Of a stretch of DNA of 46,415 bases, positions 1 through 46,415 are shown one piece after another. Where the stretch lies: assembly GCA_015063725.1 (NCBI GenBank), contig SVTP01000018.1, positions 1 to 46,415 of the forward strand, written 5' to 3'. How positions within the stretch are numbered: position 1 is the stretch's first letter; the number at the start of each line of letters is the position of its first letter. Origin of the DNA: Oscillospiraceae bacterium. GTDB taxonomy: Bacteria; Bacillota; Clostridia; Oscillospirales; CAG-272. Below the pieces are notes generated by a model. That model saw only the letters and a program-made list of their open reading frames with translations. It did not search any database and was not told where the DNA came from. The translations under genes and the position numbers were made by a program.

Positions 1-1
1 C

Positions 2-472
2 TTTGACGGTCTGCAAAGCGCATACTACACCGGCTTGACCGTAGAGCTCCAAGAGGGTGAAAACACCATCACCATTCTCGTAGCTGACGGCGTAGCAAAG
101 AGCCAACACTTCAGAGATCTGTACCTCCTTCTCGTTGAAGAAGCTCCCAAAACCGTAACTGTTGAGGAAGCTATCGAGATCGGCATGACCTATGAAAAGG
201 CTGCTTACAGCGAAGAGTACTACTATGTAACTCTCACCCTTGACCACCAGGTTAACGCCAATGGCTTTGCAAGAGCAACCATTGCCGAAGGTCTGTACGT
301 TACCGTTGCTGGCGGTTACCTCACCGGCGATGCTGAAGGCACCATCAAGGTAGGTGACACTGTTACCTTCCTCGCTAAGTTGGGCGCAGCTAACTCTGCA
401 CTCACCACCGGTGGTAAGGAACTCCGTCTGTACGAAGTTAAGTCTTGGGAGATCGTTACTCCTGAAGCATAA
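2..472 (+). CDS. C-terminal part of a secreted/surface protein with an OB-fold-like domain (5' end outside window)
   Basis: The open frame enters from the left edge, so the start and any signal peptide are missing; 156 codons plus the stop are visible. The first ~45 residues (ending near LLVEEAP) look like the end of a cadherin-like or Ig-like beta-sandwich. The rest starts at VTVEEAIEIG, continues through a YYYVTLTLD strand and a VGDTVTFLAKLG segment, and ends at KSWEIVTPEA. That order is typical of OB-fold-like domains found at the ends of secreted clostridial proteins. No C-terminal membrane helix or LPXTG motif is present. A strong terminator follows directly. What the whole protein does cannot be told from this fragment; the domain call is by resemblance only. 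Confidence 0.6.
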   Translation, partial: FDGLQSAYYTGLTVELQEGENTITILVADGVAKSQHFRDLYLLLVEEAPKTVTVEEAIEIGMTYEKAAYSEEYYYVTLTLDHQVNANGFARATIAEGLYVTVAGGYLTGDAEGTIKVGDTVTFLAKLGAANSALTTGGKELRLYEVKSWEIVTPEA

Positions 473-515
473 TAGCTGAAGTTTTTAATCGTTAAAAGTT
501 AATAACTTGCAAAAA

Positions 516-553
516 GCAAGGCAACGGCTCTGCCGTTGCCTTGCACTTTTTTT
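516..553 (+). terminator. Intrinsic terminator of the first (partial) gene
   Basis: A perfect 13-bp GC-rich stem (516-528 with 532-544), a 3-nt loop, then a run of T. Confidence 0.9.
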
Positions 554-594
554 ATAGGAAATCTGTCATTTTTTGCACGTATTGTAAAATGCTC

Positions 595-623
595 TTGAAA
601 AGATGTAAAAAGTATGATATAAT
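595..623 (+). promoter_or_regulatory. Promoter of the HAD-Nudix operon
   Basis: TTGAAA at 595-600, a 17-bp spacer, and TATAAT at 618-623 preceded by TGA (extended -10). Confidence 0.8.
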
Positions 624-676
624 GAGGATAATGGGAATCTGTACCAATAAATCGAAATAAAAATGTGAGGTATCTT

Positions 677-1537
677 ATGCGTAAAAAGCCAACCATTGCC
701 CTGATGTACGATTTTGATAAAACTCTGTGCGATCAGGATATGCAAAACTATACGTTTATCCCCAACCTTGGCATGACGCCTGCCGAATTCTGGGGCAGGG
801 TAGAGAGCTACCGAAAAAAGAATTATATGGAAGGTATCCTTGGATATCTTTATTGCTCCATCAAAATGTGCGAGGAAAAGGGCATTGACGTTACAAAGGA
901 ATATCTGCGCTCCACGGGCAAGGACATTCGCTTTTACAAGGGCGTCCTCAATTGGTTTGAGCGCATCAATCTGTATGGCGAATCCATCGGCGTCAATATT
1001 GAGCACTACGTAATTTCCAGCGGCATCAAAGAGATCATCGAGGGCTCGGAAATCAGCAACCGCTTTAAAAAGATCTTTGCCTGCCAATATCTTTTTGATG
1101 AGGACGGAAAAGCGGTTTGGCCCAAAATTGCTATCAACTACACACAAAAAACGCAATACGTGTTCCGTATTTCCAAGGGTGTTTACGATGAGACCGAAAA
1201 CAAAAAGGTCAATGACAAGGTGCGCGAGCGCGAGATCCCTTATCAAAACATGATCTATTTTGGTGACGGTATTACCGACATTCCCTGTATGACGCTTATC
1301 AAAAAGCAGGGCGGTGTATCCATTGCCGTTTATCAAAAGGGTGAGAAGAACAAGGTTACCGATCTGCTGCTTGACGACCGCGTAAACTACATTTGTTCTG
1401 CCGACTATCAGGAAGGCGGAGACCTTGACTCTTTGGTGAAGTGCATCATTCAAGAAAAGGCACTCACACACAAGCTGCAGCTCAAGCAAAGAGAGCAACG
1501 CCGCCGCGAATCCAAAAACCAAACCTCCGGTACGTAA
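677..1537 (+). CDS. HAD-family phosphatase (phosphoserine phosphatase-like)
   Basis: 286 aa, cytoplasmic. The HAD catalytic motif I DFDKT is at residues 12-16: D12 is the predicted nucleophile and D14 the acid/base. A VISSG segment supplies the motif II serine, and GDGITD (D197, D201) is the Mg-binding motif IV. The large cap between motifs I and II resembles SerB-type HAD enzymes, so a small phosphorylated metabolite is the likely substrate, but which one cannot be told. I chose the ATG at 677 because GTGAGG lies six bases upstream; an in-frame GTG at 665 is part of that site. A Nudix hydrolase starts 11 bp downstream and its ribosome site overlaps this stop codon, so the two are co-transcribed. 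Both are house-cleaning hydrolase types. Confidence 0.85.
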   Translation: MRKKPTIALMYDFDKTLCDQDMQNYTFIPNLGMTPAEFWGRVESYRKKNYMEGILGYLYCSIKMCEEKGIDVTKEYLRSTGKDIRFYKGVLNWFERINLYGESIGVNIEHYVISSGIKEIIEGSEISNRFKKIFACQYLFDEDGKAVWPKIAINYTQKTQYVFRISKGVYDETENKKVNDKVREREIPYQNMIYFGDGITDIPCMTLIKKQGGVSIAVYQKGEKNKVTDLLLDDRVNYICSADYQEGGDLDSLVKCIIQEKALTHKLQLKQREQRRRESKNQTSGT

Positions 1538-1548
1538 AGGAGCAAAAA

Positions 1549-2085
1549 ATGGAACTTTGGGATCTTTACACCAAAGACCGGGAAAAGCTCGCTGAAACGA
1601 TGGTGCGAGGGGCACCGCATCCCGTGGGCAAATATCGTCTTGTGGTGCACGTAGCCATTTTCAACCGGCGTGGGCAAATGCTCATACAACAACGCCAAGC
1701 CGATAAATTCGGCTGGCCGAGCATGTGGGACATCAGCGCCAGTGGCAGTGTTATCACGGGGGAAACAAGCTCTATGGCTGCCGAGCGCGAGCTTGGCGAG
1801 GAGTTGGGACTTTCTATTTCTTTTTCTAATCGACGCCCGGCACTTACGGTACATTTTCCCGATGGTATGGGAGATGTTTTCCTGGTGGAACAGGATGTTG
1901 ACCTTTGTGATTTGGTTCTTCAAAAGGAAGAAGTCCAAGCAGTTCGGTGGGCGGACGAAGAAGAAATTTTGCAAATGATAGAAGAGGATTCTTTCATTCC
2001 GTATCAAGCGCATTTTATTGGACTGTTGTTCTATTTGCGCAACCACGCAACCCTGCACGTCAAGCCGGACCTTACAAGAGAATAA
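1549..2085 (+). CDS. Nudix hydrolase
   Basis: 178 aa. A complete Nudix box is visible: G, five residues, E, seven residues, then RELGEELGL (around GSVITGE...). This motif binds the metal and cleaves a nucleoside-diphosphate-X or similar pyrophosphate. The N-terminal MELWDLYTKDREK and the HVAIFN and WDISASG segments resemble the subgroup related to isopentenyl-diphosphate isomerase-like Nudix proteins (YfcD type), so the substrate may not be a nucleotide. The ATG at 1549 is chosen because AAAGGAG sits directly upstream; the frame stays open further upstream inside the HAD gene, but that part is overlap. It is the second gene of a two-gene operon ended by the terminator at 2092. Confidence 0.88.
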   Translation: MELWDLYTKDREKLAETMVRGAPHPVGKYRLVVHVAIFNRRGQMLIQQRQADKFGWPSMWDISASGSVITGETSSMAAERELGEELGLSISFSNRRPALTVHFPDGMGDVFLVEQDVDLCDLVLQKEEVQAVRWADEEEILQMIEEDSFIPYQAHFIGLLFYLRNHATLHVKPDLTRE

Positions 2086-2091
2086 AAAATA

Positions 2092-2126
2092 AACCGACCA
2101 ATTCTTGTGAATTGGTCGGTTTTTTT
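2092..2126. terminator. Bidirectional intrinsic terminator between converging genes
   Basis: A perfect 13-bp stem (2092-2104 with 2109-2121), a TTGT loop, T-run on the right and A-run on the left, so it can serve both the Nudix gene and the minus-strand nuclease gene. Confidence 0.88.
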
Positions 2127-2142
2127 GTTATACGGTGTCAAT

Positions 2143-3114
2143 TTAAGGCTCGCAGGTTCCGCAAGGGGAATACCCGTTTGCGATCATCTCCTCGCGCGTG
2201 GCGGTGATGGGTTGCTTGTTCTCCTCCTTCATTTTGGAGACCGAGGAGCAGGTAGGCTTGTGGAAGGTTCCGCTGTTTTTGTTCAAGATGTAATCGGTCG
2301 GCTCGCCGCCCTCGGTTGTGGGGGGAGTGGGATCTTCTCCTGCAAGAGCGCTCTTGCCGGTTGCGTAGTCAATGGTAATGCCGGGCTGCGCGTTGTAAAC
2401 AAAAACGTTAAAGCAAATGCCGTCGCCGCCATCCTCTATGGACCAAGCCTCCATCAAAACACCGCGGGCAACAAGCTCGTCGCCTACAAAAACGGGCGTA
2501 ACGCGATAGAGCACATGGTTGCTTGTTTCCTTGACGTAGTCGGCTACCATGTTTTCAAAGGTCAGCATGCCGCTCACGTTGAAATAACGCGTACCTGTAA
2601 TGAGGTTTTGCTCGTTGTCGTTTTCGCCCGTCAGTTGAAAACCAATCAGGTGGGCGCGGTTGTAGAGGTACTTGCCGTCAACAATGTCATAAGAGGCCTG
2701 CTCCCACCCCGACGGGTAGACGTGGCTGATGCTTTCTCTATCCTCGGTGGGCATCAGGTCACGCCCAACACAAGCCACGGTCGTTCCGCAACGCCCAAGG
2801 GAATCGAGGGCGGAGTAGTATTCATAGGACTTGCGGGTGAGTTGGTTTTCTGTGAAAAAAGGGATGTTGTTATTGACTGCCGCATAGGGCTTGCCGTCAA
2901 ATGCGGGGATGCTTGATAGGTCAAACGGCGGTGCCGACAGTGCGGGGATCTCCGCTTCACCGTCAGATGGGAGTGTGACGCTTGGCGTGGTTGCCGTTGG
3001 CGTTGTCCCGTCGATGGGGACTGTTTGCGGTGGCGTATTGCAGGATGCAAGCAGCGTGCAAAGCACCAAAAGGAGCGCTAACAGTATCGGTTTCAGGGCG
3101 CAAAAACGTTTCAT
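2143..3114 (-). CDS. Secreted lipoprotein DNA/RNA non-specific endonuclease with C-terminal Ada-like zinc domain
   Basis: 323 aa. It has a lipoprotein signal with lipobox LLASC (C25), then a Thr/Pro-rich linker (to about residue 60) that would lift the enzyme off the membrane. The central domain contains YNRAHLIGFQLTG, followed by the NLITGTRYFN strand, of the DNA/RNA non-specific endonuclease fold (EndA/streptodornase type). H155 is the probable general base, and the downstream Asn residues fit the metal site. The last ~45 residues contain FHKPTC and PCGTC, the Cys pattern of the small Ada-like metal-binding domain often fused to such nucleases. The ATG at 3114 is 10 bases after AAGGAGG and overlaps the upstream stop (ATGA); a TTG at 3123 is too close to that site. 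A role in extracellular nucleic-acid scavenging is inferred. Confidence 0.88.
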   Translation of the reverse strand: MKRFCALKPILLALLLVLCTLLASCNTPPQTVPIDGTTPTATTPSVTLPSDGEAEIPALSAPPFDLSSIPAFDGKPYAAVNNNIPFFTENQLTRKSYEYYSALDSLGRCGTTVACVGRDLMPTEDRESISHVYPSGWEQASYDIVDGKYLYNRAHLIGFQLTGENDNEQNLITGTRYFNVSGMLTFENMVADYVKETSNHVLYRVTPVFVGDELVARGVLMEAWSIEDGGDGICFNVFVYNAQPGITIDYATGKSALAGEDPTPPTTEGGEPTDYILNKNSGTFHKPTCSSVSKMKEENKQPITATREEMIANGYSPCGTCEP

Positions 3115-3515
3115 TTTGTCCAAACCTCCTTGGTGATCTTATCGTGCGAGGAGCCTGTAAACTCGGTGCTTTCCCTCAAAACAAACGATGACGTGTCGCA
3201 AGTAAAATAGGTATCCGAGGGGTAAAGGCGATTCCATCGGTAAATGATGATCTCCTCGATGTCCGACGAGGTCGGGGGCAGAGGGGTATCCTCTACAAAG
3301 CAGTAGTCGCCCATGCGGGCGGATTGCACAGGCGCTATCTCTGTGCAAAGCGTTGGGCAGTCCCCCTCAAACAAGGGGGCAGAGTAGGGGCTTACCCAAA
3401 GCGGTGTATTTTTTACGTGGCGGACGATGTCGGCGACCAAGATGCGGTCGCGGCTTTGCCGACGGTGATTGAACATCATACCGCCGTCATCTCCAAGGCA
3501 AACAATCAGCTTCAC
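3111..3515 (-). CDS. Conserved 134-aa protein of unknown function, coupled to the nuclease gene
   Basis: A short soluble protein starting MKLIVCLGDDGGMMFNHRRQSRD and containing EEIIIYRWNRLYPSD and EFTGSSHDKITKEVW. I recognise this as a small family common in Clostridia that is sometimes labelled ribonuclease Z. No HxHxDH metallo-beta-lactamase motif is present, so that label has no support here. The DDGG and RRQSRD segments and the SSHDKIT tail look like conserved functional patches. Its TGA overlaps the ATG of the secreted nuclease, which implies translational coupling. The ribosome site AGGAGAC precedes the ATG at 3515. No signal peptide or membrane helix is seen. Function is unknown. Confidence 0.75.
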   Translation of the reverse strand: MKLIVCLGDDGGMMFNHRRQSRDRILVADIVRHVKNTPLWVSPYSAPLFEGDCPTLCTEIAPVQSARMGDYCFVEDTPLPPTSSDIEEIIIYRWNRLYPSDTYFTCDTSSFVLRESTEFTGSSHDKITKEVWTK

Positions 3516-3606
3516 GGTCTGTCTCCTTTCGCAAAAAAGCTTCTGAACTCATTATAACACATCGCGCACCAAAAAACAACCGTTTGTTGAAGGGAAAGAA
3601 AAAAGT

Positions 3607-3635
3607 TTGCATTTTTTGGGGAGATATGATATAAT
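3607..3635 (+). promoter_or_regulatory. Promoter of the 269-aa membrane protein gene
   Basis: TTGCAT at 3607-3612, a 17-bp spacer, and TATAAT at 3630-3635 with upstream TGA. Confidence 0.8.
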
Positions 3636-3663
3636 AGAGAAAAAAGAAAGGATGGTGTTGGAT

Positions 3664-4473
3664 ATGGCAAGGGTGAACCGCAAAAACTTGGGGGATACCA
3701 TTCTCGAAAGCCCAAAGGCAACCATCATCTTTGGCGTTGTTACTGTTTTGTTCGGTCTCCTCTTTGCGTTTGTGCTTACGGGGAACACCGCGCCCGTGTC
3801 TCGCAACGAGGCTCTGGCATACGAGGGCGAATTTGAAAAATACCGCGACGGTAGAAACTGGAGCACCATCTACTTTACCGACGGAACAGAACACGCGCTT
3901 TATCCGCACACGCTGGGGCAAAACGTTATCGATCGCCTCAAGGCGCTTCCACGGGGAACAAAGCTTTATCTGTTGGTCAATCCAAACACCGAGTACGTGG
4001 CTGAAATTCGCACCGACCAAACGGAAATCCTCAATTTTGAAGCAACGCAAAAGGAAATTGACGATTATCAAATTGGCTACACCATCATTGGTGTCGTGGT
4101 TGCCCTTGGCGGCGTGTTTTTGATCGTGTACGGCTGTGTGTCAAGAAAGCACGAAAAGAAAAAGATCGAGAAGAAAAGCAAAAAGAACATCGCCAGAAAA
4201 ACACCCCTGCGACCTGCCAAAGAGTGTCGGGCGCGCATCCTTTTAGAGGCGCCAAAAGGGGAGTACAACATCTGTTATCGCCGCGTGGGGCGCGTCAATG
4301 AGCTTATCATCAACGGCGAGGTGTGGGACGAATACGTGGCTGCTATCGAGTTTGAGCATTGCCTTTCAGCCGTTGTTGACGGCAACAAAATAGAGGCAGG
4401 ACATAGCGAAGATAATTACAGCTACATTTCCTTTAACGGTCACTGGATCAAAGAAAAAAAGAGATGGATATAA
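3664..4473 (+). CDS. Two-helix membrane protein of unknown function (DUF3592-like)
   Basis: 269 aa. One transmembrane helix lies near residues 18-40 (IIFGVVTVLFGLLFAFVL) and a second near 137-160 (IGVVVALGGVFLIVYG). Between them is an extracytoplasmic beta-rich segment of about 95 residues (YEGEFEKYRDG, IYFTDGTEHAL, LYLLVNPNTEYVAEI), the layout of DUF3592-like proteins. A very basic stretch follows the second helix, then a cytoplasmic C-terminal domain with RRVGRVNELIINGEVWDEY. The ATG at 3664 is used; an ATG at 3652 immediately follows the AAAGGA site with no spacing. It is a single-gene unit between its own promoter and a terminator. No function can be assigned. Confidence 0.75.
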   Translation: MARVNRKNLGDTILESPKATIIFGVVTVLFGLLFAFVLTGNTAPVSRNEALAYEGEFEKYRDGRNWSTIYFTDGTEHALYPHTLGQNVIDRLKALPRGTKLYLLVNPNTEYVAEIRTDQTEILNFEATQKEIDDYQIGYTIIGVVVALGGVFLIVYGCVSRKHEKKKIEKKSKKNIARKTPLRPAKECRARILLEAPKGEYNICYRRVGRVNELIINGEVWDEYVAAIEFEHCLSAVVDGNKIEAGHSEDNYSYISFNGHWIKEKKRWI

Positions 4474-4507
4474 AAAAAGACGGTAACGAAATCGTTACCG
4501 TCTTTTT
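4474..4507. terminator. Bidirectional terminator between converging genes
   Basis: A near-perfect palindrome of 16 bp per arm (AAAAAGACGGTAACGA and its complement) with A- and T-runs on both sides. Confidence 0.85.
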
Positions 4508-4509
4508 TG

Positions 4510-5169
4510 TCATTTTTGCGTTTCTTCCTCAACGGGATATTTGGGCTTGGGGAGATTCCAACGCAGGAAGGATGCCAAAAAGCGGAGCGTGATGACCACC
4601 GCAGCTCCCGAAATCGAGGCGAGCAGGGGAGTGTCAAAGTATTTTTCCAGCACAAAGGCAACGATAGCACCTGCAATGGATGCGCAAGCATAAAAGTGCT
4701 TGACGAAAATTTTGGGCAGATTCATTGAGAACACGTCGCGCAAAACACCGCCGCCAACACCCGTGATCACACCCAAAAAGACGGCGGTAAAAAAGTTGGG
4801 GCTTTCCAAATTTTCAAAGCAGGCGTTCACCCCCACAACGGTAAACACGCCAAGACCGACCGAGTCGGCAATCATCAGGGAGAGTGCCTGCACGCGGTGC
4901 TTGTTGCGCGCAAAGAATTTTTGAATTTTGGGCAGATATGTAAGGGCAGGGATGGCAAGACCGAGGACTGCGTGCATCGGGTTAACAAACGCAACGGGGG
5001 GCGTCACACCCAAAATCAGGTCGCGGATGATGCCGCCGCCGATTGCGGTGGTCATGCCAAGCACACACGCGCCGAAAATGTCCATCTCCTTTTTCATTGC
5101 GGTCAAGGCACCCGAGAGCGAGAACGCGATCACGCCAAGAATTTCAAAAACAAAAAAGACAGTATCCAT
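4510..5169 (-). CDS. TRIC/UPF0126-family channel protein (YadS/YicG-like)
   Basis: 219 aa, an integral membrane protein of about seven helices made of two similar halves. Each half carries the family's glycine-rich signature: TAIGGGIIRDLILG and GVITGVGGGVLRDVF. In this family (bacterial TRIC homologues) these kinked helices form a cation-conducting trimer, probably carrying K+ as a counter-ion, though the physiological role in bacteria is poorly defined. The start at 5169 follows AAAAGGAG; the frame extends upstream but across the promoter. A single-gene unit with its own promoter at 5219-5247. Family assignment is firm; ion specificity is inferred from the family. Confidence 0.9.
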   Translation of the reverse strand: MDTVFFVFEILGVIAFSLSGALTAMKKEMDIFGACVLGMTTAIGGGIIRDLILGVTPPVAFVNPMHAVLGLAIPALTYLPKIQKFFARNKHRVQALSLMIADSVGLGVFTVVGVNACFENLESPNFFTAVFLGVITGVGGGVLRDVFSMNLPKIFVKHFYACASIAGAIVAFVLEKYFDTPLLASISGAAVVITLRFLASFLRWNLPKPKYPVEEETQK

Positions 5170-5218
5170 AAAAGTCTCCTTTTGAGCCAAACAATCAAAC
5201 AAAATGGCTTGCCTTAAC

Positions 5219-5247
5219 AGTATAGCACAGGTTTTTGCAAAAAGCAA
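5219..5247 (-). promoter_or_regulatory. Promoter of the TRIC-family gene
   Basis: On the minus strand TTGCTT (5247-5242), a 17-bp spacer, TATACT (5224-5219), with TGC before the -10. Confidence 0.75.
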
Positions 5248-5313
5248 CAACAAATTCACAACCAAGCATCATTTTTTTACAAATGATAAGATATCGGTTC
5301 TACCAACGGTTTA

Positions 5314-5342
5314 TTGACTTTTGCTCACAGCTGTACTATACT
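5314..5342 (+). promoter_or_regulatory. Promoter of the ABC exporter operon, with an inverted repeat over the start site
   Basis: TTGACT at 5314-5319, a 17-bp spacer, and TATACT at 5337-5342. A perfect ATACT-TTT-AGTAT inverted repeat (5338-5350) overlaps the -10 and the expected start site, which suggests a repressor site or a start-site hairpin. No cognate regulator gene is adjacent. Confidence 0.75.
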
Positions 5343-5348
5343 TTTAGT

Positions 5349-5432
5349 ATGAGACGAAAAAGAAAAATGAAGAAAATTCTCCACAATTTGCAAAAGACGG
5401 CAAACCTTTTTGCAATTTTGCACACTATATAA
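5349..5432 (+). CDS. Possible leaderless 27-aa cationic peptide upstream of the ABC exporter
   Basis: A short frame whose ATG (5349) sits 7 bases after the -10 box, that is at the expected transcription start, so it would be translated leaderless. There is no ribosome site. The peptide begins with a very basic MRRKRKMKK and ends in a more hydrophobic NLFAILHTI, and ends about 40 bp before the exporter gene. Small basic amphipathic peptides are plausible cargo or regulators of such exporters, but a chance frame in a leader is equally possible. Low confidence. Confidence 0.25.
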   Translation: MRRKRKMKKILHNLQKTANLFAILHTI

Positions 5433-5473
5433 ACGAGGACTTACAGCATTTGGACAAGAGGTGATACGACGCA

Positions 5474-7330
5474 ATGAAAAAACGAAAAACAGAAAAGCAA
5501 ACAACAGAAAAACAAGAAAAAAAGAAGATCAATTGGCGGCGGACGTTTCAAAACAACGTCTATATGCTCAGGCTTTTGATCAAAGCCTGCCCCGGGGTGT
5601 TTATTCTCGACCTGATCACTACAATCGTGAGCGCGGTCCGCTCCTTTTTGACGGGTACTTATCTTTATATGTACGCACTCAACGCACTGCAAGAGGGCGT
5701 TGCGCTGGATAGCATTTTGGTAACGCTTGGGTGCATGATCACGTTTTGCGTCTTGGAAATGCTCTTTCAAAACCTCTCGGCATGCTATTTCAACATCAAA
5801 TACCACGTTGTCAATGGTTATTTCCAGAGCATTATGCAAAAAAAGGCGGTCGAGGTCGACCTTGCCTGCTACGAGAACGCCGCGTTTTTTGACACCTATA
5901 TCAAAGCGGCGGATGAAGCAACCAGCCGCGCTTATTCCGTTATGAACAACATTACAGGTGTGATTTGGGTGATTGTCAACGTCGGCGCCACAGGTGCATT
6001 GATCGTTTCCATCGACCCCGTGTTCATTCTCATCGCGCTCGCGCCTGCTATTTGCACGCTCCTCATTGGCAAAAAGCGCAACCGCCTCCGTTACGATTAC
6101 GATATGCGCAACAAAGAGGTTGGCAGACAACGCGACTACGTGCGCCGTACCTTTTACCTCAAGGACTTCTCCAAGGAGATGCGCCTGAGCGAGATGTGGA
6201 AGGTTATGTACGAGCGTATGCACAACAGCGTAGCCGAGCTCAAGGAGAACATTCACAAGTACGGCTACAAGGTCATGCTCTTCCGCTATCTGTATGACGT
6301 TATATACAACGTGCTGGTCTATTCGGGCACAGTTTTTCTGGCTTCCTTCAAAACACTGGTGCTCAAAAACATGCTCATCGGCGATTGCTTTGTGGTCATC
6401 AACTCCATCAGCAACGTTGCGGGCAACATCAACTATATGGGCAACGTGTTCCTCAAATTGGACGAAAACTCGCTCTACGTCGACAATCTGCGCAAGTTTT
6501 TGGAGTACGAGGTGCGCATTGCCGAGGACGAAAACGCGCCTGTTGTTTCTGCTTTTGAAAAGCTGGAGCTGCGGAACATGACCTTCTCCTACGAGGGACA
6601 AAAAACGCCCGCTCTCGCAGGCGTTAGCTTTGAGGTCAAGGCGGGGGAAAAGATCGCCATCGTCGGTCACAACGGCGCAGGCAAGACCACGCTCATCAAG
6701 CTCCTGCAGCGCTTGTATGACCCCGACGAGGGTGAGATCCTCGTCAACGGTGAAAACATCAAAACCTACCGTCTCTCGTCCTACCGCGCTCTCTTTGGCA
6801 CCGTCTTTCAGGACTACTGCCTCTTTGCCACCACCGTTGCCGAAAATGTCATGCTGCGCGGCAACATCACCGACGAGGACCGCGAAATTGTCAAGGCGTC
6901 GCTTCAAAAGGCGGGTATTTCTGAAAAGATCGAAGCCCTGCCAAACGGTGTTGACACCACCGTAACGCGCGAGTTTGACAAAGAGGGCGCTATGTTTTCG
7001 GGCGGTGAGGCGCAAAAGATCTCCATTGCACGACTTTTTGCAGGCGGGCAGGAGATCGTCATTATGGACGAGCCCACCTCGGCACTCGATCCCATTGCCG
7101 AGCAGGAAATGTACCGCAATATGTTCGAGGCGTGCCAAGGAAAAACGGTCATCTTCATCTCGCACCGCCTCTCCAGCGCCACCATGGCAGACCGCGTATA
7201 TCTGTTTGAAAACGGACAGATCATCGAGGCGGGAACGCACAAAGAGCTGCTTGCCCTTGACGCCAAATACGCCGATATGTGGCACAAGCAAGCAGATACC
7301 TATCTTGACAAAAAGGAGGTGACGGCATAA
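5474..7330 (+). CDS. ABC exporter half-transporter A (fused membrane and ATPase domains)
   Basis: 618 aa. A basic cytoplasmic N-terminus precedes an exporter-type membrane domain (about residues 30-340, about six helices). The ATPase domain has Walker A GHNGAGKTT (398-406), Q-loop VFQDY, signature FSGGEAQ (near 508), Walker B IVIMDEP with its catalytic Glu, D-loop SALDP and H-loop ISHR. The signature reads SGGE where most exporters have SGGQ. AGAGGTG precedes the ATG. The partner half-transporter begins one base after this stop, so the two very probably form a heterodimeric exporter of peptides, lipids or drugs. Both ATPase sites keep their catalytic Glu and His, unlike asymmetric exporters such as BmrCD/TM287-288. 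Substrate unknown. Confidence 0.9.
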   Translation: MKKRKTEKQTTEKQEKKKINWRRTFQNNVYMLRLLIKACPGVFILDLITTIVSAVRSFLTGTYLYMYALNALQEGVALDSILVTLGCMITFCVLEMLFQNLSACYFNIKYHVVNGYFQSIMQKKAVEVDLACYENAAFFDTYIKAADEATSRAYSVMNNITGVIWVIVNVGATGALIVSIDPVFILIALAPAICTLLIGKKRNRLRYDYDMRNKEVGRQRDYVRRTFYLKDFSKEMRLSEMWKVMYERMHNSVAELKENIHKYGYKVMLFRYLYDVIYNVLVYSGTVFLASFKTLVLKNMLIGDCFVVINSISNVAGNINYMGNVFLKLDENSLYVDNLRKFLEYEVRIAEDENAPVVSAFEKLELRNMTFSYEGQKTPALAGVSFEVKAGEKIAIVGHNGAGKTTLIKLLQRLYDPDEGEILVNGENIKTYRLSSYRALFGTVFQDYCLFATTVAENVMLRGNITDEDREIVKASLQKAGISEKIEALPNGVDTTVTREFDKEGAMFSGGEAQKISIARLFAGGQEIVIMDEPTSALDPIAEQEMYRNMFEACQGKTVIFISHRLSSATMADRVYLFENGQIIEAGTHKELLALDAKYADMWHKQADTYLDKKEVTA

Positions 7331-7331
7331 T

Positions 7332-9185
7332 ATGAAAAAGAAAGAAAAGAAAGAGAAAAAGCAAAAGAAGGAAACAGACGAGAAAAAGAAGGAGCGGCAC
7401 AATCCCGTCAGGGTTGTTAAAAACCTTTGGTTTATGCTGCAGTTCGTGTTCAAATACACGCCCATGTATGCCGTTATCACGGTCATAGAGGCTCTCGGAC
7501 GCGGCGCGTCGCACGTTATCGGCATCCTCTTTACCAAGTACATTTTTGACGCCATAGAGAAGGGAACCGACTTCAGGGAGGTCCTTTTCTGGATACTGCT
7601 CGTCACGGGCTATAACGCGGCGTTTGAGCTCTTTAACAAGTGGCGCTACGACGTCTTTTTCCCGCGCGCAAAGCTGACCTTGCACGAGACCATTCAAAAC
7701 GAGCTTTACAAAAAGGCGCGCGAGCTTGACCAAAGCTGCTACGACGATCCCGAATTCTACAACGACTTCATCTGGGCGATTCGCGAGTCCGACGGACGTA
7801 CGGCGAACATTGTGGAGTGCTTCAGCATTATGATCAACCGCGTCACCTCAAGTGCAGCAGTGCTGGGACTCCTCGCCTCAATGGATTGGGTGGTCACCCT
7901 GATCCTTGTTTCGTCGGTCATCCTCGGCTTTGTTGTTAAAACCTGCCTCAACAAAATTGGCTACCGTCACAGCCTGGAGGCAAATCCCATCTGGCGCAAG
8001 GTCGGTTATTTCCGCCGCGTGTTCTATATGCCTGACTACGCAAAAGAGCTGCGCCAAGGCGGCATTGCCGAGCACTTGCAAAATGAATATCAAAAGACGA
8101 ACAAAGAGATCATCGCTTGCAATAAAAAGTATCAAAAAAAGTATCTTGGGCTTTGGATCCTCTCGGACCTTCTCGTCTACCTGATGCCCTCTGTGGGCAT
8201 TACAAGCTATCTGGTGGTGCGTTACATCACCGATGCTACCCTGTCGCTGGGTAGCTTTTCCGCAAGCATCAGCGCCAGCCACAAGCTCTACTACACGCTC
8301 GATGATATTGGTAACTACATCAACAAATTCCACGAGCATAGTCTCTACATCGAAAAGGTAAAGACCTTTATTCAATACCAGCCCAAGATCAAGGGAGAGG
8401 AGACCAACGTCCCCGCGTTTGAAACGCTGACGGTGAAAAATCTCGACTTTGTCTACCCCTTTACCAAGGACGACAAAAAGACCTTAGAGGGGCTTGATCT
8501 GGAAATCAAAAAGGGAGAAAAGGTCGCCTTTGTGGGCTACAACGGCGCGGGCAAGACCACGCTCATCAAGCTTTTGATGCGGCTTTATGACGCCACGAGC
8601 GGCGAGATCCTTTACAACGGCCGCAACGTAACCGATTTTGACCCCGAAAAATACCGCGAGCACATTGGCGCGGTGTTCCAGGATTATAAGGTTTTTGCAG
8701 CAACGGTTGCCGAAAACGTGATGGGCGGCACCTATACCGATGCTGATGAAGAAGCAGTGCTGTCGGCGCTGCGCGCGGCATCTTTTGAAGAAAAACTCAA
8801 GCAACTCCCCGACGGCATTCACTCCCAGCTCACCACCGAGTTCAGCAAAGAGGGCGTTGGGCTCTCGGGCGGCGAGGCGCAAAAGATCGCCATCGCACGC
8901 GTGTTTGCAAGACCGTTTGAGCTCATCATTATGGACGAACCGTCCTCGGCGCTCGATCCCATAGCCGAGTACGAGCTCAACCAGTCCATCCTCAAGCACG
9001 CCGAGGGCAAAACGGTCATCTTCATCTCGCACCGTCTTTCCACCACGCGCATGGCGGATAGAATTTACATGTTCGACGGCGGCAAGATCGTGGAGAGCGG
9101 CTCGCACGACGAACTCATGGCACAGGATGGCAAATACGCCGAAATGTACCGCGTGCAAGCGAAAAAATACAAAACGGCATCGTAA
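7332..9185 (+). CDS. ABC exporter half-transporter B (fused membrane and ATPase domains)
   Basis: 617 aa. An extremely basic N-terminus (mostly Lys/Glu for about 25 residues) is followed by an exporter-type membrane domain (about 35-335) and an ATPase domain: Walker A GYNGAGKTT from residue 402, Q-loop VFQDY, signature LSGGEAQ, Walker B LIIMDEP with catalytic Glu, D-loop SALDP and H-loop ISHR. The start is separated from gene A by one base, and AAGGAGGTGA inside the end of gene A supplies the ribosome site, so expression is coupled. Like its partner it has SGGE in the signature. It is the last gene of the operon, with the terminator at 9197. Most likely one half of a heterodimeric exporter; substrate not evident. 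Confidence 0.9.
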   Translation: MKKKEKKEKKQKKETDEKKKERHNPVRVVKNLWFMLQFVFKYTPMYAVITVIEALGRGASHVIGILFTKYIFDAIEKGTDFREVLFWILLVTGYNAAFELFNKWRYDVFFPRAKLTLHETIQNELYKKARELDQSCYDDPEFYNDFIWAIRESDGRTANIVECFSIMINRVTSSAAVLGLLASMDWVVTLILVSSVILGFVVKTCLNKIGYRHSLEANPIWRKVGYFRRVFYMPDYAKELRQGGIAEHLQNEYQKTNKEIIACNKKYQKKYLGLWILSDLLVYLMPSVGITSYLVVRYITDATLSLGSFSASISASHKLYYTLDDIGNYINKFHEHSLYIEKVKTFIQYQPKIKGEETNVPAFETLTVKNLDFVYPFTKDDKKTLEGLDLEIKKGEKVAFVGYNGAGKTTLIKLLMRLYDATSGEILYNGRNVTDFDPEKYREHIGAVFQDYKVFAATVAENVMGGTYTDADEEAVLSALRAASFEEKLKQLPDGIHSQLTTEFSKEGVGLSGGEAQKIAIARVFARPFELIIMDEPSSALDPIAEYELNQSILKHAEGKTVIFISHRLSTTRMADRIYMFDGGKIVESGSHDELMAQDGKYAEMYRVQAKKYKTAS

Positions 9186-9196
9186 ATTCAAAAAAT

Positions 9197-9235
9197 AAAG
9201 CCGAGTGGTTTTGCACCAAAACCACTCGGCTTTGC
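9197..9235 (+). terminator. Terminator of the ABC exporter operon
   Basis: A 17-bp GC-rich stem (9197-9213 with 9217-9233) and a short CAC loop; only a short T-rich tail. Confidence 0.8.
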
Positions 9236-9399
9236 TTGTTCCAAAGATAGGTAAGGGATTCAGAACCAAGCCTCGTTCGCCTGCGGCTTTCGCGGCGTGC
9301 ATTTGCTTGACGGCGGAGTGCCGTCATTTTGCAAGCAAAAACGCAAATCCACCGCGGCGCGCAAGCGCGCGTGATTTCTTATGGCATGCAACCCACACG
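9236..9399. other. Hairpin-dense non-coding segment of GC-rich composition
   Basis: No credible gene. It contains small perfect hairpins: a GACGGC/GCCGTC stem near 9313-9332, nested in TTGCTT/AAGCAA, and a GCGCGC-AA-GCGCGC hairpin near 9356-9370. A GGGATTCAGAACC stretch near 9255 looks like a damaged tRNA T-arm (compare GATTCGAACC in the two real tRNA genes). In texture it resembles the DNA next to tRNA-Ser and tRNA-Gln in this window. Possibly a decayed tRNA locus. Confidence 0.4.
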
Positions 9400-9439
9400 A
9401 AACAAACAAGGAGCACCATTTGGTGCTCCTTGTTTGTTT
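9400..9439. terminator. Long terminator-like palindrome
   Basis: A perfect 19-bp stem (9400-9418 with 9421-9439) of AAACAAACAAGGAGCACCA and its complement. It has the same plan as the palindrome next to tRNA-Gln (a C/A-rich arm ending GCTCACC), with no intact gene on either side. Confidence 0.6.
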
Positions 9440-9474
9440 GTGAGTAATTGGTGAATAGGATACAAAAATCCTAA

Positions 9475-9705
9475 TGGGTTCGTTTTGCAAAATGGAGTAA
9501 AAGTCCTACGGTACTGACCACAACCCAAGCAGCCAAGCTCGTTGGCTGTTCAAATGCCACTATAAACAAATGGATGAAGAATGAGGATGGTCTGCGGTTT
9601 GCACGAGCGCAAAACGGAGTTTTCACAACCAAGGAAAGGTTGATCGACTACTTCGCTCACTATACGAAGGAGAAGAATCAGCGATATCGGATTGCAAGAT
9701 TGTAA
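9475..9705 (+). pseudogene. Relic of a small helix-turn-helix protein (no start codon)
   Basis: Between a stop at 9472 and the TAA at 9703 runs an open frame reading ...SPTVLTTTQAAKLVGCS, NATINKWMKNEDGLRF, then NGVFTTKERLIDYFAHYTKEK. The TTTQAAKLVGCSNATINKWMK segment is a convincing MerR/excisionase-type helix-turn-helix. No ATG, GTG or TTG is available in frame before the helix-turn-helix; the only nearby ATG, GAG, TAA series is in another frame. It is best read as a 5'-truncated or frameshifted gene, perhaps from a lost mobile element. A terminator follows directly, which supports a gene having ended here. Confidence 0.55.
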
Positions 9706-9726
9706 AACAAACTGCAGAACGAGTCA

Positions 9727-9757
9727 GGCATCGGAGCAAAATCCGATGCCAATTTTT
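9727..9757 (+). terminator. Intrinsic terminator after the HTH relic
   Basis: A perfect 9-bp stem GGCATCGGA (9727-9735 with 9742-9750), loop GCAAAA, then AATTTTTT. Confidence 0.85.
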
Positions 9758-9790
9758 TGACACGAATCCTTGCAAATGAGTCAAAACGCC

Positions 9791-9819
9791 TTGATTTATT
9801 CACACTTTTGTGATATAAT
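9791..9819 (+). promoter_or_regulatory. Promoter of the 7TM-LuxR regulator gene
   Basis: TTGATT at 9791-9796, a 17-bp spacer, and TATAAT at 9814-9819 in the context TGTGATATAAT. The spacer carries a TCACA-CTTT-TGTGA inverted repeat (9800-9813). Confidence 0.8.
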
Positions 9820-9857
9820 AAAATAATCAAAACGAGCAATTTGAAGGAGGTAAGCCT

Positions 9858-10814
9858 ATGACAGTAGGATATGCGATATGTTTAACAGCCGCCGCGGGCT
9901 TGCTGATAGCCTATCTGCTAATGGTCAAGGATAAGGAATTTTGGCTGACGATGCTGTATATCAGCATTGCGGTGGTCAATCTCGGATACCTTTTGATATC
10001 CCTTGCAAACACCGTAGGATTTGCGCTGTTCGCAAATGACGTGGCGTACCTCGGCAGCGTGTTTCTCTCGGCGTTTATGTTCCTCACGATAGTCCGCCTA
10101 TGCGGATTTGAGATCAAGAAAGCCCACGTGATCACCTGCGTGTCGATGGGTGTTGTAATGTTCGCTATCGTTGCAAGTTCACCGATGCTTCCGCTTTACT
10201 ACAAGAGCGTGGATATTGAAATGATCGATGGCGCGGCGAAGCTCGTCAAGGAATACGGAGTACTGCATCCCTTCTATATGGTGTATCTGCTCGGCTACTT
10301 TGCCGCAATGATAGGTGCGATCGTTCACTCGGTTAGAAAAAAGAAGATCGCCAAGCCCAAGCTCGCAGGCTTTATTGCCGCCATCGTTTGCAGTAACATC
10401 ATGATGTGGCTGTTTGAAAGGTGGCTCCATTGGGGATATGAGTTCCTTTCGGTTACCTACGTAATCTCCGAGTTATTGCTCTTGATCGTCTATTGGATGA
10501 TGCAGGACTACGTTCATAAGGACGATGTTCCCGTCCTCACTCCGGCAGAGTCGGAGCAGCTTGGAATTGATATTGCCACGATGCCGATGGACGTAAAGAT
10601 CGGCAAGGTGCTTTTGTGCTTAAAGAACGGTGAAACTCTTGCTCCCCGTGAGCGTGAAGTGCTTGAACTGATACTTCAATATAAAAAGCGCAGAGAGATC
10701 GCTGAAATATTGTACGTATCGGAAAGCTCTGTGAAGCTCTATACGAGAACACTTTACTCCAAGCTCGGCGTGACCTGTCGAGAGGAATTGTATGCGATTC
10801 TCGTAAAAAAATGA
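9858..10814 (+). CDS. Membrane-bound one-component regulator: 7TM sensor fused to LuxR-type HTH
   Basis: 318 aa. The first ~215 residues hold about seven hydrophobic helices in the pattern of the histidine-kinase N-terminal 7TM domain (YGVLHPFYMVYLLGYFAAMIG is characteristic). There is no kinase or receiver domain. Residues ~260-318 are a LuxR/NarL-type helix-turn-helix: LAPREREVLELI, then REIAEILYVSESSVKLYTRTLYSKLGV, complete to the end of the protein. A membrane sensor coupled directly to DNA binding is therefore predicted; the ligand is unknown. The ribosome site GAAGGAGGT precedes the ATG. It is monocistronic, with its own promoter and the terminator at 10841. The TACCCCT box array directly downstream, before the large surface-protein operon, is its likely target (inference). 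Confidence 0.88.
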   Translation: MTVGYAICLTAAAGLLIAYLLMVKDKEFWLTMLYISIAVVNLGYLLISLANTVGFALFANDVAYLGSVFLSAFMFLTIVRLCGFEIKKAHVITCVSMGVVMFAIVASSPMLPLYYKSVDIEMIDGAAKLVKEYGVLHPFYMVYLLGYFAAMIGAIVHSVRKKKIAKPKLAGFIAAIVCSNIMMWLFERWLHWGYEFLSVTYVISELLLLIVYWMMQDYVHKDDVPVLTPAESEQLGIDIATMPMDVKIGKVLLCLKNGETLAPREREVLELILQYKKRREIAEILYVSESSVKLYTRTLYSKLGVTCREELYAILVKK

Positions 10815-10840
10815 CCAAAATATAAACTATAGTTTACATA

Positions 10841-10871
10841 AGACGACGGTAAAACACCGCCGTCTTTTTTT
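10841..10871 (+). terminator. Terminator of the regulator gene
   Basis: Stem AGACGACGGT/ACCGCCGTCT (10841-10850 with 10856-10865, one mismatch), loop AAAAC, then seven T. Confidence 0.8.
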
Positions 10872-10890
10872 GTCTCAAAAATTGGACTTC

Positions 10891-11000
10891 TCACCCTTTT
10901 TTACCCCCAAGATAGCGTAATTACCCTTTTTCTACCCCTAAATTTAGAAAAACCACCCCAAACCTACCCCTAATTTTGATACTTTTACCCCTAAGGGGTA
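10891..11000 (+). promoter_or_regulatory. Helically phased array of seven TACCCCT-like operator boxes
   Basis: Boxes with an ACCC core whose A lies at 10893, 10903, 10923, 10934, 10955, 10966 and 10987. The spacings are 10, 20, 11, 21, 11 and 21 bp, so all lie on nearly one face of the helix, as pairs repeated every ~31-32 bp. Three boxes are exactly TACCCCT (10933, 10965, 10986). The last is joined to an inverted copy AGGGGTA (10994-11000), giving a 7-1-7 inverted repeat. TACCCCT fits the TACYYMT heptamer known for NarL, a member of the LuxR/NarL HTH class. Predicted binding site of the adjacent 7TM-LuxR regulator. Confidence 0.75.
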
Positions 11001-11001
11001 G

Positions 11002-11030
11002 ATGCCAAAGCCAAAAATTCATGATAAAAT
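11002..11030 (+). promoter_or_regulatory. Activator-dependent promoter of the surface-protein operon
   Basis: Extended -10 TGATAAAAT (hexamer 11025-11030). The -35 position 17 bp upstream (11002-11007) reads ATGCCA, unlike the consensus. The 7-1-7 inverted repeat ends one base upstream of that position, centred about 44 bp before the expected start, a classic activator placement. Confidence 0.6.
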
Positions 11031-11085
11031 GTAGGCAAGACAGAATTCGGTACTATCAATAAAACGCAAACGGAGGTGGTGAAAT

Positions 11086-11523
11086 GTGACCGAAAAGCGA
11101 ATTCTATTCGACAGGTTTGAGTTTCCTGTGGAGAAAGGACTCGAGTATCTTATTAACGAGAACGTACCCGAAACCGACTTTCTGCTGATAAGCGGGCAGC
11201 ACGATTCCTTTTTGCTTATGTTCGAGAAGGACTTTCCGATCTTCACTGTACCCGAAAGCAGCGACCGACCGTATTGCTTATTTGAGATGAAGCGCCCTGG
11301 CAGGGTGATAAAATTCTTCTGCCCCGAAAGGCATAAAAATCTTGATTCGGTCGTTTGGTACTTCTACGTAGAGCTGTTTGATGAACAGGGTGTGGCGCAC
11401 GGACTTCCCGGACAGGTGCGAGTGGAAATGAGCGAGTCTTGCATAAGGATGGCGAAGAATAAGCCCAAATTCATTGAGATACTTGAACAGGTTAGATTAA
11501 AAGACACGGCGATATTCGCCTGA
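11086..11523 (+). CDS. Orphan 145-aa soluble protein, first gene of the surface-protein operon
   Basis: I do not recognise this protein. It is soluble, with no signal peptide or membrane helix. Visible segments are RILFDRFEFPVEKGLEYL, VPETDFLLISGQHDSFLLMFEKDFPIF and DSVVWYFYVELFDEQG, ending with a charged helix KPKFIEILEQVRLKD. The start is a GTG at 11086 placed after GGAGGTG. The preceding bases make ATGTGA, so an ATG directly followed by a TGA stop overlaps the start, an arrangement that could temper translation. It is the first gene after the phased operator array and precedes the four giant surface proteins by only 28 bp, so it is presumably co-regulated with them and may act in the cytoplasm on their expression or export. 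That role is inference. Confidence 0.65.
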   Translation: MTEKRILFDRFEFPVEKGLEYLINENVPETDFLLISGQHDSFLLMFEKDFPIFTVPESSDRPYCLFEMKRPGRVIKFFCPERHKNLDSVVWYFYVELFDEQGVAHGLPGQVRVEMSESCIRMAKNKPKFIEILEQVRLKDTAIFA

Positions 11524-11551
11524 ACGCATTCTTTGGAAAAGGAGAATTACA

Positions 11552-14500
11552 ATGAAAACAAAACACACAAAGAGATTTTTTGCATTATTGCTCGCTATTT
11601 TTATGGTTGTAGCGATCCTGCCGTTTTCGGCGATCACCGCGTTTGCGGCACCGGGTAGTGGCGGAACCGTTACGGTTGACGGAGGAGCCTCCTCGGCGGG
11701 CTCTTATTCGGTATTATCGGGCACCGAGGTTACCCTTACGGCACAAACGCCTCCCTCGGGACAGGTGTTTTTAAGGTGGGTATGTGAGTCGGGAGGCGTG
11801 ACATTTGCAGATCCCGATTCTCCGCAAACTACTTTTACTATGGGCTCGTCTGACGTAAGCGTTAAAGCAATATATAAGGATATATCCGAGATCGTGATAA
11901 CCTCTGTGGAATATGCAATGACGCTCGGCGCACCCTCTGTTGGTGCTACGCTTGAAGTACCTACGCTCGTCAGTGTAAACGGGCGCGAGCATTGGACAAG
12001 CCTGATCGATTCAGGCTACGGCGTTTGTGAATGGTACACCTGCATTGACGGCGGCGACGTTGCTGACCCCGAAGATTATACTTTTCCGTACAGCGAGGCA
12101 ACCTTTGAGGCTGGAAATGCTTACGCCTTGTATGCAGATATAACCGCTGTAAGCGGAGTGCTGTTTTCAAAGGATTGTACCTTCAACGTCATTACTCCTG
12201 CCGATACATACACCGTAGATAAATACTACGGGGCATACGATGAATACGCTGAACCTATCGATGAGGTGACCGAAACCACGAAGATCACAAACCTTTCTTA
12301 TCTCTGGATAGTTGGCGAGATCGATGACGAGTATTCGATATCCGAGATAGATTTTGAGCTTAGCGGCTACGAGGAGGGAATGACTGCAGGCAATCTTAGC
12401 ATCAGCGCAGATCATGAAGGTGTGGCTATTGGAAGCAATAGTGTCTACGGTGTGGACTTCGCACTCATAGATGCCGGTGGCAATCAGCTTGCCGAAGGTG
12501 CTGCTTTAGCGAACAATACGCTGTATACACTTGTAGTCATCTTTTCTGCAAGAGAAGGCTATGAGATACTTATAGACGAGAATGATTTTGGCAAGGTAAC
12601 TGCTTGCGGTGTAAATCCTTTCAGTATGATGTATGACAATACTGATAAAGTGTATACCGCAATGTTTGTATTGCCTCCTATCAATACAACGACGGAAGCG
12701 GTTGAGTCTGTTGACTTCACGCTTGACGGATATGCATACGGCGCCGCGGTAAATAACATGAGCATCGTTTCTGAAAACAGCAACGTGATGGTGGCTACAG
12801 GTTCGGGCGCCGTTACGATAACCAAGGAGGACGGTACGGCTGCAACGGGCAATTTTTTGGAGGGTGCGCATACTCTTACTTTTATGATTTCCGCCCTTCC
12901 GACACATGACCTTTGGCAGCTTTCCTGTGAAAACGTAACCCTTGGCGGCATATTCCCGGCATCAAGTGTATCTCACGCAATATTTGGCAGCGCACTTGTA
13001 ACGATCGTTACATTTGACCTCCCCGCGCTTGACGAAAATATGATAGAAAACCTGCAATTTGCAGGCAACCCATACACCTTTGTTCCGGGAAATCCCATAG
13101 AGGACGCAACGGTATCTACTACCGACACGAATAAGATCGTTATTGACGAGTTCGTGATAATAAATGAGGACGGCTCGGCGGCAGAGGGCGTACTTCTGCC
13201 TTTGACCAAGTATCTTGCGAAGATCACCTTCCACGCAAAGAGCAATTACAGCCTTGCGGGACTTGATACGACCAAGATACTTGAGTTTGGCGGCACTATT
13301 CCCGCAAAGAGCCTTACTTATGACCCCGAAACCGATACGATGACAGCGGTGCTTGAAATTACTACGGGCAAGCTCACGGTACAATCGGTAGAGCTTGAAG
13401 CACCGAGCGTTATCACTGCGAACGGACCGCTATTCTATCCCACGATAAAGAGCGTAAACGGCTGCGAGGAGCTTGCAAGCTACGTTACCATTCTTGATGA
13501 TAGCATGGAATGGACCTACAACAAGGTAGGCAACGGCAATCCCAGCTATGAATACGAGGAAGATACCTTTATTGACGGGAATATCTATGCGCTTCACGGT
13601 ACTTTGGGTGTCACGTCGGAAGAAAATGCCGTTATGGGTGATCTTGACAGCTTCGAGATAACCTATACACCCGACACGATGGTGAATTATGTATCGGAAG
13701 GCAACAGCGCTGAAGGAAGAACCTTTACCGTAGAGTTTCAAGATTTTCTCCTTCCCGATGATATAGTCATCAGCTCTCTTGAATTTTCCTACGACGGCTC
13801 TCTTCCTCCCAAGGCAGGCGAAGCGGTAAAATATCCTACCCTCGTCAGCATTAACGGAGATCCCTCGCTTGTATATAAGCTGAAGGATGAATTATATTTT
13901 GAGTGGCTTTACGCAATAGTACTCAATTTGGACGATAACGGATATGAGGATTTTGAGCTGCCTGCATTCCTGCCCGGCTACTCATACGCCTTAGGTCTTG
14001 AAGCATATACCTATAACGTTTATAACATGACCTTTGCCGATGACGTTGCTTATACGGTAACCCATTCGGACGGAATCCTGACGGGAAGCTTCAGCGAATG
14101 GTCGGGAGAAAACCACGCCTACGTTTATCATTACTTTGAAAATACCGAGGGCGAGATCCCCAATAAGCGCCCCGAGAAGATCGAGCTGACGCTTGAAGGA
14201 TATGAAGCAGGGAAAGCGGCAAATACAGTAAAGGTAACGGCCACCGGAGAGAGATTCAAGTTTAATGATTCCTACGGCATGGGGTACGGAATGATGGACA
14301 GTAGCTGGAGTCCTCTTAGCACCGAGATTTTGAAACAAGATGCTTACTATGTTTTGGCGGTTAGCCTGCTTCCCGAGGAGGGATATTCCTTCCTCTCGAC
14401 TTACGGCGACTACTCCTATATCACTCTCAACGGCTGGACCTGTTATTCTTACGAGTTTGGATTTGATCCTATCGTAGGAGAATTTTTGACACTCTTCTTT

Positions 14501-15238
14501 GACCTTCCCGTGCTCCGCCAGAATGCGACTGAGATAGAGAATATAGATATCACATTTGACGGTTATGAAATAGGCGGCAGAGTAGATTCTATTACTGCCG
14601 TAACCGCGACACCAGGTGTTCTTCTTGACTTGAAGCCCGAGGATTACGGTTATGAGAATATATTCTACTTCTATGGCTTTGAGGGCAAGGATTACAGATA
14701 TATCGATTATACCGAGAAGCTTCTCAAGGATACTCCTTATGAATTAAATATCTTCGTTTATATAGCCGAGGGCTTCTCTGTAAACAATATCAAGCCAGAA
14801 AATATCAAGCTCGGTAACGTCACCGCAAGCTCTGTTGCAATGTGCGCAACATCTGATGCCGATGACGTGGGGCACAACTACTTGTTGCTCACCTTCAAAC
14901 TTGACCCTCTGCACGAGGCAGGCAGTACGTGGGATTACGATGAGAATAACCATTGGAACGAGTGCGATTGCACCGAGATGATGAACGTAGCGCCTCATGC
15001 TGATAAAAACGGCGACGGCAAGTGCGACGTTTGCGGCTACGATATGTCTAACGAACCCGGCACTGACCCCAAAAATCCCGATGGTCCCGACAAAAAGGAT
15101 GGACTCGGCACAGGCGCGATCGTTGGTATCGTGATTGGTTCGGTTGCAGTCGTCGGCATCGGAGGCTTTGCGATCTTCTGGTTTGTGATCAAAAAGAAAT
15201 CCTGGGCTGACCTTCTTGCAATCTTCAAGAAGAATTAA
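11552..15238 (+). CDS. Giant surface protein I (1228 aa): InlB-like repeat, about eight Ig-like modules, membrane anchor
   Basis: A Sec signal peptide (cleavage near AITAFA-APG, residue 32) is followed by one divergent InlB B-repeat-like domain (33-110: LSGTEVTLTAQTPPSG, FLRWVCESGGVTFAD, TTFTMGSSDVSV). Then come about eight modules of ~100-130 residues. Type A reads VGATLEVPTLVSVNGRE... and ATFEAGNAYALYADI. Type B opens with SVDFTLDGYAYGAAV-like strands. Near the C-terminus is DKNGDGKCDVCGYDM, an Asp/Cys motif that may bind metal, then a Pro/Asp-rich linker and a membrane helix GAIVGIVIGSVAVVGIGGFA with a basic tail. There is no LPXTG, so it is tethered by the helix. Predicted adhesin or substrate-binding surface protein; no enzyme domain seen. 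Confidence 0.85.
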   Translation: MKTKHTKRFFALLLAIFMVVAILPFSAITAFAAPGSGGTVTVDGGASSAGSYSVLSGTEVTLTAQTPPSGQVFLRWVCESGGVTFADPDSPQTTFTMGSSDVSVKAIYKDISEIVITSVEYAMTLGAPSVGATLEVPTLVSVNGREHWTSLIDSGYGVCEWYTCIDGGDVADPEDYTFPYSEATFEAGNAYALYADITAVSGVLFSKDCTFNVITPADTYTVDKYYGAYDEYAEPIDEVTETTKITNLSYLWIVGEIDDEYSISEIDFELSGYEEGMTAGNLSISADHEGVAIGSNSVYGVDFALIDAGGNQLAEGAALANNTLYTLVVIFSAREGYEILIDENDFGKVTACGVNPFSMMYDNTDKVYTAMFVLPPINTTTEAVESVDFTLDGYAYGAAVNNMSIVSENSNVMVATGSGAVTITKEDGTAATGNFLEGAHTLTFMISALPTHDLWQLSCENVTLGGIFPASSVSHAIFGSALVTIVTFDLPALDENMIENLQFAGNPYTFVPGNPIEDATVSTTDTNKIVIDEFVIINEDGSAAEGVLLPLTKYLAKITFHAKSNYSLAGLDTTKILEFGGTIPAKSLTYDPETDTMTAVLEITTGKLTVQSVELEAPSVITANGPLFYPTIKSVNGCEELASYVTILDDSMEWTYNKVGNGNPSYEYEEDTFIDGNIYALHGTLGVTSEENAVMGDLDSFEITYTPDTMVNYVSEGNSAEGRTFTVEFQDFLLPDDIVISSLEFSYDGSLPPKAGEAVKYPTLVSINGDPSLVYKLKDELYFEWLYAIVLNLDDNGYEDFELPAFLPGYSYALGLEAYTYNVYNMTFADDVAYTVTHSDGILTGSFSEWSGENHAYVYHYFENTEGEIPNKRPEKIELTLEGYEAGKAANTVKVTATGERFKFNDSYGMGYGMMDSSWSPLSTEILKQDAYYVLAVSLLPEEGYSFLSTYGDYSYITLNGWTCYSYEFGFDPIVGEFLTLFFDLPVLRQNATEIENIDITFDGYEIGGRVDSITAVTATPGVLLDLKPEDYGYENIFYFYGFEGKDYRYIDYTEKLLKDTPYELNIFVYIAEGFSVNNIKPENIKLGNVTASSVAMCATSDADDVGHNYLLLTFKLDPLHEAGSTWDYDENNHWNECDCTEMMNVAPHADKNGDGKCDVCGYDMSNEPGTDPKNPDGPDKKDGLGTGAIVGIVIGSVAVVGIGGFAIFWFVIKKKSWADLLAIFKKN

Positions 15239-15250
15239 ATTCCGAACGAT

Positions 15251-15276
15251 AGGCGGCAAGTCCGCTTGCCGCCTAC
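15251..15276 (+). other. Intercistronic RNA hairpin
   Basis: A perfect 11-bp stem TAGGCGGCAAG/CTTGCCGCCTA with a TCCG loop and no T-run after it. Probably an mRNA stabilising or processing hairpin rather than a terminator; it strongly resembles the hairpin at 29820. Confidence 0.7.
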
Positions 15277-15310
15277 CCCCCAAAAAAATAAATTGAAAAG
15301 GAGAAAAACA

Positions 15311-18300
15311 ATGAAAAAGTTATGGCTTATCACTTTGACGCTTATTATGGCGTTAACACTCTGCTTTGGGCTGACAGCTTGCGGAGATAAGACCGTAGAG
15401 CAGCTTCAGAACGAGCTTGGCGCATTGCTTGAGGGCGGAAACTTCAAAGAAGGCTCTGTTCTTAACGTCAATGACATTACAGCAGAAAGAGCAACCGAGA
15501 TCCTCGGCAAGCTTGAGGATAACGGTATCACGATTGACGACGAAACCAAGGCGTACATCTACGATATTTTCGTAACCAAGGACAACTCCGAGGTGCAGCC
15601 CGACGGAAAGGTGAAGGTGACCGTTCCAATGCCTGCTGACGAAAAGGCAGAGGGCTACAACGTATATCACATGAAGGATAACGGCGCGGTTGAAGTGATC
15701 CCTTCCACCTACAAGGACGGTAAGGTATCCTTTGAAACCGACGGCTTTTCCTCTTACATTTTTACTCCTACGTACAATTGTGTTGTTAGCGGTATATTAG
15801 ATTCGGACGTTACCGGCATTGTTGTGGACACTGATAATACGGTCGTTTACGATCCCAACGGCGACACCCCGCTGCCCAATTTTGAAAGCGTAAAGGTTAC
15901 AGCCGTTGCCCCCAACGGTACGTTCGTGCTTTCGGCAGACAAATATACGATTGACCTTGGAGGTCTCGACGCTACAAAGCCCGGTTCATACACCGTAACC
16001 TACACATATAACAAGAATACCGACATTAAGGCAACCGTTAACGTTGTCGTCCTGAATGAAGCCGTAAGGATCATGGTTGAAAATTACGGCTGGGGCGGAC
16101 ACACGGATATTCTGGGTGAGATCTTCGTGGAAAAGGGCGAGGAGGTCACCATCAACGCATATCTTGATGACGAGGAAAGATTTATTTTCTCGGGCTGGTA
16201 TCAAAATGATTTCGGCACTCGCGTAGCAGGTGCTATGACCTACACCTTTACAGCGACCGAGGATGTCACGTTGATTGCAAGATTTGAAAAGAATACCAAG
16301 GTGGATCTGATAATTGAAGCATACTGTATGTCGAATGGTATGCTCTCCGATCAGGTCGATATCTTGGTTGACGGTTTCCACCTTAAAGAAGAGAATATGG
16401 AAATGATCCTCAGACAGCTCCACGTTGGCAAGATCCTACATCTTGAAGCGCATTCTCCGGATGAAAGCCTCAGATTTGTTGGCTGGTATGAAGTCAGAAA
16501 GAATGACGAATTCAACGATGCCGTTTACAGAGAGCCCATTTCCGAGGAAATGTTCTTAAGCTATCAGATAAGAGACCTGGACGTTCATCTTATCGCGCTT
16601 TTCGCAGACGATACCCCCTATTCCAACGCACAGATCATAGGAGCGGATCAGGACGGAGAGCTTATAGTTAATGGCGAGTCTGTTGGAATAAGTACCACCC
16701 TTGAGGTTGGAAAAACCTATACCTTTGACGTAAATATTGGAGAGGATTACAGATTCCTTTACTGGCAGATCGAGGAGTATAATCGCAGCTTCACGATTGA
16801 AAATGTAACCCTGGAATACAAGGTTATTCCCGCATCCCGCCACGTATACGCGGTCTGCGAGCCCATTTTTGTGGACATGAAGATGGCGTACGGCAAGGAC
16901 GAATACACCTTTAAGGCAGGGGATGACGTATTTGCGCAATTGCAGTCTGCGGACGTTCGTCTGTTCTTGCCGTCCGGCAGCAGTATGTGGTCCACTTACG
17001 GTCAGACCCATACCATTGATTACGTAAACCTTGACCCCTCTAAGGTCGGTACGTACTGCATAGTCTACGAGTGCCTAAGCAACCCCGAGCTTTACGCAAA
17101 AGTTACCGTACATATCATCTCCACAGAGATCTCGTTTAATGCAACAGCAAATAAGGGTACGCTTATGATCGACGGTGAGGATATCGGTTCTGCTTATTCC
17201 GCGACCTATGCGGATGGCTATGGCAAGGTGACCCTTACAGCAAAGGGTGTTGAGAACACCGTGTTCAAGGGCTGGTACGTAGTGAACGGAAATACCACCG
17301 AGCTTGTCAGCACCGATGAGACCTTTACCTTTGAGATCGATAAAACTACAAGTGTGTACGCGGATTTCGAGTATGTAGTTACAGATCTTGTCGTAGATAT
17401 GGGTGATCTTATTTATGACGTGACCCTGCTCGAAAAGTACGAGAGCATCAGCATTCCCGACTTTAATGCGATCTGCAAAGAAGGCGGCACAAGCGAAAAA
17501 TGGAAAACAGATTACATTATTTTCGGTAAGATCAAGAGCATTTCCAACACCACTTGGGGCAATATGATCATTGTTGACGATCAGGGTAACGAGCTTCACG
17601 TTTACGGTCTGTATTTAGAGGACGGTACCCGTTACGGCAAGATGGAGACTAAGCCCGCGGTTGGTGATTTCATTGCCGTTCACGGCAAGCCCTACCTTTA
17701 CGGAACAGAGCCCGAGATGCAGAAGGGATATCTGCTGAACGCCACTCCCATACTCCCGAGCTTTGAGAACGTAACGGTTCACGCATACACTCCCGAAGGC
17801 TCGTCCGTTCTTAGGGCAGACGAATTTACGGTAAACACGAGCGCGCTGAACCCGGCGAAGCCCGGCGAGTATCTTGTCACCTATACTTATAAGGAAAATC
17901 CCGAGATCAAGGCGACCGTAACCGTTAAGGTCCTTGCCAATGCACCCGTTGACTTCAGCGCGTGGGTAAACGGCGGAACTCTCCTTCTTGACGGCGTAGA
18001 GATCGGTCCCGATTACTTTGAGACCTTCAAGGACGGCTTCGGCAAGATAACTCTTACCGCTGTCGGCGAGGAAAACACCGTATTCAAGGGCTGGTACACA
18101 AATGAGGATAATCCTACTCTGATCAGCACCGATGCAACCTACACCTTTGAATTTGATGAGAACATCTACGTTTACGCAGAATTTGAGTATACCGCAACCG
18201 AGATCTGGCTTGACGGCATGAACATGGGCTTTGATACTGATGGCGGTATTACCAACATCTATCTCCCCGTTCAGGGAACGTATGATCCGAACCGTATTCT

Positions 18301-20134
18301 TGTTTTCGCTTTGATAAACGGCGAGCCTGAGGCTCTTACCGCTGACGAGTACACCATTGATCTTGGCGGCTTTAACGGTACAAACCCTGCAAAGGGTGAC
18401 TATGTGCTCACCTTTACCTATAAAGCAAATCCCGAGCTTAAGGCAACGCATATGATCCGTGTTCTTGACGAAGAAAATCTGGTGAACTTCAATGCAAGCT
18501 CTGCTCCCGGTGGCAGAGTAAATGTTGATAAGCCCTACGACCAGTTCAATAAGGGCGAACAGGTTACCGTAACCGTTGAGCTTCGCTCCGAGAGCGATTA
18601 CGAGTTCCTCGGTTGGTACACGGTGGATGCAAGCGGTGCGGTTGGCACTACCTGCGTTTCTACCGAAAGAACCTATACAGTTACCTTAAACGAAACCACT
18701 TACCTCTACGCAAAGATAGAGCCTAAGATCACCCGTCTTGAGGTTGAGGGCTATGAAGGTGAGCCTACGAGAATTCACATCAGTAAGTTCTGGCTTGCTG
18801 ACAGAGAGATCAAGGTTTACGCTTGCGGCGCACTCGGCAAGAGAGTAGAACTTACCGCAAACGACTACACCGTTGATATGGGCGGCCTTAATTTGACCAA
18901 TCCCGTTGTTGGTAAATACACAATAACCTACACCTATAAGGCAGACACGAGCATCACCTACACTGTTACCGTTTGGGTATATGATGCGGATTACACGTTC
19001 TCTGCCGATCAGGACAGCCCCGATAACGGTTGGTTGCTCTTTGAAGGGTCTCTTACCCATGCGGTAGAGCCGTATCAGTACATTAGCGGAGAAGAAATCA
19101 CCATTACCGCAGCGGCAAAAGAGGGTTATACCTTCCTCGGCTGGTATCTTGCGATCGATCACGATACTCACGTCGAATACGAGCTGATTACAACCGATGC
19201 GACCTACACCTTTACCATTGATAAGGACACCAAAATCCAGGCGAAATTCGGCGCACCTGTGACCGAGATCGACCTTGGCGGTGCGAACCCCATCACTGTT
19301 TATCGGGGAGAATTTGTGGATCTTTCGCATATTGGCGTATGGTCGTATAGCTTGATCGAGTCGAGAAATCTGAACACTGACGAATATACCGTTGACCTTG
19401 GCGGTCTTGACGTGAACGACCCCGTCGCAGGCACGTACACGATCACCTACACCTACAAGGAAACCCCCGAGCTCACGGCAACGCTTACCGTCACCGTTTT
19501 GAAGAGATCCTACTATGTTGAGGTAACAAGTGATAGCGGACGTTTCAAATACAACGGCGATGAAACCATGCACCTGTTTGAAAAAATTGAGGAAGGCACT
19601 ACGATCGTTCTGGAGGCAGTCATTCCCAATCCTATGTACCGTGCATTCCTTGGTTGGAACAAATTCGACTATGAAACCGGCGAATGGAAGCTTTACAGCA
19701 CCAACAAGATTCTCACGCTCGTTGTGGAAGAATCGGCAGAGGGTGAAATAAGACTTCGCCCCGTATACGGTTATGTAACCAGGAATCTCGAAATGTATGT
19801 AATGGGTCATAACAAGCTTTACGAAGCAGGCGTTCAGCATTGGAATTTTGACGATATGGGATACTGGGATGAGGAGCTTGGCAGATACATTGCCTGCGGC
19901 AATATCGATCTTTATGCAGACAGCGAATATGCCACCGATATTGCAAAGCTCTTTGAGAACTTCCATATCTTTGCGGCAGATTGCAACGGACATCGTCAGC
20001 AGATCTCTCACGAGGATCTGACCATCGACCTCGGCGACTATAAGGCTGAGGAAGGCTGGTATGAGATCAAGGTCTCTTACGGCTCGTTTACGATGACCGT
20101 TAACGTGATGGTCATGCCTGCTGAAAACGCATAA
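15311..20134 (+). CDS. Giant surface lipoprotein II (1607 aa): alternating Ig-like and InlB-like repeats with an OB-fold insert
   Basis: The start at 15311 follows AAAAGGAG. A lipoprotein signal has its lipobox at FGLTAC-G (about C22). Residues ~45-155 form a ZU5-like domain (VQPDGKVKVTVPMP ... FSSYIFTP) that also appears near the C-terminus of protein III. Then at least five Big_3-like modules (SADKYTIDLGGLDATKPG, YTVTYTYNKNTDIKATV) alternate with InlB B-like modules (FLGWY...TDATYTFTIDKDT). About residues 708-815 form an OB-fold-like domain (YIIFGKIKSISNTTWGN, VGDFIAVHGKPYLYG), as in the first gene of the window. There is no C-terminal helix, so anchoring is by lipid. Probably a long stalk-like adhesin or glycan binder; no catalytic domain seen. 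Confidence 0.85.
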   Translation: MKKLWLITLTLIMALTLCFGLTACGDKTVEQLQNELGALLEGGNFKEGSVLNVNDITAERATEILGKLEDNGITIDDETKAYIYDIFVTKDNSEVQPDGKVKVTVPMPADEKAEGYNVYHMKDNGAVEVIPSTYKDGKVSFETDGFSSYIFTPTYNCVVSGILDSDVTGIVVDTDNTVVYDPNGDTPLPNFESVKVTAVAPNGTFVLSADKYTIDLGGLDATKPGSYTVTYTYNKNTDIKATVNVVVLNEAVRIMVENYGWGGHTDILGEIFVEKGEEVTINAYLDDEERFIFSGWYQNDFGTRVAGAMTYTFTATEDVTLIARFEKNTKVDLIIEAYCMSNGMLSDQVDILVDGFHLKEENMEMILRQLHVGKILHLEAHSPDESLRFVGWYEVRKNDEFNDAVYREPISEEMFLSYQIRDLDVHLIALFADDTPYSNAQIIGADQDGELIVNGESVGISTTLEVGKTYTFDVNIGEDYRFLYWQIEEYNRSFTIENVTLEYKVIPASRHVYAVCEPIFVDMKMAYGKDEYTFKAGDDVFAQLQSADVRLFLPSGSSMWSTYGQTHTIDYVNLDPSKVGTYCIVYECLSNPELYAKVTVHIISTEISFNATANKGTLMIDGEDIGSAYSATYADGYGKVTLTAKGVENTVFKGWYVVNGNTTELVSTDETFTFEIDKTTSVYADFEYVVTDLVVDMGDLIYDVTLLEKYESISIPDFNAICKEGGTSEKWKTDYIIFGKIKSISNTTWGNMIIVDDQGNELHVYGLYLEDGTRYGKMETKPAVGDFIAVHGKPYLYGTEPEMQKGYLLNATPILPSFENVTVHAYTPEGSSVLRADEFTVNTSALNPAKPGEYLVTYTYKENPEIKATVTVKVLANAPVDFSAWVNGGTLLLDGVEIGPDYFETFKDGFGKITLTAVGEENTVFKGWYTNEDNPTLISTDATYTFEFDENIYVYAEFEYTATEIWLDGMNMGFDTDGGITNIYLPVQGTYDPNRILVFALINGEPEALTADEYTIDLGGFNGTNPAKGDYVLTFTYKANPELKATHMIRVLDEENLVNFNASSAPGGRVNVDKPYDQFNKGEQVTVTVELRSESDYEFLGWYTVDASGAVGTTCVSTERTYTVTLNETTYLYAKIEPKITRLEVEGYEGEPTRIHISKFWLADREIKVYACGALGKRVELTANDYTVDMGGLNLTNPVVGKYTITYTYKADTSITYTVTVWVYDADYTFSADQDSPDNGWLLFEGSLTHAVEPYQYISGEEITITAAAKEGYTFLGWYLAIDHDTHVEYELITTDATYTFTIDKDTKIQAKFGAPVTEIDLGGANPITVYRGEFVDLSHIGVWSYSLIESRNLNTDEYTVDLGGLDVNDPVAGTYTITYTYKETPELTATLTVTVLKRSYYVEVTSDSGRFKYNGDETMHLFEKIEEGTTIVLEAVIPNPMYRAFLGWNKFDYETGEWKLYSTNKILTLVVEESAEGEIRLRPVYGYVTRNLEMYVMGHNKLYEAGVQHWNFDDMGYWDEELGRYIACGNIDLYADSEYATDIAKLFENFHIFAADCNGHRQQISHEDLTIDLGDYKAEEGWYEIKVSYGSFTMTVNVMVMPAENA

Positions 20135-20143
20135 TTACTGAAA

Positions 20144-20198
20144 CGAAACAATAGTTTCGCCTATCAATCAAGGCGGTGGGTGGAAACGCCCACCGCCT
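20144..20198 (+). other. Two intercistronic RNA hairpins
   Basis: CGAAAC-AATA-GTTTCG (20144-20159) and a 10-bp AGGCGGTGGG/CCCACCGCCT stem (20171-20180 with 20189-20198). No T-run, so read-through to the next gene is expected. Confidence 0.6.
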
Positions 20199-20232
20199 CT
20201 TGTAATAATCTTCAAAAAGGAGAAAAATAAAG

Positions 20233-23200
20233 ATGAAAATAAAAAAGAGATCAATATCTGCGATATTCGCCGTGATATTGATGCTGACAATGCTTATCGG
20301 CGTGATGCCGATGACGGTGTTTGCATATTATGAGGCACCCTTTTTTGATGGGGGCTCTGTTGATGTATGCACCGAGGGAAAAACGTACAGCCTTTACACC
20401 GAGGAAAATTTGGAGGGACAGAACGGAACAACCTTCATTTACGTCGTAAAGAGTGGCGATCGCTATTACACTCCCGGTAATCCTCGTTACACCGAATTTG
20501 AAGAAGTTGATTCCGTGTATGCAATTGACATTACCGAGTACTACGATGCACAAACCAACACCTTCTCCGGTATTTCTAATAGCGTAAATGTTGGTGCTAT
20601 GCAGTATCAGATGAACTCGGGTTCTTATATGTATGTTGACGGCGATATGCTGTTTGCCTTGAGCGTTCCCTTTGAATCTGCAGGCGAAGCGTGGTTTGAT
20701 GGCGGTATTCGTTATTACAGCCCCGATGAGACTTACAGCTATAGCCGTCCTTTGTGGCAAGCAAACGGTGACGGAAGCGGTTATTTTTACGATTCTTATA
20801 AGGATTGGTATGGCGATTCTGACACGTGGGTGTATGGCGTACTTGATTTGAAATATACAGGTACAGATTACGTGTTTGCTTTGAGTGACAAATCTGCCGA
20901 ATACAACGAGGCGAAAAATGCCGACCCCGACAACTATGATATAAGCGTAAACGTGAAGGCGTATCTCTACGCTGCTCCTTGCGGACATGAGCAAAACGTT
21001 CACGGTAATGCTGATGAACCTACCTGTATGGAAAAGGGCTGCCATGAATATTGGTATTGCCGTCTTTGCGACACCTATTTCTCCAACAAGGAGATGACGG
21101 CGGCATATGATGGCTTCCCTGAAATAGATGCACCGGGTCACGATTGGAATGGAGAAAAATGCAACAACTGCAACCGCCCGGTGCCCGTATATAGCAAGGT
21201 GACGAACAAAACCGATTTCTTTGCCTTGGCTGACGATACCATGTACGTTCTTGTGGCTGAATATGAAGGTAAATATTATACCCCTGATAGCAGCGTTCTT
21301 TATTCTTATGTTTTCGACACTGACGATGATGGTTACGCAGACATATACAACGTTGATGAAAACAATAACGGAACCCCCGACATTGCCGAGATCGACTATG
21401 ATGATAATGGCGTGTTTGATTTATGGGATTATCCGACCGAGGAAGAACGCCGTGAATATTTTGACTCTATATGTCATGGTTATCTTACAGATATGCTCTA
21501 CGGTCAAACTGTAGGCATACCTATAAAGGAAATTACCCTTAATCCCGATGGCACGATCTCTCACGATGCGGTAAAAGATGCTCTTGCGTTTGAGATGGTA
21601 AAACTACATACAAAAGAAGATATTGACCAATATATCGAGGAAGGATATACGGAAGAGATCTTCCGCTACGCTCACGAATGCGTGATGCAATTCGTTATCC
21701 CCAATACCTTTATCAACTCGCCTGCTTTTATCCCTGAGGACAGACCGTACAATAAGCTGTACCCCGATGAGGGCGACACCTACTACTGGGCAGTGCTGTT
21801 CTACAATGACAGAGACAGCTACTACACCTACGATTGGGAGAATGACGAGTACGTTGGCGGTTTGGAATTCCTTGATGTTTGCAAAGAAGGCAGCGTTGCA
21901 CTTAGTAAGTCTAATTCTATGTTCTCGCCTGAGTGGGGGAGTCAGTTAGAATGTCTCCGTCTCCGCGATTATAACGGTGAGCTGCGTTTCGTGGTCGGCA
22001 ATAATTATGATCTTGAAGGTAGCGAGTATATAGACGATGAAAACGGTGGCTACTTGGACACCCACGATACACAGGCGTGCGTATATCTTTACGCTTCTGC
22101 TCCGTATGAGCCTGCTCACACCTGCGAGTTCGGTGATTGGGTTGACGATAAGGTAACCGAAACACATACACGCACCTGCAAGGACACCACTTGCCAAAAG
22201 ACCGAAACCCTCCCTCATAATTGGGATGCAGGTGTGCAAAGCGGAACTGCCAATTGCTTAACCGGTGTAACCACGACCTATACCTGCACCGATAACTGCG
22301 GCGCGACAAAAAGTGAAACGGCAGAAGGTCTCGGTCACGATTGGAATAATTGGACGGATGACGGAGAGAATTCTCCGACCGACACACACTCACGTACTTG
22401 TAAGCGTGATTGCGGAGTGACGGCTGAAACCCAAAACCACACTTGGAGCAATTGGGTGAAAGAGGATGCTACCAACCACAAAAAGACTTGTTCGGGCTGT
22501 AACGGCACAAGACTTGCAGCGCACACGTTTGGCGAATGGACACCCGTAGGTGACGGCACGACCGAAAGGCGTGATTGTACCGAGGCAAGCTGCGATGCCT
22601 ACGAAACGAGAACACCTCACGTATGTGAGTTTGGCGATTGGATACCCGATTCGAACAACGATATGAAGCACATTCGCAAATGCGAATGTGGTGCAAGTGA
22701 AAGCGGCGACCACACCTATGGCGAATGGACGATGAAGGATGGGAATTACCACACGCATTCTTGTCCCACTTGCGGAGCTACCGAGGACTTCGAGCATAGC
22801 TTCTACGATTGGATCGCAAAGGATAATAACGACCACGTTCACGAATGTATGGAATGTGATTATGAGTCTGTTCTTCCTCACGATTACGTGAGAGAGGTAA
22901 CAAAAGAGCCGACAGAAACAGAGGTTGGCGAAGCGACCTATACCTGCACGCTCTGCTCTCATTCCTACACCGAGGAACTGCCCAAGAAAATCGCTCAGAT
23001 AAGCGGCGACGTAGTAGGTACGGTGCTTAACGTTCCTACCGGCAGTAACGCATATATTCCCGAAGGAACGGTGTTTGACGTGGTTGAACAGCCTGTAGAG
23101 CAGGTTCCCGCAGAGGTGCTTGGCGAAATTGCCGTAACTGCCGATGGTGCTGCAAAGCCACTTGGAATGTTTGATCTTTCGCTTCTCCTTGACGGCGCAA

Positions 23201-23508
23201 AAATTCAGCCCGACGGTATGGTTGAGGTAACGTTACCTGCACCCGATCTTGCGGCAGAGTATGACAAGATTATAGTGGTTTATATCGCTCCCGACGGAAG
23301 CTACGAGGAATGCAAGACCACCGTCAACGAGGACGGTACGATCACCTTTGCAACCGACCACTTCTCGCAGTATGCCGTTATCGGTATCACCGAGGATGCA
23401 GGTCTTGGAACAGGCGCAATTATCGGCATCGTTCTCGGTGCGGTCGCAGTTCTCGGTATTGGCGGCTTCTGTCTCTATTGGTTTGTATTCCGCAAAAAGA
23501 GAGCGTAA
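20233..23508 (+). CDS. Giant surface protein III (1091 aa): Ca-binding-like repeats and tandem Cys/Trp/His-rich modules, membrane anchor
   Basis: A Sec signal peptide (cleavage near VFA-YYE, residue ~31) is followed by an uncharacterised domain (to ~250). Residues ~362-402 carry three Asp-rich loops (DTDDDGYADIY, DENNNGTPDI, DYDDNGVFDLWD) like thrombospondin type 3 or dockerin calcium loops. A Cys-rich unit at ~250-320, then about nine short modules at ~626-918, share the pattern H-x-aromatic...W...C-x2/3-C (for example HTYGEWTMKDGNYHTHSCPTC). Paired cysteines in such number suggest metal binding or disulfides. A ZU5-like domain (~920-1053, FATDHFSQYAVIGI) matches the N-terminus of protein II. 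It ends with the anchor helix GAIIGIVLGAVAVLGIGGF and RKKRA. No enzymatic motif seen. Confidence 0.85.
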   Translation: MKIKKRSISAIFAVILMLTMLIGVMPMTVFAYYEAPFFDGGSVDVCTEGKTYSLYTEENLEGQNGTTFIYVVKSGDRYYTPGNPRYTEFEEVDSVYAIDITEYYDAQTNTFSGISNSVNVGAMQYQMNSGSYMYVDGDMLFALSVPFESAGEAWFDGGIRYYSPDETYSYSRPLWQANGDGSGYFYDSYKDWYGDSDTWVYGVLDLKYTGTDYVFALSDKSAEYNEAKNADPDNYDISVNVKAYLYAAPCGHEQNVHGNADEPTCMEKGCHEYWYCRLCDTYFSNKEMTAAYDGFPEIDAPGHDWNGEKCNNCNRPVPVYSKVTNKTDFFALADDTMYVLVAEYEGKYYTPDSSVLYSYVFDTDDDGYADIYNVDENNNGTPDIAEIDYDDNGVFDLWDYPTEEERREYFDSICHGYLTDMLYGQTVGIPIKEITLNPDGTISHDAVKDALAFEMVKLHTKEDIDQYIEEGYTEEIFRYAHECVMQFVIPNTFINSPAFIPEDRPYNKLYPDEGDTYYWAVLFYNDRDSYYTYDWENDEYVGGLEFLDVCKEGSVALSKSNSMFSPEWGSQLECLRLRDYNGELRFVVGNNYDLEGSEYIDDENGGYLDTHDTQACVYLYASAPYEPAHTCEFGDWVDDKVTETHTRTCKDTTCQKTETLPHNWDAGVQSGTANCLTGVTTTYTCTDNCGATKSETAEGLGHDWNNWTDDGENSPTDTHSRTCKRDCGVTAETQNHTWSNWVKEDATNHKKTCSGCNGTRLAAHTFGEWTPVGDGTTERRDCTEASCDAYETRTPHVCEFGDWIPDSNNDMKHIRKCECGASESGDHTYGEWTMKDGNYHTHSCPTCGATEDFEHSFYDWIAKDNNDHVHECMECDYESVLPHDYVREVTKEPTETEVGEATYTCTLCSHSYTEELPKKIAQISGDVVGTVLNVPTGSNAYIPEGTVFDVVEQPVEQVPAEVLGEIAVTADGAAKPLGMFDLSLLLDGAKIQPDGMVEVTLPAPDLAAEYDKIIVVYIAPDGSYEECKTTVNEDGTITFATDHFSQYAVIGITEDAGLGTGAIIGIVLGAVAVLGIGGFCLYWFVFRKKRA

Positions 23509-23545
23509 AACAAAACAATTACGAAAAAACACCCCCACAAAATCT

Positions 23546-23573
23546 TTTCCCTTGCCCTTTTGGGCAGGGGAAA
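23546..23573 (+). other. Intercistronic RNA hairpin before surface protein IV
   Basis: A 12-bp stem TTTCCCTTGCCC/GGGCAGGGGAAA (one G-T wobble) with a TTTT loop, ending five bases before the AGGAGG ribosome site, so it could affect initiation. Confidence 0.6.
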
Positions 23574-23588
23574 GCAAAGGAGGATAAT

Positions 23589-26500
23589 ATGAAAAAAACG
23601 ACGAGATTTTTGAAATTTGCATTCATTATACTACTTTGTATAACCTTTGGTATCGGACTGATGGCGGTTTCGACTTCGGCTGAAGAAGGAACGCCTGTAT
23701 CCATCACCGTCACCGACGGTACCGCCGATCCCACGACTGCAATGACGGGCGATACCGTCACCGTTACGGCAGATACCGTTGAGGGCAAGACCTTCAAGGA
23801 GTGGCAGGTCGTCAGCGGCGGCGTTACGCTTGCAGACAAGACCTCGGCTACCACTACCTTTACGGTTGGAGGCGAAAGCGTGGAGCTGATCGCCGTTTAC
23901 GACTACGTCGATTACACGGTATCGATCAAGGACGGCAAGGGCTACGTCAACCACACCGCCGACCAAATCACCGACGCGCACGTTGGAGATACGGTACAAA
24001 TTTCCGCCGACGATCCCAACGAGGGCTACTACTTCGTTGGTTGGAGCGTGCTCTCGGGAGAGGCGACGCTTGCGGACAGCTCTGCCGATAATACCACCTT
24101 TACGATGACGGCAGGCGACGTGGAGCTTGAGGCGGTCTACGCCGAGATCACTTACCTGACGGAGATCAAGTTCACGGTCACGCCTCCCGCCGTGGGTGAC
24201 CTTGCGGAGAGCGTCACGCTCATTCCCGCCGAGCCGGAGAAATACGGCTATACGCTTAAAGAGATCTATAGCTACGACAGCGGTTATCCGATCCTTGCTC
24301 CTACCGACGCGTTCAAGTCGGGTACGCAGTACGCGGTGCGCTTTGAGGTCGTTTGCGCCAAGGGTTACGCGCTTGCGAGTGATGCCGTGACCACGGTAAA
24401 CGGCGATACGACCGGCTGCTACAGCGGTGTTGAAGATCGCGAGTGGAATTTTGAGTTCCCCACAGCCCTCACCGTTACGGGCGGCAAGGCGTACACCTCA
24501 AATACGTACGAAACCGAGATCGGCGAGGTCTTTGCAGGTGACTATATTTACCTCAAAGCGGATGAAGCTCCCGAGGGTAAGATGTTCCTGTATTGGAGGA
24601 TCACCATAGGAGAGAATACGAGCTACGACTATTATAACACCACTTACATTTACGTTTACAGCTCTTATAAGGTGATCACCTGCGAGGCGATTTACGTAAC
24701 CCCCATCGAATCCGTTGAGGGAACGATACCCGCCATCAAGGTGGGAGACACCCCCATTACCACCGTTACCGATGAGAGTGACCTTTACGATATTTATATC
24801 GAAGGATGGTACTACTACGATTCGGAAAACACCAAGTTCGAAATGCTCCCCACCGACACCTATCAGGCAAACGTACAGTATGAGTGTGAGTTCCGCGTCG
24901 AGCCGATCGATGGCTACGGGATTGCAGGTGCTATCACGATCAACGGCAGGTCTATGAACGTTTCCGGTTGGTCTGCCGGTACCGCGATCAGGTACGGATA
25001 CCTCTACTATTACGATACCGCCTACGTAACGGTCACCGTTACGGGAGGTAAGATTTGGGTTGACGGCGTGGAGACAACCGACTCCCAGTTCCTGCCCGGC
25101 ACCGTGCTGACGCTGGTTGCCGACGCGCCCGAAGAGGGCATGGCGTTCCGCAGGTGGAATACGCCTTACGTTTACGCCACCGTGCTTGGCGTTACGGACT
25201 ACCGCGTGTCCACACTCACCTTTACGGTTGGCGTGCCTTCGAGCTTTGATCACGAGATCGTTTTTGAGTCGGTGTATATCACGCCGCAGGTTCTCTACTA
25301 TCCGTACACCGACGTGCCTCACCCCACGGTGGGCGGCAACCCCTCCTACAGTGCGGGTCTTGATGCTTACGACAATTACTACGGCGAGGTGCTTGGCTGG
25401 TACGAGGGCGAAACGCTTCTCGATCCCACCCACGTTTTTGAAGCGGGTAAGTCCTACACCGTAAGGGTAAAGCTTACCCCTGCGGCAGGCTATTATTTCG
25501 CCGAGGCGATCGCTTGTACGTTCAGAAACTACTTTAGCGATAATCAGGTGGACGGCACGTTGGTCGAGTATGAAGAAAGTGGCGCGTACATCGTGGTTGA
25601 ATTCACCGCTCTCGCAAAAAGTTATCAGGCAAGCGCGTCCGTCACCGTCACCGCTCCCGTTGCGGGCAAGGCGCCCGACGAGACCGTGACAAAGGGCGCA
25701 GATACCTACTGCGACGTCACCTTTGACGGTTGGATGGTTTACGATACCGAGACCTCAAGCTGGCGGGATATGACCGACGGCGAGCTGTTTGAGGTTGGCA
25801 AGCAATATCGCGCCTTCGTTGAGTTTACCAGCAACGAGACGCACTACGTCAGGTGGACTCAAACCGCGGTACTGATCAACGGCGTTGAGGCTGAGGGTTG
25901 GAGTAACGGAACCAACGCAAGCGGATATACCACCACTACCAAATATATCGAGTTCACCGTTGCGGCAGGCGAGAGCTACGGCATCACCGTGGAGAACGGC
26001 ACCGCAAGCGTTGACGCAACCCCCGTCACCACGGTCGGCGGCGGTATCACCGTTACGATCACCGCAGACGCGCCCGCCGAGGGCAAGGCGTTCAAGGAAT
26101 GGATCGTCGTCAGCGGCGAGAACGTTTTCCTCGTCGACGCAACCGCGGCTACCACCACCTTCGTTATGCCTGCGGGCGACGTCAGCATCCAGGCGGTCTA
26201 CCGCAACACACCTCACGATATCACCGTAACTGACGGTACGGCAGACCTGACCTTTGCAGGCAGTGAGGAAATCGTCACGATCACCGCAAACGAAGCCCCC
26301 GACGGCAAGTATTTTGTAGGCTGGGAGTGCGTCAGCGGCGGCGTGACATTTGCAGATGCAACTGCAAAGACCACCACCTTCGTGATGACGGGCGAGGAAG
26401 TTACCGTCAAGGTGATCTGGGCGGATAAGACCTATCTTGAGGAAGTGATCTTCACGATAGCAAAGCCCACATACGGTGAGCTTCCCGCAACGTCCATCAC

Positions 26501-29500
26501 CGCTGCAGACCCCGACAAGTACACGGCAACGTTGGAATACTGGTATAACAACTCCGCAAACGCAGAGATGGGAGCCGAGGAAACCTTTGCCTACGGTATC
26601 CGATACGGCTTGAACTTCTATATTGCGATCGACGAAAAATACTACATCGACGGCGATACCGTCGTTAAGATCAACGGCTATACCACGGGGTACTATTCAG
26701 GCACGCCGGGCTATCTGCGCAGATACGAGGATGATTTGTACGTTCCCGTTCCCATCACGGTTGAGGGCGGTAAGGCGTACACGTCGAATACGTTTGAGAC
26801 CGAGATCAATGAGATGGAGCCCTACAACTACGTCTACCTCAAGGCAGACGTTCCCGCAGGTAAGCGCTTTGCAAGGTGGGAGGTCGTCATCGGCGGCGTG
26901 TCCATCAGCTACGCAAACTATGCAGAACGCGCATATTTCTATCTCGATACGAGCACCACGGAGCCTGTCGTGATCCGCGCGGTCTACGACATGCCCACCG
27001 TTACCGTGACCGATGGTAAGATATACGTGGGCGGCGAGGAGATTGAAAACGGCGCACAGATCCCCATTGGCACCGAGGTCACCGTGGTGGCAAACGATCC
27101 GCCCGAGGGAAAATATTTCCGCTACTGGTCGGAGAGCGGCGTGACCTTGGAAGATTCCTATGTCGAAACCGTGACCTTTACCGTGGGCGTGTCCAACGTT
27201 ACCTTGAGTGTGACCTGGTACGATTGCGCCACCGTCACTGTAACGGACGGTAAGATCTACGTGGACGGCGTTGAGGTCGCAAGCGGCTCCAAGATCACCC
27301 CCAACACCGAGGTCACCGTCGTTGCCAACGCTCCCGCTGAGGGAAAATACTTCCGCTACTGGTCAAGTAGCGGCGTGTCCTTGGACGATTCCTACGCCGA
27401 AACCGTTACCTTTACGATGAGCACGTCCAACGTTACCTTGAGTGCTACATACTACGATTGCTCCACCGTCACCGTAACGGGCGGTAAGCTCTTTGTGAGC
27501 GGCGTTGAGGTCGCAAGCGGCTCCAAGATCGCCCCGGGCACCGAGGTCAAGATCGTTGCCAACGCACCCGATGAGGGCAGGTACTTCGACGGCTGGTCGG
27601 GCAGCACCTCGCTCCTTGCCGACAGCAAGGCAACCGAGACCACCTTTACCATGGGAATGGTCAACGTTTCCTTTACGGCAAATTACAAGGACTATCCCAC
27701 CGTCACCGTAACGGGCGGTAAGCTCTTTGTGGGCGGCGTTGAGGTGGCAAGCGGCTCTAAGATCGCTACGGGCACCGAGGTCAAGATCGTTGCCGACGCA
27801 CCCGAGGAGGGCAGGTATTTCAACGGCTGGTCGGGCAGCACTTCGCTCCTTGCCGACAGCAAGGCAACCGAGACCACCTTTACCATGGGAACGGTCAACG
27901 TTTCCTTTACGGCAAATTACAAGTCGTATTCCGCCGTTCCATACGATTCCTTCTATTTTGACTTCCTTATCCCCTATACGGGCGGCAAGCCGGTTGACGG
28001 CGATCAGGAGGATACCTATAACAAGTCGGTTTCCACCGTCATCGGGTACTACGACGGTGAAACCAAGCTGACCTCTGCCGACACCTTTGTGCAGGGCAAG
28101 AGCTACACGGTCGAGCTTCGCATCGTTCCCCAAATGGGTTACTATTTCGATACGGCAAAGACCTACAGGATATATCAAAATGATGATAACACGAAAGGCG
28201 AGATCGTTAGCTTGACCGCAAACGAGATCCTTTGCCGCTTTACTTTCGTAGCGCTCACGCCCATCACCGAGATCAACGTCAGATTCACGCTCCCCGTCAG
28301 CGGTCAGCAGGCAAGCTTTGTTGCAACGCTTCCCGATGATGCCCTCTATACAGTGAGCGAGTTTGAGTGGTACGACGGAGACACATGGTACACCTTCGAG
28401 GACACCCTGATTTTTGAAAACGGAAAAACGTACAGCGCATGGATGAAACTGATCCCCAAGGAGGGGTACACGTTTTCTCCCTGCGTAGAGATCAATGTGA
28501 TCCTCCCCGCAGGCTTCGTGGAGGATTCGGATTGGCTTGAGGCCTACGGAGACAGTGGCTACGTTGGAGCCGATTACGTTTGCGCCCCCAACCCGAGTAA
28601 GGCGACCGTCAGCGTGACCGACGGCGGCGCGTACGCATACGAAGCTGACGATCCCTCCGCAGAGGAGCCCATCGGCACACGCCTTTACCTCTTTGCAAAC
28701 GACCCTGCCGATGGCAAGGTATTCCTCAAGTGGGAGATCGTCAGCGGCAACGCGGTCATCGGCGAGCCCTATGCGGCAGAAACAAGCTTACTTTTGACCG
28801 AGAATGTGGTACTCAAGGCAACCTACACCGACGATATCGAGCGCGCGATCACCGTCACGGGCGGTACCGCCGACAAGACAGTCGCCAAGGCGGGAGAAAC
28901 GGTTACACTCACAGTAGGGACTGCTCCCGAGGGCAAGTACTTCTACATGTGGATCGTCAAGAGCGGCGGCGCAACGCTTGCCGATGCAGGGGAAACCACA
29001 ACCACCTTTACCATGACGGGCGAAGCGGTGGAAATCGAGGCGGTATTCCTGGATCCCATCACCGAGATCGTGCTCAAAACAGACGCCAACAAGCCCACCG
29101 CAGGCGCGACTGCCGCACCCTTTACGGTCTACAGCGTTAACGGCAGCACCGAGCTGGCTTACCTGATCGACGTTGAAGGATATTGGTACATAATGCCCAC
29201 CGCAGAGATGGATTGGGATAATGAAAGGTACGTGGGCTACAGTCCCATTTTTGAAGCGGCTTACTACGTGATTTGGTTTGAGCTCTGGAGCGATTCGGAG
29301 ACCGTACTGTTTGACGAAAACTGCAAGCTGACGCTAAAGTTCAACGACGGCGAGGTCGAGGCGGTGATCAAGAATAGCGGTTCGGGTTGGATCGATTATA
29401 CCGCCACCTTTGATCTCGCCCACACCCACACCGCAAAGACCGAATGGAAGTTCGATGCGGATAACCATTGGCACGAATGTACAGGTTGCGAAGGTCAGCA

Positions 29501-29807
29501 GCTTGATAAGGCGGCTCACACCGACACGGATACCAATGGCAAGTGCGATACCTGCAACTATACAATGCCCGCACACGATCCCGATACCGAGCCAGGAACT
29601 GAGCCCGGAACCGAGCCCGGCACGGATGGAACTGACGGAACGACCGATGATCCCGATGGCAACGAAGACGGACTCGAAGCAGGTGCTATCGTTGGCATCG
29701 TTGTAGGCTCCGTAGCAGTCGCGGGCGTTGGCGGCTTCGCACTCTTCTGGTTTGTTATCAAGAAGAAAACGTGGGCAGACTTCCTCGCGATCTTCAAAAA
29801 GAAATAA
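23589..29807 (+). CDS. Giant surface protein IV (2072 aa): many InlB-like repeats, Cys motif, membrane anchor
   Basis: The start at 23589 follows AAAGGAGG; a signal peptide ends near VSTSA-EEG (residue ~31). The body is mostly divergent InlB B-type repeats of ~75-80 residues (pattern: ...G.VT....APEGK.F..W.......A.TTFTM...V...A.Y), interleaved with ~120-residue modules beginning like ITEIKFTVTPPAVGDLAE. Residues 1137-1448 are four tandem 78-residue repeats. A module near 1840-1940 (PFTVYSVNGSTELAYLID) matches the type A module of protein I. The C-terminus has DTNGKCDTCNYTM, an acidic Glu-Pro-Gly-Thr linker, and the anchor GAIVGIVVGSVAVAGVGGFA with tail WADFLAIFKKK, almost identical to that of protein I. 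A rod-like surface adhesin is likely; ligand unknown. Confidence 0.87.
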   Translation: MKKTTRFLKFAFIILLCITFGIGLMAVSTSAEEGTPVSITVTDGTADPTTAMTGDTVTVTADTVEGKTFKEWQVVSGGVTLADKTSATTTFTVGGESVELIAVYDYVDYTVSIKDGKGYVNHTADQITDAHVGDTVQISADDPNEGYYFVGWSVLSGEATLADSSADNTTFTMTAGDVELEAVYAEITYLTEIKFTVTPPAVGDLAESVTLIPAEPEKYGYTLKEIYSYDSGYPILAPTDAFKSGTQYAVRFEVVCAKGYALASDAVTTVNGDTTGCYSGVEDREWNFEFPTALTVTGGKAYTSNTYETEIGEVFAGDYIYLKADEAPEGKMFLYWRITIGENTSYDYYNTTYIYVYSSYKVITCEAIYVTPIESVEGTIPAIKVGDTPITTVTDESDLYDIYIEGWYYYDSENTKFEMLPTDTYQANVQYECEFRVEPIDGYGIAGAITINGRSMNVSGWSAGTAIRYGYLYYYDTAYVTVTVTGGKIWVDGVETTDSQFLPGTVLTLVADAPEEGMAFRRWNTPYVYATVLGVTDYRVSTLTFTVGVPSSFDHEIVFESVYITPQVLYYPYTDVPHPTVGGNPSYSAGLDAYDNYYGEVLGWYEGETLLDPTHVFEAGKSYTVRVKLTPAAGYYFAEAIACTFRNYFSDNQVDGTLVEYEESGAYIVVEFTALAKSYQASASVTVTAPVAGKAPDETVTKGADTYCDVTFDGWMVYDTETSSWRDMTDGELFEVGKQYRAFVEFTSNETHYVRWTQTAVLINGVEAEGWSNGTNASGYTTTTKYIEFTVAAGESYGITVENGTASVDATPVTTVGGGITVTITADAPAEGKAFKEWIVVSGENVFLVDATAATTTFVMPAGDVSIQAVYRNTPHDITVTDGTADLTFAGSEEIVTITANEAPDGKYFVGWECVSGGVTFADATAKTTTFVMTGEEVTVKVIWADKTYLEEVIFTIAKPTYGELPATSITAADPDKYTATLEYWYNNSANAEMGAEETFAYGIRYGLNFYIAIDEKYYIDGDTVVKINGYTTGYYSGTPGYLRRYEDDLYVPVPITVEGGKAYTSNTFETEINEMEPYNYVYLKADVPAGKRFARWEVVIGGVSISYANYAERAYFYLDTSTTEPVVIRAVYDMPTVTVTDGKIYVGGEEIENGAQIPIGTEVTVVANDPPEGKYFRYWSESGVTLEDSYVETVTFTVGVSNVTLSVTWYDCATVTVTDGKIYVDGVEVASGSKITPNTEVTVVANAPAEGKYFRYWSSSGVSLDDSYAETVTFTMSTSNVTLSATYYDCSTVTVTGGKLFVSGVEVASGSKIAPGTEVKIVANAPDEGRYFDGWSGSTSLLADSKATETTFTMGMVNVSFTANYKDYPTVTVTGGKLFVGGVEVASGSKIATGTEVKIVADAPEEGRYFNGWSGSTSLLADSKATETTFTMGTVNVSFTANYKSYSAVPYDSFYFDFLIPYTGGKPVDGDQEDTYNKSVSTVIGYYDGETKLTSADTFVQGKSYTVELRIVPQMGYYFDTAKTYRIYQNDDNTKGEIVSLTANEILCRFTFVALTPITEINVRFTLPVSGQQASFVATLPDDALYTVSEFEWYDGDTWYTFEDTLIFENGKTYSAWMKLIPKEGYTFSPCVEINVILPAGFVEDSDWLEAYGDSGYVGADYVCAPNPSKATVSVTDGGAYAYEADDPSAEEPIGTRLYLFANDPADGKVFLKWEIVSGNAVIGEPYAAETSLLLTENVVLKATYTDDIERAITVTGGTADKTVAKAGETVTLTVGTAPEGKYFYMWIVKSGGATLADAGETTTTFTMTGEAVEIEAVFLDPITEIVLKTDANKPTAGATAAPFTVYSVNGSTELAYLIDVEGYWYIMPTAEMDWDNERYVGYSPIFEAAYYVIWFELWSDSETVLFDENCKLTLKFNDGEVEAVIKNSGSGWIDYTATFDLAHTHTAKTEWKFDADNHWHECTGCEGQQLDKAAHTDTDTNGKCDTCNYTMPAHDPDTEPGTEPGTEPGTDGTDGTTDDPDGNEDGLEAGAIVGIVVGSVAVAGVGGFALFWFVIKKKTWADFLAIFKKK
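26997..27932 (+). repeat. Four tandem 234-bp coding repeats (78-aa InlB-like units)
   Basis: Units start at 26997, 27231, 27465 and 27699, each exactly 234 bp and each beginning TVTVT(D/G)GK. Units 1-2 resemble each other (KYFRYW, SNVTLS), and units 3-4 are nearly identical at both protein and DNA level (SGSTSLLADSKATETTF), indicating a recent duplication. Confidence 0.9.
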
Positions 29808-29819
29808 GCACTAACCTAT

Positions 29820-29848
29820 ATAGGCGGTAAGCACCGCTTGCCGCCTAT
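29820..29848 (+). other. Hairpin after the last surface-protein gene
   Basis: A 13-bp stem ATAGGCGGTAAGC/GCTTGCCGCCTAT (one wobble) and a 3-nt loop. Nearly the same sequence as the hairpin after surface protein I. Confidence 0.65.
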
Positions 29849-29885
29849 CCACAAAGAGCTGAAAGAACAATTTGAATAAACACAT

Positions 29886-29915
29886 AAGCGGTGAGCAGAA
29901 ATGCTTGCCGCTTTT
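29886..29915 (+). terminator. Probable terminator of the surface-protein operon
   Basis: A 12-bp stem AAGCGGTGAGCA/TGCTTGCCGCTT with a GAAA loop, then a short TTTTA tail. Confidence 0.55.
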
Positions 29916-29952
29916 ACTATCCCTACATATAAAAACTGATACGTAAGCAAAG

Positions 29953-29985
29953 AAAAAAGCCTTGGAACATAATGCTCCAAGGCTC
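29953..29985 (-). terminator. Terminator of tRNA-Ser
   Basis: On the minus strand AGCCTTGGA...TCCAAGGCT followed by TTTTTT, directly after the CCA end. Confidence 0.88.
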
Positions 29986-30074
29986 TGGCGGAGGCAGAGG
30001 GATTCGAACCCCCGTGGGGTTGCCCCCAAACGGTTTTCAAGACCGCCTCGTTATGACCGCTTCGATATGCCTCC
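29986..30074 (-). tRNA. tRNA-Ser (anticodon TGA), CCA encoded
   Basis: The minus-strand sequence starts GGAGGCATATCGAAGCGG and ends TGCCTCC-G-CCA, giving a 7-bp acceptor stem. The anticodon loop CTTGAAA gives anticodon TGA (serine, UCA codons). It has a long class II variable arm (GGGGGCAACCCC) and a T-arm with GGTTCGAATCC. It is transcribed from a promoter about 230 bp upstream through a hairpin-rich leader; a partial copy of its 5' end lies in that leader. Confidence 0.95.
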
Positions 30075-30261
30075 GTAAGAGAGGTGCAACGTCGTTGCAC
30101 CTCTCTTACGGAGCAAAACGAGAAGTGGCTCGATGAGCGTTTGCTCATCGAATCCGCTGCGCATACCCCACTCGAAGATCGATAAGCTTGCTTATCAGGC
30201 GCAGAGTGTGGGTATATTCGCCATGGACGAAATATGCCTCCGTAAATTCGATGCAACGTCG
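30065..30261 (-). repeat. Imperfect direct repeat copying the 5' end of tRNA-Ser, around a hairpin-rich spacer
   Basis: 30065-30094 and 30232-30261 match at 24 of 30 positions (ATATGCCTCCGTAA, six different bases, TGCAACGTCG). The first copy includes the first ten bases of the tRNA. It also forms half of a perfect 21-bp palindrome (30071-30091 with 30093-30113). The DNA between holds further hairpins (TCGATGAGC-GTTT-GCTCATCGA near 30131; GATAAG-CTTG-CTTATC near 30181). Confidence 0.75.
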
Positions 30262-30306
30262 GTGATTTTCGCCACAAGCGAAATAACCCTCCGTATTTAC
30301 CCAATT

Positions 30307-30335
30307 ATTCTATCACACATACAGAAAATTGTCAA
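30307..30335 (-). promoter_or_regulatory. Promoter of tRNA-Ser
   Basis: Minus strand TTGACA (30335-30330), a 17-bp spacer, TAGAAT (30312-30307) in the context TGTGATAGAAT. Confidence 0.85.
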
Positions 30336-30377
30336 GAGTTTTTTGGAAAAGAAAACGCACTCTTTCTTTTTTTATAA

Positions 30378-30406
30378 TTGACAACCGCGCGCAAATGTGA
30401 TATAAT
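30378..30406 (+). promoter_or_regulatory. Consensus promoter of the flavin reductase-like gene
   Basis: TTGACA at 30378-30383, a 17-bp spacer, TATAAT at 30401-30406, with TGTGA before the -10. Both hexamers match the sigma-70/sigma-A consensus exactly. Confidence 0.92.
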
Positions 30407-30441
30407 ATACTGAATAACTATTTAAAGAGAGGAGTGACGTG

Positions 30442-31029
30442 ATGGCAAAGGTCAAATGGCGTGGCGGAGCAATGCTCGCACCTGTCCCGCCCACAATGGT
30501 GACCTGCTCGCACGATGGCAAGGATAACGTCTTTACCGTCGCGTGGACGGGCATTACCAACACCATCCCGCCCAAAACCTATATCTCTGTCCGTCCGTCG
30601 CGTCATTCTTACAAGCTCATCAAGGAGAGCGGCGAGTTCGCCATCAATCTGACCACTGCGTCCTTGGTTCGCGCCGCCGACTTTTGCGGTGTACACACGG
30701 GGGCAAAAATCGACAAGTTCGAGCGATGTCAGCTTTCAAAAGAGAGCGCCAGCGAGATCGGGTGTCCCATTCTTGCGGACTCACCCCTCGTTTTGGAGTG
30801 TCGCGTGACCGACGTCATTCCGCTTGGCTCACACGATATGTTCCTCGCCGCCATCGTTGCCGTTGACGTTGACGAGGCTCTCATCAATGCCGATGGCAAG
30901 CTCCGCTTGGATAAAGCAGGGCTGGTCGCCTACGCACACGGCACCTACTTTGAGCTTGGCAAACAGATTGGCACCTTTGGTTTTTCTGTTGCCAAAAAGA
31001 AAAAGAAACAGCAAGGCAAAAAGAAATAA
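30442..31029 (+). CDS. Flavin reductase-like (FMN-binding split-barrel) protein
   Basis: 195 aa, soluble. It has the fold signature of the flavin reductase-like/FMN-binding split-barrel family: an N-terminal APVPPTMVTC strand, FTVAWTGITNTIPPKTYISVRPSRHSY, then GEFAINLTT and the ADFCGVHTGAKIDKF segment. These residues surround FMN in the family. Such proteins reduce or bind flavin, often as electron donors to unknown partners. An unusual Lys-rich tail (KKKKKQQGKKK) may contact nucleic acid or membrane. The ATG at 30442 is 7 bases after GAGGAG; the GTG just before it is less likely. It has a perfect consensus promoter, so expression is probably constitutive. cysS follows after 48 bp without a clear terminator, so the two may be co-transcribed. 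Confidence 0.85.
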   Translation: MAKVKWRGGAMLAPVPPTMVTCSHDGKDNVFTVAWTGITNTIPPKTYISVRPSRHSYKLIKESGEFAINLTTASLVRAADFCGVHTGAKIDKFERCQLSKESASEIGCPILADSPLVLECRVTDVIPLGSHDMFLAAIVAVDVDEALINADGKLRLDKAGLVAYAHGTYFELGKQIGTFGFSVAKKKKKQQGKKK

Positions 31030-31077
31030 TTTTTATTTGACACACCACGCGGAGCTTTCCGCAAAAGGAGATAGATT

Positions 31078-32511
31078 ATGCAACTTTACAATTCACTCTC
31101 AAGAACAAAAGAGGAGTTTATCCCGAACGAGCCCGGCAAGGTCAGCATGTATACCTGCGGACCTACGGTCTACCACTTTGCGCACATCGGTAACTTGCGC
31201 ACCTACATTATGGAAGATATCCTTGACCGCTACTTCCGCTACAACGGCTATGACGTTACGCGTGTTATGAACATCACCGACGTCGGTCACCTGACAAGTG
31301 ATGCCGACACGGGCGAGGACAAGATGCTCAAGGGTGCAAAGCGCGAAAAGAAGACGGTTATGGAGATCGCGCAATTCTACACCGAAAAATTCTTTGAGGA
31401 CTGCAAGGCGCTCAACATCCGCCACCCCGAGGTGGTGGAGCCTGCAACCTCTTGCATCGACGAATTTATCAAGGTCATCAAATCACTCATCGAAAAAGGC
31501 TACGCGTATGAAGCGGGCGGAAACATCTATTTCGATACCTCCAAGCTCGATCAATACTACAAGTTCCACAACTTTGAGGAAGAAGACCTTGCAGTCGGCG
31601 TGCGCGACGGCGTTGAAGCCGACGGCAACAAGAAGAATAAGGCAGACTTCGTTCTGTGGTTTACCAAATCCAAGTTTGACGACCAGGAGCTCAAGTGGAA
31701 CAGCCCTTGGGGTATCGGTTACCCCGGTTGGCACATTGAGTGCTCCTGCATCAGCATGAAGCACCTGGGCGAGCGTCTTGACGTTCACTGCGGTGGCATT
31801 GACAACGCATTCCCGCACCATACCAACGAGATCGCACAGTCCGAGGCGTTCCTCGGTCACAAGTGGTGCAACTACTGGTTCCACGTACTGCACCTGAACA
31901 CCAACTCGGGCAAGATGAGCAAGTCCAAGGGCGAGTTTTTGACCGTCTCCTTGCTTGTAGAAAAGGGATTTGATCCCATGGTCTACCGTTTCTTCTGCTT
32001 GCAGTCTCACTACCGCAAGTCCCTCGTGTTCTCTTGGGAGAACATGGAGAACGCCAAGGTCGCCTACAACAAGCTCATCGCGCGCATCGCGGCTCTCAAA
32101 GAGGACGGCGAGGTCGACGCGGCAGCTCTTGCCGAGCTCAAGGCAGGATTTGTCAAAGCGCTTGACAATGACCTGAACACATCCCTGGCAGTCACCGCCG
32201 TTTATGACGTCCTCAAGGCAAAAACCAACGATGCAACAAAGAGAGCGGCGCTTGCCGATTTCGATACCGTTCTCTGCCTCAATCTTCTCGAAAACGCTGC
32301 AAAGCTGAACGAGAAGAAGGAAGATGCGACCGAAGCCCCCGTATCGAACGATCCCTTTGCACAAGAGGTCGAGCGCCTGATCGTGGAGAGAAAAGAAGCC
32401 AAGGCAGCTAAGAACTATGCCGAGGCAGACCGCATCCGCGCATACCTTTTGGAAAAGGGCGTTGTCCTCATTGACACCAAAGAGGGAACGACTTGGAAAA
32501 AAGAGGGCTGA
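31078..32511 (+). CDS. cysS: Cysteine--tRNA ligase
   Basis: 477 aa, the usual family length. It charges tRNA-Cys with cysteine. The class I synthetase HIGH motif is HIGN (36-39) within YTCGPTVYHFAHIGNLR, whose C27 is a zinc ligand. Further zinc-site residues are the Cys in DVHCGGIDNAFPHHTNE and the following His residues. The KMSKS loop is KMSKS at 279-283. The C-terminal DALR-type helical region contains NDLNTSLAVTAVYDVL and the tRNA-binding tail. HHTNE in place of the commoner HHENE is a mild variant. AAAAGGAG precedes the ATG. No T-box leader is visible in the 48 bp upstream. The stop overlaps the next gene, so gtrA is co-transcribed. Confidence 0.97.
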   Translation: MQLYNSLSRTKEEFIPNEPGKVSMYTCGPTVYHFAHIGNLRTYIMEDILDRYFRYNGYDVTRVMNITDVGHLTSDADTGEDKMLKGAKREKKTVMEIAQFYTEKFFEDCKALNIRHPEVVEPATSCIDEFIKVIKSLIEKGYAYEAGGNIYFDTSKLDQYYKFHNFEEEDLAVGVRDGVEADGNKKNKADFVLWFTKSKFDDQELKWNSPWGIGYPGWHIECSCISMKHLGERLDVHCGGIDNAFPHHTNEIAQSEAFLGHKWCNYWFHVLHLNTNSGKMSKSKGEFLTVSLLVEKGFDPMVYRFFCLQSHYRKSLVFSWENMENAKVAYNKLIARIAALKEDGEVDAAALAELKAGFVKALDNDLNTSLAVTAVYDVLKAKTNDATKRAALADFDTVLCLNLLENAAKLNEKKEDATEAPVSNDPFAQEVERLIVERKEAKAAKNYAEADRIRAYLLEKGVVLIDTKEGTTWKKEG

Positions 32512-32513
32512 TG

Positions 32514-33035
32514 ATGATCGCAAAAATCAAAACCTTGTTGCAAAAGCACCGCGAGGTGCTGATGTACCTTGTTTTTGGCGTACTGACGACTGTTGTTGGT
32601 TGGGGCGTGTATTATGCCGTTCTGCTTGGCGGACGTGCGATCTTTGACATCCCCGCAGGGGAGACAACGTCGGCGCGTTACTTCGCACTCTACACCGCGG
32701 CGCAGATCATTCAATGGGTGTGTGCAGTGCTCTTTGCCTTTTTTACCAACCGCGCATGGGTATTTACCGAGGCAGATAAGTCCACCTCTCTTTGGAAGCA
32801 GCTGTTGCCCTTTGCGGGCGGACGTGTCATCACGCTTGGTCTTGACTACGTCATCACCTTTGGCCTGACGTTGGGGCTTGGTGCGCTCATCCCCGCGTGG
32901 ACAAGTGCCGCTTTGCTTGGCAAGACCGTCAACCTTTGCGAGCTTGCATCCAAGGTTGTGGCAGCCGTCGTCGTTATCGTTTGCAACTACGTTATCAGCA
33001 AACTGTTCGTTTTCAAAAACAAGAAAGAACAATAA
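32514..33035 (+). CDS. GtrA-family membrane protein
   Basis: 173 aa with four membrane helices: LMYLVFGVLTTVVGWGVYYAV, FALYTAAQIIQWVCAVLFAFF, a third around GGRVITLGLDYVITFGLTLG, and a last around VVAAVVVIVCNYVISKLFVF. The pattern FAFFTNRAWVF and the closing NYVISKLFVFK are the GtrA/DPMS-like family signature. GtrA proteins are thought to help move polyprenyl-linked sugars across the membrane for wall or polysaccharide decoration. ATGATG at 32511-32516 offers two starts; the second lies at better distance from AAGAGGG, while the first overlaps the cysS stop (TGATG). No glycosyltransferase gene lies beside it, so its sugar pathway is elsewhere. Confidence 0.88.
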   Translation: MIAKIKTLLQKHREVLMYLVFGVLTTVVGWGVYYAVLLGGRAIFDIPAGETTSARYFALYTAAQIIQWVCAVLFAFFTNRAWVFTEADKSTSLWKQLLPFAGGRVITLGLDYVITFGLTLGLGALIPAWTSAALLGKTVNLCELASKVVAAVVVIVCNYVISKLFVFKNKKEQ

Positions 33036-33037
33036 AA

Positions 33038-33076
33038 AAACGCCGCACTTCCATGGAAGTGCGGCGTTTCTTTTTT
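33038..33076. terminator. Bidirectional terminator between gtrA and traX-like genes
   Basis: A perfect 15-bp arm palindrome AAACGCCGCACTTCC (33038-33052) with 33055-33069; T-run to the right, A-run to the left. Confidence 0.9.
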
Positions 33077-33803
33077 ATTTCAGCAGCTCAATCAAAATCG
33101 CAAGTCCGTAAAGGATAACGAGGTGCGCGGGGTAGAAGATGTAAAAGAGGTATTTCATTTTTGCTTTGCCGCGCTCGCCGTTGTAGAGAGCGAGGAGCGG
33201 AAGGGAGAGCAGTGACCACCACTGAACGGGGTAGGGCACAACAACGGTGTAATAGATCGCTCTTATCAACAGATAGAGGGAAGCCGCGCCAACCTTCCAC
33301 GGGCGGCTGGGCATCAGGTAAACGAGAACAGGCAACAGAATTCCCCAAATGCCGTAGTCGATATCAAAATCGGTTTCCGTCAGCACGCGCGGCAGAACGA
33401 ACACAAACGCCGCAACACAAAGGAGCGCACCAATGGCGGCGAGACGTCCCCACACCTTTTTGGATTTTACAATACCGTCAATGGAATAAATCACAATGAT
33501 GGAAAGCGAAAAGGTGATGAGAATGCCTTGATAAAGGCTCTGCATTGCCACAAAATAGACGATTTGAAAAACGGTTCCCATGCCCGCGATGATGCCAAGA
33601 TATTTGGCGCGGTTTTTGGTATAACGGCAACCCTCGGCAATCATGTAGGCAAAAATCGGAAAGGCAATTCTGCCAAGAACGCGGAAGATGATCATATCGG
33701 AGAAGAACAACAGCCCTACGTGGTCGAGCACCATGCTCACCATGGCAATGATCTTGAGTTGATTGTTTGTCAACCCAAATTTACGTTTTTTTGTCTGATC
33801 CAT
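33075..33803 (-). CDS. TraX-family membrane acyltransferase-like protein
   Basis: 242 aa with about eight hydrophobic helices. The opening LTNNQLKIIAMVSMVLDHVGLLFF and the following GRIAFPIFAYMIAEGCRYTKNR are the hallmark of the TraX family. TraX acetylates F-pilin in E. coli, but chromosomal Firmicutes homologues are common, are not tied to conjugation, and are of unknown substrate; no conjugation genes occur here. The ATG at 33803 follows GAGGGAA, with an own promoter just upstream. It converges with gtrA on a shared terminator. Family call is firm, activity is inference. Confidence 0.88.
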   Translation of the reverse strand: MDQTKKRKFGLTNNQLKIIAMVSMVLDHVGLLFFSDMIIFRVLGRIAFPIFAYMIAEGCRYTKNRAKYLGIIAGMGTVFQIVYFVAMQSLYQGILITFSLSIIVIYSIDGIVKSKKVWGRLAAIGALLCVAAFVFVLPRVLTETDFDIDYGIWGILLPVLVYLMPSRPWKVGAASLYLLIRAIYYTVVVPYPVQWWSLLSLPLLALYNGERGKAKMKYLFYIFYPAHLVILYGLAILIELLK

Positions 33804-33838
33804 AACAGTTCCCTCGGTTGGATTTTGTAGATGCATTC

Positions 33839-33867
33839 ATTATATCACAAAACCAAGAGGATTGCAA
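33839..33867 (-). promoter_or_regulatory. Promoter of the TraX-family gene
   Basis: Minus strand TTGCAA (33867-33862), a 17-bp spacer, TATAAT (33844-33839) in TGTGATATAAT. Confidence 0.85.
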
Positions 33868-33885
33868 TACCCTCGGGTGGAAAAC

Positions 33886-33914
33886 AAAAAGGACATCTGT
33901 GCAGATGCCCTTTT
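33886..33914 (-). terminator. Terminator of the DUF4886 lipoprotein gene
   Basis: Minus strand AAAGGGCATCTG/CAGATGTCCTTTTT hairpin with T-run, just after the stop. Transcription would stop before the TraX promoter. Confidence 0.75.
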
Positions 33915-33924
33915 ATTTGTAACG

Positions 33925-35412
33925 TTATTCGGTTGTTTTGGGCACGTAGATGCGGATGCCCGCTTGATCGTCGTGGGTAGCGTTTCCGCCGGCGATCTTA
34001 GAAATGTTAAAGCCAATGTAACTATACGCTGTATAAAGCGCTTCGTCAACGATCATATCGTTATAGTTGTTGCTGCGGCGTTCTTCGCTGTTGGGGGTAC
34101 CCAACGTTTGCCAACCCTCAAGACGGAATTGGTAGCCCGGCAAAATGTTGATGACCGAGCCAACGGGGAGTGTTTCTTGGGTAAAGAGCTTGGTTGCAAT
34201 AAATCCGGGGCTGTTGCCGGCGTTGGTAACCATATTGGATGACGTGGCAGAGGTGGAGTTGTAATATGCACCAATAACCATGCCAAGGTCAAGAATTTCG
34301 TAATCGTCGGGATTGAGGCCAAGACCGATCAAGCAGTTTCTGTCGTTAGCGGTCATTCTGTCAAGTGCAAGGTCGCGCTCGGTGTAGGTGGAGGGGGTAA
34401 CCTCAAAAGGATTTGCAATGGCATTATTGACCGCCTCCTTAATGGCGGGGAGGTGATCGGTAATGTTGCTATAAGCCTTTGGCACAACCGTAAGGTCGGT
34501 GATATCTGCACCTGTGAGCTCCTTGTACCAAGTGAGAGCCGCCGTATATCTGCCGATGTCAGCGGAAAGGTGATAGCCGTCGCGGGTGAGGGTGTCACCA
34601 AGGTAAGAGGTGCGCAAATTCTGAATTGCCGTACCGCTGGGGATGTAGCCCTCAATGTTGTAGTTGCCAACCACCAAGGTTTGCACGGTGTTGACGATAG
34701 CATTGTACATGGTCATTTGGTTTCTGTTATACTTGGCAAAATCTCCGTGACTCGAATTGGACTGATATGCCCATGTTATGTGGAAGTAGATTTTTACAAA
34801 GGGATCTACGCGGTCTCTAACGTAATCAATAATGTATTGCATATTGCCGTAAGACTCGGGAATGCCACTGTAACCGCTGACCTGCTGGACGGTGATGATC
34901 TGCCAATCGGCATAATCCAAGCCGTATTGGATGTTTTGCTTGGAGGATGTCCAACCGCTGCCGGTGTTTACACGAAAATCGTAGGCAGCCGCGCCGTTTT
35001 CAATATGGGTTCTGTGTCTGTCAAGCGAGCAACCGCCATAGTAGAGATTGCCAAGAATGAAATCTGTGTAGCCTTCGCCAACAAGAATTTCGGCAAGGTG
35101 CTCCATTGCATCCGAGCTAAAGCTGTTGCCAATAGCCAAAATTCTCAAGGGCTTGGGTTCAACAGGGGTCTCGGGAATGTCATAGTTTGGCTCACTTGTT
35201 GTGGTTTCATCGGGGGTGGTAGTATCGGGGGGAGTTACCACGGGCGTTGTTTCTTCAGGAGTTGTGACCTCGGGCGTGGTTGCCGCAGGTGTTGTGTCCT
35301 CGGTGGTTGCTTGGTCGGGCGTTGTGGCTTGCGGACCTTTTGGAAAATCGCAGGATGCAAACAGCATCAGCATTGCCAAGACGAGCGCGAGCAGAGAAAC
35401 TGTCTTTTTCAT
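33925..35412 (-). CDS. DUF4886-family lipoprotein (SGNH-hydrolase fold)
   Basis: 495 aa. Lipobox LMLFASC (C21), then a Thr/Pro/Glu-rich spacer to about residue 88. The catalytic-looking domain begins LRILAIGNSFSSDAMEHL: GNSF corresponds to block I of SGNH hydrolases, with S97 the probable nucleophile. Later DGYHLS supplies the Asp-x-x-His block V pair. DUF4886 proteins are presumed esterases or deacylases acting on cell-surface or dietary glycans; substrate unknown. After the catalytic region lies an extra C-terminal domain of ~120 residues (LDLGMVIGAYYNSTSATSSN, FRLEGWQTLG), perhaps carbohydrate-binding. ATG at 35412 after GGAGAAG. A single-gene unit with its own promoter. Confidence 0.87.
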   Translation of the reverse strand: MKKTVSLLALVLAMLMLFASCDFPKGPQATTPDQATTEDTTPAATTPEVTTPEETTPVVTPPDTTTPDETTTSEPNYDIPETPVEPKPLRILAIGNSFSSDAMEHLAEILVGEGYTDFILGNLYYGGCSLDRHRTHIENGAAAYDFRVNTGSGWTSSKQNIQYGLDYADWQIITVQQVSGYSGIPESYGNMQYIIDYVRDRVDPFVKIYFHITWAYQSNSSHGDFAKYNRNQMTMYNAIVNTVQTLVVGNYNIEGYIPSGTAIQNLRTSYLGDTLTRDGYHLSADIGRYTAALTWYKELTGADITDLTVVPKAYSNITDHLPAIKEAVNNAIANPFEVTPSTYTERDLALDRMTANDRNCLIGLGLNPDDYEILDLGMVIGAYYNSTSATSSNMVTNAGNSPGFIATKLFTQETLPVGSVINILPGYQFRLEGWQTLGTPNSEERRSNNYNDMIVDEALYTAYSYIGFNISKIAGGNATHDDQAGIRIYVPKTTE

Positions 35413-35457
35413 AAAACTTCTCCTTATGCCAAAATTTGCAAAAGCTTTGATATTTAT

Positions 35458-35487
35458 ATTGTACCACAAAAGGGATAGCGTTGTCAA
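35458..35487 (-). promoter_or_regulatory. Promoter of the DUF4886 lipoprotein gene
   Basis: Minus strand TTGACA (35487-35482), an 18-bp spacer, TACAAT (35463-35458) with TGG before the -10. Confidence 0.78.
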
Positions 35488-35498
35488 TATTGAAATAG

Positions 35499-35523
35499 AA
35501 AAAAGGACACCGAGGGTGTCCTT
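35499..35523 (-). terminator. Terminator of the 180-aa membrane protein gene
   Basis: AAGGACACC-CTC-GGTGTCCTT stem on the minus strand followed by a T-run. Confidence 0.82.
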
Positions 35524-35568
35524 GATTTGTGGGGAGGCGGAGTTTTTACGCTATGTTTGTAAACGAGG

Positions 35569-36111
35569 TTATGTATTATCGGAGAGCTTCACAAACTCTT
35601 TCATCCAAGCAGATGTGTTTTCAAAATCCTTTACACCGTAGATGACAAAGGAACGCTGCTCTTTTTCGGTTTCACTCACGTTGACATCGCCACATATGCG
35701 TATATGACCGCAAGAAAATCTTTTTTCAAAAGGGGTTTGCAGATACTCTATGCTTTCTATATTGTAAAGAGTATATGTTCTTTCATATTTGGACACGTTT
35801 CCGGTGCCTCCCCATATACGTCTCGCCAAAAGCAGGTTTAGCATATCCGACCGATGTTGAAATTGAATCGTACCGTGCGTTACGTCTAAACACTTTGGAC
35901 TGCTGAGTAGTTTTATAATCATAATTGCTAAACATCCGCAACAGAGTATGAGAAGCCTTTGCCAATCAAATGTATGATTTACAATATCGAATATCGTATA
36001 AAGAATAGGCAACGCAAATAATACAGTGAGCCATATTAAATTTTGTTTTGTTTGAATGTTAAAGAGTCGATTTAATTTTACTTCATAGCAAGCATTGTTT
36101 TCGTTTTCCAT
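35569..36111 (-). CDS. Small membrane protein with a possible bacterial PH-like domain
   Basis: 180 aa. I do not recognise a named family. Two membrane helices lie near residues 25-70 (LIWLTVLFALPILYTIF and LLILCCGCLAIMIIKLL). After them comes a soluble beta-rich region: TYTLYNIESIEYLQTPFEKRF, then CGHIRICGDVNV, FVIYGVKDFENTSAWMKEF. This order of strands with a closing helix resembles bacterial PH-like domains that follow two helices. The ATG at 36111 is chosen because AAAGGCGGTG precedes it; the frame stays open upstream through non-coding GC-rich DNA, which is fortuitous. Own promoter and terminator. Confidence 0.7.
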   Translation of the reverse strand: MENENNACYEVKLNRLFNIQTKQNLIWLTVLFALPILYTIFDIVNHTFDWQRLLILCCGCLAIMIIKLLSSPKCLDVTHGTIQFQHRSDMLNLLLARRIWGGTGNVSKYERTYTLYNIESIEYLQTPFEKRFSCGHIRICGDVNVSETEKEQRSFVIYGVKDFENTSAWMKEFVKLSDNT

Positions 36112-36133
36112 ATTGCACCGCCTTTCTGTCGTT

Positions 36134-36162
36134 ATTATAGCATAAACTTGTAAATATTGCAA
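36134..36162 (-). promoter_or_regulatory. Promoter of the 180-aa membrane protein gene
   Basis: Minus strand TTGCAA (36162-36157), a 17-bp spacer, TATAAT (36139-36134) with TGC before it. Confidence 0.82.
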
Positions 36163-36175
36163 GAGGGAAGTAACA

Positions 36176-36312
36176 GTGCCGGATTTTCGCCTTCGGCGAA
36201 GTTTCGTTCGCCCTGCGCCTGGTGAATGTCTCGCTGCGCGAGCCGCTCCCCGATCTCTGGGCGGCGAAAGCGCACCAGCATCCCGCGCCTGCGGCGCGGG
36301 TCTGTTTCGAAG
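36176..36312. other. GC-rich hairpin-dense non-coding segment next to tRNA-Gln
   Basis: No gene. It contains a chain of small perfect hairpins: TTCGCC-TTC-GGCGAA (about 36186), CTCGC-TGC-GCGAG (about 36230) and CCCGCGCC-TGC-GGCGCGGG (about 36283). A TCGTTCGCC motif is shared with the 9.3-kb segment. GC content is much higher than the neighbouring genes on the left. Spurious frames run through it on both strands. Confidence 0.5.
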
Positions 36313-36376
36313 AGCTACCCCAGCCAACACAAAGGGCTCACCGATTGGTGAGCCCTTTGTGTTGGCTGGGGTAGCT
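36313..36376. repeat. Perfect 30-bp inverted repeat that includes the 3' end of tRNA-Gln
   Basis: AGCTACCCCAGCCAACACAA continuing to CTCACC (36313-36342), loop GATT, and the exact complement at 36347-36376. The right arm contains the last 14 bases of the tRNA (three T-stem/junction bases, the acceptor strand, discriminator and CCA). The inner part probably works as the tRNA terminator; there is no good T-run. Confidence 0.88.
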
Positions 36377-36439
36377 GGATTCGAACCAGCGAAAATGCCA
36401 GAGTCAAAGTCTGGTGCCTTACCGCTTGGCTATACCCCA
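36363..36439 (-). tRNA. tRNA-Gln (anticodon TTG), CCA encoded
   Basis: The minus-strand sequence begins TGGGGTATAGCCAAGCGG and ends TACCCCA-G-CCA. Anticodon stem-loop CCAGA-CTTTGAC-TCTGG gives anticodon TTG (glutamine, CAA). T-arm GCTGGTTCGAATCCAGC. A strong promoter lies about 20 bp upstream. Its 3' end is part of a perfect long palindrome. Confidence 0.95.
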
Positions 36440-36459
36440 ATATTTGGTTGACCTTTGGT

Positions 36460-36488
36460 ATTATATCACATTTTATTCCCCGTGTCAA
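36460..36488 (-). promoter_or_regulatory. Promoter of tRNA-Gln
   Basis: Minus strand TTGACA (36488-36483), a 17-bp spacer, TATAAT (36465-36460) in TGTGATATAAT; fully consensus. Confidence 0.92.
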
Positions 36489-36612
36489 GAACTTTTTTCG
36501 CTTTTTTTGCAATCTTTTTGTTTCGTTTTTTCGGATTGTTGAGATTTTACATCTTTTTCGTTCTCAAATTGCAAAAATTAGGTAATTTTTTTTGTCGCTT
36601 GGTCTTGCTATT

Positions 36613-36639
36613 TTGCCCCAAATGGTGTATTATTATAAT
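36613..36639 (+). promoter_or_regulatory. Probable promoter of glnA, weak -35
   Basis: TATAAT at 36634-36639 without the TG extension. The best -35 candidate, TTGCCC (36613), gives a 15-bp spacer. The ~125 bp upstream (36489-36612) is T-rich and shows no gene and no GlnR-type TGTNA-N7-TNACA site. Confidence 0.45.
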
Positions 36640-36666
36640 AGAGAAATTTTTTGTGAGGTGTCATTT

Positions 36667-38091
36667 ATGAAAAAAAGCGTAAAAGATATTTTGGCTATGA
36701 TCCGCGATAACGGTATTCAAATGGTCGACTTCAAAATGGTTGACATCAACGGTCAGTATCGCCACGTCACCATTCCCGCAGGGAACTTTTCCGAGGAGAC
36801 AATGAAGAGCGGCATCGGCTTTGATGCCTCCAACTACGGCTATGCGGTTGTAGAAAAGAGCGACATGGTCTTTATCCCCGATCCCGACACGGCTCTCATC
36901 GATCCCTTCTGTTCCATTCCCACGCTCACCATGACGGGCAATGCGATGATCATCGACACCCCCGAGAACAGACCTCTGCCGCAATACCCCCGCAATATCG
37001 TTAAGGCGGCTGAACAGTATATGAAGGATTGTGGCGTTGCCGATACGATGCTCATTCTCCCCGAGTTTGAGTTCTATCTTTTTGACAATGTCGGTTGGGA
37101 AGTACAGCCCAACAGCATCAGCGCGCAGGTCGACGCATGCCAATCCTATTGGAACAGTGCAATTGCAGGCGACGGCGTGATCGTTCCCAAGCAAAAGAAC
37201 TACCACATTGCCAAGCCCTTTGACGTTGCCTACGAGTGCCGCAGCGAGATGTGCATGCACATGAAGGATGCAGGTATTGAGATCAACTATCACCACCCCG
37301 AGGTAGCGGCTTCCGGTCAGTTTGAGATCGAGCCTCAGCTTGGCAAGATGTCCGAAATGGCAGACGCCACCATGATGATCAAATATATCATTCACAACAC
37401 CGCGCTCAAGTATGGCAAGTCGGCAACCTTTATGCCCAAGCCCATCTACGGCGAGGCAGGCAGCGGCATGCACGTGCATATGCTTCTCCTCAAGGACGGA
37501 CAACCCGTTTTTTCGGATGACAACGGCTACGCGCATCTGAGCCGCGAGGCGCACTATTTTATGGGCGGATTGCTCAAGCACATCCACTCCCTGTGCGCGC
37601 TCACCAATCCCAGCACCAACTCCTTCAAGCGTCTTGTTCCCGGCTTTGAAGCACCCGTAACGGTTGGCTACGCAACCTCGAACCGCTCCGCGGTCATTCG
37701 TATTCCCGCTTACGCAAAAGCGCCCAACAAGCGTCGCTTTGAGCTTCGCAACCCCGATGCCACCTGCAATCCTTATTTCTGCTACGCGGCAATCCTGATG
37801 GCAGGTCTTGACGGTATCAAGAACAAGATCGATCCTCACGAGAACGGCTGGGGACCTTACGACTGCAACCTCTTCCACCTGCCTGAGGAAGAAAAGGCAA
37901 AGCTGCAGGGCCTGCCCACCTCTCTGGACGAAGCACTCACCGCGCTGGAAGCCGACCACGACTACCTGACCGCAGGCGGTGTATTCCCCGAGGAACTCAT
38001 CAAAAACTTTATCAAAACCAAGCGCGAAGAATGCCGCCGCATGGCTGCTATCCCTCACCCCGCTGAGTTTGAGCAATATTATAATTTGTAA
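36667..38091 (+). CDS. glnA: Glutamine synthetase type I
   Basis: 474 aa. It makes glutamine from glutamate, ammonia and ATP as a dodecamer. Visible motifs are the beta-grasp N-terminal domain (to ~100), the metal-site strand LPEFEFYLFD, the ammonia/glutamate site HHPEVAASGQFEIE, the ATP-site KPIYGEAGSGMHVH, and NRSAVIRIP with RRFELRNPDATCNPY. The region that holds the adenylylated Tyr in enteric enzymes (NLYDLPPEE) reads NLFHLPEEE, so the modifiable Tyr is Phe (F403) and adenylylation is excluded. The C-terminus (HPAEFEQYYNL) resembles the GSI-beta type. GTGAGGTG precedes the ATG at 36667; the frame open upstream covers the promoter. Single gene. Confidence 0.96.
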   Translation: MKKSVKDILAMIRDNGIQMVDFKMVDINGQYRHVTIPAGNFSEETMKSGIGFDASNYGYAVVEKSDMVFIPDPDTALIDPFCSIPTLTMTGNAMIIDTPENRPLPQYPRNIVKAAEQYMKDCGVADTMLILPEFEFYLFDNVGWEVQPNSISAQVDACQSYWNSAIAGDGVIVPKQKNYHIAKPFDVAYECRSEMCMHMKDAGIEINYHHPEVAASGQFEIEPQLGKMSEMADATMMIKYIIHNTALKYGKSATFMPKPIYGEAGSGMHVHMLLLKDGQPVFSDDNGYAHLSREAHYFMGGLLKHIHSLCALTNPSTNSFKRLVPGFEAPVTVGYATSNRSAVIRIPAYAKAPNKRRFELRNPDATCNPYFCYAAILMAGLDGIKNKIDPHENGWGPYDCNLFHLPEEEKAKLQGLPTSLDEALTALEADHDYLTAGGVFPEELIKNFIKTKREECRRMAAIPHPAEFEQYYNL

Positions 38092-38104
38092 TTGGGACGC
38101 GTTT

Positions 38105-38134
38105 TGGGGGAACTTCTTGCAAGAAGTTCCCCCA
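38105..38134. repeat. 30-bp perfect palindrome after glnA
   Basis: TGGGGGAACTTCTTG and its exact complement, without a T-run. It may act as a transcript-end hairpin for glnA. Confidence 0.75.
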
Positions 38135-38189
38135 AGCCCCCTCAAGAAATTTCGCACAAAATTATCAAAATAGAGTTGTTGCTTTACGG

Positions 38190-38360
38190 ATAGACGGTCG
38201 GCGCGCGCCATGCGGCACGCTTTTGCTGCCGCGAGCGGCTGGGTAGCGAAGCGGCGTGAGCGTAATGAATGACAGTCCGGTGGACTGTCAGAACGCGAAC
38301 GGGACCGAGCCGCAGCGAGACCCACCAAGACCCCATCCGCTAAGAGCGTTGTTTGGCGAG
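38190..38360. repeat. GC-rich intergenic element with a TGACAGTCC hairpin
   Basis: No gene. Purine-rich GCG-type sequence around a perfect hairpin TGACAGTCC-GGT-GGACTGTCA (38270-38290). The texture suggests a dispersed non-coding repeat, but only one copy is in the window. Confidence 0.45.
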
Positions 38361-38387
38361 GGTGATTATAAAAACGGCAATACATCT

Positions 38388-38674
38388 TGTAGGGGCGATT
38401 CAAGAATCGCCCGAAAACAAACAAATGATCGATTGTTAACAATCAACCGGTAGGGGAGTCCCTTGGGGCTCCCGAAAAAACGAGCGATTATCCTGCACAA
38501 AGGCAGGCGATTCGTGAATCGCCCCTACGGTGAACATTAAAAATGCGGCAGGGGACGACCTCTCGGTCGTCCGAAAAACGAACGATTATTGTGTGCAAAA
38601 CGGGAGGCGAAACGCCTCCCCTACGAAAAACGATAAAATCTATTTGTAGGGACCGACGTCCTCGGCGGTCCGCG
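38388..38674. repeat. REP/BIME-like array of six short palindromes
   Basis: Six hairpins: 38393-38412 (GGGCGATTC), 38454-38473 (GGGAGTCCC), 38506-38523 (GGCGATTC), 38553-38572 (GGACGACC), 38602-38620 (GGGAGGCG) and ~38648-38669 (GGACCG). Stem sequences differ but always pair, and most are bordered by GTAGGGG on one side or CCCCTAC on the other. Hairpins 2-3 and 4-5 face each other across a shared spacer (CGAAAAA-CGA-CGATTAT...GCA-AAA), making two ~78-bp composite units. It fits neither CRISPR (no constant repeat) nor coding sequence. Confidence 0.8.
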
Positions 38675-38691
38675 GAATGGATATAATGCAG

Positions 38692-38697
38692 AGGAAA
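38692..38697 (+). promoter_or_regulatory. Possible -10 box of ktrBA at the edge of the repeat array
   Basis: A TATAAT box 29 bp before the KtrB start. The -35 position falls inside the last palindrome (TCCGCG), which is not -35-like. Confidence 0.4.
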
Positions 38698-38725
38698 AGA
38701 CTTTTTATGAAAGGAGGTCAACACC

Positions 38726-40087
38726 TTGCAAAGAGAAAAGAGATTGAGGTTTTCCACAACGCAAATCATCTTATTCAGCTTTTTGGGCGTTATTTTAATT
38801 GGCAGTATTCTTTTGGTATTGCCAATCAGCTCGGCAACAGGGAAAAGCGTACCGTATTTGGATGCGCTCTTTACTGCTACCACATCAACGTGTGTAACGG
38901 GACTTGTTACGCTCCCCACGGTTTCCACGTGGAGCATGTTCGGACAAGTGGTTATTCTTGTTCTCATACAAATCGGCGGTCTTGGCTTTATCGCCATTGT
39001 GTCGGGGTTGATGCTTCTTGTAACACGCCGTATGGGCATTGGACACAAGCTGTTGATTCAGGATGCGTTTAATTTGAACACGATGCAAGGTCTCTCCAAA
39101 TTCATTCGCAACGTGCTTTTGGGAACACTTCTGATCGAAGCGATCGGAGCGGCGCTTTGCATGACCGTTTTTGTGCCGCGATTTGGCGATCGAGGGATCT
39201 GGATCTCGATCTTTCACTCTGTTTCCGCATTCTGCAACGCAGGCATTGATATTTTTGCAGAGAACAGTCTTTGCGATTTTGCAACCAACCCCATCATCAA
39301 CGCAGTGACCTCTGCGCTTATTATTCTGGGGGGCATCGGTTACATCGTTTGGTGGGACGTATTGCGCGTGGTGCGGAGCTGCGCGATCAAAAAAGGTCAT
39401 TTTTGGTGCCATTTGACGCTCCACAGTAAAATTGCCATTACCACATCAGCGCTTTTGATTTTTGGTGGTGGGCTTCTCATTCTGATTTGCGAATTCAATA
39501 ATCCCGCTACCATTGGGGATATGTCATTTTTCGATAAAATACAGGTTTCTTTGTTCCAGTCGGTTACCACAAGAACCGCAGGCTTTGCAAGTGTTCCACA
39601 GGAAAATCTGCGAGACACGACGTCGGTCATTTCTATGGTGATGATGCTTGTGGGGGGCTCTCCCGTAGGAACTGCGGGCGGCTTGAAGACCGTTACCGTT
39701 GCCGTTCTTGTTTGCTCGGCATTGGCGACTGTGCGCAACAAAAATGAGGCAACACTCTTTGGCAGACGCGTCTCATCTGATTCTATCCGCCGCGCGGTTG
39801 CGGTGGTCATAACCTTTGGTTGTATCGCACTTGTCAGCACTGTTCTTTTGGCGGCGGCAACGGGGGCAAATCTTTTAGACGTTGTTTATGAGTCGGTCAG
39901 TGCCATTGCCACAGTCGGGCTTTCCCGTAATTTTACGGGCAGTCTCAATGCGTGGGGTAAGCTGATTGTTATTGTTACCATGTATCTTGGTAGGGTAGGA
40001 CCTATTTCTTTGGCGGTTGCTATTGGCAGTCAAAACGAGAGCCAGAATGTGATCTCCGAGCCCGTTGAGGACATTAGTATCGGATAA
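38726..40087 (+). CDS. ktrB: KtrB/TrkH-family potassium uptake channel subunit
   Basis: 453 aa, an integral membrane protein with four M1-P-M2 repeats. The pore loops are TSTCVTGLVT, SVSAFCNAGIDIF, TTRTAGFAS and SAIATVGLSRN; each has the single filter Gly that gives K+ (with Na+) conduction in this superfamily. Its length fits KtrB rather than the longer TrkH. The start is a TTG at 38726, 8 bases after AAGGAGGT; the first residues QREKRLRFSTTQIILFSFLG match the family N-terminus. The regulatory RCK subunit ktrA follows after 15 bp, so the pair forms a nucleotide-gated K+ uptake system used for osmoadaptation. Confidence 0.93.
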   Translation: MQREKRLRFSTTQIILFSFLGVILIGSILLVLPISSATGKSVPYLDALFTATTSTCVTGLVTLPTVSTWSMFGQVVILVLIQIGGLGFIAIVSGLMLLVTRRMGIGHKLLIQDAFNLNTMQGLSKFIRNVLLGTLLIEAIGAALCMTVFVPRFGDRGIWISIFHSVSAFCNAGIDIFAENSLCDFATNPIINAVTSALIILGGIGYIVWWDVLRVVRSCAIKKGHFWCHLTLHSKIAITTSALLIFGGGLLILICEFNNPATIGDMSFFDKIQVSLFQSVTTRTAGFASVPQENLRDTTSVISMVMMLVGGSPVGTAGGLKTVTVAVLVCSALATVRNKNEATLFGRRVSSDSIRRAVAVVITFGCIALVSTVLLAAATGANLLDVVYESVSAIATVGLSRNFTGSLNAWGKLIVIVTMYLGRVGPISLAVAIGSQNESQNVISEPVEDISIG

Positions 40088-40102
40088 GGAAAGGAAAAGA
40101 TT

Positions 40103-40753
40103 ATGAGAAAAAAGAAAACGTACGCCGTGTTTGGTCTTGGCCGTTACGGCAAGGCGGTTGCCACCGAGCTGGTAGATGCAGGTATGGAGGTGCTCGCGGT
40201 TGATACCGATCAAAAGAAGGTGAACGATCTGGCAGCGATCCTTCCCATTTGCAAGTGTGCAGATGTAACCGATCCCGAGGTGATTGCACGTCTCGGCGTT
40301 GCCGACATCAATACAGTTATTGTTTGCATGGCAAGCGATCTTGAGGCGAGCGTAATGGCGGTTACCCTTTGTAAGGAAGCGGGCGTTAAGACCGTTATTG
40401 CCAAGTGTGCCACCGAAATGCACCAAAAGATCCTTTTGCGTGTGGGTGCGGATGAGGTCGTATTTCCCGAAAACGAGTCGGGGGTGCGCCTTGCCAAAAA
40501 TCTGCTTTCGTCGGGGTTCATTGATATGATCTCTCTTTCAAAGGATACCTCTATCGTGGAGATTGAGATCAAGCCCGAGTGGGTTGGCAAAAACCTGATC
40601 GAGTTGAATTTGCGCAAAAAGCACGGCTTTAACGTTGTAGCCATTCGTGAGGGCAAAAAGGTAACGGTGGATATTGATCCCGAGCAACCTTTGTCGGAGC
40701 ATATCACACTCATTGTACTTGCCAACACAACAAAGCTCGCAAAATTCAAATAG
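40103..40753 (+). CDS. ktrA: KtrA/TrkA-family potassium channel regulatory (RCK) subunit
   Basis: 216 aa, cytoplasmic. The N-terminal Rossmann fold has the dinucleotide motif GLGRYG (11-16), then VLAVDTDQKK, whose Asp residues bind the ribose. The RCK N domain is followed by a linker and an RCK C domain (about 135-216: SIVEIEIKPEWVGKNLIELNLRKKHG). It binds ATP/ADP or NAD(H) and, in many homologues, c-di-AMP in the C domain, to gate the KtrB channel encoded directly upstream. ATG preceded by GGAAAGGA. It is the last gene of the two-gene operon, with the terminator at 40782. Confidence 0.94.
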   Translation: MRKKKTYAVFGLGRYGKAVATELVDAGMEVLAVDTDQKKVNDLAAILPICKCADVTDPEVIARLGVADINTVIVCMASDLEASVMAVTLCKEAGVKTVIAKCATEMHQKILLRVGADEVVFPENESGVRLAKNLLSSGFIDMISLSKDTSIVEIEIKPEWVGKNLIELNLRKKHGFNVVAIREGKKVTVDIDPEQPLSEHITLIVLANTTKLAKFK

Positions 40754-40781
40754 AACAAACATAAATTAATGCACAATAGCG

Positions 40782-40823
40782 GCAATCTCCGTGAAACAAT
40801 AAATGTTTACGGAGATTGCTTTT
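40782..40823 (+). terminator. Terminator of ktrBA
   Basis: A 15-bp stem GCAATCTCCGT(G)AAAC/GTTTACGGAGATTGC with one bulge, then TTTT. Confidence 0.82.
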
Positions 40824-40842
40824 ACCTTTTGAAAGAAAAAAC

Positions 40843-40871
40843 TTGCAATTTTTTCAAATGTGTGTTATACT
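40843..40871 (+). promoter_or_regulatory. Promoter of the transglutaminase-like gene
   Basis: TTGCAA at 40843-40848, a 17-bp spacer, TATACT at 40866-40871 with TGT before the -10. Confidence 0.82.
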
Positions 40872-40918
40872 ATTATTGGAATTATCCAAATAATTCCCAA
40901 CAAAAGGAGAGAAAGAAC

Positions 40919-42535
40919 ATGAAAAAACGCTTATTGATTGCGCTGTGCTGTTTGGTACTGCTTATGCAAATGCTCCCTATTGTCCCCATGGCGGAAACAG
41001 TAGATAAGGGAGCGGCTCCCAAGGAGTTTTACTATTGCCGTGAGGCGCTCAAGACTCTTGAAAACAGTGATGCACTTTTGTTTGCTTATGACAGTATTGT
41101 GGCGGGCATTGATGCTTGTGCTGAGGAAATTATCGTCAGCAATAACCAATACAAAATTTCGCCCGCCGAGTTTGAAATGGTGCTGGAGGCAACCCGCCGC
41201 GACCACACCGAGCAATTCTGGATGGGAGGCTCCTACACGCCTAGCCACGACGGGGAAGTGCTTTGGTCACTCAAACCCACTTACCTGATGAAGGGGGCAG
41301 AGCTGCAGGATGCCAAAGCCGCGTTTGAGCAAGCCATCAGCTTGATGCTTGCCCGTCTCACCCCCGAGATGAGCGAGTACGAGATGGAAAAGGCGTTGCA
41401 CGATATGCTCGCCAGCCAAATCGTTTATGATGGCAGCGCTCCCAACGCGCACAATGCTTACGGCGCGCTTGTTGAGGGCAGAGCAGTGTGCGAGGGCTAT
41501 GCCGAGTCCTTGCAATGTCTGCTGCACCGTGTCGGCATCCAATCTGTTGAGATCTTCGGCTACGGCATCAATCCTTCCACCGGTTTGGGTGAGCCCCACG
41601 CTTGGAATGCTGTTCGCATTGACGGCGAGTACTATCTTGTTGACCTGACATGGAACGATCAACAAAATATTCTTTTGCACGCATACTTCAATCAAACCAC
41701 CAAAATTATGGACGAGGATCACGATCAATGGATCATCGGTCAGGATGCGGATAACATGATACTGACCTGCGAGGTCTTTGATCTGCCCGTATGCACCGCC
41801 ACCGAGGCAAACTATTTTACCAAAGAGAATCTGCGCATCCAAAACTACACAGCAGAGTCTATCGGCAAGCTTTTAAAGGAAAATAATCTTTCTGTCAGCC
41901 TCTTTATTGATTCCGATCTGGCTGCGTTCAAAGCGTGGTATGAGAAAAATATCGTTGATATCGCAACCGCTGCGGGTGTTTCGGGCGAATTTCTGTTCGG
42001 CAGCACCAACATCGGCCGCGAGATCCGCATCTATATTGAAACCTGCCTGCACGAAAACATGACCTTTGTAGAGGCAAAGGCTGCCACCTGCAATGAGGAC
42101 GGTCACACCGCCTATTACGTTTGCCAAGAAAAGGATTGCGGCAAATGGTTTACAGATTCCACAGCCAAAAGTGAGATCGTCAACCGTGATAGCGTCAAGA
42201 TCCTTTCCATCGGGCACAACTGGTCGGTGCGCGATACCGAAAACGAAGCGGCACTTGTCAGCCGCGCGACCAACTGCCAGGAGCATGACACCTATTGGTA
42301 CATTTGCTCCGCTTGCGGTGAGATGAGCGATACATATACCTTTACCACTGTAGCGGGCGCGCACGTAGATGCCAACGGCGACAAGATTTGCGATCTTTGC
42401 GGCGACGGAGAGCAGCCCTTTGACTTTGGTGCCATTCTGGACTTCCTTCTTGCCAACCCCATTATCCTTGGCGGTGGCGGCGGTGCTATTCTGCTTGCCG
42501 TTCTCATTGCCATCATCCGCAAAGCAAGGGGATAA
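40919..42535 (+). CDS. Secreted transglutaminase-like (papain-fold) protein with Cys-rich tail and membrane anchor
   Basis: 538 aa. A signal peptide (cleavage near VPMA-ETV, residue ~26) is followed by a helical region and a transglutaminase-like core. The Cys-His-Asp triad is visible: GRAVCEGYA (C191), GEPHAWN (H227) and LVDLTWND (D242). Such bacterial proteins are usually proteases or peptide cross-linkers at the cell surface rather than true transglutaminases. From ~385 the protein carries Cys/His-rich modules (TCNEDGHTAYYVCQEKDCG; ICSACGEMSDTY; DANGDKICDLCGDG) and ends with a hydrophobic anchor (GGGGAILLAVLIAII-RKARG), the same architecture as the giant surface proteins at 11-30 kb. ATG at 40919 after AAAAGGAGAG. 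Confidence 0.9.
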   Translation: MKKRLLIALCCLVLLMQMLPIVPMAETVDKGAAPKEFYYCREALKTLENSDALLFAYDSIVAGIDACAEEIIVSNNQYKISPAEFEMVLEATRRDHTEQFWMGGSYTPSHDGEVLWSLKPTYLMKGAELQDAKAAFEQAISLMLARLTPEMSEYEMEKALHDMLASQIVYDGSAPNAHNAYGALVEGRAVCEGYAESLQCLLHRVGIQSVEIFGYGINPSTGLGEPHAWNAVRIDGEYYLVDLTWNDQQNILLHAYFNQTTKIMDEDHDQWIIGQDADNMILTCEVFDLPVCTATEANYFTKENLRIQNYTAESIGKLLKENNLSVSLFIDSDLAAFKAWYEKNIVDIATAAGVSGEFLFGSTNIGREIRIYIETCLHENMTFVEAKAATCNEDGHTAYYVCQEKDCGKWFTDSTAKSEIVNRDSVKILSIGHNWSVRDTENEAALVSRATNCQEHDTYWYICSACGEMSDTYTFTTVAGAHVDANGDKICDLCGDGEQPFDFGAILDFLLANPIILGGGGGAILLAVLIAIIRKARG

Positions 42536-42571
42536 AGACCGGTTTTCTACCGATTTATTATATTTATACAA

Positions 42572-42611
42572 AGTCCCATGCACGGTGTCATCCGTGCGTG
42601 GGGCTCTTTTT
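42572..42611 (+). terminator. Terminator of the transglutaminase-like gene
   Basis: Stem AGTCCCATGCACGG/CCGTGCGTGGGGCT with wobbles, loop TGTCAT, then seven T. The 42612-42737 stretch after it shows nothing beyond A/T-rich DNA before the rpoB promoter. Confidence 0.85.
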
Positions 42612-42737
42612 TTATGTACTGATCGGGGGGCAAGGGCAGGGGAGAGCGGCAAAAAGCGGTTTTTTGTCGATTTGACGAATTTTGCCTCTCGCGAGAAAAA
42701 TAAAAATATAAAAAATGAATTTTTTTACAAAAAACCC

Positions 42738-42766
42738 TTGACAAATGACAAAAAAGGTGATAAAAT
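42738..42766 (+). promoter_or_regulatory. Promoter of rpoB
   Basis: TTGACA at 42738-42743, a 17-bp spacer, TAAAAT at 42761-42766 with TGA before the -10, and an A/T-rich upstream stretch that could act as an UP element. A leader of ~155 nt follows. Confidence 0.85.
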
Positions 42767-42926
42767 AGTAAACTGCATTATAATCGCTCGTATTGCGGAA
42801 ACTTTGGTGAAAGCGGCAAAATGAGGTATCGTCAAATTGCACAAACACCGGATGTCAAAAAGGGCTCCGCAACCGATTGTGATTTTTTCCAAGCGTTATC
42901 AATGATTGAATGGAGTGATTGAATTA

Positions 42927-45900
42927 ATGATCAAAGTAAAAGATCAAAAACTTGGTCAGAACACAAGAAAAAGCTTCTCCACATCTCGGTTTGATTACCC
43001 CCTGCCGAATCTGGTAGAAATTCAAACCAAGTCCTACGAATGGTTCAAAAAGGAAGGCTTGATGGAGGTGCTCAGAGACGCATCCCCCATCACCGATACT
43101 TACGGCAACCTCGTTATCGAGTTTATTTCCTATACACTCGATGAGGAGCACCCCAAGTACCCCGTAGAGGAGTGCAAGGAGCGCGACGTAAACTATGCAG
43201 CACCGCTCAAGGTCAACGTTCGTTTGACCAACAAGCAAACGGGTGAGGTTAAGCAGGCTGATATCTTTATGGGTGACTTCCCGCTCATGACCGAAACCGG
43301 CACCTTCGTTATCAACGGTGCAGAGCGTGTAATCGTTTCGCAGATTATCCGTTCCCCCGGCATGTATTACGCATCCGAAATTGATAAAGCAGGTAAAAAG
43401 ACCTATGCGTCCACCGTTATTCCTTACCGTGGCGCATGGCTCGAATACGAAATCGACGCCGCAGGCGTTGCATACGTTCGCATTGATAAGAACCGCAAGC
43501 TCCCCTTGACGATGTTCATCCGTGCGCTTGGTTACTCCAACCGTGAGGACGTTTATGCGCTCTTTGGCGATGAAAAGCACCTGACGACCACCTTTGAAAA
43601 GGATGAGAGCGAAGAGCTTGCTCTGCAAAACCACTCCACTCCCGAGGTCGAGGCGCTCAAGGAGATCTACAAAAAGCTCCGTCCCGGCGAGCCCCCCACA
43701 GAGGAGGCTGCACGCACCCTGCTCAACAACTACTTCTTTGACCCCAGACGCTATGACATCGCGTATGTAGGTCGTTATAAATTTGATGAAAAGATGGCAA
43801 TTCGCCACCGCATTGCAAACCACCGCTTGGCAGAGACCGTTGTCAGCCCCTTCACGGGTGAGGTCGTTCTCGAGGCAGGTGCTGTCATCACCCCCGAATT
43901 GGCAGAGACCATCGAGCGTGCGGGTGTCAACACGGTTATTCTGACGCTTGATAACGGCGATACCGTTAAGGTCATGGGTAACAACACGGTTGATCCCCTC
44001 TACGTTCTGGGTGAGGACCTCAAGGATTACGGCGTACGCGAAAAGGTATATATCCCCGCACTGCTTGAAATTATGGAAGCCTGCGAGGGCGATATCGACG
44101 CCATCAAGGCAGAGGTCAAGAACCGTCTTGCCGATCTTTGCCCCAAGTGTCTCACACTTGACGACGTGCTGGCATCCATTGGCTACCTGCTCAATCTGAC
44201 GCACGACATCGGCAACGTTGACGACATCGACCACCTTGGCAACCGCCGCATCCGCTCTGTTGGTGAGCAGCTGCAAAATCAGCTCCGCATCGGCTTTGCG
44301 CGTATGGATAAAATTATTAAGGAAAGAATGGCAACGCAGGACAACGAGAAGCTGACCGTACAAGCTCTCATCAACATCCGTCCCGTTACCACCGCTATCC
44401 GTGAGTTCTTTGGCTCCAGCCAGCTCTCGCAGTTCATGGACCAGAACAACCCTCTGGCAGAGCTGAGCCACAAGCGCCGTTTGTCGGCGCTCGGCCCCGG
44501 CGGTCTTTCCCGTGACCGCGCATCCTTTGACGTGCGTGACGTTCACTACACCCAGTACGGCCGTATCTGCCCCATCGAGTCTCCCGAAGGCCCGAACATC
44601 GGTTTGATTTCTTATCTCTCTACCTACGCTCGCATTTCCGACTACGGATTTATCGAGGCACCCTACCGCAAGGTTCTGCACATCGATAACGGCGACGGCA
44701 CCTTTAGCCACAAGGTAACCGACGAGGTAGAATATATGACTGCTGATACAGAAGACCGCTTTATCGTTGCGCAGGCAAACGAGCCCTTGGATGAAAATGA
44801 TTGCTTCATCAATTCCAAGGTCATCGGCCGCGAGCGCACCGAGATCGTTGAGGTTGACGCTATGAAGGTCGATTACATGGACGTAGCACCCAAAATGCTC
44901 GTTTCCGTTGCATCGGCTATGATCCCTTTCCTTGAAAACGACGACAACACCCGTGCACTCATGGGCTCCAACATGCAGAAGCAGGCAGTTCCGCTGCTCG
45001 TCAACGATTCTCCTATCGTTGGTACGGGTATGGAGTACAAGGCAGCACTCGACTCCGGTGTTACCGTTATCGCCGAGAGATCCGGCTACGTTGAAAGCGT
45101 ACAGGCTGACCGCATCGTCATTGCTTGCGAGGGCGGCATCAAGGATGTTTACACACTGCTCAAGTTCAAGAGAACCAACCAAGGCACCTGCTTCAATCAA
45201 CGTCCCATCGTCTCCAAGGGCGACTACGTTGAGGCCGGTCAGGTAATTGCCGACGGTCCTGCAACCAGCAACGGTGAGATCTCCCTGGGTAAGAACGCCC
45301 TCATCGGCTTTATGACCTGGGAAGGCTACAACTACGAGGACGCAGTTCTTTTGAATGAAAGATTGGTTCGTGATGACGTTTACACGTCTGTTCACATTGA
45401 AGAATACACCCACGAGGCAAGAGACACCAAGCTCGGCCCCGAGGAGATCACCCGCGAGATCCCGAACATCGGTGATGACGCTCTGCGCGACCTGAACGCA
45501 GAGGGTATCGTCAAGAAGGGTACCGAGGTACGCTCCGGTGATATTCTGGTTGGTAAGATCACGCCCAAGGGCGAGACCGAGCTGACCGCTGAAGAAAGAC
45601 TTTTGCGCGCCATCTTCGGTGAAAAATCCCGCGAAGTGCGCGACACCTCCTTGCGTTTGGCACACGGTGAGTCGGGTATCGTCGTTGACGTACGCGTATT
45701 CTCCCACGAGCAGGGCGACGAGCTTCCTGCAGGTGTCAACAAGGTCGTTAAGGTCTACATTGCACAAAAACGTAAGATCTCGGTAGGAGACAAGATGGCA
45801 GGACGTCACGGTAACAAGGGTGTCGTTTCCCGCATTCTTCCTCCCGAGGATATGCCCTTCCTGCCCGACGGCACACCTCTTGATATCGTGCTCAATCCTC

Positions 45901-46415
45901 TGGGCGTACCTTCCCGTATGAACATCGGTCAGGTGCTTGAGGTCCACTTGGGTATTGCATCGAGAAAGCTCGGCTGGAAGATCATGACTCCTGTATTCGG
46001 TGGCGCAAACGAGCAAGACATTCTTGCTTGCCTTGAGGCTGCCGGCATGCAAAGAGATATGTTCCCCTTGGAAAATCCCGAGGGCAAGGCGCTCTACGAG
46101 GAGATCGTCAACGAGGAGACCGGTGTCAAGACGTTGCGTACTCTGTCCGAGGAAGAGCGCGCAAACGAGGAATATATGAATACCCTGCGTGCAGAGAAGA
46201 GACTGAAGATCCTTGACGGTAAGACTGTTCTTTACGACGGTCGTACCGGTGAGCCCTTCGATAACCCTGTAACGGTTGGTATCATGTATTACCTCAAGCT
46301 CCACCATTTGGTAGACGATAAGATCCACGCACGTTCCAACGGTCCTTACTCTCTCGTTACCCAGCAGCCCTTGGGCGGTAAAGCTCAATTCGGCGGTCAG
46401 CGTTTCGGTGAGATG
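42927..46415 (+). CDS. rpoB: RNA polymerase beta subunit (3' end outside window)
   Basis: 1163 codons are visible, running off the right edge; roughly 80-100 residues are missing by comparison with the family. The start [20 protein letters not shown] leads into [20 protein letters not shown], the normal RpoB N-terminus. The rifampicin pocket [17 protein letters not shown] ... [12 protein letters not shown] keeps the residues corresponding to E. coli D516, H526 and S531, so target-site rifampicin resistance is not indicated. [17 protein letters not shown] and, at the edge, [15 protein letters not shown] are further hallmarks. Ribosome site GGAG is rather far (11 bases). Unlike the usual order, rplJ-rplL are not upstream; rpoB has its own promoter. 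Confidence 0.97.

Follow-up and report, generated by a model that had tools for sequence, protein, structure and literature searches.

A helically phased array of ACCC boxes between a seven-helix LuxR-type regulator gene and a putative surface-protein operon: a candidate activator operator in Oscillospiraceae

Between a gene for a predicted membrane-bound regulator and a series of large surface-protein-like genes, the Oscillospiraceae DNA studied here carries a short run of ACCC-cored boxes spaced at about one or two turns of the double helix. The question that this arrangement raises is which protein the boxes would serve, and what its binding would do to the genes that follow. We addressed it by analysis of the whole stretch of 46,415 nucleotides (referred to below as ‘the window’; contig G000:C15 of a 1.85 Mb genome that is 80% complete) and of homologous loci in other genomes.

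The array, the regulator and the downstream genes

The array lies between the gene for a 318-residue regulator, which is followed by a terminator-like site, and the large surface-protein-like genes. Two consecutive ABC transporter genes, encoding ∼618 residues each, occupy positions 5474–9185 upstream of the regulator. The features of the locus are as follows (all on the forward strand; L021 and L030 are relatives described below).

9791..9819, +, probable promoter of the regulator gene from a consensus scan, TTGATT-17-TATAAT with a TG before the −10
9858..10814, +, membrane one-component regulator, 318 residues; HisKA_7TM-type sensor at residues 8–212 and LuxR/NarL-type HTH at residues 260–313 (Pfam)
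10845..10874, +, intrinsic-terminator-like site after the regulator gene from a consensus scan, stem at 10845–10864 followed by a T-rich tail
10892..10898, +, box 1, CACCCTT; distal, decayed in L021
10902..10908, +, box 2, TACCCCC; distal, decayed in L021
10922..10928, +, box 3, TACCCTT; distal, decayed in L021
10933..10939, +, box 4, TACCCCT; distal, decayed in L021
10954..10960, +, box 5, CACCCCA; proximal unit, ACCCC core unchanged in L030 and L021
10965..10971, +, box 6, TACCCCT; proximal unit, same sequence in L030 and L021
10986..11000, +, box 7 with its inverted partner, TACCCCT-A-AGGGGTA (TACCCCTAAGGGGTA); putative anchor site, at about −44 as judged from the −10
11025..11030, +, −10 hexamer TAAAAT, TG-extended (TGATAAAAT); exactly 25 bp past the GGGT half-site, an offset common to 26 of 29 loci
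11086..11523, +, first gene of the presumed operon, 145 residues, no Pfam family
11552..15238, +, large protein with a signal-peptide-like start (by eye) and an InlB B-repeat domain; probably located at the surface
15266..20134, +, another large protein, carrying Ig-like and InlB B-repeat domains; presumed to belong to the same operon

The regulator is assigned by Pfam to HisKA_7TM (PF16927, 43.5 bits against a cut-off of 28.6) and to GerE (PF00196, 45.3 bits against a cut-off of 23.5), the latter match bearing out a sequence-only reading of this DNA that had placed a LuxR/NarL-type HTH in the gene just upstream of the array. Pfam searches of the regulator at E 0.001 returned no HisKA or HATPase kinase domain and no receiver domain; the protein is thus neither a histidine kinase nor a NarL-family response regulator. 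Its AlphaFold2 model (mean pLDDT 81.9) contains seven long helices within residues 2–215, a hairpin at residues 115–133, a weakly predicted linker at residues 224–236 and the HTH helices at residues 263–316, and a profile of the family matches GerE, NarL and VraR chains in the PDB over the HTH.

The ACCC cores of the array start at positions 10893, 10903, 10923, 10934, 10955, 10966 and 10987, with steps of 10, 20, 11, 21, 11 and 21 bp, so that our recount agrees with the seven boxes and spacings reported earlier; the terminal 7-1-7 inverted repeat is likewise present. First and last boxes are 94 bp apart, which corresponds to nine helix turns at 10.4 bp per turn, and the boxes therefore face the same way. 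The density of ACCC (in 120-bp windows) is higher here than anywhere else in the window. The longest in-phase chain comprises seven boxes, as compared to a maximum of four (reached five times) in 5,000 dinucleotide shuffles of the 400 nucleotides downstream of the regulator. The proposed match of the box to the TACYYMT heptamer of NarL holds in full only for the forward boxes at 10933, 10965 and 10986 and for the inverted half, ACCC being what all seven boxes have in common; the box is probably better described as an ACCC core with subfamily-dependent flanks than as a general NarL heptamer.

In 15 of 37 loci (window included) the operator is followed by a gene for the 145-residue protein or a homologue of it, members of a conserved family that lacks a Pfam match; the AlphaFold2 model of the 145-residue protein (mean pLDDT 39.3) is unusable. 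Large products are also encoded downstream in other loci, many of them with signal-peptide-like starts (by eye). Among 18 of 29 such products that were scanned, nine contain InlB B-repeat, Ig-like or carbohydrate-binding domains above cut-off and nine gave no Pfam match above cut-off. From their sequences, the downstream products are likely to be surface proteins, and plausibly adhesins.

Conservation of the array among relatives

An initial scan of genome contigs yielded 17 loci, in metagenome-assembled genomes titled Clostridia, Clostridiales or Oscillospiraceae, many of which came from goat, sheep or water-deer gut. Further searches covered 394 genomes of the order, 35 of the genus, and 295 and 395 of the family, in samples that overlap; all named relatives are metagenome-assembled genomes. 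A regulator match at E 1e-30 or better was present in only 5 of the 35 genus genomes (many of them incomplete), and the locus therefore looks accessory.

The set used for counting consists of 37 non-redundant close homologues with at least 300 nucleotides of downstream sequence, duplicate loci having been set aside. Eight further close homologues that end within 300 nucleotides of a contig end or have a partial gene (L008, L022, L040, L069, L077, L081, L109 and L128) were not counted; no array was seen in the 155 and 207 nucleotides available at the contig-end loci L008 and L077. The regulator gene of L025 (L025/L006, genome G022) carries an in-frame TGA, and its three-box operator looks intact; this locus was kept out of alignments, trees and the correlation described below, while its operator and open C-terminal part were included in the box, phasing, residue, geometry and cluster counts. 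Thirty-five distant homologues were also examined, of which 33 passed the length and completeness filter, with further distant matches left aside.

Three or more in-phase ACCC boxes directly follow the regulator in 32 of the 37 close-homologue loci, and two or more in 33; the corresponding means for shuffled sequence are 0.07 and 2.17 loci. The same test applied to the 33 distant homologues gave no locus with three boxes and one with two, and the box and its ∼10.5-bp phasing, on which the sequence-only reading had staked its case, are thus conserved in orthologous loci. Neighboring ACCC cores no more than 45 bp apart are separated by 10–11 or 20–22 bp in 80 of 87 cases (Rayleigh R of 0.91 at a period of 10.5 for the 87 steps, with the caveat that related loci are not independent). 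At 80%, 70% and 60% DNA identity the 32 operators fall into 22, 5 and 1 clusters, and their HTH domains into 18 clusters at 80% and 10 at 70%; judged by this clustering, the operators are related to one another and are not copies.

The layout found most often, box-11-box-20/21-inverted repeat, forms the end of 14 of the 32 arrays, not counting the window and L030. The window contains this two-box unit three times over (as box-11-box-21-inverted repeat), and its seven-box form looks like an expansion of the layout of its relatives. Alignment with L030 and with L021, whose regulator is 91% identical to that of the window, shows intact ACCCC cores in the inverted repeat and in the two proximal boxes, whereas the four distal boxes are mutated in L021. 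This decay, together with the prevalence of the proximal unit on its own, makes the distal boxes look like dispensable reinforcement; that all seven boxes are essential is ruled out by L021.

The remaining close homologues depart from this pattern in several ways. L027 has the inverted repeat only, L029 has two boxes, L108 has ACCTA boxes (chosen by eye) and L028 has no box. L124 (genome G693) also has no box, and by eye the start of an IS200-type transposase directly follows its regulator in the place of the operator. Two copies of a palindrome-like sequence, GTTCGCGATTGCGAAC, and a near-consensus promoter follow the regulator of L028 instead of an array.

Other box types were noticed by eye after more distant regulators. 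Downstream of the distant 7TM-LuxR homologues L056 (G299) and L060 (G373), CACACTTTT boxes stand ∼11–12 and 30–32 bp apart and end in an inverted repeat with AAAAGTGTG, so that a layout of this kind recurs with a box of unrelated sequence. Boxes of the types GTCCACCC, GTAGCCC and GTGACC, with steps near 10–11 and 23–24, follow a STIKKH-type HTH at L011/L045 (G052) and L050 (G164).

Autoregulation was considered and rejected: not even two in-phase boxes were found within 300 nucleotides upstream of the regulator, on either strand, among 37 entries (36 of them with at least 150 nucleotides; L025 was discounted, its stretch lying inside its own interrupted gene).

Correspondence between the operator and the HTH domain

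Across 31 loci and with sensor identity held constant, the DNA similarity of operators rises with HTH identity (partial r of 0.61, permutation p of 0.0005); with HTH identity held constant, it is uncorrelated with the identity of the sensor (−0.04, p of 0.71).

Natural recombinants point the same way. L030 shares 45% identity with the window over the sensor and 99% over the HTH, and it has the same seven-box layout (steps of 10, 20, 10, 21, 11 and 21 bp); the two DNAs are 82–98% identical over a stretch that begins near codon 230, includes the array and extends at least 700 bp into the operon. Conversely, L023 is 93% identical to the window over the sensor and 29% over the HTH, has the region just upstream of the regulator in common with the window, and carries a different array (TCACCC at steps of 10, 11, 21, 11 and 11 bp); L024 resembles L023, with 86% identity over the sensor and 44% over the HTH. 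The change-over point in these recombinants lies just past the last transmembrane helix. The co-variation of box and HTH and these domain swaps connect the boxes with the HTH encoded upstream, as the sequence-only reading had supposed for the membrane regulator, and the same comparisons indicate that HTH and operator have been exchanged jointly between sensors.

The flank of the box also appears to follow a single residue of the protein, the one after the invariant lysine of the recognition helix (residue 294 in the window protein, which we take to correspond to Val189 of NarL). Twenty-four loci with threonine at this position have TCACCC boxes and seven with methionine have ACACCC boxes, while three with leucine have mostly TTACCC or CTACCC boxes; the single locus with tryptophan, L108, has ACCTA boxes (by eye) at 11-bp steps and an ACCT-N5-AGGT repeat. 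Individual boxes deviate, as for example the C before ACCC in 4 of 17 boxes of the leucine type. When the commonest flank per locus is taken, the residue agrees with the box at all 35 loci whose operator can be read (L028 and L124, which have no boxes, being skipped), and yet the residue changes four times on an HTH tree built without that column, so that with only about four evolutionary changes the link is suggestive and not statistically strong. On the other side of the core, a C follows ACCC in 34 of 45 boxes of proteins with Y295 and R297 as opposed to 20 of 66 boxes of other proteins, a difference that runs along clade lines.

Promoter geometry and a proposed mode of action

The best-scoring −10 element within 5–55 nucleotides beyond the terminal inverted repeat lies exactly 25 bp past it in 26 of the 29 loci with a readable repeat; the most loci sharing any one offset in 500 shuffles was six. 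Repeats were accepted in the form ACCC-N5-GGGT, or ACCC-N4-GGGT in one subclade, and with one mismatch in a few cases. By these rules, L028, L029, L101, L107, L108, L124 and L126 have no readable repeat (the ACCT form of L108 falls outside the pattern, and its −10 stands 28 bp from the repeat), and L033 has too little sequence in the stretch used, which leaves 29 of the 37 loci. Divergent offsets were found at L027 and L103 (13) and at L106 (15). At the methionine-type loci L101 and L126 an extra box lies one turn nearer to the promoter, and the next-to-last box is at the usual distance (by eye). In 21 of the 29 loci the −10 is extended by TG.

The promoter had earlier been described as having no −35 element. 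In the window, however, the hexamer ATGCCA stands at a 17-bp spacing and matches TTGACA at four of six positions, and partial −35 elements (four or five of six) occur in 12 of the 29 loci as opposed to 13% expected from shuffles; these promoters are thus not devoid of a −35. If transcription is assumed to start 7 bp after the −10, the repeat would be centered at about −44. The constant 25-bp offset in 26 of 29 loci places the site next to the −35 region, where a class II-type activator would be expected, with the start site predicted from the −10.

We consider it very probable that the array is an operator from which the upstream membrane LuxR-type regulator activates the adjacent surface-protein operon, in the manner of NarL from about −44 and with the upstream boxes acting cooperatively. 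The regulator's HTH would bind the ACCC boxes, and a pair of HTH domains on the terminal inverted repeat, centered near −44, would sit against the −35 region and recruit RNA polymerase to the extended −10 promoter with its partial −35, as NarL does at napF and yeaR. Further HTH domains could be aligned along the same side of the helix, an arrangement known for BvgA at fhaB and ptx, with the upstream boxes serving as cooperative sites. The products of the operon are large and probably exposed at the surface, so that the cell surface would change in response to an external signal perceived by the seven-helix sensor. It is plausible, too, that the membrane location of the protein makes the same-face array a docking strip.

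The same protein and sites might instead hold the promoter in repression until a signal releases it. The inverted repeat adjoins the −35 region, where bound protein could block polymerase, and the excess of partial −35 elements noted above (12 of 29 with four or five of six) is compatible with such a role; but the fixed 25-bp distance to an extended −10 and the mostly imperfect −35 elements fit activation better. L028, moreover, has no array and carries GTGACA-17-TATAAT, a near-consensus promoter (by eye), which is what would be expected at this single locus if the loss of an activator had been compensated. We regard repression as unlikely.

Less probable still is that the boxes bind another, unlinked regulator, to which the neighboring gene is incidental. 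A pattern of three TCACCC boxes (with a first step of 10–11) gave 15 matches in 13 of 395 family genomes, and its reversed control gave none; this pattern misses some layouts, such as that of L102 with a first step of 20. By coordinates, 14 of the 15 arrays (12 genomes) are directly downstream of a threonine-type regulator, and the remaining match lies within a G+C-rich reading frame. Among 33 regulator-bearing genomes, the equivalent ACACCC pattern occurs six times, in three genomes, including sites beside the methionine-type regulators of G480 and G614; several known methionine-type arrays that contain a mixed box escape it. A second array in G614 lies within 12 kb of sequence that holds no such regulator, and an array in G565 is at least 3.6 kb from any regulator, on a contig other than the one that ends at the regulator. 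These orphan arrays favor an unlinked protein and rule out a strict rule of one array per regulator, but both genomes also hold a methionine-type regulator, operator similarity tracks the HTH of the neighbor, and the swaps move HTH and operator together. Most arrays thus adjoin their regulator, but there are targets in trans.

By eye, the orphan array of G614 has last-box-to-−10 distances equal to those of the array beside its regulator, and it precedes a degenerate-looking copy of the small first gene (which the profile search did not report) and then a secreted-protein-like gene. Near the orphan array of G565 (L145/L152, G565:C236), the opposite strand carries what by eye resembles a serine-recombinase frame, which starts ∼370 bp before the boxes and runs away from them. 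A wider regulon in the genome of the window was not supported, as a loose pattern gave, besides the array, a single G+C-rich match on another contig, while the control gave two. Finally, chance or low-complexity T/C-rich sequence is a negligible explanation, for although runs of T and C abound in this region, the shuffles, the distant-homologue control and the persistence of arrays where the HTH is only 29–50% identical to that of the window all speak against it.

Activation by the neighboring regulator, which we favor, has partial parallels in known systems. ToxR and TcpP of Vibrio have direct-repeat sites about one turn apart. They carry a winged-helix domain, unlike the LuxR-type HTH here, and are described in the accessible part of the literature as membrane-bound activators, as is proposed for this family. 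The HTH of the regulator belongs to the same family as that of E. coli NarL, but NarL is a soluble response regulator and the protein described here is a membrane protein that lacks a receiver domain. NarL prefers a 7-2-7 operator; the window repeat has the heptamers with a spacer of one base (7-1-7, one base shorter in a subclade; ACCC-N5-GGGT or ACCC-N4-GGGT in relatives), and the present arrays have direct-repeat boxes upstream. According to the accessible part of one report, NarL activates from sites at −40 to −49 and −38 to −47 (napF and yeaR), and an engineered NarL site, TACCCCTAAAGGGGTA, differs from the inverted repeat of the window by one A (PMC4549865).

BvgA of Bordetella, a NarL-family-type regulator, occupies one face of the DNA at fhaB and ptx with its proximal site abutting the −35, as here; its head-to-head dimers recur every 22 bp, in contrast to direct repeats at 10–11 and 20–21 bp, and fhaB has its strong inverted repeat at the far upstream end, whereas that of the present arrays is nearest to the promoter (PMC7250471, from the part available). 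DadR, CadR and HcdR of Eggerthella lenta are membrane LuxR-type one-component regulators shown to activate neighboring genes, but have a larger membrane domain of 10–12 transmembrane helices (compared to seven long helices in our model) and metabolic targets; the accessible text of that report yielded no binding motif for them (PMC9734109). HisKA_7TM proteins appear in the literature, by titles, in archaeal and eukaryotic signaling. We found no paper describing this 7TM-LuxR family or its array in a literature search whose coverage excluded most subscription journals. Each ingredient has a known parallel; the novelty lies in the family, in its rigid layout and in the fact that HTH and operator have been exchanged together.

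A broader interpretation, on which we are evenly divided, is that of a plug-and-play surface switch, in which sensor modules and modules of HTH plus matching operator are exchanged by recombination just past the last membrane helix, one recognition-helix residue sets the box, and the same-face array acts as a landing strip for a membrane-bound regulator. If true, a single step would suffice to bring in a new sensor or a new DNA specificity. Related clades of 7TM-LuxR proteins may share this arrangement and yet rely on boxes of a very different kind.

One-component regulators bound to the membrane are widespread, and their way of acting on genes from that location has been described as poorly understood (PMC10269533). 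The family described here offers dozens of natural variants, a rigid promoter layout, domain swaps and a readable residue-to-base correspondence, so that operator recognition, spacing rules and specificity become directly testable. It also predicts which sensor would switch which uncharacterized surface-protein operons in ruminant-gut and related Clostridia.
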